Shown piece by piece: positions 1 to 64,000 of a stretch of 64,000 nt of DNA. Position numbers and translations under genes: made by a program. The notes beneath the pieces were generated by a model that made no database searches, had not been told where the DNA came from, and saw nothing but the letters and a program-made list of their open reading frames with translations. This DNA comes from Hypericibacter terrae. GTDB lineage: Bacteria > Pseudomonadota > Alphaproteobacteria > Dongiales > Dongiaceae. The stretch lies in contig NZ_CP042906.1 of the NCBI RefSeq assembly GCF_008728855.1, positions 4,019,570-4,083,569 of the forward strand, in the 5' to 3' direction. Each line of letters begins with the position of its first letter. Position 1 is the stretch's first letter.

Positions 1-521
1 ATCAGCTCGAACCCCGGCAGCGCCGCCGCCGCCCATTGCAGATGCCGATAGCCGGCCCTCAGCGGCGCCAGCGCGGCATCGACATCGCGCCGGCCCGCCG
101 CATAGTGGTGCATGCTCGCGCCGGCCTGCTGCAGCGCGATCCCGATCACCTGCGCCGCCTCGCTCAGATGGCGGTGATGATGACGCGCCCGCGCCGGCAC
201 CGTCGCCGATGCGATCGCATCGATGGCCTCGGCCCGCGCCTGGCGGGCCGCCTCGAGCATGGCGTGTTCCTGCGTGATCGACTTTGCGCCCGATGCCGCC
301 AGGGCCAGAAGCCCGGCCAGCTGGCTGGCGGCCCGGCGCAGACCGTCGAACGCCTGGCGCGTCGCCAGGACATAGGCGACGGTCGCATCGTCGAGCGAAC
401 GTGCCAGTTCGTCGGGCGCCGGCGCGGCATGGTCGTCGCAGCAGGACGCCGCGGGCGCCACGCCCGCGACGGAGAGCGGGGCCGGATCCGGCCGCAGGCT
501 ATGGTCGATCCGCATGATCAT
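1..521 (-). CDS. Hypothetical helical protein, C-terminus beyond left edge
   Basis: An open frame of 173 codons runs off the left edge without a stop. Its ATG (521-519) overlaps the TGA of the upstream lacI-type gene as ATGA, so it is probably translationally coupled and the last visible gene of the sugar-importer operon. A second in-frame ATG lies two codons in. The product is Ala-rich and looks helical, with a Cys-Cys-Asp-Asp near residue 28 and a His-rich stretch (HHHRH) near residue 120. There is no signal peptide, membrane segment or motif that I recognise. The function is unknown; its position suggests a role in the same catabolic pathway or its control. Confidence 0.7.
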   Translation of the reverse strand, partial: MIMRIDHSLRPDPAPLSVAGVAPAASCCDDHAAPAPDELARSLDDATVAYVLATRQAFDGLRRAASQLAGLLALAASGAKSITQEHAMLEAARQARAEAIDAIASATVPARARHHHRHLSEAAQVIGIALQQAGASMHHYAAGRRDVDAALAPLRAGYRHLQWAAAALPGFEL

Positions 522-1573
522 TTTCTCCGGTTCTGACAGGAGCTGCGTTCGATCAGCTGTCCTGGTATGAGGTGTGAGCGGGGCTTCGGCAGCTTGCCGG
601 CCGCGGACAGCTCCAGGAGCTGAGCGGTCTTCTCCACCATCGCGCCGATCGGCTGGCGGACGGTGGTGAGGCTGTGCGAGGGCCAGCCAGCCATCTGGAT
701 ATCGTCGAACCCGACCACCGAGATGTCCTCCGGCACGCGAATCCCGAGCTCGCCGCGCATCGCATCCAGGCCGCCGATCGCCATGATATCGTTGGCGAAG
801 AAGATCGCATCGGGCCGGCGCTTGCCGCGCAGCAGCCGCAGCGCCGTCTCGCGGCCCTGTTCATGCGTATAGTCCGTGGCTTCCTCCCGGCCCCACAGCG
901 TCAGGCCGAGAGCGGCCAGCTCATCGTTGAAGCCGCGCTCGCGATCCATGGTGGTGCTGGTGTCCTTCTTGCCGGCGACATAGGCCAGCTTGCGATGCCC
1001 GCGCCCGGCCAGGTAGCGCGCCACCAGGCGTGCGCCCTCATAGTTGTCGCAGGAGACGGCATGCACGCCCGATCCGGGCACATAGCGGTTGAAGAGCAGC
1101 ACCGGTATGCCGCGGGCGGCGCAGGATTTCGCCATCGCCGAGGAGATGGTGGCCGAGGTGATGACGACGGCATCGACCTGGTATTGCAGGAGCAGCGGCA
1201 GCTCGTCGTCGACCTCCTGCCCGGGCGGCACGTTGAAGAGTAGGGTCTGCAGGTTCTGCTGCTGCAGCCTCTTGGCCAGCACCTCGAGAACCTCGGGGTA
1301 GAACGGGTTGGTGAGGTCGCCCATGACGATGCCGACGATGCCCGATCGCCGGGTGATCAGGGTGCGGGCCATGGCGTTGGGCTTGTAGCCCAGCCGCTCG
1401 GAGGCCTCCATGACCTTGAGCCGCATATCGGCGGAGATGCTCGCGTCCTTGGTGAAGGCGCGGGAGATCGTCGATTGGGAGACGCCGAGCTCGCGCGCGA
1501 CCTCCTTCGCCGTCACCGGCCCGGCCTTCGGCCTGTCGAGCACCCGCAACTTGCTGCCGTTTCCGCGACTCAT
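518..1573 (-). CDS. LacI-family transcriptional regulator
   Basis: A 351-residue LacI/GalR-type repressor. The N-terminal helix-turn-helix spans residues 20-70 ([20 protein letters not shown], then the hinge-helix region GYKPNAMAR). A periplasmic-binding-protein-like effector domain follows, with family signatures such as [15 protein letters not shown] and VVGFDD. It starts 20 bp after the histidinol-dehydrogenase-like gene and overlaps the next gene by 4 nt. It is the seventh gene of the CUT2 transporter operon and is the obvious candidate to bind the three LacI-like operators at 9175-9236. The effector is unknown, probably the imported substrate or a pathway intermediate. Confidence 0.93.
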
Positions 1574-1593
1574 GACCCCACCGCCCCCGGTTT

Positions 1594-2883
1594 TCACTCG
1601 GCGGCATTCTTCCCCGAATAGCGCCGGACACGCAAATCGGCCTGCGCCTGGTGGCCGGAGAAGTTCTCGATCGCACAGAGCCGCGAGCAATACTCGCCGA
1701 TGACGACGCTGGCCTGCTCGTCGCAACGCTGATAGGTCACGGTCTTGATGAACTTGCCCACCCAGAGGCCGCCGGTGTAGCGGGCGGCGCGCTTGGTCGG
1801 CAGGGTATGGTTGGTGCCGATCACCTTGTCGCCATAAGCGACATTGGTCTCCTTGCCGAGGAAGAGCGCGCCATAATTGGCCATGCGGTCGAGAAAATAC
1901 TGGGGATTGCGCGTGAGCACCTGGACATGCTCCGACGCGATCCTGTCGGCTTCCGCGACCAGTTCGTCCTCGCTGTCGCAAAGAATGACCTGGCCATAGT
2001 CGCGCCAGGCCACGCTGGCGACGTCGGCCGTGGGGAGCGTCTTCAATTGCCGCTGCAGCTCCGCCTCGATCCCGCTGGCGAGCTTGGGCGAGGTCGTCAG
2101 CAGGATGGCCGGCGAGGTCGGGCCATGCTCGGCCTGGCCGAGCAGGTCGGTCGCGCACATTTCCACGTCGGCGCTGTCGTCGGCGATGATCAGCGTCTCG
2201 GTCGGACCGGCCAGCAGATCGATGCCGACACGTCCGAAGAGCTGCCGTTTCGCCTCCGCCACATAGGCGTTGCCGGGCCCGACCAGCATGTCGACCGGCG
2301 CGATCGAGCCGGTGCCGAGCGCCATGGCCGCCACTGCCTGGACCCCGCCCATCACATAGATCTCGTCGGCGCCCGCCAGCGCCATGGCGGCGATCGTCGC
2401 CGCCGGCGGCTTGCCGTTCAAGGGCGGCGTGCAGGCGATGACCCGCTTGACGCCCGCGACGCGCGCGGTCAGCACGCTCATATGGGCCGAGGCCACCATC
2501 GGGTAGCGGCCGCCCGGCACATAGCAACCGACGCTGCTGACCGGAATGTTCTTCTGGCCCAGACGCACGCCGGGAATGGTCTCGATCTCGATCTCGCCCA
2601 TCGTGGAGAGCTGGGCCTCCGCGAAGCGCCGGATCTGCGCCTGCGCGAACTTGATGTCCGCGATCGTCTGCGCCGGCAAGCTGTCGATCAGCGCCTGGAT
2701 CTCCGCCTTGGTCAGGCGAAATTCCTTCGGCTCCCATTTGTCGAACTTGGCGGAGAGTTCCCGCACAGCGACGTCGCCGCGCTTGGCCACGTCCTCCAGA
2801 ATCGTCTCGACCGTCTGCCGGACCTTGACGTCGGCATCATGCTTCTCGGCGTCGCTGATTCCGGTCTTGATCTGCCGAATCAT
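1594..2883 (-). CDS. Histidinol dehydrogenase family dehydrogenase (catabolic paralogue)
   Basis: A 429-residue Zn- and NAD-dependent dehydrogenase of the HisD fold. The residues that bind zinc and act in catalysis in HisD are all present: Q250 and H253 (in GQAEHGP), E318-H319, D352 ([11 protein letters not shown]) and H411. The [11 protein letters not shown] segment near 118-128 resembles catabolic paralogues such as HpsN (2,3-dihydroxypropane-sulfonate 3-dehydrogenase) more than biosynthetic HisD. No other his gene is nearby and the gene sits in a sugar-type ABC importer operon. I infer oxidation of a polyol-like alcohol through an aldehyde to an acid. The substrate is not established. Confidence 0.85.
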
Positions 2884-2947
2884 GTCTTCCTCACTCCATC
2901 ATCGATGTCGGACGGCGGCGATGCGCCGCCGTTCCCGGTAGAAGAGC

Positions 2948-2973
2948 GCCCGGCCGGCCGAAACCGGCCGGGC
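2948..2973 (-). other. Perfect stem-loop after the binding-protein gene
   Basis: A 10-bp perfect inverted repeat (GCCCGGCCGG / CCGGCCGGGC) with a 6-nt loop lies between the substrate-binding-protein gene and the HisD-like gene. No T-tract follows on the minus strand, so it is more likely an mRNA-stabilising or attenuating hairpin than a full terminator. Such a hairpin would allow the binding protein to be made in excess over downstream genes. Confidence 0.6.
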
Positions 2974-2980
2974 AGCCCTG

Positions 2981-4210
2981 TCAATTCGTCGCCTGCACCG
3001 TCGGCTCGATCTTGGTCAGGTGGTAGAGATTCGCCGCCGGCTGGCATTTCTGACAGTTGATGCCAGGCTCGTCGGGCGCCGCCTCGACCGTCGCCGGCAG
3101 AGGCTGGATGGTGGCACCAGGGGTGGGCTCACCCTTGAGCGCAGTCTCCAGCGAGAGCTCGGGCAACAGGTTGGCCTCGAACACCTCGGTCACGAAGGAA
3201 TCAGGAACCTTGCCTTCGGGGAAGGTGTTGCAGCCATTCTCGAACTTGTCGCCGGGGCAGAGCTTCACCTGATCGGCCGGAACCCAGGGCAGCGGATACT
3301 GGATGTTGTGGGTGTCCAGGGTCCGCTTCTTGGTCAGCAGCTCCATCATCAGCTTGAAGGCATAGCCCGAGGTCGCCGGCGGCGAGCCCGAGGACGTGCC
3401 CTGCAGACCGCGCGCCTGCAGGTCCGGATTGGCGATCGCCAGGCGGAAACCGTTGGAGTTTTCGCCCGTGACCGGGATCAGCTTCTTGTTGCCGGTGGCC
3501 AGCAGCGCCTTGATGACGCCGTCTTCGCCCGCCTGCGCCCAGATGCCGTCGACGTCCGGGTGAGCCGCCAGAGCCTTGGCCGTCTCGGACTGGGTGGTCT
3601 GGTCATCCCACATGCCGTAATACTCGTCGACGACCTTGATGCCCGGGTATTTCTTGAAGATCGCCATCGCGCCGTCATAGTGGCGCTTGTCGACCGAGTT
3701 GCCGGGCACGCCGCGGCTCAGGAAGATGTTGCCTTTGCCGCCCAGCATGTTGACGAGGGCTTGCGCGGTGTTCTCGCCGAAGCCGGCGGTGATGTAGCTG
3801 ACATTGTAGGCGCAGGGTTCCGTGACCGTGCCGTCATACATGAAGAACAGCACGCCCTTCTCGCAGCCCTTATGGATGGTGCGGTTCAGGCCGGTCGGCG
3901 ACACCGGGAAGCTGATGATGCCGTCGGCGCCGTCGGCGATCATGCTCTCATAGGCCGAGATCTGCGCCGACACCTCGGTGCCTGAGATCACTTCCTTGAG
4001 CTCGACCATCTGGTCGTAAGGCGGAGTCGCGGCGAGGGCCTTGACGATATTCGCGGCTTCGCTCTGCCAGGAGTTACCGCTGTAGCTCAGGCTCAGATAG
4101 ATCTTGAACTTCTTCGTATCGGCTTGCGCATGGTCCGCCACGCCGACGAAGACGAAGCCGGCCGCGATCAGGCCGGCCAGGCCGCCGATGAGTTTCCGTT
4201 TCCACGTCAT
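2981..4210 (-). CDS. Sugar-type ABC transporter substrate-binding protein
   Basis: A 409-residue periplasmic binding protein of the ribose-type family (Peripla_BP_4-like). It has an N-terminal signal peptide with a basic start (MTWKRK), a hydrophobic core, and likely cleavage after A30 (AQA|D). The mature part has the expected type-I alternation (KIYLSLSYSGNSW near the start, then VSPTGLNR, DGIWAQAGEDG, PVTGENSNG). A C-terminal extension carries a CQKC pair that is unusual for the family. It lies between a permease gene and the HisD-like gene of the same operon. It delivers substrate to the two permeases; substrate identity cannot be read from the sequence. Confidence 0.9.
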   Translation of the reverse strand: MTWKRKLIGGLAGLIAAGFVFVGVADHAQADTKKFKIYLSLSYSGNSWQSEAANIVKALAATPPYDQMVELKEVISGTEVSAQISAYESMIADGADGIISFPVSPTGLNRTIHKGCEKGVLFFMYDGTVTEPCAYNVSYITAGFGENTAQALVNMLGGKGNIFLSRGVPGNSVDKRHYDGAMAIFKKYPGIKVVDEYYGMWDDQTTQSETAKALAAHPDVDGIWAQAGEDGVIKALLATGNKKLIPVTGENSNGFRLAIANPDLQARGLQGTSSGSPPATSGYAFKLMMELLTKKRTLDTHNIQYPLPWVPADQVKLCPGDKFENGCNTFPEGKVPDSFVTEVFEANLLPELSLETALKGEPTPGATIQPLPATVEAAPDEPGINCQKCQPAANLYHLTKIEPTVQATN

Positions 4211-4382
4211 GTGTCTGTTTCCTCCGTTGTCACGCTGATTTGTTCGCGTTTCTTGCCGGACATCCGCAGCTTCTCCGGTCCGGCCTGCCGGAGTGCCTCG
4301 GGGCCGCCGCTTGCGCCGGCCCGAATGGTTCGATCGATCGTCGGTATTGTCCGCGAGGGGAAATGAATGGCCATCGGCCGCC

Positions 4383-5438
4383 TCACCTGGCCTTGCGCCG
4401 AAGGCCGCGCTCCAGCGAGGCCAGCAGCTTCTCGCGCATCAGCAGCAGGGCGAGGAGGATGACGGCGCCATAAATGACCGTGCGCCAGCCCTCCGCCATC
4501 TGCAGCGCGCCGATGATCGTGGAGATCGTGGTGAGGAGGATGGCGCCGCCGACCGTGCCGAGATAGGTGCCGCGACCGCCGAGGATCGAGGTGCCGCCGA
4601 CGACGACCGCGGCGATCGAGGGCAGCAGATAGGGCTGGCCCATCGTCAAGGTGGCGCCGCCCGCATAGCCCACCATCATGATGCCGGCGAGCCCGCTGCA
4701 GGCGCCGGCGATCGCATAGGTCGCGATCGTCAGGCGGCGCACGCCGATCCCGGCGATATAGGCGGCGCCGTCGCTGGTGCCGATGGCGTAGAGCTTGCGG
4801 CCGAAGGGCGTTCTCGACTGCAGCAGCTGCCCGACGATCGCGGCCAGCAGCATGAAGAAAATCACCAGCGGAATGCCGAACAGGCGGCCGGTATAGAGCG
4901 CCGAGAGCAGCGGCGAGGCCTGCCCCCGGGGGGTGCCTTGCGTAAAGCCGAGGCAGAGGCTGTAGACGATGATGCCGACCGCGAGCGTCATGATGAAGGG
5001 CGGCACCCGCAGCAGGGTGACGCCGATGCCGTTGACCATGCCGACGAAGGCGGTCACGAGCAGGATCGCAGGAATGCCCCAGAGCAGGGCCGGGCCGGAG
5101 GCGCCGATCCAGCTGAAGGTCAGGACGCCGCCGAAGGTCATGACCGAGGCGACCGAGAGATCCAGCCCGCCGAGCAGGATCACCAGCCCCTGGCCGAAGC
5201 CGATGATCATCACGAAGGAAGAGAGCACCAGAATGGCCTGCGCCATGTTCAAGCCGCCGAAGGCCGGGCTGATGACCCGCGACGCCAGGATCAACGCGAT
5301 GCTGATGGCGAAGACTGCGATCGTGGTCCAGGTCTCGCTGCTGGCCCCGCCAAGCCGGAGTCCCGACCGCTTCTCCATCGGGGGCTCGGTCATGGCGGCC
5401 TCGGGCTCGATCGGCTTCTTGAGATTGAAGGCCGTCAT
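4383..5438 (-). CDS. Sugar-type ABC transporter permease (second)
   Basis: A 351-residue RbsC-like (BPD_transp_2) inner-membrane permease with about 10 hydrophobic segments after a hydrophilic N-terminus of about 35 residues. Family motifs include GGLDLSVASVM, which faces the binding protein and ATPase in this family, and GGTSILGGRGTYLGTVGGA near the C-terminus. The start codon at 5438 overlaps the stop of the preceding permease gene as ATGA, which supports this start over a later Met in the same frame. It should form a heterodimeric channel with the other permease. A 172-bp gap separates it from the binding-protein gene. Confidence 0.9.
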   Translation of the reverse strand: MTAFNLKKPIEPEAAMTEPPMEKRSGLRLGGASSETWTTIAVFAISIALILASRVISPAFGGLNMAQAILVLSSFVMIIGFGQGLVILLGGLDLSVASVMTFGGVLTFSWIGASGPALLWGIPAILLVTAFVGMVNGIGVTLLRVPPFIMTLAVGIIVYSLCLGFTQGTPRGQASPLLSALYTGRLFGIPLVIFFMLLAAIVGQLLQSRTPFGRKLYAIGTSDGAAYIAGIGVRRLTIATYAIAGACSGLAGIMMVGYAGGATLTMGQPYLLPSIAAVVVGGTSILGGRGTYLGTVGGAILLTTISTIIGALQMAEGWRTVIYGAVILLALLLMREKLLASLERGLRRKAR

Positions 5439-6433
5439 CGGCGCCCCGCCTGCGCGAACCAGGCCGAGAGCGCCGCGATCAGCACGGCGATGATCATGAT
5501 CACGCCCTGGAACAGGCCGGTGTAGAAGGACGAAACGCCGGCGGCGAACAGGACCTTCTGCAGCAGCATCAGCGTCGCCGCCCCGACCATCGAGCCGACC
5601 AGGCCGCCGCGCCCGCCGCGGAACGAGGTGCCGCCGATCGCGATCGCCGCGAAGACCTGGAGCAGCAGCGGGCTGCCGGCATTCGGATTGCCGGTCGCGG
5701 TCTGGGCGCTCAGCATGTAGCCGGCGAGGCCGTAGAAGATGCCGGCGAGGCAATAGGCCAGGAACTTGGTCCGGCGCACATCGATGCCGCCGAGCGTCGC
5801 CGCCGTCTCGTCCGCGCCGACGGCATAGATGGCGATGCCGAATCCGGTCCGCTGGATGATCAGCCAGATGCCGACGACGACAGCGGCGATCAAGCCCGTG
5901 ACCGGCACCAGGTTCCACAACATGTCCAGCAGATCGTAGGAGACGAAGTCGGGCACGGTGCCGCCGGGCGCATCGAGAATGACCAGCGCAATCCCCGAGC
6001 AGATGATCATGGTGCCGAGGGTCGAGGCGATCGATTGCAGGCCGACATAGGCGGTGAGCCAGCCATTGACGGCGCCGACGACGAGGCCGACCGCCATCAC
6101 CAGCGCCAGGCCATAGAGCGCGCCCAGCGGCCCGTCGCCGACCTGGGTCGCCATGATGACATTGGCGATCGACACCACGCCGGCGACCGACAGGTCGAAG
6201 CCGCGGGTCAGGACCACGAAGGTGCCGCCGGCCGCCGCCAGCGCCAGCGGCAGGGCATTGTTGAGCTGCTCGGTGATCTGCGACAGGGAGGCGGCGTCGG
6301 GCTGCGCGATCGCATAGGCCGCGAACAGCACGGCATAGATGACGATGACGATCAGCGTGCCGTTGCCGAGGCCCTGGCGGACGAGACCGCCGGTCGGAGA
6401 AGGCGCGGTCCTGACGGTGGCGGTTGCGCTCAT
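5435..6433 (-). CDS. Sugar-type ABC transporter permease (first)
   Basis: A 332-residue RbsC-like permease with a short cytoplasmic N-terminus and about 9-10 hydrophobic helices. It shows the family motifs TRGFDLSVAGVVS and IGGTSFRGGRGGLVGSM. It is paralogous to its downstream neighbour, a two-permease arrangement common in CUT2 systems. It begins 9 bp after the ATPase gene and overlaps the next permease gene by 4 nt, so the channel subunits are translated in step. Confidence 0.9.
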   Translation of the reverse strand: MSATATVRTAPSPTGGLVRQGLGNGTLIVIVIYAVLFAAYAIAQPDAASLSQITEQLNNALPLALAAAGGTFVVLTRGFDLSVAGVVSIANVIMATQVGDGPLGALYGLALVMAVGLVVGAVNGWLTAYVGLQSIASTLGTMIICSGIALVILDAPGGTVPDFVSYDLLDMLWNLVPVTGLIAAVVVGIWLIIQRTGFGIAIYAVGADETAATLGGIDVRRTKFLAYCLAGIFYGLAGYMLSAQTATGNPNAGSPLLLQVFAAIAIGGTSFRGGRGGLVGSMVGAATLMLLQKVLFAAGVSSFYTGLFQGVIMIIAVLIAALSAWFAQAGRR

Positions 6434-6442
6434 GAGGGGCTC

Positions 6443-7969
6443 CTACTCCGCAGCCTCGGCGGCATGACCGGTCGCCAGCGCCACCAGCGCCTGCTCCGAG
6501 AAGGCGGCGCGATCGAGCACGCCGATCACCGAGCCGCGATAGATCACCAGGCAGCGGTCGCAGAGGCTGACCAGCTCGGGAATCTCGGTCGAGTAGATCA
6601 GGACCGAGCCACCCTGCCCGGCGAAGCGCCGGATCGCGCCGTAGATCACCTGCTTGGTTCCCACATCGACGCCGCGGGTCGGATCGAACATGGCGAGGAT
6701 CTGCGCACCCGACAGCAGGACGCGGCCGATCAGGGCCTTCTGCTGGTTGCCGCCCGAGAGCACCGAGAGGCGCGCATCGAGATATCGTTCCGGCAGATCC
6801 ACGACCTGCGCCTGGGCCCCGACGCCGGCGCGCTCCTGGGCCCGGTCGACCAATCCGAGATGTCCCAGCCGGTCGATGATCGACAGCGAGATGTTGGCGC
6901 TGGTGCTCATGCCGAGGAACACGCCCTCGGTCTTGCGCTCTTCGGGCACGAAGGCGATGCCCGGACCGCAGCGCAAGGCGTCGGCCGGCGAGTGCAGCCG
7001 AACCGGCTTTCCGGCCACCTCGATCCCGCCGCCCTCGATCCGCTCGATGCCGACCAGGGCGCGAAAGAGATCGCGCTGGCCCTGTCCCTCGAGCGCCGCG
7101 ACTCCCAGGATCTCGCCCTGATGCAGATCGAAGCTGACGCCGCGAATGTTGCGGCAGGTGAGGCCCGCGGCGCGCAGGGCCACCGGCCCCGCCAGCTTGG
7201 CGGCGGCCTTCCGGCTCGCACCCTCGGGTGCCGTGCCAACCATCATCCGGAAGATCTCGGAATCGCGCGTGGCCGTCAGGTCGACCGTGGCGATGCTGCG
7301 GCCATTGCGCAGGATCGTGCCCTGCCGGCAGAGGCGACGCACTTCCGAGAGGCGATGCGAGATATAGAGGATGGCGCAGCCTTCGCCCCGCAACCGGTCG
7401 ATCAGGGAAAAGAGCCATTCCGGCTCCGCCAGCGCCGCGGTCGGTTCGTCGAGGATCAGAAGGCGCGGCCGCCGGCTGACGGCGCGCACGATCTCCACCC
7501 GCTGTTTCTCGGCCAGCGACAGCGTGCCGACCAGCGCCGTGGGCGCGATGTCCGAGGCCCCATAGGCGCCGAGAATTTCCCGCGCCCTGGCGATCGATCG
7601 ACGTGCGGACACGAGGCCGAACGCGTTGCGCGGCGGCGAGGGCAGCATCAGGTTGGCCGCCACCGTCAGATTCGGCAGCAGGCTCAACTCCTGGAAGGCC
7701 GTCGAGACGCCGAGCGCCCGGGCCATCGTCAGGCTGCGCGGACGGAAGGGCTGGCCTTCGAGGGTCACGCTGCCGCCGTCGGGCTCGACCACGCCGCTCA
7801 GAATCTTCACCAGCGTGGATTTGCCGGCACCATTTTCCCCGAGCAGCGCATGGGCCTCGCCGCGAGCGACGGAGAGCGACACGCCGGCCAGCGCCACCGT
7901 CGCGCCATAGGCCTTGGTCGCGTCGCGCACCGCCAGCACGATATCGGCCGGGCTCGCGGGCGGGTTCAT
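6443..7969 (-). CDS. Sugar-type ABC transporter ATP-binding protein (tandem ABC domains)
   Basis: A 508-residue tandem ATPase of the RbsA/MglA type. The N-terminal domain is complete: Walker A GENGAGKST (44-52), an LSLAEKQ signature (about 150-156), Walker B LLILDEP (170-176) and H-loop H205. The C-terminal domain has a degenerate Walker A (ALEGQGQRD, 292-300), a good LSGGNQQK signature (404-411) and an altered Walker B: ILAMFDPTRG instead of the usual LDEPTRG. One composite ATP site therefore probably has low or no hydrolysis. Its ATG overlaps the stop of the upstream dehydrogenase gene as ATGA. It energises import by the two permeases. Confidence 0.93.
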   Translation of the reverse strand: MNPPASPADIVLAVRDATKAYGATVALAGVSLSVARGEAHALLGENGAGKSTLVKILSGVVEPDGGSVTLEGQPFRPRSLTMARALGVSTAFQELSLLPNLTVAANLMLPSPPRNAFGLVSARRSIARAREILGAYGASDIAPTALVGTLSLAEKQRVEIVRAVSRRPRLLILDEPTAALAEPEWLFSLIDRLRGEGCAILYISHRLSEVRRLCRQGTILRNGRSIATVDLTATRDSEIFRMMVGTAPEGASRKAAAKLAGPVALRAAGLTCRNIRGVSFDLHQGEILGVAALEGQGQRDLFRALVGIERIEGGGIEVAGKPVRLHSPADALRCGPGIAFVPEERKTEGVFLGMSTSANISLSIIDRLGHLGLVDRAQERAGVGAQAQVVDLPERYLDARLSVLSGGNQQKALIGRVLLSGAQILAMFDPTRGVDVGTKQVIYGAIRRFAGQGGSVLIYSTEIPELVSLCDRCLVIYRGSVIGVLDRAAFSEQALVALATGHAAEAAE

Positions 7970-8940
7970 CGGGTCGCCTCGTCTGCGGCAAGAGCGTCCT
8001 CGGCCTCTTGCCGCTCGATCTCGCGCTTGTGGATGGCGAGCGCCATCAGCCGGCGATCACGCCACTCGCCGCGCCGGGCGAGCTGGCCCGCCGGCAGCGT
8101 CTCCCGCCGCTGCGCCTCGACCTTGGCGATCAGGGCCTCGCCCCAGACCTTGTGCTCCGGCCGCGAGGCGGCGATGCGCTGGTAGAGCGGGCCGAGGCGC
8201 CTTGCATAGTCGGCGACGCCGCCCGGCGCGTTGAGGTCGATGGTCTCGAACGGCCCCATGAAGGCCCAGCGCATGCCGAGGCCATGCGACACGGTGCGAT
8301 CGATATCCTCGGCCGAGGCATAACCTTCCTCGACCAGGCGCCAGGCTTCCATCAGCAGCACGGCCTGGAGACGGTTGAGGATGAAGCCTTCGATCTCGCG
8401 GCTCATCTCGACCGGGACCTGGCCGACCTGTTCCATCAGCGCCCGCACCGCCGCGACGGTCTCGGACCTGGTCCAGGGGGCCGGCACCAGCTCGACCACC
8501 GGAATCAGATAGGGCGGATTGACGGGGTGCGCGACGAGGCAACGTTCGCGGCAGCGCAGGCCCTCGGTGAAGGCCGAGGCTGGGATGCCCGAGGAAGAGC
8601 TTCCGACGATCGTGCCCGGCCCGATGACGCCGTCGATCTCGGCAAAGAGCGAGATCTTGACGTCGACGCGCTCGAACACGCTCTCCTGCGCGTAGACAGC
8701 GCCATCGAGGGCTTCCGCCAGGCTCTTCGCGACCGCAATGCGCTCGAGAACCGTCTCGGGCCGGTCCATCAGCCGCTGGCGGGCCAGGCTCGACAGATCG
8801 CGCGCGATCTGTCGGCGGGCCGCGTCGGCGGCACCCGGCACGGAATCGAACAGCCGGACATCGCGGCCGGCACGGGCGAAGACGATGGCCCAGGCCCTGC
8901 CGACCAGGCCGCAGCCGACGATGGCGATCGGGCCGGTCAT
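7966..8940 (-). CDS. 3-hydroxyacyl-CoA dehydrogenase family NAD-dependent oxidoreductase
   Basis: A 324-residue protein with an N-terminal Rossmann fold (IVGCGLVGRAW, glycines 9, 11 and 14) and a C-terminal 3HCDH domain. The catalytic-type His is in VAHPVNPPYL (H138) and the paired Glu is E150. Length and motifs resemble the lambda-crystallin, L-gulonate 3-dehydrogenase and carnitine dehydrogenase branch rather than long fatty-acid multi-enzymes. The start at 8940 (MTGPIAIVG) is chosen because the Rossmann strand begins at once; earlier in-frame Met codons add unrelated sequence. It is the first gene of the importer operon. I infer oxidation of a hydroxy acid derived from the imported compound. 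Confidence 0.88.
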   Translation of the reverse strand: MTGPIAIVGCGLVGRAWAIVFARAGRDVRLFDSVPGAADAARRQIARDLSSLARQRLMDRPETVLERIAVAKSLAEALDGAVYAQESVFERVDVKISLFAEIDGVIGPGTIVGSSSSGIPASAFTEGLRCRERCLVAHPVNPPYLIPVVELVPAPWTRSETVAAVRALMEQVGQVPVEMSREIEGFILNRLQAVLLMEAWRLVEEGYASAEDIDRTVSHGLGMRWAFMGPFETIDLNAPGGVADYARRLGPLYQRIAASRPEHKVWGEALIAKVEAQRRETLPAGQLARRGEWRDRRLMALAIHKREIERQEAEDALAADEATR

Positions 8941-9495
8941 CACTGGCGGAATGCGCCCGACGACGCGACGGCCGGCAGGTGAAGGCGGCCGATGTTGGAG
9001 CGGACCAAGTGCGTTTCCATCATGCCCTCCCGAGGAGCACGGCCCCGCCATTGCGAGGTCGGTGGCAATTTCTTCGATCCTTCTGCGACCCCCCGCGTCC
9101 CGTCTTTAGCGGGCTCGCTCGGAGAACCTGGCCGGTCGTGGCCGGCGATCGAAGCGAGCGGCATGGTACCGGCGTTGCATACGTTTGCAATAATTTTATG
9201 CATACGATTGCAAAGAAGATATGCATACGCATGCAAAACGCTGTCGTGCCGCGCTTCTGCGCCGCACAAATCGTGGGCAAAAGTCCGCGGATGCATGGGT
9301 CTCTGGCTGTTGCGTTGCAACATCGCGCCGATCTGCAAAAGGGTCGACTAGCAGCGGGTGACGCTCATGGGCGGCGAGATCGGGGGGAAAGCGAGCCCGG
9401 GAAAAGAAGCTGCTTCTGGTTCAGGGTGCCCCTGGGCCGCGGCACCTCGGTGAGCAACCGGGCCGCCCGGCTCGCGGTCGCAAGCAGCCGCCAGC
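8941..9495. other. Long intergenic region with operon promoter and operators
   Basis: No convincing gene lies in these 555 bases. The stretch 9170-9240 is AT-rich against a GC-rich background and holds three LacI-like operators, so the promoter of the minus-strand importer operon is most likely here, with a leader of over 200 nt. The right end, from about 9430, carries degraded coding sequence of a chemoreceptor. A self-complementary GTTGCAAC lies at 9314-9321. Confidence 0.55.
9175..9236. promoter_or_regulatory. Three LacI-type operators at 23-bp spacing
   Basis: Three 16-bp near-palindromes start at 9175 (TTGCATACGTTTGCAA), 9198 (ATGCATACGATTGCAA) and 9221 (ATGCATACGCATGCAA). They share WTGCATACGNNTGCAA with the central CG typical of LacI/GalR operators, and the start-to-start distance is exactly 23 bp each time. 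They lie upstream of the minus-strand operon that encodes a LacI-family regulator at 518-1573, which is the natural candidate to bind them. Confidence 0.75.
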
Positions 9496-10164
9496 GTGGG
9501 CACCGTCGCGTCCGCCGCTGAGGAGCTGACCGGCTCGATCCAGGAGATCGGCCAGCAGGTGGCGCGGTCCACCCAGATCACGGCGGCCGCTGTCCGCGAA
9601 ACCGAGGAGACCAACCAGCGTGTCGAAGGTCTCACCATCGCCGCGGAGAAGATCGGCGAGGTGGTGGATCTGATCACCGAGATCGCGAGCCAGACCAATC
9701 TGCTGGCGCTCAACGCCACGATCGAGGCGGCCCGGGCGGGCGACGCCGGCAAGGGTTTCGCCGTGGTCGCGCAGGAAGTGAAGCAACTGGCGAGCCAGAC
9801 GGCGCAGGCGACGGAGGACATCACCGCGCAGGTGGCCGCCATCCGCACGGCGACGGCCGCGGCCGTGGCCGGTGTCAACGGGATCGGCAAGACGGTGCGC
9901 GAGGTGAGCGAGATCGCATCCGCCATCGCGGCCGCGATCGAGGAGCAAAGCACCGCGACGAAGGAGATCGCCGCGAGTGTCATGCAGGCCTCGGCGGGGA
10001 CCACGGACGTCACCCGGAATGTCCAGGAAGTCACGACGGTTGCCGGCGAAACCGGCTCCTCCGCAACGCAAGTGCTGGGGGCCGCGACCGAGCTCTCCAA
10101 GCAGGCGGAGAACCTGAATGCCGAAATGCGATCCTTCATCGAGGTCATGAACCGCGTCGCCTGA
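9496..10164 (+). CDS. Truncated methyl-accepting chemotaxis protein, signalling domain only (probable gene remnant)
   Basis: This encodes 222 residues from a GTG start. It is the cytoplasmic four-helix signalling domain of a chemoreceptor, with the highly conserved hairpin tip at residues 60-100 ([20 protein letters not shown], then [15 protein letters not shown]). There is no sensor domain, transmembrane segment or HAMP domain. Upstream the frame reads back only to a TGA at 9451-9453, and residues that look like the missing receptor ([12 protein letters not shown]) appear just upstream in another frame. I read this as a decayed chemoreceptor with a frameshift near 9480. A functional soluble fragment is less likely but possible. 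Confidence 0.75.
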
Positions 10165-10214
10165 GCGGCAGAGGCCCGAGACCGACGGCGTGCGAGAGGG
10201 ACAGTCCGGAGGGC

Positions 10215-10550
10215 TCAGAGCCCCGGGAGATCGATGAAGCGCCCGACCCGTTCCTCCAGCAGCGCGATCAGCTCCGGCTGCATGAAGCGGAACTCGTCGG
10301 GGATGCCGAGCACGACGACGCGCTTCGAGCGTAGGAGCGGGCCAAACGCCTTGGCGAGCTTCTCCTTGTGGGCGGGCTCCATCACCAGGATGAGGTCCGC
10401 CCATTCGATCGCCTCGGCCGAGACCGGCGTGTCGGCGTCCTTGCCGATGCCGGCCGATTGCGTCTCGATGCCGTCATAGCGCGCGAAGACGGCCTCGGCT
10501 GTCGGGCTGCGCCAGCGGTTGCGGCCGCAGACGAAGAGCAGCCGCGTCAC
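10215..10550 (-). CDS. Low-molecular-weight phosphatase family protein
   Basis: A 111-residue protein resembling low-molecular-weight protein-tyrosine phosphatases and the related arsenate-reductase fold. It carries the P-loop C8-x5-R14-S15 (CGRNRWRS) directly after the first strand (RLLFV) and the later motif ADLILVMEPAH. It lacks the standard DP loop: where the acid is expected there is only GIPDEF. It is shorter than typical family members (about 150). The GTG start overlaps the TGA of the upstream TetR gene, so the two form one unit. The substrate, a phosphoprotein or small molecule, is unknown. Confidence 0.8.
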   Translation of the reverse strand: MTRLLFVCGRNRWRSPTAEAVFARYDGIETQSAGIGKDADTPVSAEAIEWADLILVMEPAHKEKLAKAFGPLLRSKRVVVLGIPDEFRFMQPELIALLEERVGRFIDLPGL

Positions 10551-11158
10551 GCCGCCCCCGCCTTCAACCCCGCGATCACCAGCTTCATCACCGCCTTGAT
10601 GTCGGAATCGGTGTCGGCGCCGCCGCTGGCGCGGACCAGATGGGGATGATGGAAGCGCACCGTGGCGCTGAGGACCGCGCGCGCGGCTTGGGCCGCATCC
10701 TTGACCTTGAACTCGCCCTGCTTGACGCCGTCGACGATGATCGTCGTCACCTGACGGACGAGCGTGGCGAGGTGATGCTCGACCACGTCGCGCGCGGCCT
10801 CGGCCACCGCGTGATAGGCCGCGAACAGCTCGGGGTCGTCCAGGATCTTGCGGCGCTTGGCCTTGGCCAGCGCCAGCACCCAGCCCTCGAGCCGCTTGGC
10901 GGCCGGGCCCTTCTTCGTCACGAACGCCTCGAGCGGTGCGGAGACCGCGTCGAGCCAGCGCTCGGCCACGGCATCCTGCAGCGCCGCCTTGCTCTCGAAA
11001 TGGCGGTAGATGTTGGCGTGGCTCATCTGGAGCGCGCGGGCGACGTCGCTGACCGTGGTCTTGGCGGGGCCGTGACGGCGCAGCAGCGTCTCGGCCGCGT
11101 CGAGGATGCGCTCGCGCATCGGGCGGGCGGCGTCGGGTGGGGTGATGGATTTAGGCAA
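10547..11158 (-). CDS. TetR-family transcriptional regulator
   Basis: A 203-residue TetR-type repressor. The N-terminal helix-turn-helix is clear (RERILDAAETLLRRHG, then TTVSDVARALQMSHANIYRH, residues about 15-55) and is followed by an all-helical ligand-binding domain. The stop overlaps the GTG of the phosphatase-like gene, which points to co-transcription. Likely targets are its own operon and perhaps the neighbouring aldo/keto reductase gene. The inducer is not recognisable. Confidence 0.9.
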   Translation of the reverse strand: MPKSITPPDAARPMRERILDAAETLLRRHGPAKTTVSDVARALQMSHANIYRHFESKAALQDAVAERWLDAVSAPLEAFVTKKGPAAKRLEGWVLALAKAKRRKILDDPELFAAYHAVAEAARDVVEHHLATLVRQVTTIIVDGVKQGEFKVKDAAQAARAVLSATVRFHHPHLVRASGGADTDSDIKAVMKLVIAGLKAGAA

Positions 11159-11220
11159 CGGCCCTCTTCCCCTCGCGAAGAGGAAGGAATGGCCGCGACA
11201 CCATCAGTATAGGGGTACCT

Positions 11221-11262
11221 CCCTCCCTAGCCCTCCCCCACAAGGGGGGAGGGGATAGGAAC
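11221..11262. repeat. GC-rich palindromic intergenic repeat
   Basis: CCTCCCCC and GGGGGAGG face each other across a short loop, followed by a short AGG-rich tail. Similar elements occur at 12436, 15124, 29271, 35899, 42040 and about 61780, always outside genes. Confidence 0.6.
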
Positions 11263-11313
11263 GCGGGTGGCTTCAAAATCGACAGTATCAGCATCCATCT
11301 CTCACGGCATGGC

Positions 11314-12294
11314 TCAGCGCTCGCTGTCGAGCGACTGCATGCCGTGGGCGGGGTAGCGGTCGCCGGCGACCGCGCCCTTCGGCATCGCGGCCTCGATCTG
11401 GGCGAGGTCCTGCGGCTCGAGCCGGAGCTCCAGCGCCTTCAGCGATTCCGCGAGCTGCGTGCGCTTGCGCGCGCCGACGAGCGGAATGATGTCGGCGCCC
11501 TGATGCAGCACCCAGGCGATCGCGATCTGCGTGGGCGTGACGCGCAGGCGCTGCGCCACCTTGGTGAGAGCTTCGACGAGCTTCTGGTTGCGCGCCAGGT
11601 TCTCGCCCTGGAAGCGCGGGCTCATGGCGCGGAAGTCCTTGGCGCCGGTGGGCGCGCTGCCGGAGAGCAGGCCGCGCGAGAGGATGCCATAGGCGGTTAC
11701 GCCGATGCCGAGCTCGCGCAAGGTGGGCAGGATCTGCGCCTCGATGCCGCGCGAGGCCAGCGAATATTCGATCTGCAGCGCCGCGATCGGATGCGTCGCC
11801 TGGGCCTTGCGGATCGTGGCCGCCCCCACCTCGGAAAGGCCGATATGGCGGACATAGCCCGCCTTCACCATCTCGCCGATGGCGCCGACCGTCTCCTCGA
11901 TCGGCACATTGGGATCGAGCCGTGCCGGCATATAGAGATCGACATGGTCGGTGCCCAGGCGATTGAGGCTGTAGGTCAGCGCGGTCTTGGCCGCATTGGG
12001 CCGGGCGTCGAAGCCGATGAAGGCGCCGTCGGGCGAACGCTGCGCGCCGAACTTGACCTGGATGAAGAACTTGTCGCGCTTCCCCTTGATCGCCTCGGCG
12101 ACCAGCATCTCGTTATGGCCCATGCCGTAGAAATCGCCGGTGTCGAGCAGCGTGATGCCGGCCTCGGCCGCCGCATGAATTGTGGCCAGGCTCTCGGTCC
12201 GGTCGGCCGGCCCGTAGAAATCCGACATGCCCATGCAGCCGAGACCGACCATGGAAACCGCGGGGCCGTTCCGGCCCAGATGACGGGTGCGCAT
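11314..12294 (-). CDS. Aldo/keto reductase
   Basis: A 326-residue (alpha/beta)8 NADPH-dependent oxidoreductase of the AKR superfamily (YakC/AKR13-like). D51 and Y56 lie in LLDTGDFYG and K81 in VKFG. The segment that normally carries the fourth catalytic residue (YQHRVDP type) reads YMPARLDP, so the His is Ala124. The C-terminal cofactor motif is present (IPLVGARKRTQLAES). The start MRTRHLG fits the family. It is preceded by a strong inverted repeat at 12327-12348, so it is probably separately regulated. The physiological carbonyl substrate is unknown. Confidence 0.92.
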   Translation of the reverse strand: MRTRHLGRNGPAVSMVGLGCMGMSDFYGPADRTESLATIHAAAEAGITLLDTGDFYGMGHNEMLVAEAIKGKRDKFFIQVKFGAQRSPDGAFIGFDARPNAAKTALTYSLNRLGTDHVDLYMPARLDPNVPIEETVGAIGEMVKAGYVRHIGLSEVGAATIRKAQATHPIAALQIEYSLASRGIEAQILPTLRELGIGVTAYGILSRGLLSGSAPTGAKDFRAMSPRFQGENLARNQKLVEALTKVAQRLRVTPTQIAIAWVLHQGADIIPLVGARKRTQLAESLKALELRLEPQDLAQIEAAMPKGAVAGDRYPAHGMQSLDSER

Positions 12295-12326
12295 CGGGAG
12301 CGATCCTTTCGGGAGAATATGATAAA

Positions 12327-12348
12327 TGACAAAATATGTTTTTTGTCA
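12327..12348. promoter_or_regulatory. Inverted-repeat operator candidate upstream of aldo/keto reductase
   Basis: TGACAAAA (12327-12334) and TTTTGTCA (12341-12348) form a perfect 8-bp inverted repeat with a 6-nt spacer. It sits 32 bp upstream of the reductase start in a locally AT-rich patch. A further TGACAAA half-site lies at 12361. The symmetry and position suggest a dimeric repressor site; the nearby TetR protein is a candidate but nothing proves it. Confidence 0.6.
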
Positions 12349-12435
12349 CTTCGGGGCAAGTGACAAATGCGAGAGGCGGGGTTGTTGCGGGGATCAAGGG
12401 GATGGGAGCAAGGAAACGGCGGAGAGACCGAAGCA

Positions 12436-12541
12436 CCCTCCCCCTACCCCCTCCCGCACGCCGCCTTCGGCGGCTGAGGAGGGGGCGAGAAACATCAGAG
12501 ACCACGCCCTCTCCCCTTGCGGGAGGGGGTAGGAGGAGGGG
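12436..12541. repeat. Cluster of GC-rich palindromic repeats
   Basis: Polypyrimidine and polypurine arms (CTCCCCCTACCCCCTCCC, later GGGAGGGGGTAGG) flank a GCCGCCTTCGGCGGC hairpin. The element belongs to the same dispersed family seen between other genes here. Confidence 0.6.
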
Positions 12542-12554
12542 TTCTCGCCGATGC

Positions 12555-12965
12555 TCACAAATCCGGCTGGTCGAGATATTCCGGAACCTGCTCCGGCCAG
12601 GGGAACCAGCCATGGCGGCAGGCGGCCCAGATGGCGGCGTCGGGCGGGTCGAAGCCGGCATCCGCGAAATTGCCGACGGCGATCGTGACCTCGTCGGGCG
12701 CGCCTTCGCTATAGCCATAGATGCTGCTGCCGCAGACCGGGCAGAAGAAATTATCGACCCAGCGGCCGGCGTCGGAGCTGCGGCGATAGAGCGTGGCCTC
12801 GCCCTCGATCGAGGAGATCGCGCTCTTGGGCCAATAGCCCCAGCTGCCGAAGACGCTGCCGGTCTGCTTCTGGCATTCGAAGCAGTGGCACACCAGCACC
12901 CGGAGCGGGTCGCCCTCGACGGTGATCGACATCTGGCCGCAGGAGCAGGATGCGGTTCTGGACAT
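12555..12965 (-). CDS. GFA/CENP-V family zinc protein
   Basis: A 136-residue protein of the glutathione-dependent formaldehyde-activating (GFA) fold, which includes S-(hydroxymethyl)glutathione synthase and many uncharacterised members. The zinc-binding cysteines are present: C7 and C9 (CSCG), C26, C28 and C31 (CHCFEC), and C75 and C78 (CPVCGSSIY). The length matches single-domain members. It stands alone between the reductase and an acetyltransferase. Assignment to the fold is firm. Formaldehyde activity is not supported by context, since no formaldehyde oxidation genes are adjacent. Confidence 0.88.
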   Translation of the reverse strand: MSRTASCSCGQMSITVEGDPLRVLVCHCFECQKQTGSVFGSWGYWPKSAISSIEGEATLYRRSSDAGRWVDNFFCPVCGSSIYGYSEGAPDEVTIAVGNFADAGFDPPDAAIWAACRHGWFPWPEQVPEYLDQPDL

Positions 12966-13075
12966 GGGACGGTCCTTTCTTGCCTCGGGCGGAATGCCGC
13001 GTTCGGCGACAACAATCTTAGCCTGTCGGCGCGGCCCTTGTCGCGCGGTCGCGGCCCATCACGCCAACCGCCAGA

Positions 13076-13552
13076 TCACGTCAGCCGCCAGATCATCTGG
13101 AAATTGTCGTCATAGGTCTCGGCGCCGAGACGCCGATAGAACGCCGTGGCACCCGGATTCTGCCGCCACACCATCCAGGCGACATGGCTGGCGCCGCGCT
13201 CCGTCGCCAGCCGGCGCACCTCTTCCATGAGTGCGCGGCCGATGCCGCTGCCGCGGGCGCGCTCGCTGACGAAGAGGCCGGCGACGAAGAGGGCCTTGTA
13301 GATCTCGAAGATGCCCATATGCCAGCCGAGATAGGCGACCGGCCGTCCCGCCTGCTCGGCGACCAGGGTCGCAACCACCGGGTCCTTCTCGAAAGAGAGC
13401 GCGATGCAGCGCTCCATCTCCGCCGGCCCCGCCCAGTCGTCCTCCGGCGAGGGCTCGGGATTGATCGACTTCAGATAATCCGAGAATTCCTGGAACAGCA
13501 GCAGCAGGGCCGCCGAATCGTCGGGCCGCGCCTGACGGATGGTGAAGGACAT
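13076..13552 (-). CDS. GNAT-family N-acetyltransferase
   Basis: A 158-residue GNAT acetyltransferase starting at MSFTIRQARPDD, a typical family N-terminus. The acetyl-CoA-binding loop is RARGSGIGRALME (about residues 105-117), preceded by the beta-4 strand (ALFVAGLFV) and followed by AFYRRLGAE. It transfers an acetyl group to an unidentified amine. It is divergent from the lipoprotein gene at 13730 and the genes share a 177-bp intergenic region with no obvious operator. Confidence 0.88.
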   Translation of the reverse strand: MSFTIRQARPDDSAALLLLFQEFSDYLKSINPEPSPEDDWAGPAEMERCIALSFEKDPVVATLVAEQAGRPVAYLGWHMGIFEIYKALFVAGLFVSERARGSGIGRALMEEVRRLATERGASHVAWMVWRQNPGATAFYRRLGAETYDDNFQMIWRLT

Positions 13553-13729
13553 ATGACGACCCCGCATTCCCCGTTTCGAAACGCCTATGAAGCGTCGGCC
13601 TCGGCGGCCGTCAAGAGGCCCAAAGACTATTTTCCGGCGGCGAGAATCTGCCCATACTCCGACGACGCGCTCGCGATCGCCAACAAGACTGTCCGGCCCC
13701 TCGTTCCGTGACCGAAAAGGCAGCCCGCC

Positions 13730-15112
13730 ATGAAACGATTCTCCCTCCTCTGCCTGGTCCTCCTGCTCGCCGGCTGCGCCACCCATGGCGCGGTGGTGAC
13801 GGGTTCGGCCAGCTATCGCGAGCGGATGGCGCTGCTGCCGGGCACGGTGCTGGAAGCGACGCTGGAGGATGTGTCGAAGGCCGACGCGCCTGCCGTCATC
13901 GTCGGCCAGACCCGGCTGGAGGATCTGGGAAACCCGCCCTTCGATTTCGCGATTCCCTACAACCCCAAGGACATCGTGACCAACCACACCTATGTGGTGC
14001 GGGCGCGGATCCTGTCGGGCACCGACGTGCTGTTCGTCACCGACACCGCCTACCCGATCCTGACCATGGCCCATAAAGGCCCCGCGAAGCTGCTGCTGGT
14101 GCGCGCGGCCGGAGGTGCGGCGGCCGGGAGCGCCGGCGTCGATCCCAATATCGGCACGCTGCCCGCGCGCTTCGCCGGTGAGATTCCCTGCGCCAATTGC
14201 TCGGCCATTCGCTATCAGGTCGATCTCCTGCCCGATCAGTTGTTTTTCTCGCGCATGGTCTATGAGGGCCGCCAGACGGTCCATGACGAGATCGGCAACT
14301 GGTCGGTCCCGCCGGAGGGCGGCCGTCTGGTGCTGACGCCCGAGACCGGCGAGCCGACGCAATTCTCGCTGCCGACGGCCGGTCACCTGCGTATGCTCGA
14401 CCGGACCGGCAAGGAGATCGATTCGAAGCATAATTACGAGCTGGTGCGCGACGACAAGCTCGCCGCCCTCGACCCCGCGGCACCGCTCGCGGGCATGTAT
14501 GCCCAGGGCGACGATGGCGGAATCTTTACCGAATGCAGCACCGGCATGAAGCTCGCCGTGTTGAAGGAGGACGACAATGCGGCGCTAGAGGCGGCCTACA
14601 ACAAGATGCCGCACGAGCCGGGGCAGCCGCTCAAGGTCGAGCTCGAGGGCCGCATCTCGCTGACGCCGCCGGCCGGCACCGGGGGCGATCTGCCGGTCAT
14701 CTCGGTCATGCGGTTCAACTATATCTGGCCGGGCGAGACCTGCGGCCAGCGCTTCGCCACCTCGCCGCTCGAGAACAGCTACTGGAAGCTCACGCGCGTC
14801 GCCTATCAGCCGATCGTCCTGGCCCCGGGACAGCGCGAGCCCTATCTCGTGCTCCAGGCCCAGGACCGCAGGCTTACCGGCTATGCCGGCTGCAACCGCA
14901 TGACCGGCAGCTACACGCTCAAGGAGAACGAGCTGCGCTTCAGCCAGACCGCCACCACCAAGATGGCCTGCGTCAAGGGCATGGACACGGAAAGCGAGTT
15001 CCTCAAGGCCCTCGACGAGGTCCGCCAGTGGCACATCGACGGCGAGCATCTGACGCTCTCGAACGAGTATGGCGCGGTGCTGGCGGTGTTCGAGGCGGTG
15101 GCGCTGCCGTAG
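13730..15112 (+). CDS. Three-domain envelope lipoprotein (YbaY-NlpE-META)
   Basis: A 460-residue lipoprotein. A lipoprotein signal peptide ends in the lipobox LLAGC with Cys16. Residues about 25-115 match a YbaY-type beta domain (LPGTVLEATLEDVS, then PPFDFAIPY). Residues about 140-240 match NlpE (GEIPCANCSAIRYQVDL, with the CxxC pair C154/C157). The C-terminal part from about residue 340 is a META/HslJ domain (YWKLTRV, GYAGCNRMTGSY, FSQTATTKMAC). These modules are usually separate proteins linked to envelope stress and metal or surface sensing. The protein is expected to be anchored in the outer membrane and face the periplasm. Confidence 0.88.
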   Translation: MKRFSLLCLVLLLAGCATHGAVVTGSASYRERMALLPGTVLEATLEDVSKADAPAVIVGQTRLEDLGNPPFDFAIPYNPKDIVTNHTYVVRARILSGTDVLFVTDTAYPILTMAHKGPAKLLLVRAAGGAAAGSAGVDPNIGTLPARFAGEIPCANCSAIRYQVDLLPDQLFFSRMVYEGRQTVHDEIGNWSVPPEGGRLVLTPETGEPTQFSLPTAGHLRMLDRTGKEIDSKHNYELVRDDKLAALDPAAPLAGMYAQGDDGGIFTECSTGMKLAVLKEDDNAALEAAYNKMPHEPGQPLKVELEGRISLTPPAGTGGDLPVISVMRFNYIWPGETCGQRFATSPLENSYWKLTRVAYQPIVLAPGQREPYLVLQAQDRRLTGYAGCNRMTGSYTLKENELRFSQTATTKMACVKGMDTESEFLKALDEVRQWHIDGEHLTLSNEYGAVLAVFEAVALP

Positions 15113-15123
15113 AGGTTCTTTTC

Positions 15124-15232
15124 TTATCTCCTCCCCCCTCGAGGGGGAGGATTAAGGAGGGGGCTGCTCGTTGTCTGAAATCGCGTCTTCCCCCTTCCTA
15201 ACCTTCCCCCCGAGGGGGAAGGGAAAAGAAGA
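15124..15232. repeat. Two GC-rich palindromic repeats
   Basis: Two consecutive copies of the dispersed element lie here (CCCCCCTCGAGGGGGAGG, then CCTTCCCCCCGAGGGGGAAGG), each a hairpin, between the convergent lipoprotein and metallo-hydrolase genes. They could serve as bidirectional terminators. Confidence 0.6.
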
Positions 15233-15240
15233 GGATCGAT

Positions 15241-16029
15241 CTAGCCTCGCTTCTCCCACCGCGCGAGTTGCTCGTCGACCAGCTCGACCAGGCGATCGCG
15301 ACCGAAGCTCGGCTCGTGGCCCGCGTGAATCGTCCTCGCCGGCACGGCGCGCAGGCGGCGGAGCGTGCGGATGTAATCGGGCAGGCTCGAATGGTGGAGA
15401 TTGTCGATGAGCGGGCCGTCATAGATCGCGTCGCCGGAAAACAGCGTCCCGGTCTTTTGCTCCCAGAGGCCGATCGAGCCCGGCGAATGGCCGGGCAGAT
15501 GCAGCACCTCGAAGGCCCGGTCGCCGAGATCGACCCTGTCCCCCTCCTCGACCACGCGGATCTTGCCCGTGGGGCGGATGCGGAAGCTCTGGATGTCGTA
15601 GTCCGCCGTGGGCAGGGCCGTGATCATCGGGCCCTCGATCTCGTAGTCGGGCACCGGCGGAATGCGCAGCGTCGCCATGTCCTCGGGATCGAAATCGGGA
15701 TCGGCCAGGGTGTAGTCGCCGGCGGCCGAGCGCAGCCCCTCGGCCTCGAGCGCATGCGCGATGCAATCCTCGAACTCGTGATGGCCGCCGATATGGTCGA
15801 TATGGGCGTGGGTGGCGACGGCCGTCACCGGCTTGTCGAGGATGTCCTTGGCGAAATCGCGCAAGGAGCAGATGCCCATGCCGGTATCGACGATCAGGTC
15901 GCGGTCCCGGCCCCGCACATGCCAGATGTTGCAGCGCAGGAGCGGCGCCACATGCGGCTCCCAGAGGAAGGTGATGCCGTCACCGAGGCGACGCAACTCG
16001 AACCAGTGATCGGCAACCTGCAAGCCCAC
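15241..16029 (-). CDS. Metallo-beta-lactamase fold hydrolase
   Basis: A 262-residue MBL-fold enzyme. The metal ligands are complete: H74, H76, D78 and H79 in THAHIDHIGG, H181 (LPGHSPGS), D200 (FSGDAIYD) and H238 (HAGHEP). No secretion signal is visible, so it is probably a cytoplasmic hydrolase of the glyoxalase II / lactonase type. It follows the NCS1 permease by 47 bp on the same strand. I infer that it hydrolyses the compound imported by that permease or a product of it; the exact bond is unknown. Confidence 0.9.
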   Translation of the reverse strand: MGLQVADHWFELRRLGDGITFLWEPHVAPLLRCNIWHVRGRDRDLIVDTGMGICSLRDFAKDILDKPVTAVATHAHIDHIGGHHEFEDCIAHALEAEGLRSAAGDYTLADPDFDPEDMATLRIPPVPDYEIEGPMITALPTADYDIQSFRIRPTGKIRVVEEGDRVDLGDRAFEVLHLPGHSPGSIGLWEQKTGTLFSGDAIYDGPLIDNLHHSSLPDYIRTLRRLRAVPARTIHAGHEPSFGRDRLVELVDEQLARWEKRG

Positions 16030-16076
16030 GATCGGTCATCCTCTTTCATGACGGGCGTCCCCGCGCGACCGGACGC

Positions 16077-17474
16077 TCAGGCCTTGGCAATCTCGCGTCC
16101 GGCCAGCATCCAATAGAGCAGGCCGGACACCACCAGCCCCGCGACGATACTGAGGTCGGCGCCGCCGAGCACGTTCTCGGCGAAGGGCGATTTCAGCATG
16201 TCGGCCGAGGTGCAGGCCAGTGCCGCGATCACGCCGGCAATCCACGCGATGAAGGCGGCGCGGTGCCAGCCATTGGCGTAGCGGTAACGCCCGCCCTCCG
16301 CCGACAACAGGCTGGCGCCATCATAACGGCCGCGCCGCAGCCAGATGTCGATGGCATAGATGGCGCACCAGGGCGCGATCCAGGCCACCATCAGCGAGAG
16401 GAAGGCGATGAAGGTGCTGGTGAAATCATAGAAGAAGATCGCATAGACCGAAGCGGCCGTCGCCAGCACCGCGTCGATCATGATCGCCTTGGGCCGCGAG
16501 ACATTGAGGCCCATCGCCAGCAGCGACATGCCCGAGCTATAGGTGTTGATGAAGTTGTTGGTGATCGACCCGCCGATCACCAGCAGCACGAAGAGCTTGA
16601 AGTACCAGGGTGCCAGAATTGGCGCAAAGCCGCCGATCGGATCGGTGAGATCGACCTCGCGGGCGGCCATATAGCCGATCCCGGTAATGATCACCGCCGG
16701 AATGAAGGAGCCGAGAAAGGTCCAGAAGGTGATCGCGGCGCCGCTGGCATTGCGCGGCAGGTAGCGCGTGTAGTCGGCGGCGCAGTTGGCGTAGCTGATC
16801 GGCATGGCAGCCACCAGGGTGAGCGCGATCAGGAAGGTGGGGATATCCGCGCCGGCCGGGGCCGCGGGGGCCGTGGCGGGAGCATAGCTCAGCACCTGCG
16901 GGATGAGGCCCAGCATCGCCAGACCCAGCGCCCAGGTGAAGATGCGCTGCATGAAGACGATGGTCGCATGGCCGAGAATGGCGACGCCGAAGGTGAAGAC
17001 GGCGAGCACGCCCAGCAGGATGGCCTTGCCCAGAACGCCCAGCGGAATGCCGAAGCCTTCGACCAGGGAATAGAGCGCGAAGGCGCCGAGCACGAGATTG
17101 ACCGCTTCCCAACCGACCGCGGTCAGCCAGGAGAGGAAGGACGGCACCGCGTTGCCCTTGCGGCCGAACGCGGCGCGGCTCACGACCAAGGTCGCGGTGC
17201 CGACACGAGCACCGGGGATTCCGTTATAGCCGATCAGCCAATAAAGCAGATTGCCGACGATCACGACGAGGAGCATCTGCCCCGTGGTGAGGCCCAGCAC
17301 CGCCAGAAGGCCGCCGACGATGATGTAGGTGAGAATGAGATTGGCGCCGGCCCAAACCCAGAAAAGCTCACGCGGATGGCCGCGGCGCTCGGAATCGGGA
17401 ATGAGGTTGATGCCGTTCTGTTCGACGGCGAAGGCCTGATTGGCTTCACCGGCCGCTTGTTCCGCTGTGACCAT
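16077..17474 (-). CDS. NCS1-family nucleobase:cation symporter
   Basis: A 465-residue inner-membrane permease with about 12 hydrophobic helices. Helix 1 and its surroundings read WVWAGANLILTYIIVGGLLA, typical of the CodB-like NCS1 branch, and helix 3 contains GIPGARVGTATLVVSRAAFG. It imports a purine, pyrimidine, hydantoin or related vitamin with a cation. It is divergent from the MerR-XRE-cupin regulator at 17709 across a 234-bp region with an inverted repeat, and it is followed by the metallo-hydrolase gene, giving a transport, hydrolysis and regulation module. Confidence 0.92.
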   Translation of the reverse strand: MVTAEQAAGEANQAFAVEQNGINLIPDSERRGHPRELFWVWAGANLILTYIIVGGLLAVLGLTTGQMLLVVIVGNLLYWLIGYNGIPGARVGTATLVVSRAAFGRKGNAVPSFLSWLTAVGWEAVNLVLGAFALYSLVEGFGIPLGVLGKAILLGVLAVFTFGVAILGHATIVFMQRIFTWALGLAMLGLIPQVLSYAPATAPAAPAGADIPTFLIALTLVAAMPISYANCAADYTRYLPRNASGAAITFWTFLGSFIPAVIITGIGYMAAREVDLTDPIGGFAPILAPWYFKLFVLLVIGGSITNNFINTYSSGMSLLAMGLNVSRPKAIMIDAVLATAASVYAIFFYDFTSTFIAFLSLMVAWIAPWCAIYAIDIWLRRGRYDGASLLSAEGGRYRYANGWHRAAFIAWIAGVIAALACTSADMLKSPFAENVLGGADLSIVAGLVVSGLLYWMLAGREIAKA

Positions 17475-17538
17475 GAGCTTTCTCCCGCGCTGGCATGGCT
17501 TATCCCGAGCGATGGTCGATCGGTCGCCAAACCTAAAA

Positions 17539-17577
17539 TTGACGGTGAAAGCTAAAGTCTGACTTTATTACTGTCAA
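17539..17577. promoter_or_regulatory. Inverted-repeat operator between permease and regulator genes
   Basis: TTGACGGT (17539-17546) and ACTGTCAA (17570-17577) are inverted arms with one mismatch, separated by an AT-rich 23-nt centre. They lie in the shared divergent promoter region of the NCS1 permease and the MerR-XRE-cupin regulator, where an autoregulatory site is expected. Confidence 0.55.
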
Positions 17578-17708
17578 TATAATAATGCCACGCGCGCCAG
17601 CCTGGCTATCGGTTGATTTGAGAAAACGAAGATCCCACAAACGCGGCTTGAGCGGGCCATTGTCTTGTGACACCAAGGCGTCTGGAATCAGGGAAGAATA
17701 GCGAATCG

Positions 17709-18524
17709 ATGGTTCGTCAGAGACGGAAAGCGGGCCTCCACCCGATCGGCGATGTTGCCGCCGCGGCTGGCGTCACCACCCAGACCATCCGGCTCTGGGA
17801 GAAACGCGGCCAGCTGAGCTCCACCCGCACCGACGGGGGACAGCGGCTATTCACGGGCGAGATGGTGAAGCGCGCCGCCGAGCTGGCGGCAGGATCGCGA
17901 CGCAGCCAGCACCATCAGGCCGCCCGGCCCGCCGCGTCGCCCGACATGATCGAGCTGGCCTCGACCGGCATGCGCATCCGGCGCGCGCGGATCGAGCATG
18001 GCCTGAGCCAGCAGGACGCGGCCAAACGGATCGGCATCTCGCGTTCCTTCCTCTCGACCGTCGAACGCGGCGAATCCGGCGTCTCGACCAAGGTTCTCGC
18101 CAAGATGGCGGATGCGTTCGGCATTGCCATGAGCGGCTTTGCCGTCGCCGCCGATCCGAAGAAGCGCGTGATGCGCGTGGCGGACCGCCCCCGAACGGTG
18201 CTGGCGGAAGGGGTGAGCTGGGAGGAACTGGTCGCACCCAGCAGTCACGATCTAGAGCCGGCGCTGCTGCATGTGCCGCGGGGACGGGGCAGCGGCGGCG
18301 TTTTCGTGCGGCCTGGCGAAAGTTTCGTCTTCGTGCTGGAAGGCACGCTCACCTTTCAGACCGGCGAACGGCTCGAGGAGTTCGTGCTCGGCAAGGGCGA
18401 CGCGATCGTGCTCGACGCCGGTGTCCCTTTCTCCTGGCGCAATGACGGCAAGGCGACGGCGACCGCCCTCTGGGTCGAGCTGATCGGGTCGGTCCGCAAG
18501 AAGGCCCCGGAGAAAAAGGGGTAA
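17709..18524 (+). CDS. Transcriptional regulator with MerR-type HTH, XRE HTH and cupin domains
   Basis: A 271-residue regulator with three recognisable parts. Residues about 10-50 resemble the MerR helix-turn-helix (IGDVAAAAGVTTQTIRLWEK, then GGQRLF). Residues about 85-140 are an XRE/Cro HTH (IRRARIEHGLSQQDAAKRIG, then SRSFLSTVERG). The C-terminal about 100 residues form a cupin sensor (PGESFVFVLEGTLTF, GDAIVLDAGVPFSWRN). XRE-cupin proteins commonly control catabolic or transport genes. The ATG at 17709 is preferred over a GTG 42 bp upstream because GGGAAG (17691) precedes it. It is divergent from the NCS1 permease, its likely target. Confidence 0.88.
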   Translation: MVRQRRKAGLHPIGDVAAAAGVTTQTIRLWEKRGQLSSTRTDGGQRLFTGEMVKRAAELAAGSRRSQHHQAARPAASPDMIELASTGMRIRRARIEHGLSQQDAAKRIGISRSFLSTVERGESGVSTKVLAKMADAFGIAMSGFAVAADPKKRVMRVADRPRTVLAEGVSWEELVAPSSHDLEPALLHVPRGRGSGGVFVRPGESFVFVLEGTLTFQTGERLEEFVLGKGDAIVLDAGVPFSWRNDGKATATALWVELIGSVRKKAPEKKG

Positions 18525-18543
18525 GATCGCCGCTGGAGCGTCC

Positions 18544-19047
18544 ATGGAGGCCACTCCGATGCAGCCCTGGCCCATTGCGCAAATGCTGATCCTTCTGGCC
18601 CTCGCCAATGGCACTCCGGTGTTCGCGAAGAAGATCCTGGATGGGCGGTTCTCCCGGCCGATCGACGGAGGCTTGCGTTTCTTCGACGGCCGCCCCCTGT
18701 TCGGCAGCTCGAAGACGATCCGCGGCGCCCTGCTGGCAATCCTGATGACAACCGCCGGCGCTCCGCTTATCGGGCTCGACTGGAAGATCGGCGTTCTCGT
18801 GGGCATTTTGGCCATGATAGGCGATCTGCTCTCGAGCTTCATCAAGCGGCGGCTTGGCATGGCCTCCAGCAGCCAGGCCAGCGGGCTCGATCAGTTTCCC
18901 GAGTGCCTGCTGCCCGTTCTGGCCTGTCGCGGCGCCTTGGCGCTGACGCTCCTGGATATCCTTGCGATCGTCCTGCTCTTCTTTGTCGGCGAGGTGCTGC
19001 TCTCGCGCCTGCTCTTCAGGTTCGGACTGCGCGATCGCCCCTATTAG
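18544..19047 (+). CDS. CDP-archaeol synthase (CarS)-like membrane protein
   Basis: A 167-residue protein with about four hydrophobic helices. It carries the CarS/DUF46-type motif at residues 40-61 (IDGGLRFFDGRPLFGSSKT, then IRG), a cytosolic GDLLSSFIKRRLG motif (93-105) and LDQFPE (115-120). In archaea CarS activates the glycerol diether lipid with CTP; bacterial members are related to CdsA-type cytidylyltransferases and mostly uncharacterised. A second Met at residue 6 is an alternative start. It lies 19 bp after the regulator gene. A lipid-nucleotide role is inferred from fold only. Confidence 0.8.
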   Translation: MEATPMQPWPIAQMLILLALANGTPVFAKKILDGRFSRPIDGGLRFFDGRPLFGSSKTIRGALLAILMTTAGAPLIGLDWKIGVLVGILAMIGDLLSSFIKRRLGMASSSQASGLDQFPECLLPVLACRGALALTLLDILAIVLLFFVGEVLLSRLLFRFGLRDRPY

Positions 19048-19074
19048 GCGTCATCCCGAGCGCGCCGCCCGAGC

Positions 19075-20040
19075 TCAGGTGCATTCGAGCCGGTGCAAGG
19101 TGATCTCCGGCGGACAATTGAGCCGCACGGGCAGGATGGAGGAGCCGACGCCGACCGAGGTATAGCCCGCCATATCGTGGTAGCTCCACGCTCCTGATCC
19201 CATCCAACGCGGCAAATGGGAATCGAGCGTAATCGGAAATGAGCCGGGCAGGCAGATCTGGCCGCCGTGAGTATGGCCACCGAGCAGAAGGTCGACGCCT
19301 GCATGGGCCGCCTGGCGATAGATCTCCGGCGTATGTGAAAGCAGAATGCAGCACTCGTTAGGCGGGACCGAAGCTGCAGCTTTCTCGATATTGTCCACTC
19401 TGAAATAGTGCGCATCGTCGATGCCTGCCAGATGGATGCGTCCGTCGCCGCGCTCGATCGGCACGGACTCGTTCAGCAGCATGCGGATACCCATCTCCTC
19501 CAGGCCCGGCACCATGCGGACCGTGTCGTGGTTGCCAAGCACGCCATAGACCGAGCCGTTGAGATGAGATCGCACCTGGGCCAGTCCTTCGAGCATGGCG
19601 TCGAAGGGGCCGAAGGTCCGGGCGCGAAAATCTCCCGTGAGGACGCAAAGATCGTAAGCGAGGCCCGGCAGCAGCTCGATCAGCCGGCGCATCGCGCCCT
19701 CGTTCATCTCCACATGCATGTCGCTGATCTGGAGGATGGTGAAACCGCCGAAGCTCTTCGGCAGGCGGCGCAGGCGGACCGGGTTCTCCCGGATCTCCAC
19801 CCGCTCGGCATTGCGCCGGGCCCGGCCATAGAGGCCCGTCAGCTGCAAGGCGAGACGAATGACCCAAGGCGCGGAATACCAGTTTTCGATATGGAAGAAA
19901 TTGAGGCCGCCGCCAAAGACGCGAACCTCGTGATCGGTCTCGATGCCGAGGCGCTGGCGCGCATGCAGCCGCCCAAGGCGCTTATCGAGCTTGTCGAGCA
20001 ACTCCGGCGGAATCGAGGACTGGTTTCCTGATGGTCTCAT
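19075..20040 (-). CDS. Calcineurin-like metallophosphoesterase
   Basis: A 321-residue phosphoesterase of the YaeI/YkuE type. All dimetal ligands are visible: D107 and H109 (SDMHVE), D137 (TGDF), N170-H171 (LGNHDT), H236 (LLSHTPE), and H256 and H258 (GGHTHGGQI). About 100 residues precede the catalytic domain and include a hydrophobic patch (WVIRLALQLTGL), which may bring it to the membrane. Family members remove phosphate from lipid A precursors, UDP-sugars or nucleotides. Convergent with the CarS-like gene, so a link to lipid metabolism is possible but unproven. Confidence 0.9.
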   Translation of the reverse strand: MRPSGNQSSIPPELLDKLDKRLGRLHARQRLGIETDHEVRVFGGGLNFFHIENWYSAPWVIRLALQLTGLYGRARRNAERVEIRENPVRLRRLPKSFGGFTILQISDMHVEMNEGAMRRLIELLPGLAYDLCVLTGDFRARTFGPFDAMLEGLAQVRSHLNGSVYGVLGNHDTVRMVPGLEEMGIRMLLNESVPIERGDGRIHLAGIDDAHYFRVDNIEKAAASVPPNECCILLSHTPEIYRQAAHAGVDLLLGGHTHGGQICLPGSFPITLDSHLPRWMGSGAWSYHDMAGYTSVGVGSSILPVRLNCPPEITLHRLECT

Positions 20041-20148
20041 GCCCCGGCCCTAGGCGGCGAAGGGCCCAGATTGCACTCGCGACCTCGCGTCCGTCGAGTA
20101 CCGCGCAAGAAGGTGCCCGATAATAAGGGCCGGCCTCCCTATCGCCGG

Positions 20149-20277
20149 TCATGCTTCGCCTTTGGTTTCTCCGGGCTGGTTGGCGCGACGATCGGCGTCG
20201 AGCTCGAACCACATCGCGTTCAGGATCGCGAAGGCACAAGCCAGGCCGAGGCCGAGGATCCAGGAAAAATACCACAT
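20149..20277 (-). CDS. cydX: Cytochrome bd oxidase small subunit CydX
   Basis: A 42-residue single-helix protein starting MWYFSWILGLGLACAFAILN, the hallmark CydX/YbgT sequence (W-Y-F-x-W-I-L-G), followed by a short acidic and basic tail. It follows cydB by 28 bp. CydX packs against the CydA haem site and is needed for a stable active oxidase. Confidence 0.93.
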   Translation of the reverse strand: MWYFSWILGLGLACAFAILNAMWFELDADRRANQPGETKGEA

Positions 20278-20305
20278 GATCGTTTGCTCCCTTGCCCGCC
20301 GAGGC

Positions 20306-21439
20306 TCAGTAGGCCGAATCCGAATGCTCGACATGCTCGCCCGACACCTTGCCGCGCATCACCCGATAGACCCAGGCGGTGTAGGCCAGGATGATCGGCA
20401 GGAAGATCGCCGCCGCGACCAGCATGACCGTGAGGGTGAGACGGCTCGAGGACGCGTCCCAGACCGTGAGGCTGGAGGCGGGATCGCTCGATGACGGCAT
20501 CAGGAACGGGAACAGGCTCAAGCCCGCCGTCGAGATGACGCCGAGGATGCCGACCGAGCTGGCGAGGAAACCCGCAAGGGGCTTCCGTACCCAGGCCATC
20601 AGCAGGGCCAGCGCCATGCCGGCGAATCCCAGGATCGGTGCCACCGCCATCCAGGGATGGCGGCCGTAATTGCCGAGCCAGGCGCCGGCCTCGCGCGTCA
20701 CCGTCTTGGCGAGCGGGTCGGAGGGCAGCGAGGGATCGATCGCCGAGGTGATGACGAAGCCGTCGAGCCGGGCGACCCAGAGGCCGCCGACCGCGAAGAG
20801 CAGGATCGCCGCCGCGGCCGCGATCATCGCGGCCTGGCGCGCGCGGGCCTGGACCACGCCATCGGTCTTGACCGAGAGCCAGCCGCCGCCCTGGGTTGCA
20901 ATGATCGAGAGGCTGAGCAGGCCGCAGAGCAGCCCGAAGGGCGAGAGCAGATCGAAGAATCCGAACTCGAAGCTCGCCCGCATCGAGGAGTCGAAGCGGA
21001 ACGGCACGCCCAGCAGGAGATTGCCGACGGCGACGCCGAAGACGATCGAGGGCACCAGCCCGCCGATGAAGAGCGCCGTGTCCCAGGCCGTACGCCAGCG
21101 GGTGTGCTCGAGCTTGGACCGGAACTTGAAACCGACCGGCCGCAGGATGAGGGCACCGAGGGTCAGGATCATGGCGATGTAGAAGCCGGAGAAGCTGATC
21201 GCGTAGAGCGGCGGCCAGGCGGCGAAGATCGAGCCGCCGCCGACGATGAACCAGACCTGGTTGCCTTCCCAGACCGGCCCGACCGTGTTGATGACGACAC
21301 GGCGCTCCATGTCGGTCCGGCCGACGATCGGAAGGAGGAAGGCCGAGCCCAGGTCGAACCCGTCCATGATGGCGAAGCCGATCAGCAGCACGCCCAGCAG
21401 CAGCCACCAGATCAGGCGCAGCGTTTCATAATCGAGCAT
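20306..21439 (-). CDS. cydB: Cytochrome bd ubiquinol oxidase subunit II
   Basis: A 377-residue integral membrane subunit with about 9 helices. The typical N-terminus (ETLRLIWWLLLGVLLIGFA) with the following MDGFDLG, the WEGNQVWFI stretch and the C-terminal MLVAAAIFLPIILAYT helix identify CydB. It forms the bd oxidase heterodimer with CydA, which oxidises ubiquinol and reduces oxygen without proton pumping. It lies 12 bp after cydA. Confidence 0.97.
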   Translation of the reverse strand: MLDYETLRLIWWLLLGVLLIGFAIMDGFDLGSAFLLPIVGRTDMERRVVINTVGPVWEGNQVWFIVGGGSIFAAWPPLYAISFSGFYIAMILTLGALILRPVGFKFRSKLEHTRWRTAWDTALFIGGLVPSIVFGVAVGNLLLGVPFRFDSSMRASFEFGFFDLLSPFGLLCGLLSLSIIATQGGGWLSVKTDGVVQARARQAAMIAAAAAILLFAVGGLWVARLDGFVITSAIDPSLPSDPLAKTVTREAGAWLGNYGRHPWMAVAPILGFAGMALALLMAWVRKPLAGFLASSVGILGVISTAGLSLFPFLMPSSSDPASSLTVWDASSSRLTLTVMLVAAAIFLPIILAYTAWVYRVMRGKVSGEHVEHSDSAY

Positions 21440-21451
21440 GGGGTTCCTCCC

Positions 21452-23053
21452 TCACCGCGCCGTCGCGACGCGGCGGCGCGTCGTCATGGGAGCCCGGCCG
21501 GGTGGCCGGGTGAGCCCGCCTGCCTCGCCAGTCTCGTCGATGATGGGCCCGCGTTTGACGTATTTGAGCATGAGGAACACGTCGACGACGGCGAGCGTCG
21601 AATAGAACAGGACGAATCCCAGCAGGCTGAACAGCACCTGGCCCGAATGGAGCGAGGAGGCGCCGAGGAAGGTCGGCAGCACGCCCTCGATGGCCCAGGG
21701 CTGACGTCCATATTCGGCGACGATCCAGCCGAACTCGGCGGCGACCCAGGGCAAAGGCAGGCTCCAGAGACAAATCCGCAGGAGCCAGTTGTAGCGGTCG
21801 AGCTGCCGGCGCGCCGAGAGATAGAAGGTCACGGCGAAGAGCGCGATGAAATAGAATCCGAGCCCCGCCATGAAACGGAAGGCCCAGAAGAGCGGCCCAA
21901 TGTCGGGCACGGTCGACCAGGCCGCCTGGTCGATCTGGTCGGGCGTGGCATTGGCGATATCGTCGGTATAGCGCTTGAGCAGCAGCGCATAGCCGAGATC
22001 GGGACTGTGCATCGCGAAGGCCGCCTTGGCCTCCTCGTTGCCGCGATCGGCCCGCAGGGTCTGCAGCGCCGTATAGGCAGGAATGCCGTTCTGGATGCGT
22101 CCCTTCGCGTCCTCCACCAGCTCGAAGATGCCGGGGATCGGCGTGTCGAAGCTGCGCGTGGCGATGATTCCCAGGAGCCAGGGGATCTTGATCTCGGCAT
22201 GGGTGACGCGCGCTTCGCGGTCGGGGATGCCGAAGGCCGCAAAGGAGGCTGGCGCTGGCTCGGTGTGCCACATGCTCTCGATCGCCGCGATCTTCATCTT
22301 CTGATTGGCGGTCGCCGTATAGCCGCTCTCGTCGCCCAGCACCACGACCGAAAGCGCCGAAGCGAGGCCGAAGCTGGCCGCCACGGTCATGGAGCGTTTC
22401 GCGAACTCGACATGGTTGCGCCGGAGCAGATAGAAGGCGGCGATCGCCAGCACGAAGATCGAGCCGGTGACATAGCCGGCGCTGACCGTATGGACGAACT
22501 TCGCCTGGGCCACGGGATTGAACATGACCTCGCGGAACGAGGTCAGCTCCATGCGCATGGTCTCGTAGTTGAACTTGGCACCCACCGGATTCTGCATCCA
22601 GGCATTGGCGATCAGGATCCAGAGAGCCGAGAAATTGCTGGCGATGGCGACGGCCCAGGTGACGATCAGATGGCCGAGCTTGGAGAGCCGGTCCCAGCCG
22701 AAGAAGAAGAGGCCGATGAAGGTGGCCTCGAGGAAGAAGGCCATCAGACCTTCGATCGCGAGGGGGGCACCGAAGATGTCGCCGACGTAATGCGAGTAAT
22801 AGGCCCAGTTGGTGCCGAACTGGAACTCCATGGTGATGCCGGTCGCGACACCCATGGCGAAGTTGATGCCGAAGAGGAGCCCCCAGAACTTCGTCATCTC
22901 GCGCCAGATGGTGCGCCCGGTCATGACATAGACGCTCTCCATGATGGCGATCAGGACGGAGAGGCCGAGCGTCAGCGGCACGAACAGGAAGTGATAGAGG
23001 GCCGTGAGCGCGAACTGCAGCCGCGACAACTCGACCAGACCGCTATCGATCAT
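21452..23053 (-). CDS. cydA: Cytochrome bd ubiquinol oxidase subunit I
   Basis: A 533-residue haem-carrying subunit. Haem ligands align with H21 (YHFLFVPLTLG), H188 (KFVHTVSAG) and M395 (FRFMAGLGF). E101 and E109 of the proton path are present (AIEGLMAFFLEATF), and the quinol-site motif GRQPW (449-453) is followed by AIEGVLPT. Length and motif fit true bd oxidases rather than the short cyanide-insensitive type, although only biochemistry separates them firmly. The ATG overlaps the stop of cydP as ATGA. High oxygen affinity suggests use under low aeration or nitrosative stress. Confidence 0.97.
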   Translation of the reverse strand: MIDSGLVELSRLQFALTALYHFLFVPLTLGLSVLIAIMESVYVMTGRTIWREMTKFWGLLFGINFAMGVATGITMEFQFGTNWAYYSHYVGDIFGAPLAIEGLMAFFLEATFIGLFFFGWDRLSKLGHLIVTWAVAIASNFSALWILIANAWMQNPVGAKFNYETMRMELTSFREVMFNPVAQAKFVHTVSAGYVTGSIFVLAIAAFYLLRRNHVEFAKRSMTVAASFGLASALSVVVLGDESGYTATANQKMKIAAIESMWHTEPAPASFAAFGIPDREARVTHAEIKIPWLLGIIATRSFDTPIPGIFELVEDAKGRIQNGIPAYTALQTLRADRGNEEAKAAFAMHSPDLGYALLLKRYTDDIANATPDQIDQAAWSTVPDIGPLFWAFRFMAGLGFYFIALFAVTFYLSARRQLDRYNWLLRICLWSLPLPWVAAEFGWIVAEYGRQPWAIEGVLPTFLGASSLHSGQVLFSLLGFVLFYSTLAVVDVFLMLKYVKRGPIIDETGEAGGLTRPPGRAPMTTRRRVATAR

Positions 23054-23301
23054 GGGCGCACCTCGTCAGACGGGGTTGGCAGGGAAACGGATGAGGGGGC
23101 AGAGCCCGTGCCGGCAGGAGCCGGCCCGATCAGGGTCTCGCTGACGCGTTCGGCGTCGATCGTGGGGCGCTGCGAGGGGCTGAAGAAAAGCGCATAGATG
23201 ACCCCCAGGGCCACCAGCTTCAGGGTCAGCGCCACCGCGATCTCCCGGGCCGGGCCCCGGGCCCTGGTCGGTCGTCCAGCATCGCCGCGTCGGGACTGCA
23301 T
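23050..23301 (-). CDS. cydP: Cytochrome oxidase small subunit CydP
   Basis: An 83-residue protein with a basic N-terminus and one membrane helix (REIAVALTLKLVALGVIYAL then FFSP), matching the CydP family encoded next to cydAB in many proteobacteria. The tail is Pro/Ser-rich. The start at 23301 (MQSRRGD) is preferred to longer forms because the family begins shortly before the conserved AREIA segment. It overlaps cydA by 4 nt and is the first gene of the cydPABX operon. Confidence 0.8.
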   Translation of the reverse strand: MQSRRGDAGRPTRARGPAREIAVALTLKLVALGVIYALFFSPSQRPTIDAERVSETLIGPAPAGTGSAPSSVSLPTPSDEVRP

Positions 23302-23487
23302 GGCTGGCTCCGGGTGGCTCAGGGGAGCGGTTCGGCGCTTCCGCAAGGGGGCTGCATTCGTTGCGGGCGAAGCATCCTCGATCCCGCGACGACTCAATTC
23401 AACAAATCATCGGTGTCTTTCCTGTTGCGGTCAACCGTAGGCCAGCGGCGGGGATGTCGCAGTGTGAAATCCTGTGAAAAATTGCGA

Positions 23488-25461
23488 TCAGATGGCCGAA
23501 CCGACCTTGAGCCCGTCCAATACGGCCTCCTCGGCCGTGCGCGGCGTGGCGCAGTCGCCCACCATATGGACCTCGCCCTTCCAGCCGACCAGCTCGTCAT
23601 CGAGCCCGGCGACGCGGCGATGGCCCAGCGCCGTCACCACGGTGTCGATGCCTTCGAGCACGATCGGCTCGGCGCTGGTGGCATGCTGGAAATAGACGGT
23701 GTCGCCATCGACCCCATAGAGGCGCGCATAGTTGGTCACCTCGACGCCGAGCTTGTGCAGGATGCCGTTCCAGCTGTCGCGAACATAGAGCGGCAGGCGC
23801 TGCCCGGCATGGAGGCCGTCGACGCAGAGCCGGACCTTGCAGCCATCGCGCGCCAGCTTCTCGGCCAGCCCCATGCCGATCCAGTCGCAGCGCCAGTCGG
23901 CGACGACGACCGAGCTGCCGACATTGACCTCGCCCTTCAGCACCTGCCAGGCATTGACCAGATGGCCACTTTCCGCGGCCCCTTCGATCTCTGGGAGATA
24001 GGGCTCGGCGCCGGTGGCGATCACCACCACGTCGGGCTTCTCGCGCTCGACCAGCGCGCGATCGACGCGGGTGCGCTTGACGACCCTGGCACCCGCGCGC
24101 TCCAGCTCGCGCGTCAGATTGGTAACGATGCCGCCGAACTCGGCGCGCCCCGGCAGGAGCTGGGCCAGCAGCGCCTGACCGCCCAGCCGCTCCGCCGCCT
24201 CATAGAGGGTCACGTCATGGCCACGCTCGGCCGCGACCGCCGCGGTCTTCATGCCGCCGGGGCCGCCGCCCACGACCATCACCTTGCGCCTCTTCGCCGC
24301 AGGCTGCCGGTGCTGGCTGTCATATTGCAGCTCGCGGCCGGTCTCCGGATGCTGGATGCAGGAAATCGAATAGCCCAGATGGAAATGGCCGATGCAAGCC
24401 TGGTTGCAGCCGATGCAGGCGCGGATGTCGTCGAGCTTTCCGGCTTGTGCCTTGTTCGCCATCTGCGGGTCGCAGATCTGCGCCCGCGTCATGCCGCACA
24501 TGTCGGCCTGCCCTGAGGCCAGGATCTGCTCGGCGATCTGCGGCTGGTTGATGCGGCCGGCGACGAAGACCGGCTTCTTGACCTTCGCCTTCACCGTGGC
24601 GGCGAAGGGCGCGACATAGCCGGTCTGGACGATCATCGGCGGCACGATATGCACCGCGCCCTGCATGCTGGCGGACGAGCCGGCGATCACGTTGTAATAG
24701 TCGAGTGCACCCTCCGCATCGAGCGCCAGCAAGGCTTCGAGCGCTTCGGAGGCCGTCTGGCCGTTATGGTCCATATCTTCGCCGGAGATGCGCAGGCCTA
24801 CCACGAAGTCGCGGCCGACCTTGGCGCGGATGGCCGTCACCACCTCGCGCAGGAAGCGGAGCCGGTTCTCAAAGCTGCCGCCATATTTGTCTTCGCGCAG
24901 ATTAAGGCGCGGATTGAGGAACTGCGAGGGCAGATAGCCATGGCTCGCCACGATCTCGCAGCCATCCATGCCGGCGCGCTTGAGACGGTCGGCCGCCCCG
25001 GCATAGCCCGCGACGATCTCGTCGATCAGGCGCTGCGACAAAGGCTGCGGCATGACATGGAAGCGCTCGTTGGGCACGGCCGAGGGCGCATAGGCCACGG
25101 GCAAGCTGCCATCCTGGCTTTCCATGATCTCGCGGCCGGGATGGAAGATCTGGCCGAAGATCCGCGTGCCATGGGCGTGAGCGAGCTCCGCTACTTTCCG
25201 ATAGCCGGGAATGCAGGCATCCGTGGTCGCCATCAGGATATGCGAGGTGTAGCGCGCGCTCTCATGCACGCCCGCCACCTGCATCACGATCAGCCCGCAG
25301 CCGCCCTCGATCCGCGCCTTGTGATAGGCGATCAGCTTCTCGTTGACCGTCCCGTCGGTCGGCATGCTGGTGTCGTGGCCGGTCGAGAGGATCCGGTTCT
25401 TGATCGTGACGTGGCCGACCTGGATCGGCGAGAAGAGATGGGGGAAGGGAGCGGAGGCCAT
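23488..25461 (-). CDS. Fe-S NADH:flavin oxidoreductase, dienoyl-CoA reductase / N-demethylase type
   Basis: A 657-residue enzyme with an N-terminal Old Yellow Enzyme TIM barrel (FMN), four cluster cysteines C349, C352, C356 and C368 (CIGCNQAC then SCIQH), and a C-terminal FAD/NAD domain (VVGGGPGG near 398). This architecture is shared by 2,4-dienoyl-CoA reductase, trimethylamine dehydrogenase and N-methylproline (stachydrine) demethylase. The C-x2-C-x3-C spacing is the FadH type, but the neighbours, an aldehyde dehydrogenase and an XRE-cupin regulator with no fatty-acid genes, favour an amine or N-methyl compound. The exact substrate is unresolved. Confidence 0.88.
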   Translation of the reverse strand: MASAPFPHLFSPIQVGHVTIKNRILSTGHDTSMPTDGTVNEKLIAYHKARIEGGCGLIVMQVAGVHESARYTSHILMATTDACIPGYRKVAELAHAHGTRIFGQIFHPGREIMESQDGSLPVAYAPSAVPNERFHVMPQPLSQRLIDEIVAGYAGAADRLKRAGMDGCEIVASHGYLPSQFLNPRLNLREDKYGGSFENRLRFLREVVTAIRAKVGRDFVVGLRISGEDMDHNGQTASEALEALLALDAEGALDYYNVIAGSSASMQGAVHIVPPMIVQTGYVAPFAATVKAKVKKPVFVAGRINQPQIAEQILASGQADMCGMTRAQICDPQMANKAQAGKLDDIRACIGCNQACIGHFHLGYSISCIQHPETGRELQYDSQHRQPAAKRRKVMVVGGGPGGMKTAAVAAERGHDVTLYEAAERLGGQALLAQLLPGRAEFGGIVTNLTRELERAGARVVKRTRVDRALVEREKPDVVVIATGAEPYLPEIEGAAESGHLVNAWQVLKGEVNVGSSVVVADWRCDWIGMGLAEKLARDGCKVRLCVDGLHAGQRLPLYVRDSWNGILHKLGVEVTNYARLYGVDGDTVYFQHATSAEPIVLEGIDTVVTALGHRRVAGLDDELVGWKGEVHMVGDCATPRTAEEAVLDGLKVGSAI

Positions 25462-25571
25462 GGCGATGTACTCTGAGGATCAAGGGACCGGAAGCGGAAG
25501 ACGGACATCGTGAAAGCGTCGAGCCGACGCCCTCCGCGCGACCGGAGAGCGGCGGCTCCTCGTCGAGACGG

Positions 25572-27086
25572 TTACTTCTTGCCCTGATACATCTCGCTGT
25601 CCTTGTAGGGGAACCACCAGAAATCATGGGCGCTGGCGGCGGGATCGATCATGGCGAGCTTGGTGTGGCGGAAGGTGTCGAGGCCTTCAGCACCCAGTTG
25701 GCGGCCCATGCCCGACATCTTGCGCCCGCCGAAGGGACCGGCATCGTTGTCGAGCAAAGGCGCGTTCACCCAGACCATGCCCGCTTCGAGCTCGTTGACG
25801 GCGCGCATGCTCTCCTCGAGGTCCTTGGTATAGATCGTCGCGCCCAGGCCATAGCGCGAGCGGTTGGCGAGTGCGATCGCCTCGTCGAAGTTCTTGACCT
25901 TGCAGACCGGCAGCACCGGCCCGAAGCTCTCGCGGTTCATGATCTCCATCTCGGGTGTGACGTTCGTCATCACCGTGCATTCGGCGAAGAAGCCGCGATT
26001 GAGGCCGGCGGGCCTGCCGCCGCCGGTCACGACCCTGGCGCCCTCCTTGACCGCGCGGGCGACAATGCCTTCGTAGCGGTCGCGTTCCTTGCGCGAGGCG
26101 AGCGGGCCCATATCCGACTTGGCGAGGCCGTTGCCGATACGGACCTTCTTCGCTTCGGCGACGACACGCTCGACGAACTCGTCATGCACCTTCTCATGCA
26201 CATAGAAGCGCTCGGCCGCGGCGCAGACCTGGCCGCAATTGATGAAGGCGCCGAAGGAAGCGCCCCGCGCCGCAATGTCGAGCGGGGCCGAAGGCATGAC
26301 GATGAAGGGATCGTTGCCCGAGGCCTCGATCAGACAGCGCTTGAAATCGGTGGCGCAGGCCTGGGCCACCTTCTGGCCGGTCTCGATGCCGCCGGTGAAG
26401 GCGATCATGTGGGTGTCGCGGCTGGCGACGAGCTGGCCGCCGACGCGACCGCCGCCGGTTACGCATTGCACCACGCCCGGCGGCAGCACAGCCGAGAAGG
26501 CCTCGAGGAACTTCATCGTCACCAGCGAGGTCATCTCCGACGGCTTGATGATGACGGCATTGCCCGAGGCCAGTGCCGCGGCCGCCTCCCAGCAGAGCAG
26601 GCAGAGCGGGTAGTTGAAGGGCAGGATGATGACGACGACGCCCAGCGGATCCTTGATCGTGTAGTGGAACTGGCCGTCGGTGGCCGGACCCAGCACCTTG
26701 CCCCATTCGGCGCGGCCGACCTCGGCGTAGTAGTCGATTGCCGACATGGCCCAGGTGCATTCGTCGAAGGATTCCTTGTAGGTCTTGCCCATCTCGCGGG
26801 TCAGCATCTCGGCGATCACCGGCCGCGTCTCGCGCAGAAGATGCGAGACCTCATGCAGCAGCTCCGCGCGGGTGAGCGCGTTGGTCTTGTTCCAGACCTT
26901 CTGCGCCTTGTTGGCGACGCGGATCGCCTCCTCGACCTCGGACTCGGTGGAATCTGCGACCTTGCCCACGACATCCTCGGTCGCGGGGTCGATCACGTCG
27001 AACTGGGTCGAGGCCCTGCTGGCGCGCTGCTCGCCCCCGATCAGGAGGCGGTTGCTGAGGCGTTGGAATTCGGCGAGTGCGGTCAT
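25572..27086 (-). CDS. NAD(P)-dependent aldehyde dehydrogenase
   Basis: A 504-residue aldehyde dehydrogenase with catalytic C288 (NCGQVC), general base E254 (LIEASGNDP), N158 (PFNYP) and K181 (IIKPSE). The C-terminal GGRKMSGMGRQLG and NAPLLDNDAGPFGG segments are standard. The nucleotide loop reads TGGIETG instead of the common TGSTETG. It precedes the flavin oxidoreductase gene by 110 bp and follows the XRE-cupin gene by 52 bp, suggesting one unit. It would oxidise the aldehyde produced by amine or alcohol breakdown. Confidence 0.93.
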   Translation of the reverse strand: MTALAEFQRLSNRLLIGGEQRASRASTQFDVIDPATEDVVGKVADSTESEVEEAIRVANKAQKVWNKTNALTRAELLHEVSHLLRETRPVIAEMLTREMGKTYKESFDECTWAMSAIDYYAEVGRAEWGKVLGPATDGQFHYTIKDPLGVVVIILPFNYPLCLLCWEAAAALASGNAVIIKPSEMTSLVTMKFLEAFSAVLPPGVVQCVTGGGRVGGQLVASRDTHMIAFTGGIETGQKVAQACATDFKRCLIEASGNDPFIVMPSAPLDIAARGASFGAFINCGQVCAAAERFYVHEKVHDEFVERVVAEAKKVRIGNGLAKSDMGPLASRKERDRYEGIVARAVKEGARVVTGGGRPAGLNRGFFAECTVMTNVTPEMEIMNRESFGPVLPVCKVKNFDEAIALANRSRYGLGATIYTKDLEESMRAVNELEAGMVWVNAPLLDNDAGPFGGRKMSGMGRQLGAEGLDTFRHTKLAMIDPAASAHDFWWFPYKDSEMYQGKK

Positions 27087-27138
27087 AGTCGTCGTTCCTC
27101 CCTGAGATCGATTGGATTCTTGCTGTTGATTCCCGCCC

Positions 27139-27798
27139 TCAATAGCTGGGCGGCGTGATGGCCCAGATCACCACCGTCTCGATGGCGCCGGGATTGCGAT
27201 AGCGATGGGGCAGCGTGCTCTTGAAGGTGAAGCTGTCGCCTTCCCAGAGCCGGAAGCGCTTGGCGTTGATCCAGAGATCGAGCTGGCCGGCGATGACGAT
27301 GCCGGCCTCCTCGCCGATATGGGTGTAGGGCGCCTCGCCGCTGGTGGCACCCGGCGGGAAGCGGCTCAGCAGCAGCTCGAGCTGCCCGTCGAGATAGGGC
27401 GTCAGCAGACTGTCGGTGATGCCGTGGCTGTAATGGAGCGTGCGGCGCCGGTCGGCGCGCACGATGAAGTCGCGCTCCTCCTCGGGCCCCGGCGCGTTCT
27501 CGGCGAAGAACCAGCTGATGTTGACGCCGAGCGCCTTGCCGATGTCGTGCAGCGCGATGACGGATGGGTTGGAGAGGCCGCGCTCGATCTGGCTGAGGAA
27601 GCCGACCGAGAGGCCCGTCTTCTCGCCGAGCTCCTCCAGCGTCATGTCGCGGGCATGGCGCAGGCTGCGCACCTCGCGGCCCAGATGATGCGAGAGCTCG
27701 CCGCTGCTGCCGGGAGCGGGCTCGCCGGGCAGCAGCTTGGAGGCGCGGATCATGCGCCGGTTGGCATTCGCCGAGGTCTTCTGGGCTCTCCCCGCCAT
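27139..27798 (-). CDS. XRE-family regulator with C-terminal cupin sensor
   Basis: A 219-residue regulator with an XRE helix-turn-helix (VRSLRHARDMTLEELGEKTG, then LSVGFLSQIERGLSNPS) followed by a cupin (YTHIGEEAGIVIAGQLDLWI, later WEGDSFTFKSTLPHRYRN). The PuuR-like layout is typical of repressors of amine and amino-acid catabolism. The start at 27798 (MAGRAQ) is chosen because an upstream in-frame ATG would place coding sequence over the inverted repeat at 27821. It heads the unit with the aldehyde dehydrogenase and flavin oxidoreductase genes and probably represses it. Confidence 0.9.
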   Translation of the reverse strand: MAGRAQKTSANANRRMIRASKLLPGEPAPGSSGELSHHLGREVRSLRHARDMTLEELGEKTGLSVGFLSQIERGLSNPSVIALHDIGKALGVNISWFFAENAPGPEEERDFIVRADRRRTLHYSHGITDSLLTPYLDGQLELLLSRFPPGATSGEAPYTHIGEEAGIVIAGQLDLWINAKRFRLWEGDSFTFKSTLPHRYRNPGAIETVVIWAITPPSY

Positions 27799-27820
27799 AT
27801 CGAGCGGCAGGCTAGTGCCG

Positions 27821-27851
27821 CCGGTGAAAATTATCAAAAAACTTTCACTGG
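27821..27851. promoter_or_regulatory. Inverted-repeat operator candidate for the XRE-cupin regulator
   Basis: CCGGTGAAA (27821-27829) and TTTCACTGG (27843-27851) are inverted arms with one mismatch around an AT-rich centre, 23 bp upstream of the regulator start. Such a site is expected for autoregulation of this minus-strand unit. It also lies in the region shared with divergent purB. Confidence 0.6.
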
Positions 27852-27970
27852 CCTGGAATTGGACTCCCGCGGCAAGGGCGCCGGTGGACCGAATCGTCCC
27901 TGCCCCTTATGGTCCGCGAGACTGTGCCATAATGGGCACCTCCCACCGACCTGCCAGGGCCTAAACCTCG

Positions 27971-29269
27971 ATGATTCCACGCTATAGCCGTCCCGAAATG
28001 ACCCGGATCTGGGAACCGGAGAACCGCTTCCGCATCTGGTTCGAGATCGAGGCGCATGCCTGCGACGCCCAGGCCGAGCTGGGGGTGATCCCGAAGGAAG
28101 CGGCCCAAGCGGTCTGGGAAAAGGGCAAGTTCGAGATCGCGCGGATCGACGAGATCGAGCGCGAGACCAAGCATGACGTGATCGCCTTCCTGACCAACCT
28201 GGCCGAGCATATCGGCCCGGCCGCGCGCTTCGTGCATCAGGGCATGACCTCCTCGGACGTGCTCGACACCTGTCTCGCGGTGCAGCTCAAGCAGGCCTCC
28301 GAGCTGCTGCTGGCCGATCTCGACAAATTGCTGGCCGCGATCAAGAAGCGCGCCTTCGAGCATAAGCTCACGCCGACCATGGGCCGCAGCCATGGCATCC
28401 ATGCCGAGCCCACCACCTTCGGCCTCAAGCTCGCCGGCCATTACGCCGCCTTCGACCGCGCCAGGGCGCGCCTCACGGTCGCGCGCGAGGAGATTGCGAC
28501 CTGCGCCATCTCCGGGGCGGTCGGCACCTTCGCCAATATCGATCCGCGCGTCGAAGAGCATGTCGCGAAGAAACTGGGCCTCAAGCCCGAGCCGGTCTCG
28601 ACCCAGGTGATCCCGCGCGACCGCCACGCGATGTTCTTCGCCACGCTCGGCGTCATCGCCGGCTCGATCGAGAATCTCGCGACGGAGATCCGGCATCTGC
28701 AGCGCAGCGAGGTGGCCGAGGCCGAGGAGTACTTCTCGCCGGGCCAGAAGGGTTCCTCGGCGATGCCGCATAAGCGCAATCCGGTGCTGACCGAGAACGT
28801 CACCGGCATCGCGCGGCTGATCCGCGGCATGGTCACGCCGGCGCTGGAGAATGTGGCGCTCTGGCATGAGCGCGACATTTCGCACAGCTCGGTCGAGCGC
28901 GTGATCGGCCCCGACGCCACCATCGCGCTCGATTTCGCGTTGTCGCGCATGGCGACGGTGGTCGAGAAGCTGGTGATCTATCCCGCCGCGATGCAGCGCA
29001 ATCTCGACCTCTTCGGCGGCCTGGTCCATTCGCAGCGCGTGCTGCTGGCGCTCACGCAAGCCGGCATGGCCCGCGAGGAGGCCTATCAGACGGTCCAGCG
29101 CAACGCGATGAAGGCCTGGGAGACGCGCGGCGATCTACTGGCGCTGCTGAAGCAGGATCCGGCCGTGACGGCCAAGCTGAAACCGGCGGAACTCGAGGCG
29201 CTCTTCAACCTCGACTACCACTTCAAGCATGTGGACACGGTGTTCAAGCGGGTATTCGGGAAGGGCTAG
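27971..29269 (+). CDS. purB: Adenylosuccinate lyase
   Basis: A 432-residue fumarase/aspartase-superfamily lyase. It acts twice in purine synthesis: SAICAR to AICAR plus fumarate, and adenylosuccinate to AMP plus fumarate. The family signature GSSAMPHKRNP is present, as are the His-bearing MGRSHGIHAEP segment and the FVHQGMTSSDVLDTC loop. The length fits the short bacterial PurB class. A CATAAT box lies at 27928. It is encoded a few kilobases upstream of purC-purS-purQ-purL on the same strand. Confidence 0.97.
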   Translation: MIPRYSRPEMTRIWEPENRFRIWFEIEAHACDAQAELGVIPKEAAQAVWEKGKFEIARIDEIERETKHDVIAFLTNLAEHIGPAARFVHQGMTSSDVLDTCLAVQLKQASELLLADLDKLLAAIKKRAFEHKLTPTMGRSHGIHAEPTTFGLKLAGHYAAFDRARARLTVAREEIATCAISGAVGTFANIDPRVEEHVAKKLGLKPEPVSTQVIPRDRHAMFFATLGVIAGSIENLATEIRHLQRSEVAEAEEYFSPGQKGSSAMPHKRNPVLTENVTGIARLIRGMVTPALENVALWHERDISHSSVERVIGPDATIALDFALSRMATVVEKLVIYPAAMQRNLDLFGGLVHSQRVLLALTQAGMAREEAYQTVQRNAMKAWETRGDLLALLKQDPAVTAKLKPAELEALFNLDYHFKHVDTVFKRVFGKG

Positions 29270-29270
29270 C

Positions 29271-29310
29271 TCCAATCCCCTCCCCCGTCTTTCCGGGGGA
29301 GGGAACAGGA
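29271..29310. repeat. GC-rich palindromic repeat
   Basis: CCCTCCCCCG and CGGGGGAGGG flank a TCTTTC loop between the convergent purB and zeta-family genes. It is a member of the dispersed element family and may end transcription from both sides. Confidence 0.6.
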
Positions 29311-29313
29311 ATC

Positions 29314-29643
29314 TTAGCCCTTCACTTCCGACATCACCTCTTTCCGCGCCAGTTCCTGCAGCTCGGTGAGGTGGCGGCGGATGCGGTGTTCGGAGATCTC
29401 GATGCCGCGATCCTCGAAATCCGCCAGAAGCTTCCGGATGACCGCCTCGCTGCCATGCTGGTCGATCTCGGTCATGACCAGGCTCTTCGCATAGCCGTCA
29501 TGCTCCGCAGCCGGCAGCCTCAGCAGGCGTGCGGCCCAGAGCCCCAACAGCCTGTTGCGCCGGGCGTGGATCCGGAACTGGAGTTCCTGCTCATGCTGGA
29601 ACTGGCCTTCGAAGGCGCGCTCGCGATCGTCGAATACCGACAT
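29314..29643 (-). CDS. DUF1476 / F1-ATPase inhibitor zeta family protein (paralogue 1)
   Basis: A 109-residue helical protein of DUF1476, an alphaproteobacterial family whose Paracoccus member is the zeta subunit that inhibits F1Fo-ATP synthase. The family core is present: FDDRERAFEGQF at the N-terminus (the inhibitory segment in Paracoccus), RRNRLLGLWAA in the middle, and YAKSLVM. It is clearly paralogous to the protein at 29742-30068, 98 bp away on the same strand. Which copy inhibits the ATP synthase, or whether both do, cannot be told from sequence. Confidence 0.9.
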   Translation of the reverse strand: MSVFDDRERAFEGQFQHEQELQFRIHARRNRLLGLWAARLLRLPAAEHDGYAKSLVMTEIDQHGSEAVIRKLLADFEDRGIEISEHRIRRHLTELQELARKEVMSEVKG

Positions 29644-29741
29644 GGGTCACTTCCTCCGCTGTCGCGAGGGCCGGGATGAACCCGGTCCCCGCTCGCATGA
29701 AGTGACGCGTCGGTGCCGCTGTGGCTGCGCGGCCGGCTACG

Positions 29742-30068
29742 TCACTTCGTCTCGGACATCACCTGCTGGCGCGCGATCTCGCGAAACTCGGTCAGCTGAT
29801 GGCGAATCCGATGGTCCGTCATCTCGATGCCCTTCGCCTTGAAATCGGCCAGCAGCTTGTCGACGACATCGTCGTCGCCGGGCTTTTCCAGGTCGGCCAT
29901 GACCACCGACTTGGCGTAGGCGTCATGCTCGGCCGCCGGCAGCTTCATTTCCCGGGCGGCCCAGAGGCCCAACAGCTTGTTGCGGCGGGCTGAGATTTTG
30001 AATCCAAGCTCCTGGTCATGCTTGAATTTCCCCTCGAATCCGCGCTCGCGATCGTCAAAGCTCGTCAT
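29742..30068 (-). CDS. DUF1476 / F1-ATPase inhibitor zeta family protein (paralogue 2)
   Basis: A 108-residue DUF1476 protein with the same core (FDDRERGFEGKFKHDQELGF, ARRNKLLGLWAAREMKLP, YAKSVVMADL). Its Lys-rich N-terminal segment and standard RRNKLLG motif look closer to the common single-copy alphaproteobacterial protein, so this is the better candidate for the canonical ATP-synthase inhibitor. The tandem copy downstream diverges mostly in the second half. Confidence 0.9.
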   Translation of the reverse strand: MTSFDDRERGFEGKFKHDQELGFKISARRNKLLGLWAAREMKLPAAEHDAYAKSVVMADLEKPGDDDVVDKLLADFKAKGIEMTDHRIRHQLTEFREIARQQVMSETK

Positions 30069-30252
30069 ACCCCTGGATCTCCTATTGGTGCCTCGGGCGG
30101 TCCGGTTTGCCCGCCTCAGAAGTGGCCCTGGCGGGCGCCGCCGTCAAGATTTTCTGTCCGATGGTTAACGTCGATAGCACGGCGGTCGCCCTCCCAAAGC
30201 CAGCTCCTGACCTCTTGCCAGCGGCGCCTGAACCTGTCATTGGCCTCGGCTC

Positions 30253-31014
30253 ATGTGCAGTGTGGTGATTTTGCTGCGGCCCGGCCATGACTGGCCGGTC
30301 ATCGTCGGCGCCAATCGTGACGAAATGAAGAACCGGCCCTGGGCGCCCCCGGCGCGCCATTGGCCGGACCGGCCGGAAGTCGTTGCGGGCATCGACAAGC
30401 TCGCCGGCGGCAGCTGGATGGGGCTGAACGACCACGGCGTCGTGGCGGCCATCATGAACCGGATGAACACGCTCGGGCCCGCCGCCGGCAAGCGCAGCCG
30501 CGGCGAGCTGGTGCTCGAGGCGCTGGACCATGCCGACGCGCGCGCGGCCGTGGGCTTCCTCACCGACCTCGATCCCGAGGCCTATCGTCCCTTCAATCTG
30601 GTAGTGGCGGACAATCGCGACGCCTTCTGGATGCGCAATCTCGGCAGCCGCGAGGAAGGCCGGGGCGTCTCGGTCGAGCGCATCCCGCCCGGCGTCTCCA
30701 TGCTGACCGCCCATGACCGCAACGACCGCGCCCACAGCAAGCGGATCGCGCATTTCCTGCCGCAGTTCGAGAAGGCGCCCGTCCCCGAACCCGCCACGAA
30801 CGGCTGGCAGGGCTGGGAAGGGCTGCTGAAGGATCGGACGCCGGCACCGGGCGGCTCGGTCTATGACGCCATGTGCATCGTCGGCGAAGACGGATTCGAG
30901 ACGGTCTCGAGCTCGCTCCTGGCCCTGCCCAGAGTGGGACTCGACCGCCGCGCGATCTGGCGTTTCGCGGCCGGCCGTCCCGACCTCCAGCCCTTCCAAA
31001 ACCTCAGCTTTTAA
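30253..31014 (+). CDS. NRDE (TANGO2-like) family protein
   Basis: A 253-residue protein of the NRDE/TANGO2 family. The conserved Cys follows the initiator Met (MCSVVILLRPG), and the name-giving motif is present at residues 20-24 (ANRDE), followed by RPWAPPARHWPDRPEVVAG and GGSWMGLNDHGVVAAI. The fold is Ntn-hydrolase-like. Eukaryotic TANGO2 is linked to haem or lipid handling, but the bacterial role is unclear. It lies alone upstream of purC on the same strand. Confidence 0.85.
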   Translation: MCSVVILLRPGHDWPVIVGANRDEMKNRPWAPPARHWPDRPEVVAGIDKLAGGSWMGLNDHGVVAAIMNRMNTLGPAAGKRSRGELVLEALDHADARAAVGFLTDLDPEAYRPFNLVVADNRDAFWMRNLGSREEGRGVSVERIPPGVSMLTAHDRNDRAHSKRIAHFLPQFEKAPVPEPATNGWQGWEGLLKDRTPAPGGSVYDAMCIVGEDGFETVSSSLLALPRVGLDRRAIWRFAAGRPDLQPFQNLSF

Positions 31015-31042
31015 GCGGGTTTCCCTGCGTCCCCGGGCGCGG

Positions 31043-31071
31043 TTGTCACTCCTTATCGCGCCTGCTATAGA
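31043..31071 (+). promoter_or_regulatory. Sigma-70-like promoter of purC
   Basis: TTGTCA (31043-31048) and TATAGA (31066-31071) are separated by exactly 17 bp. They sit just after the NRDE gene and about 85 bp before the purC start. The leader shows no obvious riboswitch fold. Confidence 0.6.
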
Positions 31072-31155
31072 GACCCCGACCGGCGGGACCGCCGTGCCGA
31101 TTTTTCTTGGGCGCGCCAAGCCTTACGCGGCCCCTCCCACCCCCCGGAGCTCGCC

Positions 31156-31920
31156 ATGTCGCGTCGGCGTCGCATTTATGAAGGCAAGGCGAAGATCCTC
31201 TATGAAGGGCCTGAGCCGGGCACGCTGGTGCAGTACTTCAAGGACGACGCCTCGGCCTTCAACAATCAGAAGAAGGGCACCATCACCGGCAAGGGGGTGC
31301 TCAACAACCGCATCTCCGAATATCTGATGGTGAAGCTGGGCGAGATCGGCGTGCCGACTCATTTCGTCCGGCGCCTCAACATGCGCGAGCAGCTCGTGCG
31401 CGAGGTCGAGATCATCCCGATCGAGGTGGTGATCCGCAACGTCGTCGCCGGCTCGTTGTCGCAGCGCTTCGGCATGGCCGAGGGCGCCGCATTGCCGCGC
31501 TCGATCGTCGAATATTATTACAAGTCCGACGAGCTGGGCGATCCGATGGTGAGCGAAGAGCATATCACCGCCTTCGGCTGGGCGAGCCCCCAGGACCTCG
31601 ACGACATGCTGTCGCTGTCGCTGCGCACCAATGATTTCCTGACCGGGCTTTTCCTCGGCGTCGGCCTGCGGCTCGTCGACTTCAAGGTCGAGTTCGGGCG
31701 GCTCTATGAGAACGAGGAGATGCGGATCGTGCTGGCCGACGAGATCAGCCCCGATTCCTGCCGGCTCTGGGACGTGAAGACCAACGAGAAACTCGACAAG
31801 GACCGCTTCCGCCGCGATCTCGGCGGGGTGGCGGAGGCCTACCAAGAGGTGGCGCGACGGCTCGGCATCCTGCCCGAGGGCGGACCGCGCGACCTCAAGG
31901 GCCCCTCGACGATGCAGTAA
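31156..31920 (+). CDS. purC: Phosphoribosylaminoimidazole-succinocarboxamide synthase
   Basis: A 254-residue SAICAR synthetase, which joins aspartate to CAIR with ATP. Motifs include the N-terminal [17 protein letters not shown]-binding strand pair, [28 protein letters not shown] and DFKVEFG. It is the first gene of the purC-purS-purQ-purL group, with 28 bp to purS. Confidence 0.97.
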
Positions 31921-31948
31921 CCCCAGGACATCAGGAGCCGGAACACCC

Positions 31949-32191
31949 ATGAAGGCGCGCGTCCATATCACCCTCAAATCCGGCGTTCTCGACCCGCAAG
32001 GACGCGCCATCCAGCATGCGCTGGGGGTCATGGGCTTTGCCGGCGTCGAAGATGTCCGCCAGGGCAAATATATCGAGATCGAGCTCAAGGAAACCGACCG
32101 CGCCAAGGCCAAGGCCAATCTCGACGCCATGTGCCAGAAGCTCCTGGCGAATACGGTGATCGAGAATTACGCGATCGACTTCGCGGACTGA
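31949..32191 (+). CDS. purS: Phosphoribosylformylglycinamidine synthase subunit PurS
   Basis: An 80-residue small subunit of the three-part FGAR amidotransferase. The sequence shows LKSGVLDPQGRAIQHALGVM and the terminal VIENYAIDF typical of PurS. It bridges PurQ and PurL, allowing ammonia transfer. Confidence 0.96.
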   Translation: MKARVHITLKSGVLDPQGRAIQHALGVMGFAGVEDVRQGKYIEIELKETDRAKAKANLDAMCQKLLANTVIENYAIDFAD

Positions 32192-32272
32192 CATCCCATA
32201 TGACGAGCTTCTCACCCTCCCTCTCCCCCACCCGCGCCGGCAGGGCGCGGGCTTGAAAGGGCGCTCTTCTCC

Positions 32273-32958
32273 ATGAAATCCGCCGTCATCGTATTTCCGG
32301 GATCCAATCGCGAGGGCGACGCCTGGCAGGCGCTGGCCGAGGTGACCGGGTCCGCCCCGCAGCTGGTCTGGCATCGCGACAGCGAGCTGCCGAAGGTCGA
32401 TCTGGTGGTGGTGCCGGGCGGCTTCTCCTATGGCGACTACCTGCGCTGCGGGGCCATCGCCGCTCATTCGCCGATCATGCGCGAGGTCAAGGCGCGCGCT
32501 GGCAAGGGCGTGGCGGTCCTGGGTATCTGCAACGGATTCCAGATCCTGACCGAGGCGGGGCTGCTGCCGGGGGCGCTGCTGCGCAATGCGGCGCTCAAAT
32601 TCGTCTGCCGCAACGTCAACCTCAAGGTCGAGAACAGCCAGACCATGTTCACCGGCGGCTATGAGCAGGGCCAGGTGCTGTCGGTGCCGATCGCGCATCA
32701 CGACGGCAACTACCATGCGGATGCGGCCACGCTCGACAAGCTCGAGCAGTCGGGCCGCGTCGCCTTCCGCTATTGCGAAGCCAATGGGGCCGTGACGGCG
32801 GCCGGAAATCCGAACGGTTCGGCGCGCAACATCGCCGGCATCTTCAACGAAACCAAGACGGTGCTTGGGCTGATGCCGCATCCCGAGAATGCGATCGACA
32901 TCTTGCTGGGCTCGGTCGATGGCCGCGGACTCTTCCGCAGCCTCGCGGAGGCGCTCTC

Positions 32959-32962
<4 letters not shown>
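32273..32962 (+). CDS. purQ: Phosphoribosylformylglycinamidine synthase subunit PurQ
   Basis: A 229-residue class-I glutamine amidotransferase subunit that supplies ammonia to PurL. The nucleophile elbow [11 protein letters not shown] carries the catalytic Cys, and the His-Glu pair is at MPHPENAID near the C-terminus. Its TGA overlaps the GTG start of purL. Confidence 0.97.
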
Positions 32963-35175
<2,213 letters not shown>

Positions 35176-35205
35176 CCCGGCCTACGGCAGAAGGACAGAT
35201 ATTTC

Positions 35206-35445
35206 ATGGCGATGGACGCTGCCGAGCTGGAACGCCTGATCAAGGAAGCGCTGCCCGATGCGGTGATCGCGATCGAGGATCTGCGCGGCGACGGCGACCA
35301 TTACGCGGCCCTGGTGAAGTCCCGGGCCTTCGCCGGCAAGACCCGTATCCAGCAGCATCAGATGGTCTATCAGGCGCTGCGCGGCCGGATGGGCGACGAG
35401 CTCCATGCCCTCGCCCTGCAGACCGGCCTGCCGGACGGCGCTTGA
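35206..35445 (+). CDS. BolA family protein
   Basis: A 79-residue BolA-fold protein with the signature DGDHYAALVKSRAFAGKTRI followed by QQHQMVYQAL. BolA proteins pair with monothiol glutaredoxins to hold or transfer [2Fe-2S] clusters, and the glutaredoxin gene follows at 35528. It begins 30 bp after purL. Confidence 0.93.
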   Translation: MAMDAAELERLIKEALPDAVIAIEDLRGDGDHYAALVKSRAFAGKTRIQQHQMVYQALRGRMGDELHALALQTGLPDGA

Positions 35446-35527
35446 GGCATAGTCACGTGACTCGCATCATGCGGACGGCGCGTTGGAGAGGCACGCCGGA
35501 CGCCCCCGAGAGAGGATGAAGGATCCC

Positions 35528-35869
35528 ATGTCGACGACCAATCCAGTTTTCGAACGCATCAAGCAGGACATCACCGACAATGAAATCGTGCTCTTCATGA
35601 AGGGCACGCCGGTCTTCCCGCAATGCGGATTCTCCGCGGCCGTGGTCCAGGTGCTGACCCATCTCGGCGTCAAGTTCAAGGGCGTGGACATCCTGACCGA
35701 CCCGAGCCTGCGCCAGGGCGTCAAGGAATTCAGCAACTGGCCCACCATTCCGCAGCTCTATGTGAAGGGCGAGTTCGTCGGCGGCTGCGACATCGTGCGC
35801 GAGATGTACCAGTCGGGCGAGCTGCAGCAGCTCCTCTCCGAACGCGGCATCGCGCATAAGGCGGCGTGA
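35528..35869 (+). CDS. grxD: Monothiol glutaredoxin, Grx4 type
   Basis: A 113-residue CGFS-class glutaredoxin with KGTPVFPQCGFSAAVVQ, the WPTIPQLYVKGEFVGGCDI segment and the C-terminal GEL motif. It binds a [2Fe-2S] cluster with glutathione and delivers it to client proteins, probably together with the BolA protein encoded just upstream. The start at 35528 (MSTTNPVFERI) is used because a longer reading adds non-family residues. Confidence 0.95.
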   Translation: MSTTNPVFERIKQDITDNEIVLFMKGTPVFPQCGFSAAVVQVLTHLGVKFKGVDILTDPSLRQGVKEFSNWPTIPQLYVKGEFVGGCDIVREMYQSGELQQLLSERGIAHKAA

Positions 35870-35898
35870 GGAACGAACTTCGCGTCTCTACGTGAGAG

Positions 35899-36003
35899 TC
35901 CCTTCCCCCTTGAGGGGGAAGGTTAGGAAGGGGGTGCCGCGCACTCCCCTTTATCGTGTTGCTGCACCCCTCCCCCTACCCCCTACCGCAAGGGAAGGGA
36001 GTG
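35899..36003. repeat. Two GC-rich palindromic repeats
   Basis: Two elements of the dispersed family (CCTTCCCCCTTGAGGGGGAAGG and a CCCCCTACCCCCTACCGCAAG variant) fill most of the space between the convergent grxD and oxidoreductase genes. Confidence 0.6.
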
Positions 36004-36018
36004 AGACTTTTCCTTTCC

Positions 36019-37050
36019 CTACTTATCCGGCCCCAGCCGCACGATCATCTTGCCGAGATTGGCGCCGTTGAAGAGGCCGAGGAAGGCGTCGGGGGCCTTC
36101 TCGATTCCCTCGAACACCGTCTCGTGCCATTTGACCCGGCCTTCCGCGATCCAGCGCGGCATGTCGAGCTCGAAGTCCGGGCCCATATCCTGCAGATCCA
36201 GGAACAGGATGCCCTGCACCGTCAGGCGCCGGCGCACGATGCGCATGAGATTGGGCGGACCGGGCGTGCGCGCGTTATAGGCGCCGATCATGCCGCACAT
36301 GATGATGCGGCCATGCACCTTCATGTTGTCGAGCGCCGCCTCGAGATGGGCGCCGCCGACATTCTCGAAATAGATGTCGATGCCGTCGGGCGCCAGGCGC
36401 TTCAACTCGGCGCCGAGGTCGCTCACGGCCTTGTAGTCGATGACGTGATCGACGCCCGCGACCTCCTTCAGCCATTTCGTCTTCTCGGGGCCACCGGCGC
36501 TGCCGATCACCTGGCAGCCTTTGATCTTCGCGACCTGGCAGACGACGCTGCCGACGGCTCCCGCGGCGCCCGACACGAACACGGTCTGGCCGCGCTTGGG
36601 CTGGCCATAACGGAGAAGCCCGCCATAGGCGGTGTGGCCCGGCATGCCGAGCACGCCCAGATAGGCCGTCAGCGGCGCCGCCTTGCCGTCGACCGGCGAG
36701 AGCTGATCGCCGGCCGCCACGAAAGCCTCGCGCCAGCCCAGCATCGAGGTGACATAGGCGCCGACCGGATAGGTACCGTCGCGCGAGGCCACGACCTGGC
36801 CGACCGCTTCGCCCAGCAGCGGCTGGCCCAGCTCGAAGGGCGGCACGTAGCTGTCGCGGGCCCCCGTCATGCGGCCGCGCATATAGGGATCAACCGACAT
36901 GGCGATGTTGCGCACCACCATCTGCCCGTCGGCCAGATCGGGCAGGGTGACTTCGACCAGGTCGAAATCGTCGCGCGTCGGCATCCCCGGGGGATAGCGC
37001 TTCAGGCGGATCTCGCGGCTGGTCTTGGGCGGATGGCTGCCAGGTGCCAT
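36019..37050 (-). CDS. NADP-dependent zinc-free alcohol dehydrogenase family oxidoreductase
   Basis: A 343-residue MDR-superfamily enzyme like leukotriene B4 12-hydroxydehydrogenase, prostaglandin reductase and CurA, which reduce activated double bonds with NADPH. Motifs include SVDPYMRGRM, the nucleotide loop VSGAAGAVGSVVCQVAK, and YFENVGG. No zinc-binding Cys/His set is present. The start at 37050 (MAPGSHPPK) is chosen over a Met six codons earlier; either is possible. Nothing in the context names a substrate. Confidence 0.92.
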   Translation of the reverse strand: MAPGSHPPKTSREIRLKRYPPGMPTRDDFDLVEVTLPDLADGQMVVRNIAMSVDPYMRGRMTGARDSYVPPFELGQPLLGEAVGQVVASRDGTYPVGAYVTSMLGWREAFVAAGDQLSPVDGKAAPLTAYLGVLGMPGHTAYGGLLRYGQPKRGQTVFVSGAAGAVGSVVCQVAKIKGCQVIGSAGGPEKTKWLKEVAGVDHVIDYKAVSDLGAELKRLAPDGIDIYFENVGGAHLEAALDNMKVHGRIIMCGMIGAYNARTPGPPNLMRIVRRRLTVQGILFLDLQDMGPDFELDMPRWIAEGRVKWHETVFEGIEKAPDAFLGLFNGANLGKMIVRLGPDK

Positions 37051-37108
37051 GGGCCACCTCTCTCGCAAAAAAACGATCTTGCGAGCTTAATCGAACGGCG
37101 TCGAGGGG

Positions 37109-37918
37109 TCAGGCCGCGCGGGCGCGCTCAGGCGCGATATCGCCCCAGGCGTAGGAGGCCATGCTGAGGCTGCCATGGGCGAAGCTGCGATGGATCGGAC
37201 GACCCGTCTCGCCCTCGCCCGCGCCCAACGCCACGAAGAAGGGCAGAAAATGCTCATCACGCGGATGGGCCTGCCGGCCCTCGGGCTTGAGGCGCCGATA
37301 TTCGATCAGGCTGGCGGTATCCTGGGCCGCAACCCGGTCGGCCAGCCAATCGTCGAAGCCGGTGGCCCAGTCCGCCGGCGTCTCGCGATCGACGCCGAAC
37401 TGGCGCAGATTATGGACCGCCCCGCCGCTCGCCAGGATCAGGATCCCTTCCTTGCGCAAGGGCTTGAGGGCGCGGCCCAAGGCGACATGATGGCCGGGAC
37501 CGGCCGGATGCTGGATCGAGAGCTGCGTCACGGGGATGTCGGCGTCGGGATAGATCAGCAGCAGCGGGTTCCACGCACCGTGATCGAGACCCCGGGTGGG
37601 GTCCGCACTGGTGGGCAGCCCCGCGGCGTTCAACAGCGCCTGGGTGCGTTCGGCCAGGGCCGGCGCGCCGGGCGCCTTATAGGCGATGCGGTAGAGCGCT
37701 TCGGGGAAGCCGTAGAAATCATGGATGGTCTCGGGCGCGCGGGCCGTGCTGACGGCCGGCGCCGGCGTCTCCCAATGGGCGGAGATGCAAAGGATCGCCT
37801 CGGGCCGCGGCAGGCGCGCGCCCAGGCCCGCGATGAAATCGCGCGCCGGAATCTCCTCGAAGGGGAGCATCGGCGAGCCGTGGGAGAGGAAGAGAACAGG
37901 GAGCGTCTTGTCGATCAT
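37109..37918 (-). CDS. Class III extradiol dioxygenase family protein (DODA/YgiD type)
   Basis: A 269-residue LigB-superfamily protein. The N-terminal LFLSHGSPML carries one metal-binding His, followed by CISAHWET and GLDHGAWNPL, which supply further His ligands. The C-terminal half has LASGGAVHNLRQFG and the DEHFLPFFVALGA motif. Plant homologues open DOPA, and E. coli YgiD is a zinc-dependent relative. The bacterial role is poorly known. It lies 58 bp upstream of the NADP-dependent oxidoreductase gene on the same strand. Confidence 0.9.
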   Translation of the reverse strand: MIDKTLPVLFLSHGSPMLPFEEIPARDFIAGLGARLPRPEAILCISAHWETPAPAVSTARAPETIHDFYGFPEALYRIAYKAPGAPALAERTQALLNAAGLPTSADPTRGLDHGAWNPLLLIYPDADIPVTQLSIQHPAGPGHHVALGRALKPLRKEGILILASGGAVHNLRQFGVDRETPADWATGFDDWLADRVAAQDTASLIEYRRLKPEGRQAHPRDEHFLPFFVALGAGEGETGRPIHRSFAHGSLSMASYAWGDIAPERARAA

Positions 37919-37996
37919 GGCGCTAGAGATAGTGATTCCGACCGCGAACTTCCATGACCCACTCGCCGGTAACCTGCTCTCCCGAGGGTGCCTGGC

Positions 37997-38671
37997 TCAG
38001 ATGGTCGGCTTCTGTTCCTTGGCCTTCGCCAGCCGTTCCAGCACCGGCTTGGCATGGACGGAGTTGCCCATGAGCTGGGCCCAGGGGACGATCATCGTCA
38101 TCTGCTTCAGCTCCTTGGTCCATTCGTCGGCATAGCCGAGATCCTTGGTCTCCGGAAAACAGGGCATGCCGGCGGTGTAATGCAGAAGCTTCGCCGGCTT
38201 CGGCTGATCGTACATGACGAGATGATTCCACTCGGCCGGCAGGGTCCCGATCTTGTCGGTCCAGCCGATGCCGTGAAGCCCTTCGGCGGTCTCGACATAT
38301 TCTGACGTCAGCCTGCGATTGTCCGGGTGGCCGCAATTGAAAAGGATCACCGAGGCCCATTCGAAGCGGGCGTTGCTCTTGACCACCATCACCGCCTGGT
38401 TCTCGTCGGCGAGATCGAAAATCTCGGCGATGTCCCCCTGCACCAGCATGTCGAGATCGAGGAAGAGGGCCCAACCCTCGTAGTTGCAGAGCTGCGGCAC
38501 GAGGAAGCGCGAATAGGTGAAGGGCGTGAGGCCCATGCGCTTCATCGGCAGTTGCTGGATCACCAGCGGCGTGATCGCAACGGGCCGCGTCGAGCGCCGC
38601 ATCAGCGAGAATTGCAGCACGTTGTAGGCGACCGGCTGGCGCGGGTCGTAGCCAATGAAGACACGCAGCAT
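37997..38671 (-). CDS. Putative glycosyltransferase with DxD motif
   Basis: A 224-residue protein with a GT-A-like layout: an initial FIGYDPRQPVAYNVL strand, SRFLVPQLCNYEGWALFLD leading into a D-L-D-M triad (the likely metal and nucleotide-sugar site), and a later HGIGWTDKIG. No membrane segment is visible. It ends a minus-strand group with two TPR glycosyltransferase-like genes, which supports a role in building a surface or secreted glycan. The acceptor is unknown. Confidence 0.75.
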   Translation of the reverse strand: MLRVFIGYDPRQPVAYNVLQFSLMRRSTRPVAITPLVIQQLPMKRMGLTPFTYSRFLVPQLCNYEGWALFLDLDMLVQGDIAEIFDLADENQAVMVVKSNARFEWASVILFNCGHPDNRRLTSEYVETAEGLHGIGWTDKIGTLPAEWNHLVMYDQPKPAKLLHYTAGMPCFPETKDLGYADEWTKELKQMTMIVPWAQLMGNSVHAKPVLERLAKAKEQKPTI

Positions 38672-38715
38672 CTCTATCCTCGCTCCGCCTCTGGGGATTA
38701 AATCCCTGATGTTTG

Positions 38716-40416
38716 TCAGGATAAGGCTTGGCCGTCTCGGTTGGAAACAATCCTCTCTGCCAGCCTGCCGGTTAACTCGGTAATAACAGGGCCCCACTGG
38801 CCGGGTCGGGTTTGGCGGAAAAGCTCTAATTTGGGCCACCACAGGCAGTCCTTGCGCGCCAGGAGCCAGCGCCATTCCGGCGGGTGCGGCAATATCACCC
38901 AGCAAGGCACGCCGAGGGCGCCCGCCATATGGGCCGTGCTGTTGTCGATGGTGATGACAAGATCGAGCGCCGCGATCTGCGCGGCCCATCCGTCGAGGTC
39001 GTTCCAGGCGTCGATCTGGGGATCCTGCCGCAGCTCGATTCCCTGAGCGGCGAGCGCCGCGATCTCCGCGGCATGATCGCCATATTGCAGGCTGATGAAA
39101 TGCGCGCCCGAAAGGTGCAGCAGCGGCGTCAATTTCGACAAGGCGAGTTGCCGGCGCAGGCCCGCATTGGGCGCGGTGGTGTGCCAGGCAATGCCGACCC
39201 GCAGGCGATCGCGACCATAACGTGACATCAGCGCGTCGCGGCGTTGAGGATCGGCCGTGAGATAGGAACCGCCTCGGGCGAAGCTCGCCAGATCCGGCCG
39301 CAACTGGCGCATCAGGGATCCAGCCGGACATTGCGCCGCGATATCGGCGGGCCAACCTGGCGCTGCCGCGCCTTCGGGAGATCGAGCGACAAACTCGATG
39401 GCTGGCAGCGAGCGGCGGAACAGGGCCAACAGCCGGGGATCGCATTCGACCAGCAGCCGCATGTCCCGGGCGAGCTCCGGCAGGAGACTGAGGAACATCA
39501 GTTCGTCGCCGACGCCCTGCTCGTTCCAGACCAGAAGACGTCCCGCCAGATCGCGTTGCCCGTTCCATCGGGCCTGCGGATAGCGAACGATCTTGCTCTG
39601 CATCTGCGGCGTGCGCAGACGCCATTCATAGGCCTCCCAGCCTTCCTTGAAGCGGCCGAGCAGCAGGAGCATGAAGGATTCGAAGTGATGCGCATCCACA
39701 TTGCCGGGCTCAACCGCCTGCGCCCGCCGATAGGTCGCGATGGCGTCGTCGAAGCGGTCCACCAATGTCAGACTGTTGCCGAGATTGAGCAGCAGATCGA
39801 CGTTCGAGGGGTTGGCCGCCAATCCTCTTTCGTAGAGCGCGATCGCCTCGTCGCTCTCGCCGCTCGCCTGAAGCAGGAGGCCGAGATTGTTGATCGCACC
39901 GGCCAGGTCGGGCTTGAGCGCCAGCGCCGCGCGATAATGGGCGCGGGCCTCATCCTGCCGGCTTGCATGCTGCAGGACGCGCGCCAGGTTGTAATGCAGG
40001 TCGGCCTGGTCGCCATGGCGGGCCAGCCCGTCGCGGAAGACAGCGATCGCGTCCGCGTCGCTTCCGGCCTCGGCCAGGACATTGCCGAGATTGACCCGGG
40101 CGGCGAGATAGTCGGGACGCAAGGCCAGCGCGCGCCGATAGGCGATCGCCGCATCGCCGCGCCGCCCCGCATGCTGCAGGGCCAGGGCCAGGTTGTAATG
40201 CGAGGCGGGATCGGTCGATTTCGCCTTTGCGACACGGGTCAGATGCTGCACGGCCTCTTCATGGGCGCCGCGCTGGTCGAGCAGGAGGCCCAGCAGCATG
40301 GCGATGTCGCTATTGCCGGGGGCCGCCGCCAGGAGACGGCGATAGGCGGCTTCGGCCTCGGCCAGGCGGCCGGCCTTGTGCTGCGCGAAGGCGATGGCGA
40401 GCGGTGACTGGCTCAT
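38716..40416 (-). CDS. TPR protein with GT9-like glycosyltransferase domain
   Basis: A 566-residue two-part protein. The first about 250 residues are tandem tetratricopeptide repeats (for example HYNLALALQHAGRRGDAAIA, LHYNLARVLQHASRQDEARA). The C-terminal half is a heptosyltransferase-like domain with VWNEQGVGDELMF, RVGIAWHTT, ITIDNSTAHMAGALG and PPEWRWLL. TPR plus this domain is common in large envelope glycan or glycoprotein clusters. The start at 40416 overlaps the stop of the upstream frameshifted paralogue by 4 nt. Acceptor and donor are unknown. Confidence 0.88.
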   Translation of the reverse strand: MSQSPLAIAFAQHKAGRLAEAEAAYRRLLAAAPGNSDIAMLLGLLLDQRGAHEEAVQHLTRVAKAKSTDPASHYNLALALQHAGRRGDAAIAYRRALALRPDYLAARVNLGNVLAEAGSDADAIAVFRDGLARHGDQADLHYNLARVLQHASRQDEARAHYRAALALKPDLAGAINNLGLLLQASGESDEAIALYERGLAANPSNVDLLLNLGNSLTLVDRFDDAIATYRRAQAVEPGNVDAHHFESFMLLLLGRFKEGWEAYEWRLRTPQMQSKIVRYPQARWNGQRDLAGRLLVWNEQGVGDELMFLSLLPELARDMRLLVECDPRLLALFRRSLPAIEFVARSPEGAAAPGWPADIAAQCPAGSLMRQLRPDLASFARGGSYLTADPQRRDALMSRYGRDRLRVGIAWHTTAPNAGLRRQLALSKLTPLLHLSGAHFISLQYGDHAAEIAALAAQGIELRQDPQIDAWNDLDGWAAQIAALDLVITIDNSTAHMAGALGVPCWVILPHPPEWRWLLARKDCLWWPKLELFRQTRPGQWGPVITELTGRLAERIVSNRDGQALS

Positions 40417-41944
40417 GGGGAGCGCTGCCCAACAAGAAGGGCCAGCGCCTGGGCGGCCGCCGCGACCGGCGCCCTCCAATCCCGCCATGTCGTCTGCCGG
40501 AAGAGCCGTAAGGACGGCCACCAGAGGCAATCCTCTCCCTCGATCAGCCAGCGCCATTCGGGCGGCTGGGGCAGCAGCACCCAGCCCGGGACGCCGAGGG
40601 CGCCGGCCATATGGACGGCGCTGTTGTCGATGCCAATGACCAGATCGAGGGCGGCGGTCTGCGCCGCGAAGTCGTCGAGACTCTTGAGCTGATCGATCGC
40701 CGAGTCCTGCAGCAGTTCGACACCGGCTTCGGATCTGAGCTTCGCGATCGCCTCGCGATGGTCGCCATACTGCAGGCTGACGAAGCGCACGCCCGGCACC
40801 TGCAGAATCGGCAGCAGCTCCTCGAGCTTGATCCGCCGCTGGGCGGTCGGCTCGTTCTTGGTGGTATCCCACGCGATCCCGACATTCAGCCTGTCGGTCC
40901 CGTAGCGCGCCCGGCAGCGGTCGCGCGTCTCGGGATCGGGCCGAAGATAGGCGCCGCCATGGCCGGCGAAGCTGGCGCGGTCCGGCCGCAGCCAGCGGCC
41001 GAGACTGCCGGCGGCGATCTGGGCGCGGATGTCGGGGGCCTTCAACCTTGCCGGCAAGGGATCGGCGCGCGCCACCAGCTCGACCTGCGGCAGGGCACGG
41101 GCGAAGAGCGGCAGCAGTCGCGGATCGCATTCCAGCACGCAGCCCGTCGTGGCGGCGAGTTCGGGCAGCAGGCTCGCGAACATGATCTCGTCGCCCACAC
41201 CCTGCTCGCGCCAGACCAGCAGCTTGCCGTCGGGCAGAGCCCTGCCGTCCCAGACGGGCTGAGGGAAGAGCCGGCCGCGATCGTCGCTCTCCTCGCGGGT
41301 GCGCCAGCGCCATTCATAGCCGCGCCAGCCCGCCTTAACCGCCCGAGCAAGAGCTGAAGCTGGGCCTCGGCCCAATGGGCCCGCGCGTAATCCGGATCGA
41401 GGCGGGCCGCTTCCTGGAACGCCTGAAGGGCCGGCTGATAGCGCGCCAGGATCTTCAGATTGAGACCCATATTCACGAGCGCGTCGGGAAAATCCGGACG
41501 CGCCGCCAGCGCCCTCCGATACAGCTTGATCCCGTTCTCGAGATCGCCGCGCGTGCTGAAAAAGAGCCCGACGCTGTTCAGCGCGTCGGCATGGCGGGGA
41601 TCGAGCCGCAACACGGTCTTGTAGATGTCGATCGCCTCCCGCAGGCGGCCGGCGCGCTGATAGGCGCGGCCCAGGCTGTAATGCAGCGGGGCCGAGTCCG
41701 GATGGCGGCCGACCGCCGATTCCAGAAGGCCGACGGCTTCGTCGACCGAGCCCTGGTCGCGGAGGCTGTCGCCAAGGCCCGCCAGGGCTTCGGTAGAGCC
41801 GGGCTCTTGTGCGAGCGCCTGGCGGAAGCCGGCCACGGCCTCCGGCCATCGCGCCGCCGCCTGATGAGCCCGGGCGACCGCAAGCTCTGACAGGGCCGAA
41901 GCACCTGGCGCAGCGGCGGCAGCCGAATCGTCGGATGCGGTCAT
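40413..41944 (-). pseudogene. TPR / GT9-like glycosyltransferase paralogue interrupted by a frameshift
   Basis: The N-terminal TPR part (from MTASDDSAA at 41944) reads in one frame to about 41338, ending in LQLLLGRLRR. The glycosyltransferase part (KAGWRGYEWRWRTREES to the stop at 40413) continues in another frame. The intact neighbour reads LLLGRFKEGWEAYEWRLR at the same place. Adding one base in the TTAA at about 41335-41338 restores LLGRFKAGW. I therefore see a single-base deletion, either real inactivation or a sequence error. Downstream motifs remain good (VWREQGVGDEIMF, IGIDNSAVHMAGALG, PPEWRWLI), which favours a recent event. Confidence 0.82.
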
Positions 41945-42039
41945 CCCTCGGATCGTTCCTCGCGGACCGCCTCCCAGCGGCGGCAAGTCAGAGTAATGGA
42001 AGGGGGTGCGCCGGGCCATGACGATGGGTTGCTCTGTCG

Positions 42040-42130
42040 ATCCCCCGTCTTCGGGGGAGGGATAGGGAGGGGGCTGCTCGGCGATCGCGTCATCCCCCTT
42101 CCTGACCTTCCCCCGCAAAGCGGGGGAAGA
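42040..42130. repeat. Two GC-rich palindromic repeats
   Basis: CCCCCGTCTTCGGGGGAGGG, then CCTTCCCCCGCAAAGCGGGGGAAG, members of the dispersed element family, lie between the rpsD terminator and the TPR gene. Confidence 0.6.
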
Positions 42131-42155
42131 GACCAGACCCAACACGCCCAAAACG

Positions 42156-42185
42156 AAAAAGGCCAGCCCCAAGGGGCCGGCCTTT
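42156..42185 (-). terminator. Rho-independent terminator of rpsD
   Basis: AAAGGCC and its complement form a GC-rich stem around CAGCCCCAAGGGGCCG. On the minus strand it is followed by TTTTTCGTTTT. It lies 27 bp after the rpsD stop. Confidence 0.85.
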
Positions 42186-42211
42186 CGCGAAACCATCGTT
42201 CCTTCGGCGGA

Positions 42212-42826
42212 TCAGCGCGAATAGAACTCGACGACCAGATGCGGTTCCATCTGAACCGGATAGGGCACGTCGGCCAGCGCCGGGACGCGCACGAACTTGG
42301 CGCGCATGCCCTTATGGTCCGCCTCGATATAGTCCGGCACATCGCGCTCGTTCGAGGCCGCGGCCTCGAGCACGACGGCGAGCTGCTTGGAGCGGTCCTT
42401 CACCTCGATGATGTCGCCTTCCTTCACCTGGTAGGAAGGAATGTTGACGCGCTTGCCATTGACCTTGATGTGGCCGTGATTGACGAACTGGCGCGCAGCG
42501 AAAACGGTCAGCACGAACTTGGCGCGATAGACCAGCGCGTCGAGACGACGCTCCAGCAGGCCCACCAGATTCTCGCCGGTGTCGCCACGACGGCGCGCGG
42601 CCTCTTCATACATGCGGCGGAACTGGCGCTCGCCGATATTGCCGTAATAGCCCTTGAGCCGCTGCTTCGCCATCAGCTGGAGGCCGAAGTCGGAGGGCTT
42701 CTTGCGGCGCTGGCCATGCTGGCCGGGGCCATATTCGCGCTTGTTGAGGGGGCTCTTGGGACGGCCCCAGAGATTCACATTGAGGCGTCGGTCGATCTTG
42801 TATTTGGATTCGGCGCGCTTTGTCAC
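42212..42826 (-). CDS. rpsD: 30S ribosomal protein S4
   Basis: A 204-residue S4 protein. The N-terminal part carries [20 protein letters not shown]; the S4 RNA-binding domain follows ([34 protein letters not shown]); and the C-terminus ends in VVEFYSR. S4 nucleates 16S rRNA folding and in many bacteria represses its own mRNA. It is a single-gene unit with its own terminator. Confidence 0.98.
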
Positions 42827-42999
42827 CGGTGGTTCCTTCGTCTGTTTGTTGTCCCGATAGTTCCATCCCAGACGTCCATTTCCGGACGCAGGCGGACGGG
42901 ATCACGGCCCAATGGCGCAAGATCCACTTTCTCGGGAATGAGGCGGCAGGTTGTAGCCGCTGCCGGCCGGCCTGTCAAAGCCGATTAAATTACGTGAAT

Positions 43000-43793
43000 T
43001 CAATCGCTTGCAGTGGTTTTCCGGCGCCGGGGCCGGTTTTCCCGCTTGGAAGAGAGCTCTTTGACGATGCCATGGAGGGTGCGGATCTCCTGGCGGGTCA
43101 GGCTGGCGCGCTGAAACAGGTTGCGGATATTGCGCACCATGCCCGGCCGTTTCTCGGCATTGCGCAGGAACCCCGAGGCATCGAGCTCGCGCTCGAGATG
43201 GTCGAAGAAGTTGAGCAGTTCCTCCTTCTCCGCCGGCCGCGTGCCGTTCACCACCAGCTCGCGCGGCGGCGTCGCATCGCCCGCCTGATACCACTCATAG
43301 CCGATCAGCAGCACCGCCTGGGCCAGGTTGAGCGAGGTGAACTCCGGATTGAGCGGAACCCGGATCACGGCATCGGCCAGCGAGAGTTCGTCATTCTCAA
43401 GGCCCGCCCGCTCCGGGCCGAACATCACACCGACGCGCTCGCCGCGCGCGGCGAGCGCCCGCATCTCGGCCGCCGCCTCGCGCGGCGTCATCACCGTCTT
43501 GATCATCTGGCGATGGCGCGCCGAGGTCGCATAGACGCGGGTGAGATCGGCCATCGCGGCGCGCGCCGACGGATAGACCTGCGCCTTGTCGATGGCCTCA
43601 TGCGCGCCCGAGGAAACCTCGCGTGCGCGTTCGTTGGGCCAGGCTTCGCGCGGACGCACCAGCCGCAGATTGACGAGGCCGCAATTCATCATGGCGCGCG
43701 CGGTGGCGCCGATATTCTCCGGAAGCTGCGGCTCGATCAGGATGACCGCGGGCGCCTCGAGCGAGACCTGCGCCCGGCGGCCGGCCGCGGCCA

Positions 43794-43794
<1 letters not shown>
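43000..43794 (-). CDS. trmJ: tRNA (Cm32/Um32) methyltransferase TrmJ-like, SPOUT family
   Basis: A 264-residue SpoU/TrmH-class methyltransferase. Motif 1 is ILIEPQLPENIGATARAMMN, motif 2 VGVMFGPERAGLENDELSLA, and motif 3 the SLNLAQAVLLIGYEW knot, in line with TrmJ, which 2'-O-methylates position 32 of tRNA. A C-terminal helical extension and basic tail (RRRKTTASD) fit TrmJ length. The ATG overlaps the cimA stop (TGATG), so the two are coupled. Confidence 0.88.
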
Positions 43795-45422
<1,628 letters not shown>

Positions 45423-45632
45423 CGCCGAAAAGACCCGAGAAAGCAGGGGATTGGCGGCCGTCGCGCGACCGCAAGCCCATCTTTCTGCCTGGGGAACCCC
45501 CCGCCGTCAACCAGCCGGAGGCCGCGTCCCGGGTCTGACAGCCCTGCGCAGACCCCCTATCCTGCGAAGCCCTCGCCCATGGCAGAACATCCGGACGCTT
45601 CACCGGCGCGCTTAACCAAGAATGGCCCCGTC

Positions 45633-46271
45633 ATGCCGAGCTTCCTGCCCGATCTCGCGACCCTCCTGCCCTTTCTCGCGGCGGCCCTGGCGCTCAATCT
45701 GACGCCCGGCGCCGACATGACCATGGTCCTGGCCCAAAGCCTCGGCCGCGGACGGTCCGCCGGGGTCTGGGCCGCCTTCGGGGTGGCGGGCGGCAGTCTG
45801 ATCCATTCCCTGCTGGCGGCCTTCGGCGTGTCGGCCCTGCTGCAGCAATCCGAGGCGGCGTTCCTCATCGTCAAATATGCCGGGGCCGCCTACCTGCTCT
45901 ATCTCGCCTGGCGCGCCGCGACCGACCGCTCCGGTCCCCTCCAGGCCGTGTCCCTGCCGCCCCGGCGCGCGCATCGCGCCTTCCTCGACGGGGTGGTGAC
46001 GAACCTGTTCAACCCGAAGGTGGCGCTCTTCATCCTGGCCTTCCTGCCGCAATTCGTGGATCCCACGCGCGGGTCGGTCGCCGGCCAGATCCTGTTCCTG
46101 GGATTGCTGTTCAATATCGGCGGCACGAGCGTGCTGCTGATCGTCGCGCTGTCGGCGAGCGCCGCCCGGGAGCGGATCCTGAACTCGCGCCGCGCCGTGG
46201 CGGCCTTACGCTGGATCACCGCCGGCCTGTTCGTCGGCCTGGCGGCGCGGATGGCGCTCACGCAGCGCTGA
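45633..46271 (+). CDS. LysE/RhtB-family amino-acid exporter
   Basis: A 212-residue inner-membrane protein with about six hydrophobic helices. The N-terminal helix carries ALNLTPGADMTMVLAQSLGR, the family signature (N-x-TPG), followed by GVWAAFGVAGG and the FLDGVVTNLFNPKVALFILA segment. It likely exports an amino acid or homoserine-like compound. The start at 45633 (MPSFLPD) gives the usual N-terminus; an ATG at 45579 is a longer alternative. Confidence 0.9.
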   Translation: MPSFLPDLATLLPFLAAALALNLTPGADMTMVLAQSLGRGRSAGVWAAFGVAGGSLIHSLLAAFGVSALLQQSEAAFLIVKYAGAAYLLYLAWRAATDRSGPLQAVSLPPRRAHRAFLDGVVTNLFNPKVALFILAFLPQFVDPTRGSVAGQILFLGLLFNIGGTSVLLIVALSASAARERILNSRRAVAALRWITAGLFVGLAARMALTQR

Positions 46272-46292
46272 GCGCCCGGCCGGCCACCAGCA

Positions 46293-47681
<1,389 letters not shown>

Positions 47682-47710
47682 GTCCCGATGATCGCTTGCG
47701 CCAGCCCGTT

Positions 47711-49042
47711 TCAGCCCTTGCCGCGCAGCAACCGGGCCGAGGCCCGGGCGCGGCCGATGAGAGGTAGCAAAAGCCGCATCTCGGGTCCATGGTCGAGGCC
47801 GGTCAGGGCCTGGCGCAGGGGCTGGAACAAGGCCTTGCCCTTCTTGCCGGTGGCCGAGGTGATGGCGCCGGTCCAGTTCTTCCAGGTTTCCTCGTTCCAG
47901 GGCTCGGGCGGCAGCTCGGCCGCCGCGATCCGCGTCAGGTCGACATCGTCGCCGCGGGTGAGAATCTCGCCATGGCAGATCTTCGCCCATAGCTCGATGT
48001 CGGCGAGCTTCTCGATATTGCCGCGCACGGCATTCCAGAGCCGTTCGTCGACACTGTCGGAGGCCACGCGGGCCGCGACCTCCTTGAAGTCGGTCTCGTG
48101 CAGCAGCCGCGCATTGATCTGCGCCAGCTCGTCGCGATCAAAATGCGGCGAGGCCGCACCCAGCTTGCCGAGATTATGGTCGGGGATCAGCTCGTCCCAG
48201 CTATGGACGGGCTTCATCGGATCGCCGGTACCGAGCCGCGCCAGATAGCTCGCCAGGGCCAGCGGCTCGATGCCGGCGGTCCGCAGCTCGCCGATCGACA
48301 TGGTGCCAATGCGCTTCGAGAGCTCCTCCCCGCCCTTGCCCTTCAGCAGCGGGAGATGGCCGAAGCGCGGCACCGGTCCGCCCAGTGCCTCGAAGATCTG
48401 AATCTGCGCGCCGGTGTTGGTGACATGGTCGGCGCCGCGGATCACATGGGTGACGCCGAGGTCGATGTCGTCGACCACCGAGGGCAGCGTGTAGAGATAG
48501 GTACCGTCCTCGCGGATCAAGACCGGATCGCTCTGGCTCGCCTCGTCGATATGCTGCGGGCCCCGCACCATGTCGATCCAGCGCACCTCGCCCAGATCGA
48601 GGCGGAAGCGCCAATGCGGCAGGCGGCCCTCGGCCTCGAGCTTGGCGCGATCGGCGGCCGAGAGGGCCAGCGCCGCGCGGTCATAGACCGGGGCCCGGCC
48701 CGACTGGAGCTGCGCCTGGCGCTTGAGGGCCAGCTCTTCCGCAGTCTCATAGCAGGGATAGAGCCGCTCGGATTTCTTGAGCCGGGCGGCGGCCGCGTCA
48801 TAGACGGCGAGGCGCTGCGACTGCGAGACCTCGCGATCCCAGACCAGACCGACCCAGGTCAGGTCCTTGCGGATCTCGTCGGCGAATTCGGCGCTCGAGC
48901 GCAACTGGTCGGTATCGTCGAAGCGCAGCAGGAACTCGCCGGCCTCCTTGCGCGCAAAGAGCCAGTTATGCAGCGCTACGAAGATATTGCCGACATGGAG
49001 ATGGCCCGTGGGGCTGGGCGCGAAACGGACGCGAACGGTCAT
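47711..49042 (-). CDS. gltX: Glutamate-tRNA ligase
   Basis: A 443-residue class I synthetase. The HIGH motif is [11 protein letters not shown] (10-19) and the KMSKS equivalent is [10 protein letters not shown], as in GluRS. It is slightly shorter than the common 470-residue enzyme, and the anticodon-binding part is compact, so it may be the second GluRS found in many alphaproteobacteria that also make Glu-tRNA(Gln). It is followed by cysS on the same strand. Confidence 0.95.
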
Positions 49043-49231
49043 CGGGCCACGGGTCCGGTCGGGCAAGGCCAGGCAAGGGCAAGCGGAAATCGGAGGGTCA
49101 TGGTGGCAAGAGAGATACAACAGCGGGCCTGGATTGACCACGGCCGCCGAAGCGGCATGATGTCGGGGTCCCCGGCGGGCCCTCGCCGGGCGCAGCGCCT
49201 TCTATTCCAGCCCGTTTTCCCGAGGTTTTCC

Positions 49232-50506
49232 ATGACCGATGCCGATGCCGCGCGCCGAATCCTCAAGGCCGTCGAGGACGGTTTCGACGACCAGATCGAC
49301 TTCACCGCGGATCTGACGCGCCAGCCCTCGCTCCGGGGCCAGGAAGCGGCCGCCCAGGACATGATGGCCCGCGCGCTGCGGGACCGGGGGTTGGGGGTCG
49401 ATCGCTGGCTGATCGATGTGGAATCGATCCGCAACTTGCCAGGATTCTCGCCGGTCATGGTTTCCTATGAGAATGCCTGGAACGTGGTCGGCGCCTGGCG
49501 CCCGCAAGGGGCCCGCGGCCGCTCGCTCATCCTCAATGGCCATATCGACGTGGTGCCCACGGGTCCGGCCGAATTGTGGGCGAGCCCGCCCTTCGAGCCG
49601 CGCATCGCCGATGGCTGGCTCTATGGCCGCGGCGGTGGCGACATGAAGGCGGGTCTGGTCGCCGGGATGTACGCCTTCGACGCGGTGCGCCGCGCCGGTT
49701 ATGCGCCGCAGGGCGACGTCTATGTCCAGTCGGTGGTCGAGGAGGAATGCACCGGCAATGGCGCGCTCGCCTGCCTGCAGCGCGGCTACAAGGCCGATGC
49801 CGCGATCATTCCCGAGCCCAGCCAATGCAAATTGGGTGCCGCCCAGGTCGGCGTGATGTGGTTTCAGGTGCATGTGCAGGGACGACCTGTCCATGTGGCG
49901 CGCGCCGGCAGCGGCGCCAACGCGATCGAGGCCTGCTTCCCGATCATCCGCGCGCTGCATGAACTCGAGGAGGATTGGAACAAGCGCGGCCATCCTGCCT
50001 TCGCCGAGCACAAGCATCCGATCAATTTCGTCGTCAGCAAGATCAAGGGCGGCGACTGGACCTCGAGCGTGCCGGCCTGGTGCGTGTTCGACATGCGCGT
50101 CGGGCTCTTCCCCGGCATGGACCTGGCGCAATGCCGGCGCGAGATCGAGGAGACGGTTGCGAGAGCCGCACGCGGGGATTCCTTCCTCGCCAACAGCCCG
50201 CCCAAGATCGTCTATCACGGCTTCCAGGCCGAAGGTTACGTGCTGGAAGGCGGTGCCGAGCCGCAGGCGCTGCTGGAGCGCTGCCATGAAAGCGTGTTCG
50301 GCCAGAAGCTCGACCGCATGGCCTTCACCGGCACCACCGATGCCCGCTTCTTCGGCCTCTATGCCGACACGCCGGCGATGGTCTATGGCCCGGAGTCCGA
50401 GGACATCCACGGCTTCGACGAGCGGGTGAACATCGACTCGATCCGCCGAGTGACGCAAACGATCGCGCTCTTCATCGCGGATTGGTGCGGGGTGAAGGCG
50501 GGGTAG
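49232..50506 (+). CDS. M20-family peptidase/deacylase (ArgE/DapE type)
   Basis: A 424-residue di-zinc amidohydrolase. Metal ligands are visible at H104 and D106 (NGHIDVVP), D137 (GRGGGDMKAG), the acid pair near E170-E171 (VVEEECTGNG), and a late His in EDIHGFDER. It cleaves an N-acyl bond or short peptide. The start at 49232 (MTDADAARR) precedes the first family helix. It is divergent from gltX and stands alone, so its substrate is open. It is a different subfamily from the deacylase at 54354. Confidence 0.92.
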   Translation: MTDADAARRILKAVEDGFDDQIDFTADLTRQPSLRGQEAAAQDMMARALRDRGLGVDRWLIDVESIRNLPGFSPVMVSYENAWNVVGAWRPQGARGRSLILNGHIDVVPTGPAELWASPPFEPRIADGWLYGRGGGDMKAGLVAGMYAFDAVRRAGYAPQGDVYVQSVVEEECTGNGALACLQRGYKADAAIIPEPSQCKLGAAQVGVMWFQVHVQGRPVHVARAGSGANAIEACFPIIRALHELEEDWNKRGHPAFAEHKHPINFVVSKIKGGDWTSSVPAWCVFDMRVGLFPGMDLAQCRREIEETVARAARGDSFLANSPPKIVYHGFQAEGYVLEGGAEPQALLERCHESVFGQKLDRMAFTGTTDARFFGLYADTPAMVYGPESEDIHGFDERVNIDSIRRVTQTIALFIADWCGVKAG

Positions 50507-50586
50507 TTTTCTTCGCCATCGAGGCCATCACCTCGACGTTGCGTTTATCGTCACCCCCGCGAAAGAGTCACGGCGTCCCTCCCATA

Positions 50587-50666
50587 GTCATCCCCGCGAA
50601 AGCGGGGACCCATCTCCATCCAGCGCCGCAACCTGAAGCATGGGCCCCCGCTTTCGCGGGGGTGAC
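50587..50666. repeat. Large inverted repeat made of two palindromes
   Basis: A 27-bp arm (50587-50613, core CCCCGCGAAAGCGGGG) is inverted at 50640-50666 with two mismatches. Each arm is itself palindromic, so a cruciform with nested hairpins is possible. A partial third copy starts at 50550. The ends read GTCA...TGAC, like the element interrupted by the IS at 60383-61738. Confidence 0.8.
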
Positions 50667-50732
50667 AAGGGGGCGGCGCGCGGCGCGTCACTCTTCCCGA
50701 AACAACAATCCTGTGCGAGGTGACGCCGAAAC

Positions 50733-51257
50733 TTACGCTCCGAACTCGAACCGGCAATGGTCGCCGCCACCCTGGGCGGCGCATTGGGTTTCGTGGCAGT
50801 GGGTCTCGACCCGGGCCTCGCTTGTCTCGATGAGGAAGCGCATGGCGCCGGTCATGAAGCCTTCGAACATGTAGCAGACGGGTGCTTCCGCACCGGCGGG
50901 ACGCTCCAGCACGAACACGGAGTTCCGCAGGCTGATGCTGCCGCGACGCCGGCCGATGTCGAGCGCATCGACCGTGAACTGGCCCCAGCCGCGCTGCGAG
51001 AGCCGCTTGAAGTAATGGCGGAAGGTCGCCTCGGGCGTGAGGCCATGGGTGCGCGCCTCGGCCTGGCACCAGTGGATCGCCGACTTCGCCGTGGCGGCGC
51101 GCAGGATCTCGCGATAGGCCTCGAGCCCGAGCGCCTCTTCCACGGCGCGGTGATTGTTCACCAGGAAATGGCGCGGCAGATAGACCATCGGCAGACCGTC
51201 GGTCCGCCAGATGCCGGTCTCGGGATCGACCTCGATGGGGACTTCGGGCCGGGCCAT
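50733..51257 (-). CDS. V4R-like (DUF5943-type) protein
   Basis: A 174-residue protein whose C-terminal region resembles V4R domains: an amphipathic helix (YFKRLSQRGWGQFTV), a strand with FMTGAMRFL, and closing cysteines in HCHETQCAAQGGGDHCRFEF. V4R-type domains bind small ligands or chlorophyll precursors and often act in signalling. No DNA-binding part is present. It lies 14 bp after the amidohydrolase gene in one unit. A ligand-sensing or accessory role in the pathway is inferred. Confidence 0.65.
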   Translation of the reverse strand: MARPEVPIEVDPETGIWRTDGLPMVYLPRHFLVNNHRAVEEALGLEAYREILRAATAKSAIHWCQAEARTHGLTPEATFRHYFKRLSQRGWGQFTVDALDIGRRRGSISLRNSVFVLERPAGAEAPVCYMFEGFMTGAMRFLIETSEARVETHCHETQCAAQGGGDHCRFEFGA

Positions 51258-51271
51258 CGCCGGTCCCGAAC

Positions 51272-52543
51272 CTAGGCCGCCCGCTCCTGCGCCTTGGCCT
51301 GGGCCACGTTCTTGTAGAGCGCGCCGTCCTTCATGATGACGTGGAAGCTTTCCTCCGGCACCATGATCGACAAGTCCTTGAGCGGGTCGCCATTGACCAG
51401 CAGCAGGTCGGCGAGGAAGCCCTCCTTCACCTGCCCGAGCTCATGGCCCATGCCCATCACCTGGCCGCCGACGCGGGTGCCGCATTGCAGGGCCTCGCTG
51501 GGCGTGTAGCCGAGCAGATCGACGAAATGCTTGAGGTCGCGCGCGTTGGTGCCCTGCGGCGACTGGGCGAAGCCGTAATCGCCGCCGATGAGGGCGCGAA
51601 CGCCGCGCTTGCGCAGCTCGGTATAGACCTTGCAGCTGTCGTCGATGACGCGCTGCATACCGATATGGATCGCCATTTCGCGGGTGAAGCCCCAGGGCTC
51701 GCCCTCATAGAGCGTGCCATAGATGATGCCGATGGCAGGACCGACGAAGATCTTGTCCTTCACCGACTCCAGCATGTCGAGCGCTTCCTCGTCGGCGGAT
51801 TCGCAGTGATAGATCACGTCGATGCCGCATTTCACCGCGCGCTTGACCGAGGCCGCCGCTCGCGCATGGCAGTTGATCTTCTTGCCGAAGTCCCGCGCGA
51901 CCTCGACGGCCGTCTGCACCTCGATCTCGCGCATCACGGTCACGCCGCCATGGGCCTTGGGGCCCAGATCGTCACCGGAGATGTTGACCTTGATATTGTC
52001 CACGCCCTCGCGGCAGCAGAGCCGCACGGCGCGCGCGATCTCGTCGGGGCCGTCGGCGATCATGCCGAAGCTCTCGTAATACATATGCTGCTTGCGCTCG
52101 TCGCCGAGCCCGGCGGTCACCGTGATCTCGGGGCTGCAGGCCTTGATGCGCGGGCCCGGCAGGCGGCCGGCATCGACTTCGTTGCGGATGACGACATCGA
52201 GGCGCAGCTTCGAGCTCGCGGCGCTGTAGGCGCTGGTGAAGCCGTGATCGAGCAGCGTCTTGGCGTTGCGCATGGTGAGCAGCACATGCTCTTCCGGCGG
52301 GATGTTGCCGAGATCGGAATCGTTGACCGCACCGCCGAAGGAGATATGCGCATGGCCTTCGACCAGGCCCGGCATCAGGGTCCGGCCGCGGCAGTCGATC
52401 ACGGTCGCCCCGTCGGCCGAAAGCTGGCCGACCTGTCGCGCCACGGTTTTGATCCGGTTGCCCTCGACCAGGACATCGGCCGGAAAGGAATTGGCGCCGC
52501 TGCCGTCCCAGACCATGGCATTGCGGAAGAAGACGCGGTTCAT
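51272..52543 (-). CDS. Amidohydrolase-family protein (imidazolonepropionase-like)
   Basis: A 423-residue binuclear amidohydrolase. Metal ligands: H64 and H66 (VEGHAHIS), a probable carboxylated Lys in NIKVNISGDD, His in NCHARAAAS, His in IYHCESADEEAL, and Asp in IGGDYGFA. The N-terminal strand RNAMVWDGSGANSFPADVLV is typical of the family. It probably opens a cyclic amide or removes an N-acyl group. It is second in a unit with the FAH gene (46 bp upstream) and the V4R-like gene. Confidence 0.93.
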   Translation of the reverse strand: MNRVFFRNAMVWDGSGANSFPADVLVEGNRIKTVARQVGQLSADGATVIDCRGRTLMPGLVEGHAHISFGGAVNDSDLGNIPPEEHVLLTMRNAKTLLDHGFTSAYSAASSKLRLDVVIRNEVDAGRLPGPRIKACSPEITVTAGLGDERKQHMYYESFGMIADGPDEIARAVRLCCREGVDNIKVNISGDDLGPKAHGGVTVMREIEVQTAVEVARDFGKKINCHARAAASVKRAVKCGIDVIYHCESADEEALDMLESVKDKIFVGPAIGIIYGTLYEGEPWGFTREMAIHIGMQRVIDDSCKVYTELRKRGVRALIGGDYGFAQSPQGTNARDLKHFVDLLGYTPSEALQCGTRVGGQVMGMGHELGQVKEGFLADLLLVNGDPLKDLSIMVPEESFHVIMKDGALYKNVAQAKAQERAA

Positions 52544-52589
52544 GGATGTTCTCCTGTCCTGCTCTCGAGCGACGTCGCTCTCCGTTGTC

Positions 52590-53486
52590 TCAGGCGCTCG
52601 CCAGGGCCTTCCGGGCCGGGGCGGCGCCGATTTCGTCGGCCACGGGGTTGCGCAAGGTGCCGATGCCTTCGATCTCCACCTCGCAGACATCGCCATGCTT
52701 CATGAAGAGCGGCGGCTTGCGGGCCATGCCGACGCCGGACGGCGTGCCTGAGACGATGATATCACCCGGCCACAGGGTGATCGCCTCGCTCAGAATGGAA
52801 ATCAGCGACGCCACGTCGAAGATCATGTCGTCGGTCGAGGCGTCCTGGACGGTGTGGCCGTTAAGCCGCGTCTGGATATGCAAGCCCTTTCCGCCTGCCG
52901 GCAATTCGTCCGCGGTCACCATGAAGGGCCCGAAGGGGCCGGTATCGTCGAAATTCTTGCCCACCGTCCATTGCGGCGACTTGGTCTGGAAATCGCGGAT
53001 CGAGACGTCGTTGAACACCGAATAGCCGATGACATGGTCGAGGGCGTGAGCGCGGCCGATATGGCGCCCCGCCTTGCCGATGACAGCCACCATCTCGCCT
53101 TCGTAATCGAGCTGGACCGAGGCCGCTGGGCGCCGGATCGGCGCGCCATGGCCGATCAGGCTGGAGGAGAAGCGAGCGAAGATCGTCGGGTAGGTCGGCG
53201 GCACGAAGCCGCTCTCGATCGAATGATCGACATAGTTGAGCCCGACACAGATGATCTTGCCGGGCGCCGGCAAGGGCGGCAGCCATTCGATGGTCGCCGG
53301 GTCGATCGCCGGCGCCTTGGCCAGCCGCAGGCCGGCCTCGCGCAGCGCGCCTGAACCCTCCGAAATCAGCCCGCTCAGGGGACCTGGAAAGCCGGGCTCG
53401 CCATCGAGGAGCCCCTGGAACCCGCCATTGGCCGATCCGAGAGCCAAGCCGACCCTTTTCCCTGACCGATAGGTCGCAAACCGCAA
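52590..53486 (-). CDS. Fumarylacetoacetate hydrolase family protein
   Basis: A 298-residue FAH-fold enzyme. Metal ligands are E129 and E131 (DYEGEMVAVIGK) and D160 (VFNDVSIRD). The conserved His is at NYVDHSIES, and the C-terminal GTPSGVG loop is present. Family members cleave C-C bonds or isomerise and decarboxylate keto acids at the end of ring or amino-acid breakdown. It is divergent from GntR regulator 1 and first in the unit with the amidohydrolase gene. Confidence 0.93.
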   Translation of the reverse strand: MRFATYRSGKRVGLALGSANGGFQGLLDGEPGFPGPLSGLISEGSGALREAGLRLAKAPAIDPATIEWLPPLPAPGKIICVGLNYVDHSIESGFVPPTYPTIFARFSSSLIGHGAPIRRPAASVQLDYEGEMVAVIGKAGRHIGRAHALDHVIGYSVFNDVSIRDFQTKSPQWTVGKNFDDTGPFGPFMVTADELPAGGKGLHIQTRLNGHTVQDASTDDMIFDVASLISILSEAITLWPGDIIVSGTPSGVGMARKPPLFMKHGDVCEVEIEGIGTLRNPVADEIGAAPARKALASA

Positions 53487-53540
53487 GTGCCTTCTCCCCG
53501 AATGATCTCAAACCGGCCGGTGACAGGACCTTGCCGTGCA

Positions 53541-53606
53541 CATATATATCTGTCAACGGATAATATATTTTCTGTCAAGAGCGGTCCATGACAGAGATAA
53601 TATATT
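53541..53606. promoter_or_regulatory. AT-rich operator region between FAH gene and GntR 1
   Basis: A strikingly AT-rich patch carries TATATCTGTCAA, GGATAATATATT (53558-53569) and a second GATAATATATT (53596-53606). TGTCA and TGACA half-sites surround them. The shared divergent promoter region resembles that at 59517-59581, which precedes the second GntR gene. Confidence 0.65.
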
Positions 53607-53648
53607 GCTCTATTATTCTCGTTCGCTCGTCAGCGCTGAGGCACTGCA

Positions 53649-54344
53649 ATGGCCCGGGATCCCGCCGTGAACCTCACCCAAGGCGCCTATGAGCAGCTGC
53701 GCGCCGATCTCCTCGCCTGCCGCATCCTTCCGGGCAGCCGCCTCAAGATCCAGGAGCTCTGCGCCCGCCTCTCGGTGAGCCTGGGCGCCATCCGCGAGGC
53801 GCTGTCCCGCCTGACCTCGGAGGGGCTGGTGGTGGCCGAACCGCAACGCGGGTTCCGGGCCGCCCCCATCTCTCAGGAAGACCTTCAGGACCTGACGCGG
53901 GTGCGCATCGAGATCGAGGGGCTCTGCCTCCGGCGCGCGATCGCGGTCGGCGACGTCGATTGGGAGTCGCGGCTGGTGGCGGCACTGCACCGTCTCTCGC
54001 GCACGCCCGAGCGCGCGGCGGCCGACCCTGCAAGGTCGAGCGACGAATGGGCCGAAGCCCATGCGGCCTTCCATGTGGCGCTGGCCGACGGCTGCGACAG
54101 CCCCTGGCTCCTGAAGCTGCGCAGCCAGCTCTATGACCAGAGCGAGCGCTATCGGCGTCTTTCCGTCCCGCTCACGACCGAGAAGCGCAACATCGGGGCG
54201 GAGCATCAGGGCATCGTCGACGCGGCCCTGGCGCGCGACGCCGACAAGGCGGTGGCCCTGCTCTCGGCCCATCTCGGCGCCACGACGCGGATCCTGCTGA
54301 CGGCCAACCTCGAGGTCGAGCGGCAGCGGGAGATGGCGGAGTAG
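53649..54344 (+). CDS. GntR-family regulator 1 (FadR/FCD type)
   Basis: A 231-residue regulator. The winged helix-turn-helix spans about residues 10-70 (GAYEQLRADLLACRILPGSR, then SVSLGAIREALSRLTSEGLV), followed by an FCD ligand domain (VRIEIEGLCLRRAI, HAAFHVALADG, RNIGAEHQGIVDAAL). It is divergent from the FAH gene and nearly duplicates the regulator at 59626; most of the HTH and many FCD residues are identical. It probably controls the amidohydrolase unit and perhaps, by cross-talk, the ABC importer unit. Confidence 0.93.
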   Translation: MARDPAVNLTQGAYEQLRADLLACRILPGSRLKIQELCARLSVSLGAIREALSRLTSEGLVVAEPQRGFRAAPISQEDLQDLTRVRIEIEGLCLRRAIAVGDVDWESRLVAALHRLSRTPERAAADPARSSDEWAEAHAAFHVALADGCDSPWLLKLRSQLYDQSERYRRLSVPLTTEKRNIGAEHQGIVDAALARDADKAVALLSAHLGATTRILLTANLEVERQREMAE

Positions 54345-54353
54345 AGCTTCCGC

Positions 54354-55487
54354 CTAAAGCCCCATCCACTTTCGCGCGATCTCGGTGTAGAGCCCGACCG
54401 CTTGCTCGATCTTCGCCACCTCGCAATATTCGTTGGTCTTGTGCGCCATCGCGGTTTCGCCGGGACCGAGGATGACGGCGGGCAGCTGACTCATGGCGGG
54501 CACCAGCACCGAGGCATCGGTGAAGAAAGGCGCGCCGCGCGGATCGAGCCGCCGGCCTGTTACGCGCTCGCAAAGCTCGAACACGCCGGCGACCCAGGCG
54601 TCATGCAGATTGCTGGCGATGGCGCCGACATCGACCATGCGCGCGATCTCGGCCTCCTCGCCCAAGAGGGCCTGGATCTCCTCCAAGATGGTCTCGTTCG
54701 ACTGTCCGGGCACCGTGCGGATATCGACCTGGACCCGCGCGTGATCGGGCACCGAGTTGACGTTCAGGCCGCCATTCAGAGTGCCGACATTCAGCGAGGG
54801 CCGGCCGAGCTGGTTATGGCCGGGCGCCTTGAACTCATGCTTGGCCAGATGCAGCACACCCTTGGCGGCCTTATAGACCGCGTTGTCGCCAAGCTCCGGC
54901 ATCGAGCCATGGGCGGTGACGCCGCGGAACACCGCCTGCAGCCAGAGCGCGCCCTTATGGCCGATGAGGGGATCGTTGCCGGTGGGCTCGCCGACCACCA
55001 GCGCCCCGGCTCGCGGCAAGACGTTCTCCAGCCCCGCCAGGAAACGCGCGCCGTCGCAGCCGGTCTCCTCGCCCGCCGTGAAGACCAGCACGAGGCCGGC
55101 CTTCCGGTCCGGCAGCCGGGCGACGTCCATGGCGGCGATCGCCATCGCAGCCACGCCGCTCTTCATGTCGCTGGAGCCGCGGCCATAGAGCCGGCCGCCG
55201 TCGATCTCCGCCCCCAAGGGATCGCGATCCCAGGGCGCGCCTCCCAGCGGCACTGTGTCGAGATGGCCGGTAAAGCAGATCGGCTTGGCGTCGGCATCAC
55301 CATCGAGGCGAGCGACGAGACTGGTGCGGCCTTCGGCAAAACTGTAGGCCGCGACCTCGAAGCCCGCCGCCTCGAGACTCCGGGCCAGATGATCGGCGCA
55401 GGCCTGCTCGTCGCCCGGCGGATTGATCGAGCGCAGCCGGATGAGATCCTGGGTCAGCCGCACGGCAGAATTATGATCGGGGGTCAT
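54354..55487 (-). CDS. M20-family deacylase (acetylornithine deacetylase / DapE-like)
   Basis: A 377-residue di-zinc deacylase with H75 and D77 (TGHLDTVP), D107 (GRGSSDMKSG), E140 and E141 (TAGEETGCDG), a Glu in VGEPTGN, and a His in the AMAHKTNEYCE C-terminal motif. ArgE/DapE enzymes remove N-acetyl or N-succinyl groups. Here it ends the polyamine-type importer operon, 103 bp after the binding-protein gene, so it probably deacylates an imported N-acyl amine rather than acting in arginine or lysine synthesis. Confidence 0.92.
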   Translation of the reverse strand: MTPDHNSAVRLTQDLIRLRSINPPGDEQACADHLARSLEAAGFEVAAYSFAEGRTSLVARLDGDADAKPICFTGHLDTVPLGGAPWDRDPLGAEIDGGRLYGRGSSDMKSGVAAMAIAAMDVARLPDRKAGLVLVFTAGEETGCDGARFLAGLENVLPRAGALVVGEPTGNDPLIGHKGALWLQAVFRGVTAHGSMPELGDNAVYKAAKGVLHLAKHEFKAPGHNQLGRPSLNVGTLNGGLNVNSVPDHARVQVDIRTVPGQSNETILEEIQALLGEEAEIARMVDVGAIASNLHDAWVAGVFELCERVTGRRLDPRGAPFFTDASVLVPAMSQLPAVILGPGETAMAHKTNEYCEVAKIEQAVGLYTEIARKWMGL

Positions 55488-55590
55488 CGAGACGCTCTTT
55501 CAGGACAAGCAGAAGCCGGTGCTGACGAGCCTACCCCAAAAATGGAGATGCCGCCGACTCTCGCCGGCGGCATCTCACGGCTCGATCAGG

Positions 55591-56637
55591 TTACTGACGC
55601 AGGCCCGTCCAGATCTTGTCGTAGGCGCGGGTCGCCTTCTCCTCGCAGGCAGGGGCGAAGGTGATCTTGAGGTCGGCCGGCGGATTGAACTCCGGCGAGG
55701 TGCCGATCTCCGGCGGCAGGAACTTGTTCGAGCCCACCACCGCCGTCTGATAGCCGGTCGATTTCGACTGGAGCGCGATGTTCTCGGGGTCCATCAGGAA
55801 GTTGAGAAACTTCTTGGCGTTCTCGAGATCGGGTGCGTCTTTCGGCACGGCGACATTGTCCATCCAGCCGACCACGCCTTCCTTCGGATAGACATATTTG
55901 AAGCTCGCCTTCTCGGTGCGAGTGGCAAGCGCCTTGCCCGACCATTGCTCATGCATCACCGTCTCGCCCGAAACTTGGCGCTCCACGGTGCCGTCGGAGT
56001 TGTAGACCTTCACGAAGGGCTTCTGCGCCTGCAGCAGGGCGTTCAACGCCTTCAGGTCATCCGGGTTGGTGTTGCATTGCGGCTTGCCGAGATAGACGAG
56101 GGCGAGCGACATGACCTCGCTGGGCGAGCCGAACATGCCGATCTTGCCCTTGAGATCCGCGGGCGGCTGGAACAGCGGCTTCAGGCTGTCGGTCGGTCCC
56201 TTATACACGGCGGTGTCGACGGAATAGGAGGTCGTGCCCCAGACCCACGGAACCGAATATTGCGCATCCGGGTCCCAAGAGCGCTTCTGCCACTGCGGGT
56301 CCAGATTCTTGAAGTTTGCCATATGGGCGACGTCGACCTTCTGCAGCAGGCCCTGCTTCACGAAGATCGGGATGAAGTCGTTGCTGATGATGATGACGTC
56401 ATAGCCGGCAGCACCGGAGCTCAGCTTGGCGAGCGCCGTCTCGTTCGAATCATAGGTGTCGATGGTGACCTTGATGCCGGTCTCGTCCTCGAACTTCTTC
56501 ACCATCTCCGGCGAGGTATAGTCCGTCCAGTTGTAGATATGAAGCTCGCCGCCATCGGCCTTCGCCCCTTGCGGAGCGCCGACGATCACGCCAGCCGCCA
56601 GCAGCACGCTGGCGAGGCCCGTTTTCCAGTTCTTCAT
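55591..56637 (-). CDS. Polyamine-type ABC transporter substrate-binding protein
   Basis: A 348-residue PotD/PotF-like periplasmic protein. The signal peptide MKNWKTGLASVLLAAGVIVG ends near AKA|D at residue 27. The mature N-terminus ELHIYNWTDYTSPEMVKKFE is diagnostic of the spermidine/putrescine family, followed by YDVIIISNDFIP and WGTTSYSVDT. The substrate may be a polyamine or another amine-bearing molecule. It is fourth in the importer operon. Confidence 0.93.
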   Translation of the reverse strand: MKNWKTGLASVLLAAGVIVGAPQGAKADGGELHIYNWTDYTSPEMVKKFEDETGIKVTIDTYDSNETALAKLSSGAAGYDVIIISNDFIPIFVKQGLLQKVDVAHMANFKNLDPQWQKRSWDPDAQYSVPWVWGTTSYSVDTAVYKGPTDSLKPLFQPPADLKGKIGMFGSPSEVMSLALVYLGKPQCNTNPDDLKALNALLQAQKPFVKVYNSDGTVERQVSGETVMHEQWSGKALATRTEKASFKYVYPKEGVVGWMDNVAVPKDAPDLENAKKFLNFLMDPENIALQSKSTGYQTAVVGSNKFLPPEIGTSPEFNPPADLKITFAPACEEKATRAYDKIWTGLRQ

Positions 56638-56672
56638 TGTCGTCCTCCCTTTCAGTTTTGGTCCTAGGCCGG

Positions 56673-57485
56673 TCAGAAAGCGCGCCGATATCGCCGGCCG
56701 ACCAGGAGCGCGGTCGCGACGAAGATCAGCGAGATGACGAGAAGGATGGTGGAGATGGCATTCACCTCCGGCGTCACGCCGAGGCGCATCATCCCGTAGA
56801 CATAGACCGGCAGGGTGGTCGAGCCCGCGCTCGAGACCATCATGCTGATCAGAAAATCGTCGAGCGACACGACGAAGGCCATGATGGCGCCCGCCGCGAT
56901 CGCCGGCGCCAGCAGAGGCAGCGTGACATGGCGGAAGAGCCGCCATTCGTCGGCATAGAGGTCGCGCCCCGCCTCTTCCAGCGTCCCGCCCATGTCGCGC
57001 AGCCGCGCCTGGACCGGCAGCAGCGCGAAGGGAATGCAGAAGACGGTGTGGGCGATGATCAGATTGAGCAGGCCGTAATGCATGCCCAGCAGCGAGAAAA
57101 AGACCAGGGTCGTGATCGCGACTACGATCTCCGGCACCACCAGCGGCATGGCAATCATGCCGGTGACGATGCCGCGCCCGAAGCGGATGGTGCCGCGCTC
57201 GAGCGCCAGCGCGCCCGCGGTCGCGATCACGGTCGAGGCGATGGTGGCGGCGACGGCGATGATGACGCTGTTGAGGGCGGCGCTGCGGATATCGTCGTTG
57301 TTCGCGACCTGGACGAACCAGCGCAGGCTGAAGCCCGACCAGACGGTGACGAGCTTGCTGGCATTGAAGGAATAGAGCACCAGGATCAGCAACGGTGCGT
57401 AGAGGAAGATCAGGATCGCGCCGGTGAAGGACGGCAGGCCGGGGGTCCGGCGCCAGTCGAAGGGTCGGGAGACGCGCGCGCTCAT
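56673..57485 (-). CDS. Polyamine-type ABC transporter permease (PotC-like)
   Basis: A 270-residue inner-membrane permease with six hydrophobic segments. The EAA loop that contacts the ATPase is present (EEAGRDLYADEWRLFRHVTL followed by P), and the N-terminal FLYAPLLILVLYSFN is typical of PotC. The start overlaps the previous permease gene by 4 nt. Confidence 0.93.
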   Translation of the reverse strand: MSARVSRPFDWRRTPGLPSFTGAILIFLYAPLLILVLYSFNASKLVTVWSGFSLRWFVQVANNDDIRSAALNSVIIAVAATIASTVIATAGALALERGTIRFGRGIVTGMIAMPLVVPEIVVAITTLVFFSLLGMHYGLLNLIIAHTVFCIPFALLPVQARLRDMGGTLEEAGRDLYADEWRLFRHVTLPLLAPAIAAGAIMAFVVSLDDFLISMMVSSAGSTTLPVYVYGMMRLGVTPEVNAISTILLVISLIFVATALLVGRRYRRAF

Positions 57486-58357
57486 GCGTGGCTCCCCTGC
57501 GGCGGCACCCGGCGAGCCCGCAGCGCGAAGACCAACAGCACGGCGATGGCGATGACGGTCGAAAGCGCGGCACCGAAGGGCCAGTTGCGCGAGGAGCTGA
57601 ACTGCATCTGGATCAGGCTGCCGATCAGGAGCTTCTTGCCGCCGCCCAGAAGATCGGGTGCCAGGAACGAACCCAGCGCCGGCGCGAAGACGAGCCCGAC
57701 GCCGGCGAGCGCGCCCGGCTTGGCCAGGGGCCAGACCACGCGTTTGAAGACGGCGATGCGATCGGCATAGAGATCGTAGGCGGCCTCGATCAGCCGGAAG
57801 TCGATCCGCTCCAGCGTCGAATAGATCGGCAGCACCATGAAGGGCAAGAAGGTGTAGACGAGTCCCAGCAGGATCGAGCCGTCGTTGTAGAGCAGCGGCA
57901 ACGGCGCCGACGTGATTCCGACCGCCCGCAGGCCGTCATTGATCAGGCCCTCGTCGCGCAGGATCAGGATCCAGCAATAGGTCCGGATCAGGGTGTTGAT
58001 CCAGAAGGGCAGCGTGATCAGGAACAGCAGGATCCGCCGGCGCGATTCGTTCTGGCAGACGATGTACCAGGCGACGGGCAGCCCCAGCACCAGGCAGATC
58101 AGCGTGGTCGCGACCGCGAGATAAATCGAGCGCAGGATGATGAAGATGTAGTCGGGCGCGAAGACCAGCGTGTCGTCGAAGTCGCGCTGAAACAGGAACT
58201 GGACATAGGCATCGAAGGTCAGGGGCAGGTTCACGCCGCCATAGGGGTTGGCGGTCATGAAGGAGTAGCCCATGGCGATGAACATCGGAATCAGCATGAA
58301 GATTCCGATGACCAGGACGGCCGGCGCGATCAGGAAGAGTGTGCGCTTCGCCCCCAT
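57482..58357 (-). CDS. Polyamine-type ABC transporter permease (PotB-like)
   Basis: A 291-residue permease with six hydrophobic segments and the EAA loop IEAAYDLYADRIAVFKRVVW then PL. The segment LITLPFWINTLIRTYCWILI is typical of PotB. The start at 58357 (MGAKRTLFLIAPA) puts the first helix directly at the N-terminus; upstream Met codons add unrelated residues. It lies 13 bp after the ATPase gene. Confidence 0.92.
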   Translation of the reverse strand: MGAKRTLFLIAPAVLVIGIFMLIPMFIAMGYSFMTANPYGGVNLPLTFDAYVQFLFQRDFDDTLVFAPDYIFIILRSIYLAVATTLICLVLGLPVAWYIVCQNESRRRILLFLITLPFWINTLIRTYCWILILRDEGLINDGLRAVGITSAPLPLLYNDGSILLGLVYTFLPFMVLPIYSTLERIDFRLIEAAYDLYADRIAVFKRVVWPLAKPGALAGVGLVFAPALGSFLAPDLLGGGKKLLIGSLIQMQFSSSRNWPFGAALSTVIAIAVLLVFALRARRVPPQGSHA

Positions 58358-58370
58358 CGCCCGATTCCGC

Positions 58371-59372
58371 TCAGTTCGCCAGCTGGCGTTCGACGCCGTC
58401 CGGCCAGTCGACCGCGACCCGGTCGCCATGCCGGAAACGATCCTCGCTGTCGCGCAGCCGCGCGCGCAGCCTCATGCCTTGCGGCAGCGCCACTTCATAG
58501 AGCGTGTCGAGTCCGAGGAAAGTCACGCCCGAGACGACGCCTTCGATGCGGGCTGGCTTTCCATTCGGGCCCGACCGGATCGAGATCCGCTCGGGGCGCA
58601 CCGTCACGGTGATCGACGAACTCCGGCCCAGCAGATCGCCCGGGATCAGGTTGGCCTCGCCGATGAAGTCGGCGACGAAGCGGCAGTTCGGATTGTCGTA
58701 GATCTCGCGCGGGCTGCCGACCTGGAGGATATGGCCGTCGCGCATGACGGCGATGCGGTCGGACATGGCGAGCGCCTCTTCCTGGTCATGCGTCACCAGG
58801 ATGAAGGCGATGCCGGTCTCGCGCTGCAGCCGCTTGAGCTCGGTCTGCATCTCCTTGCGCAGCTTGAGATCGAGAGCCGAGAGCGGCTCGTCGAGCAGGA
58901 GGACGCTGGGCTTCGGCGCCAGCGCGCGGGCCAGCGCCACCCGCTGTTGCTGGCCGCCCGAGAGCTGGCTGGGTTTGCGCGCGGCGAAGCCGTCGAGCCT
59001 GACGAGCTGGAGCGTCTCGTTCACCCGCGCCGCGATCTCGGCTTCGGGCCAATCCTGCATATCGAGGCCGAAGGCAACGTTCTCGGCCACGGTCATATGG
59101 GGGAAGAGCGCGTAGCTCTGGAAGACGGTATTGACGGGCCGCTTCTGCGGCGGCAGCCCGGCCACGTCGAGCGCGCCGATGCGGATGGCGCCCTCGGTGG
59201 GCCGGTCGAAGCCGCCGATGAGACGCAGCAGGGTGGTCTTGCCGCAGCCCGACGGCCCCAGCAGCGTGAAGAACTCGTTGCTGCCGATCTCGACGCTGAC
59301 GGACTTCAGCGCATAGACCGTCCCGGCATCCCGGGTGATGAAGGCCTTCGAGACGCGTTGCACTTCGATCAT
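58371..59372 (-). CDS. Polyamine-type ABC transporter ATP-binding protein (PotA-like)
   Basis: A 333-residue ABC ATPase with a full set of motifs: Walker A GPSGCGKTT (39-47), signature LSGGQQQR (137-144), Walker B VLLLDEP (157-163), H-loop H195 (VTHDQEEA). A C-terminal TOBE-type domain follows (VRPERISIRSGPNG and onwards). The start at 59372 (MIEVQRVSKAF) is the usual position. It is first in the operon potA-potB-potC-potD-like plus deacylase, divergent from GntR regulator 2. Confidence 0.95.
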   Translation of the reverse strand: MIEVQRVSKAFITRDAGTVYALKSVSVEIGSNEFFTLLGPSGCGKTTLLRLIGGFDRPTEGAIRIGALDVAGLPPQKRPVNTVFQSYALFPHMTVAENVAFGLDMQDWPEAEIAARVNETLQLVRLDGFAARKPSQLSGGQQQRVALARALAPKPSVLLLDEPLSALDLKLRKEMQTELKRLQRETGIAFILVTHDQEEALAMSDRIAVMRDGHILQVGSPREIYDNPNCRFVADFIGEANLIPGDLLGRSSSITVTVRPERISIRSGPNGKPARIEGVVSGVTFLGLDTLYEVALPQGMRLRARLRDSEDRFRHGDRVAVDWPDGVERQLAN

Positions 59373-59516
59373 CGTCCGATCCGACCCCTGAATGGCGACG
59401 GCCCATCCGGCGGCGCGCCTCTTGTCACGGCAGCCCGTCCGGACAGCCGTAGACCGCCGCCTCGCGTTCGCCGCGGCCCTGATTTGACGCGCCGATCCCG
59501 AAAAGCTTCGCAGAAA

Positions 59517-59581
59517 AATTATATTTGTCAAAAGAAAATATATTTTATGATACTTAGAATTTAAACTGAGGATAATATATT
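59517..59581. promoter_or_regulatory. AT-rich operator region between PotA-like gene and GntR 2
   Basis: TATATTTGTCAA, GAAAATATATT (59534-59544) and GATAATATATT (59571-59581) mirror the order and spacing of elements at 53545-53606. The patch lies between the divergent importer operon and GntR gene 2, as expected for a shared operator. Confidence 0.65.
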
Positions 59582-59625
59582 GACTGCCGACCGCAACGGG
59601 CGCGAGCAAAGCCAGAGGGGCCTGG

Positions 59626-60345
59626 ATGGGGCGCGACGCCACGCAGAACCTGACGCAAGGCGCCTATGAAGGGCTGCGGGCCGATCTCCTCGCCTGCCGC
59701 ATCCTTCCCGGCAGCCGGCTCAAGATTCAGAATCTCTGCGACCGCTTCTCGGTCAGCCTCGGCGCCGTGCGCGAAGCGCTCTCGCGCCTGACGTCAGAAG
59801 GCCTGGTCATCTCGGAGCCGCAGCGGGGGTTTCGCGCCGCGCCGATCTCGGTCGCCGATCTGCGCGACCTGACGATGGTGCGGATCGAGATCGAGCGGCT
59901 CTGCATCGCGCGCGCGATCGCGGCGGGCACGGTCGACTGGGAGGCCAAGCTGGTCGCGGCCTTCCACCGGCTGTCACGCACGCCCGAGCGCGCCGTCACC
60001 GACCCGATGCGATCGGACGATGAATGGGCGGATGCCCATGCGGCCTTTCACTGGGCGCTGGTCGAAGGCGCGGACAGCCCCTGGCTCTTGCGCATCCACA
60101 GTCAGCTCTATGCCCAGAGCGAGCGCTATCGCCGGCTCTCGGTTCCGCTCAGCACCGGAGACAGGAATGTCGGCGAGGAGCATCAAAGCATCATGGAAGC
60201 GGCGCTGAAACGCGATACGGCCGGCGCCGTCGCGCTCATGACGCGCCATCTCGCGGTGACGACGGAGATCCTGCTGGGCGCCGACATCGAGAATTCTGCC
60301 GTGCGCCGCGCGGGCGAGGAGCCGGAAGCGGATCGCGGGGAGTAG
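59626..60345 (+). CDS. GntR-family regulator 2 (FadR/FCD type)
   Basis: A 239-residue near-duplicate of the protein at 53649. The HTH (GAYEGLRADLLACRILPGSR, SVSLGAVREALSRLTSEGLV) and FCD segments (VRIEIERLCIARAI, HAAFHWALVEG, RNVGEEHQSIMEAAL) align throughout. Differences concentrate in the ligand domain and C-terminal tail. It is divergent from the importer operon, which it likely represses; recognition-helix identity suggests it can also bind the sites near 53560. Confidence 0.93.
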   Translation: MGRDATQNLTQGAYEGLRADLLACRILPGSRLKIQNLCDRFSVSLGAVREALSRLTSEGLVISEPQRGFRAAPISVADLRDLTMVRIEIERLCIARAIAAGTVDWEAKLVAAFHRLSRTPERAVTDPMRSDDEWADAHAAFHWALVEGADSPWLLRIHSQLYAQSERYRRLSVPLSTGDRNVGEEHQSIMEAALKRDTAGAVALMTRHLAVTTEILLGADIENSAVRRAGEEPEADRGE

Positions 60346-60382
60346 AGACTCCCTCCCCTTCGACTGCCTCGGTCTCTTTTTC

Positions 60383-60444
60383 TGTCATCGCCGGGCTCGA
60401 CCCGGCGATCCAGGGCCGGAGAGACTGGATGCCCGGATCAAGTC
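60383..60444. repeat. Left part of a palindromic repeat element split by the IS
   Basis: TGTCATCGCCGGGCTCGACC begins a hairpin (60383-60413), and GATGCCCGGATCAAGTC begins a second one whose other arm (CGGGCATGACA) lies at 61728-61738. Removing the IS and one target copy rebuilds a composite element bounded by TGTCAT and ATGACA. Confidence 0.75.
60436..60444. repeat. Target-site duplication, left copy
   Basis: GATCAAGTC directly abuts the left inverted repeat and recurs at 61719-61727 after the right one. Because of local symmetry the duplication could equally be read as 7 or 11 bp. Confidence 0.8.
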
Positions 60445-61718
60445 CACGGCTGTCCGGTTCCGGTTTCAGCTCCATTGTAGCGCCATTTGATGTGGGTTCG
60501 GAATTGGGGCGGTTTCGGGTTCGAGCAGGCGGTCGATGCGCCTGCGATGCATGAGGTTGGCGCGCACGAGGCGGGCGAAGGCCAACGGGCTGTGACCGTC
60601 CTTGATGGCTTTCTGTGCCAATCGCAACAACAGGAAAGCGATCAGGGCGACGGCGATCTGGATGCGAACGGCGTTCTCGGAAGTGCCGAGAAAGCGGGTG
60701 ATTTTCAGGGTCTGCTTGACCCACCGGAAGAACAGCTCGATCGCCCAGCGGCGCTTGTAGAGGTCTGCGATCTCCTGGGCGCTGGCGTCGAGATCGTTGC
60801 ACAAGATGCGCAGGATCTTGCCGGTTTCGGTCTTCACGCGGATCTCGCGGACCGGGTCTTGGAAGGGGTTTTTGCGGCTGGCGGCTTGGCGGGCCGGGAG
60901 ATATCCGATCCGGTCGGAGAGAATGGCGCTGCCCCGGGGCAGGGCGTTCTCGGCGACGAGGGTCAGGGGTGTGTTGGATTTGAAGCGAGTGACGATGCGG
61001 CATCCGGCAGCGTCCAGCTTGGCCCACCAGGCATAGTCGTAATAGCCGAGGTCGAAGACATAGGTGGCGCCGGGCTCGACCGGCATGTCGTGGGCGGGGG
61101 TAATGTCGTTGACATTCGCCGCACTGACAGCGGCATAGATGGGGCGGTCGGCGTCGGGATCGTAGATCACATGCAGCTTGGCGCCGCAGACGCCGGCGCT
61201 GAAACGGGCCCAATCGGCGCTCAGACCGCTCAATCGCAAGCCAGTGGAATCGATCAGATAGGTGGTTTCGGCGATCTTGCGGCGCAGCCCGCGATGGGCC
61301 TGCTTGATCATCACGGCGAGCAACTCGGCGAACAGCCCGCTCGGCCTTATGGCATTGGCATCGGCCAGCGTCGAACGGCGAACCTCGCCCGTTCCCAGGT
61401 GATAGAGCCGCGCCGCGTGGCTCGTCAGCCCGCTCACGATCTCCCGCAGGCTCGTCGCGCCCGAAAGCTGGCCGTAGAGCAGCGCCACGAACTGGCCCTT
61501 GGTCGTCAACCGCCGCACCCGAGCATCGCTATTGTGGGCCTCGACCAGCCGATCGAAGTCGAGCCACGCAACCTGCTTAAGAACCGAATGAAATACGCTA
61601 TTCTGGTGCCGCATGGCGCTGACCCTCTGCCCGTGTCCCGAAACGTTTGCCGACGTTCAGGACCGAGTAGAATCAACGCCATGCACCGCGTCCACAAAAA
61701 CTCAACCGGACAGCCGTG
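60445..61718 (-). mobile_element. IS4-family insertion sequence, apparently complete
   Basis: A 1274-bp element with perfect 15-bp terminal inverted repeats, CACGGCTGTCCGGTT (60445-60459) and AACCGGACAGCCGTG (61704-61718). A 9-bp target duplication flanks it and one intact transposase gene lies inside. Perfect ends and duplication imply a recent insertion. It landed in the loop of a palindromic repeat. Confidence 0.92.
60466..61614 (-). CDS. IS4-family transposase
   Basis: A 382-residue DDE transposase. An N-terminal helical region (FHSVLKQVAWLDFDRLVEAH) precedes the catalytic core: the first Asp in TTYLIDSTGLRLSG, the second in YVFDLGYYDYAWW, and the Glu in the family Y-(2)-R-(3)-E-(6)-K motif (YKRRWAIELFFRWVKQ). 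No frameshift or internal stop is seen, so it is probably active. Confidence 0.95.
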   Translation of the reverse strand: MRHQNSVFHSVLKQVAWLDFDRLVEAHNSDARVRRLTTKGQFVALLYGQLSGATSLREIVSGLTSHAARLYHLGTGEVRRSTLADANAIRPSGLFAELLAVMIKQAHRGLRRKIAETTYLIDSTGLRLSGLSADWARFSAGVCGAKLHVIYDPDADRPIYAAVSAANVNDITPAHDMPVEPGATYVFDLGYYDYAWWAKLDAAGCRIVTRFKSNTPLTLVAENALPRGSAILSDRIGYLPARQAASRKNPFQDPVREIRVKTETGKILRILCNDLDASAQEIADLYKRRWAIELFFRWVKQTLKITRFLGTSENAVRIQIAVALIAFLLLRLAQKAIKDGHSPLAFARLVRANLMHRRRIDRLLEPETAPIPNPHQMALQWS

Positions 61719-61727
61719 GATCAAGTC
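61719..61727. repeat. Target-site duplication, right copy
   Basis: A second GATCAAGTC directly follows the right inverted repeat of the IS. The repeat arm CGGGCATGACA continues from here to 61738. Confidence 0.8.
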
Positions 61728-61832
61728 CGGGCATGACAGGAATGGTGAGAGCGAGCCCAGCGGCAGCCCCCACCCCAGCCTCCCCCTCAAGCGGGGAGGT
61801 GAAGCAAGGAAGGCTCAGCCGCGAAGCGAGCG

Positions 61833-63809
61833 TCACACCTTCATCGGCAGGATCAGCATCGGCACGCCGCGCATATGGAGCTCGCGCTGCATGGCGAGCG
61901 CGGTCTGGTTGTGCAGCAGGCGGGTGACCAGGTTCTCGCGCTGGAAAAGAAGTTTCGAGGCGAGGAAGACGCAGTCGGGATACTCCGCCAGCACCTTGTC
62001 CGCGAGCTGCGTCAGTTCGGCCATCACGTCGGCGCCGAGCCGGTAATAGGCGGCCGCCGCCATGCCGCGGCGCTGGCAGTAATTCACGAACTGGTCGAGG
62101 CTCGCCTTCACCTCTCCCTCGAGCTGCTTCAGCGCGTCCTCGCTGCGGAAGCTGGAGGAATCGATTTCGCCGACGCGCAGGAAAATATAGTTCTTGAAGC
62201 GGTCGCCGAAGAGCTTGCGGGCGGTCAGCAGCGTATGCATGCCCGAACCCGTATTGGCGCCGATCAGGAAGACCGCGGTCGGCTTCTTGGGATCGAGCGG
62301 CGGCGGCTTGTCGACCGGGCCGCCGGGTGCGGTCGCCGCGAAGAGCGCGTCGACCTTCGCCATCTGACGGCGATGCTCCTCGTAATACTGCCGGATCATC
62401 AGACAGAGGCCGATCACGAGGCCCGTGATCAGGATCGTCATCCAGGCGCCTTGCGTGAACTTGGTATAGACCGTGACGCCCAGGATGCCGCCGGTCACGA
62501 CGGTGCCGAGGATCGCCAGCAGCAGGCGTCCGATGCGCGGGCGGCCGTGGCGCAGCTCGGCCAGCCAATGCACCAGGAGGCCGGCGAAGCTGAGCGCGAA
62601 GCTGATGAAGACGTTGATGCTGTAGAGCACGACGATGATGCTGACCTGGCCGCCGGTCAGGATCAGCACCCCCACCGCCGAGAGGCCCATCATCAGCACG
62701 CCGTTCTGCGTCACCAGCCGGTTCGAGAACTGGGAGAACTGATGCGGAACCCAGCGGTCGGCCGCCATGTTGGCGAGCACCGCGGGGCCCCCGAGGAAAC
62801 CGGTATTGGCGGCGACGAACAGCAGGCCGGCCGCGAAAGCGAGGGTCATCAGCATGACGACCGGCAGCACCGGCGAATCCGCGCCCAGCAATTGCTCGAG
62901 GATCAGGCGGAAGGTCGCGGCGTTGAGGGTCCGGCCATGCTCGGGCACCACCGCCCAGAGCAGATAGAGGATGATCAGGCCGCCGGCGGTGAAGGCCAGC
63001 GAGGTCGCCATATAGGCCATGGTCCATCGCGCGCTGCGGACCCGCGGCTCCTTCAGCATATGGACGTTGTTCGAGACCGCCTCGATGCCGGTATAGGTGC
63101 CGCCGCCCAGCGCGAAGGCCTGCAGCACGACAGCGAGCATCGCCGGCAGCCCGATGGCGCCGACCAGATTGCGGGTTTCCGTGATCGTGTCCGGAACCAG
63201 GGTCGGCAACCGGTCCGCATGCATCGACATGCCGAGCACGATCAGGCCGCCATGGGTGACCAGGAATCCCAGGAAGATCGGCATCAGCACCAGCACGACC
63301 TCCTTGATGCCGCGCAGGTTCGCGACCAGGAGCGCCAATGTGATGACAATTTCGACCGGCAGCTTCCAGGGCTGCCATTCCACCGGAAGCAGGCTGAAGA
63401 GCGCGTCGACACCGCTGGCGATCGAGATGGCGATCGTCAGCATGAAATTGACGATCAGCGCCGAGCCCGAGACCAGGCCGGCCTTCGGGCCCAGCAGCAC
63501 CGAGGCGATGCGGTAACCGCCGCCGCCCTGGGGGAAGAGCTCGATGACCTGGATATAGCCGAGGCAGATGATGAAGACGGTGATCGCCGTCGCCACGGCG
63601 AGATAGAGCGCCAGATGGTTGTAGCCCATCAGCGCGAGGAAGGATTCCTCGGGTCCGTAGTTGGCCGACGAGAGTCCGTCCGCGCCCAGCCCGACCCAGG
63701 CCAGGAAGGCGACCAGCAGCATGCCTTCGCGATGCTGGCTCGCCAGCGGATTGCGCGGCGCACCGATCACGATGCGCTTCAGGCGCTTGAAGTAGGCCCT
63801 TCCAAACAT
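61833..63809 (-). CDS. APC-superfamily permease with C-terminal cytosolic domain (KimA-like)
   Basis: A 658-residue membrane protein with about 12 helices in the first 480 residues, starting with GADGLSSANYGPEESFLALM and GGGGYRIASVLLGPKAGLVS, typical of APC transporters. A soluble C-terminal domain of about 150 residues follows (PTAVFLIGANTGSGMHTLLT, FLRVGEIDSSSF), resembling the regulatory Rossmann domain of KimA-type K+ importers. Substrate may be K+ or an amino acid. A GC-rich palindrome lies about 30 bp after the stop. Confidence 0.88.
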   Translation of the reverse strand: MFGRAYFKRLKRIVIGAPRNPLASQHREGMLLVAFLAWVGLGADGLSSANYGPEESFLALMGYNHLALYLAVATAITVFIICLGYIQVIELFPQGGGGYRIASVLLGPKAGLVSGSALIVNFMLTIAISIASGVDALFSLLPVEWQPWKLPVEIVITLALLVANLRGIKEVVLVLMPIFLGFLVTHGGLIVLGMSMHADRLPTLVPDTITETRNLVGAIGLPAMLAVVLQAFALGGGTYTGIEAVSNNVHMLKEPRVRSARWTMAYMATSLAFTAGGLIILYLLWAVVPEHGRTLNAATFRLILEQLLGADSPVLPVVMLMTLAFAAGLLFVAANTGFLGGPAVLANMAADRWVPHQFSQFSNRLVTQNGVLMMGLSAVGVLILTGGQVSIIVVLYSINVFISFALSFAGLLVHWLAELRHGRPRIGRLLLAILGTVVTGGILGVTVYTKFTQGAWMTILITGLVIGLCLMIRQYYEEHRRQMAKVDALFAATAPGGPVDKPPPLDPKKPTAVFLIGANTGSGMHTLLTARKLFGDRFKNYIFLRVGEIDSSSFRSEDALKQLEGEVKASLDQFVNYCQRRGMAAAAYYRLGADVMAELTQLADKVLAEYPDCVFLASKLLFQRENLVTRLLHNQTALAMQRELHMRGVPMLILPMKV

Positions 63810-63861
63810 GCTTGCCGGCCGGCGCGGGCGCCGGCCATCCCTTGTCGTTTCTTTGGTCTTC

Positions 63862-64000
63862 TTATCGGCGCAACAGGAACTCGCGGCCGACCTTCACCAT
63901 CGGCTTGCCGTCATATTCGATGATGTCGGCTGTCGCATAGGTTTCGGTCCAGCGCTGTGGCAAATAGGAGCCCGTCCCGATCACGTCGATCGGCGCCTTG
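63862..64000 (-). CDS. C-terminal end of an unknown protein, N-terminus beyond right edge
   Basis: The last 45 codons and the TAA of a minus-strand gene whose start is outside the window. The visible residues (APIDVIGTGSYLPQRWTETY, then EYDGKPMVKVGREFLLRR) match no family that I recognise. It lies 52 bp upstream of the APC permease gene on the same strand, so the two may be co-transcribed. Confidence 0.6.
   Translation of the reverse strand, partial: KAPIDVIGTGSYLPQRWTETYATADIIEYDGKPMVKVGREFLLRR

Follow-up and report, generated by a model that had tools for sequence, protein, structure and literature searches.

XRE-cupin regulators form a large group, most of whose members are unstudied. A study of those of Pseudomonas retrieved 23,072 such sequences (PMC7901475). 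It describes the plain XRE-cupin proteins of P. aeruginosa as repressors that mostly act locally, that have palindromic motifs wherever a motif was derivable, and that are exchanged together with their neighbour genes. The regulator described below is encoded in a 64,000-nt stretch of the Hypericibacter terrae genome (the window, at its full length). Like ErfA, PsdR and PauR of Pseudomonas (PMC7901475), it has an XRE helix-turn-helix (HTH) followed by a C-terminal cupin and adjoins genes for uptake and metabolism, and a palindromic operator is proposed for it. Unlike these two-domain regulators, it carries an extra N-terminal MerR winged helix and has its cupin motif histidines replaced. The N-terminal winged helix is shared with the MerR family (SoxR, CueR, and CarH), from which the window regulator differs in the second HTH and the cupin that follow the MerR domain, in the missing long dimerisation helix, and in the shortening of the domain itself. 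CarH consists of a MerR domain plus a ligand domain. Unnamed rhizobial proteins contain the same MerR, XRE, and cupin domains in the same order, with 26-32% identity to the window protein; they retain the cupin motif histidines and a complete MerR domain, whereas the window protein has neither, and several of their genes adjoin gabT or folD/purU/ETF genes rather than a gene for an NCS1 permease. The window protein is an XRE-cupin variant with an extra MerR fold, atypical of either family.

Domain architecture and fold of the regulator

The gene and its domains are as follows.

17667-18524 (+): open reading frame of the MerR-XRE-cupin regulator from an upstream GTG at 17667, 285 residues
17709-18524 (+): the same regulator from the likelier start, ATG 17709, 271 residues
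17745-17852 (+): MerR winged-HTH domain (Pfam PF00376, 1.4e-13; Foldseek; alignment)
17976-18134 (+): XRE domain (HTH_3; Pfam PF01381, 9.2e-19)
18264-18476 (+): cupin domain (Cupin_2; Pfam PF07883, 2.2e-12; alignment)

The regulator was counted as 271 residues because its conserved part starts past ATG 17709. The MerR, HTH_3, and Cupin_2 matches all exceeded the curated Pfam cut-offs, and the MerR fold was also recovered by structure comparison, which bears out the first-pass annotation of two distinct DNA-binding folds plus a cupin. When the first 79 residues were modelled alone with AlphaFold2, pLDDT block means were 86-91 for residues 11-60. The top PDB matches of this N-terminal model in Foldseek were MerR winged helices, and GlnR, SoxR, and CarH were within the first six, at E-values of 9e-4 to 3e-3, only one of which was below 0.001. 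A PDB sequence search with the regulator also matched CarH and GlnR (E 0.002-0.005); the WD40 designs at the top of that search were rejected as spurious. The full-length model was poor (pLDDT 64.4, pTM 0.35), and a Foldseek search with it gave cupin and XRE matches and no MerR protein among the best 50 rows.

The alignment indicated that the MerR domain of the window protein is shorter than that of its relatives, its second half having been lost. No long antiparallel dimerisation helix follows the winged helix in the Pfam matches or the alignment; a short linker leads directly to the XRE domain. A MerR domain shorter than that of the relatives would fit an evolutionary relic, or a domain serving protein contacts, within an otherwise ordinary XRE-cupin regulator. 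However, six residues of the winged helix (R28, W30, E31, R40, G44, and R46) are invariant in all 13 aligned members, and the fold modelled for residues 11-60 is intact, at the pLDDT given above, so that a merely residual MerR domain seems rather improbable.

In the cupin domain, Arg201 and Phe241 (271-residue numbering) replace the motif histidines in the window's group, which is represented by four rows of the alignment. This replacement, together with general knowledge of cupins, suggests that the pocket of the window regulator is probably metal-free.

Occurrence and relatives of the three-domain regulators

A profile of 13 MerR-XRE-cupin proteins gave matches that included the MerR part in at least 8 of 398 sampled Pseudomonadota genomes, the present one among them, a count that is a lower bound, with six candidates scored per genome. 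All eight genomes belong to one class, and the remaining matches listed for the profile begin at position 43 or beyond, mostly near 85. The class sample contributed an additional MerR-XRE-cupin case (L018). On plasmids, a tblastn search with the regulator returned 122 records, mostly from rhizobia and in a few cases from Actinobacteria, and query coverage reached 80% or more in 109 of these; among the 40 plasmid matches listed, 16 carried product names, and 14 of these read "MerR family transcriptional regulator". Within the 17 genomes of the order, the present genome was the only one with a regulator match at E 1e-20, and one further genome matched at E 1e-14, without the MerR part. The genome contig collection yielded no match when it was searched with the regulator protein alone; a three-row alignment retrieved two Embleya loci, as well as two loci having the MerR part only.

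The MerR-XRE-cupin architecture is a recurring minority, a family rather than a one-off. No description of it was found among the papers listed in searches of the open PubMed Central literature, and the window regulator's variant of the XRE-cupin family is apparently undescribed. The earlier view of a MerR HTH in front of an XRE-cupin protein as unusual is weakened by this recurrence. A branch with a second, different DNA-binding fold in one chain, present in two phyla and beside varied transporters and pathways, would offer a test of how operator specificity is gained by stacking domains. Two loci encode a longer protein of about 630 residues, a fusion in which a proline racemase domain (PF05544) joins the MerR, XRE, and cupin domains (L042:1471-3360, plus strand; L018:433-2328, minus strand), and no account of this four-part fusion was found in the open PubMed Central literature either.

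The nearest relatives found were actinobacterial, namely a protein of Arthrobacter sp. NicSoilB8 (39.8%) and three of Embleya (about 40%), with an identity to the window regulator of about 40-41% across almost the entire length. When a tree was built from the XRE-cupin part, the window regulator grouped with these closest relatives, with 100/100 support for window, L075, L076, and L081; the tree omitted L048, L082, L099, L100, and the copies of the window locus, and its plain XRE-cupin rows were taken from the matches of one search only. On this tree the architecture needs two changes, and one change suffices in 4% of 200 bootstrap trees; placing all MerR-XRE-cupin proteins in one clade was not rejected (AU p 0.348).

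The neighbouring permease and hydrolase

Three further features describe the surroundings of the regulator.

16077-17474 (-): NCS1 permease, divergent from the regulator (Pfam PF02133, 2.4e-48)
15241-16029 (-): MBL-fold hydrolase on the permease strand, 47 bp downstream of the permease (Pfam PF00753, 7.1e-22)
16035-23484: segment of 7.45 kb that the sister genome (the genus's other genome) lacks at this position (blastn)

The Pfam matches agree with the first-pass annotation, in which the regulator faces an NCS1 permease and an MBL hydrolase; the hydrolase gene lies behind that of the permease and outside 16077-18524. The permease covers profile positions 2-430 of the 440 of PF02133. No substrate subfamily was assigned to it, as its five NCBIfam matches all lay under their cut-offs. 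At E 1e-40 it matched the present genome only, both across 385 genomes of the class and among the 17 of the order, where another genome harbored a 33% relative (5e-38).

An NCS1 permease on the strand opposite to the regulator is present in the window and at the loci of the four closest relatives, the five together representing three lineages. The two genes are directly divergent in the window and lie 1.7 kb apart in Arthrobacter and 4.8-5.2 kb apart in Embleya, where, as in Arthrobacter, the permease sits at the far end of a gene cluster divergent from the regulator. Near 14 other MerR-XRE-cupin loci (L077-L079 and L090-L100), no NCS1 permease was detected at E 1e-3 within 4-5 kb, and two of these loci were still without one when the flanks were extended to 10 kb; the comparison is uneven, because flanks of 4 kb would also miss the Embleya permeases. 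The Arthrobacter and Embleya permeases are only 26-28% identical to that of the window, so that the shared partner is a family and not an ortholog. The permease might instead be a chance neighbour of a regulator that serves other genes, such as the downstream CarS-like gene or distant targets. The lack of orthology between the permeases, the distance of about 5 kb in Embleya, and the difference of the entire 7.45-kb segment from the sister genome, which may mean that its genes were joined by chance, would all agree with this. The recurrence of NCS1 near the four closest relatives and its absence from the flanks of the other 14 loci argue against it, as does the occurrence of the only exact copy of the palindrome described below in the regulator-permease intergenic region, and an unconnected permease is judged unlikely.

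The Arthrobacter cluster encodes a DUF1989 protein as well as a polysaccharide deacetylase, which matches the allantoinase PuuE weakly and below the cut-off. The Embleya cluster encodes a luciferase-like monooxygenase, a DUF1028 protein, an M20 protein that exceeds the ArgE/DapE deacylase cut-off, and an alpha/beta hydrolase. Among the sub-cut-off NCBIfam matches of this hydrolase, 3-oxoadipate enol-lactonases rank first and RutD is weaker. Judged by these family assignments, the clusters would fit the breakdown of a cyclic amide or ureide. The "nucleobase-like" compound proposed earlier fits the permease family and, weakly, some of these neighbours.

The evidence for the MBL hydrolase is mixed. 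When the plasmid collection was searched with the permease, the top match came from Streptomyces sp. NBC_01445 (37.5%); directly behind it lies an MBL gene with 46.7% identity to that of the window, and this was the one locus of ten fetched from that search in which such an MBL gene was present. On the other hand, each of the order's 17 genomes has MBL homologs at E 1e-50, in many cases more than one paralog, and around those of the order's other genera neither the oxidoreductase nor the permease was seen within about 1.5 kb. In the sister genome the MBL gene adjoins an NADH:flavin oxidoreductase gene, and MBL as a fixed partner of the regulator is not supported there; it ends a row of XRE-cupin, aldehyde dehydrogenase-like, and oxidoreductase-like genes. 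The permease-MBL pairing appears to recur without being fixed. The link of the regulator to an NCS1 permease, suggested earlier, is supported by its recurrence near the closest relatives. On an unannotated Streptomyces plasmid (L087), an MBL gene at 6458-7198 (plus strand) lies immediately behind an NCS1 permease gene, and the gene divergent from this pair is presumably TetR-like.

In the blastn comparison, window positions 16034 and 23485 matched positions 4922 and 4952 of the sister-genome locus L080. The segment between them has its borders at gene edges and contains the permease, the regulator, a CarS-like protein, a phosphoesterase, and two genes that we take to resemble cytochrome bd subunits. 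An interspersed repeat of about 100 bp lies at 15120-15233; when 13730-20040 was compared with the sister genome, 44 of the 50 matches listed overlapped this repeat, some of them being both strands of one place. The window also contains a second, plain XRE-cupin gene (27139-27837, minus strand), and the genes directly downstream on the same strand presumably encode an aldehyde dehydrogenase and an NADH:flavin oxidoreductase.

Candidate operators and proposed regulation

The intergenic region between regulator and permease contains the following sites.

17538-17578: wide inverted repeat, ATTGACGGT / ACTGTCAAT, 8 of 9 pairs, 23-nt centre
17553-17567: proposed operator inside the wide repeat, perfect 7-1-7 palindrome TAAAGTCTGACTTTA (TAAAGTC-T-GACTTTA)
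17559-17586 (+): promoter-like site for the regulator, CTGACT-16-AATAAT (consensus scan), overlapping the palindrome
17579-17608 (-): promoter-like site for the permease, TAGCCA-18-TATTAT (consensus scan)

The wide inverted repeat, given as 17539-17577 in the first-pass annotation, does exist with its 23-nt centre, but when the intergenic region was shuffled with dinucleotides preserved, 199 of 500 shuffles contained an equally good 9-nt repeat (centre 0-30 nt); being not above chance, it was rejected as an operator. Its arms hold two TTGAC hexamers face to face, which could equally be -35 boxes; the promoter scan listed neither of them. The one-base-centred palindrome within the repeat was equalled in 32 of 1000 shuffles at that centre and in 39 of 500 at centres of 0-4, and its score was reached by 36% of 300 shuffles when centres of 0-30 were admitted. 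Its only exact copy in the genome is that at 17553-17567. Up to two mismatches added one other place in the genome, and the pattern read backwards gave 7 forward matches; the site is therefore rare, yet not a repeated regulon motif. The palindrome is a mildly significant candidate and a stronger one than the wide repeat. The promoter consensus scan found 2 sites, compared with 0.1 expected. A terminator-like stem-loop is present in the regulator leader (17645-17658, plus strand; 1 found, 0.3 expected in shuffles).

The three Embleya species share an invariant block of 49 bases that contains a 19-bp palindrome, CATAGTTACAGTAACGATG (8 of 9 pairs), with a one-base centre like that of the window palindrome; taken alone, the Embleya palindrome was equalled in 54 to 88 of 500 shuffles. 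The Arthrobacter region had no palindrome above chance (478 of 500 shuffles as good).

With moderate confidence, a little above an even chance, the regulator is proposed to act as a local repressor that responds to a ligand, like other proteins of XRE-cupin type but with a MerR winged helix added at its N-terminus, and to control the permease and its own gene. A dimer would most likely bind at 17553-17567, the palindrome in the space separating the divergent genes, and block both promoters, thereby repressing the NCS1 permease and the regulator itself; the MBL hydrolase would also be repressed, by way of read-through from the permease. The DNA would be released when the presumably metal-free cupin binds a small molecule, probably the compound that is taken up or one derived from its breakdown, and the MerR helix would most likely add DNA contacts beside those of the XRE domain. 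Local repression and release by a ligand were proposed by analogy with XRE-cupin repressors (PMC7901475). This model is supported by the NCS1 permeases near the closest relatives, the single exact copy of the palindrome, its overlap with a promoter-like site, and the Embleya palindrome; it is weakened by the mild palindrome statistics, the Arthrobacter result, the permease identity of 26-28%, the unequal flanks, and the poor full-length model.

MerR proteins often activate, from operators in promoter spacers of 19-20 nt, and the window regulator may do so too. The MerR domain would then be the main DNA reader and would switch on the permease promoter by MerR-type twisting from an operator between the -35 and -10 elements, while the XRE domain would aid dimerisation or fine-tuning. 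The good Pfam score of the MerR domain is consistent with this, as is a perfect TTGACA on the minus strand (17577-17572), upstream of the permease, with most of the palindrome in the spacer that follows. However, the -10 candidate at 17-nt spacing (TAGCTT) is poor and the pair is missing from the promoter scan, the second half of the MerR domain is lost in the window protein, and the XRE-cupin proteins of P. aeruginosa repress (PMC7901475). Activation of this kind is accordingly regarded as unlikely, and repression through the palindrome is preferred.

Upstream of the regulators of the distant rhizobial subfamily, a 25-bp element with the consensus cTACATTTTTtCtGnAaGAatGCAA was found in all 8 discovery loci, in 7 by pattern and in the eighth by eye. 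Of 6 further loci outside the discovery set, 4 had it and two, L040 and L041, did not; some of these 6 are close kin of the discovery loci, and the choice of pattern was made with the discovery loci in view. For each locus, between 0 and 6 of 1000 shuffles contained the pattern, and a stricter one was found in 6 of the 8 discovery loci and 2 of the 6 further loci. The element has partial dyad symmetry, with 53% complementary pairs about its middle base, the best of all centres tried, and C-N-G stands at the dyad centre in the three groups examined. Tentatively, and with less than even probability, MerR-XRE-cupin proteins may be double readers, in which the MerR wing and the XRE helix of each protomer both touch an operator of about 15-25 bp with a one-base dyad, from which a ligand would release them; such a mode would fit the distant rhizobial subfamily with its 25-bp element. 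The proposed operators allow testing in vitro. The element was observed upstream of the regulators in L043, L045, L048, L091, L093, L095-L100, and L103, and in two of these loci, L091 and L093, the regulator is divergent from a 4-aminobutyrate transaminase gene.
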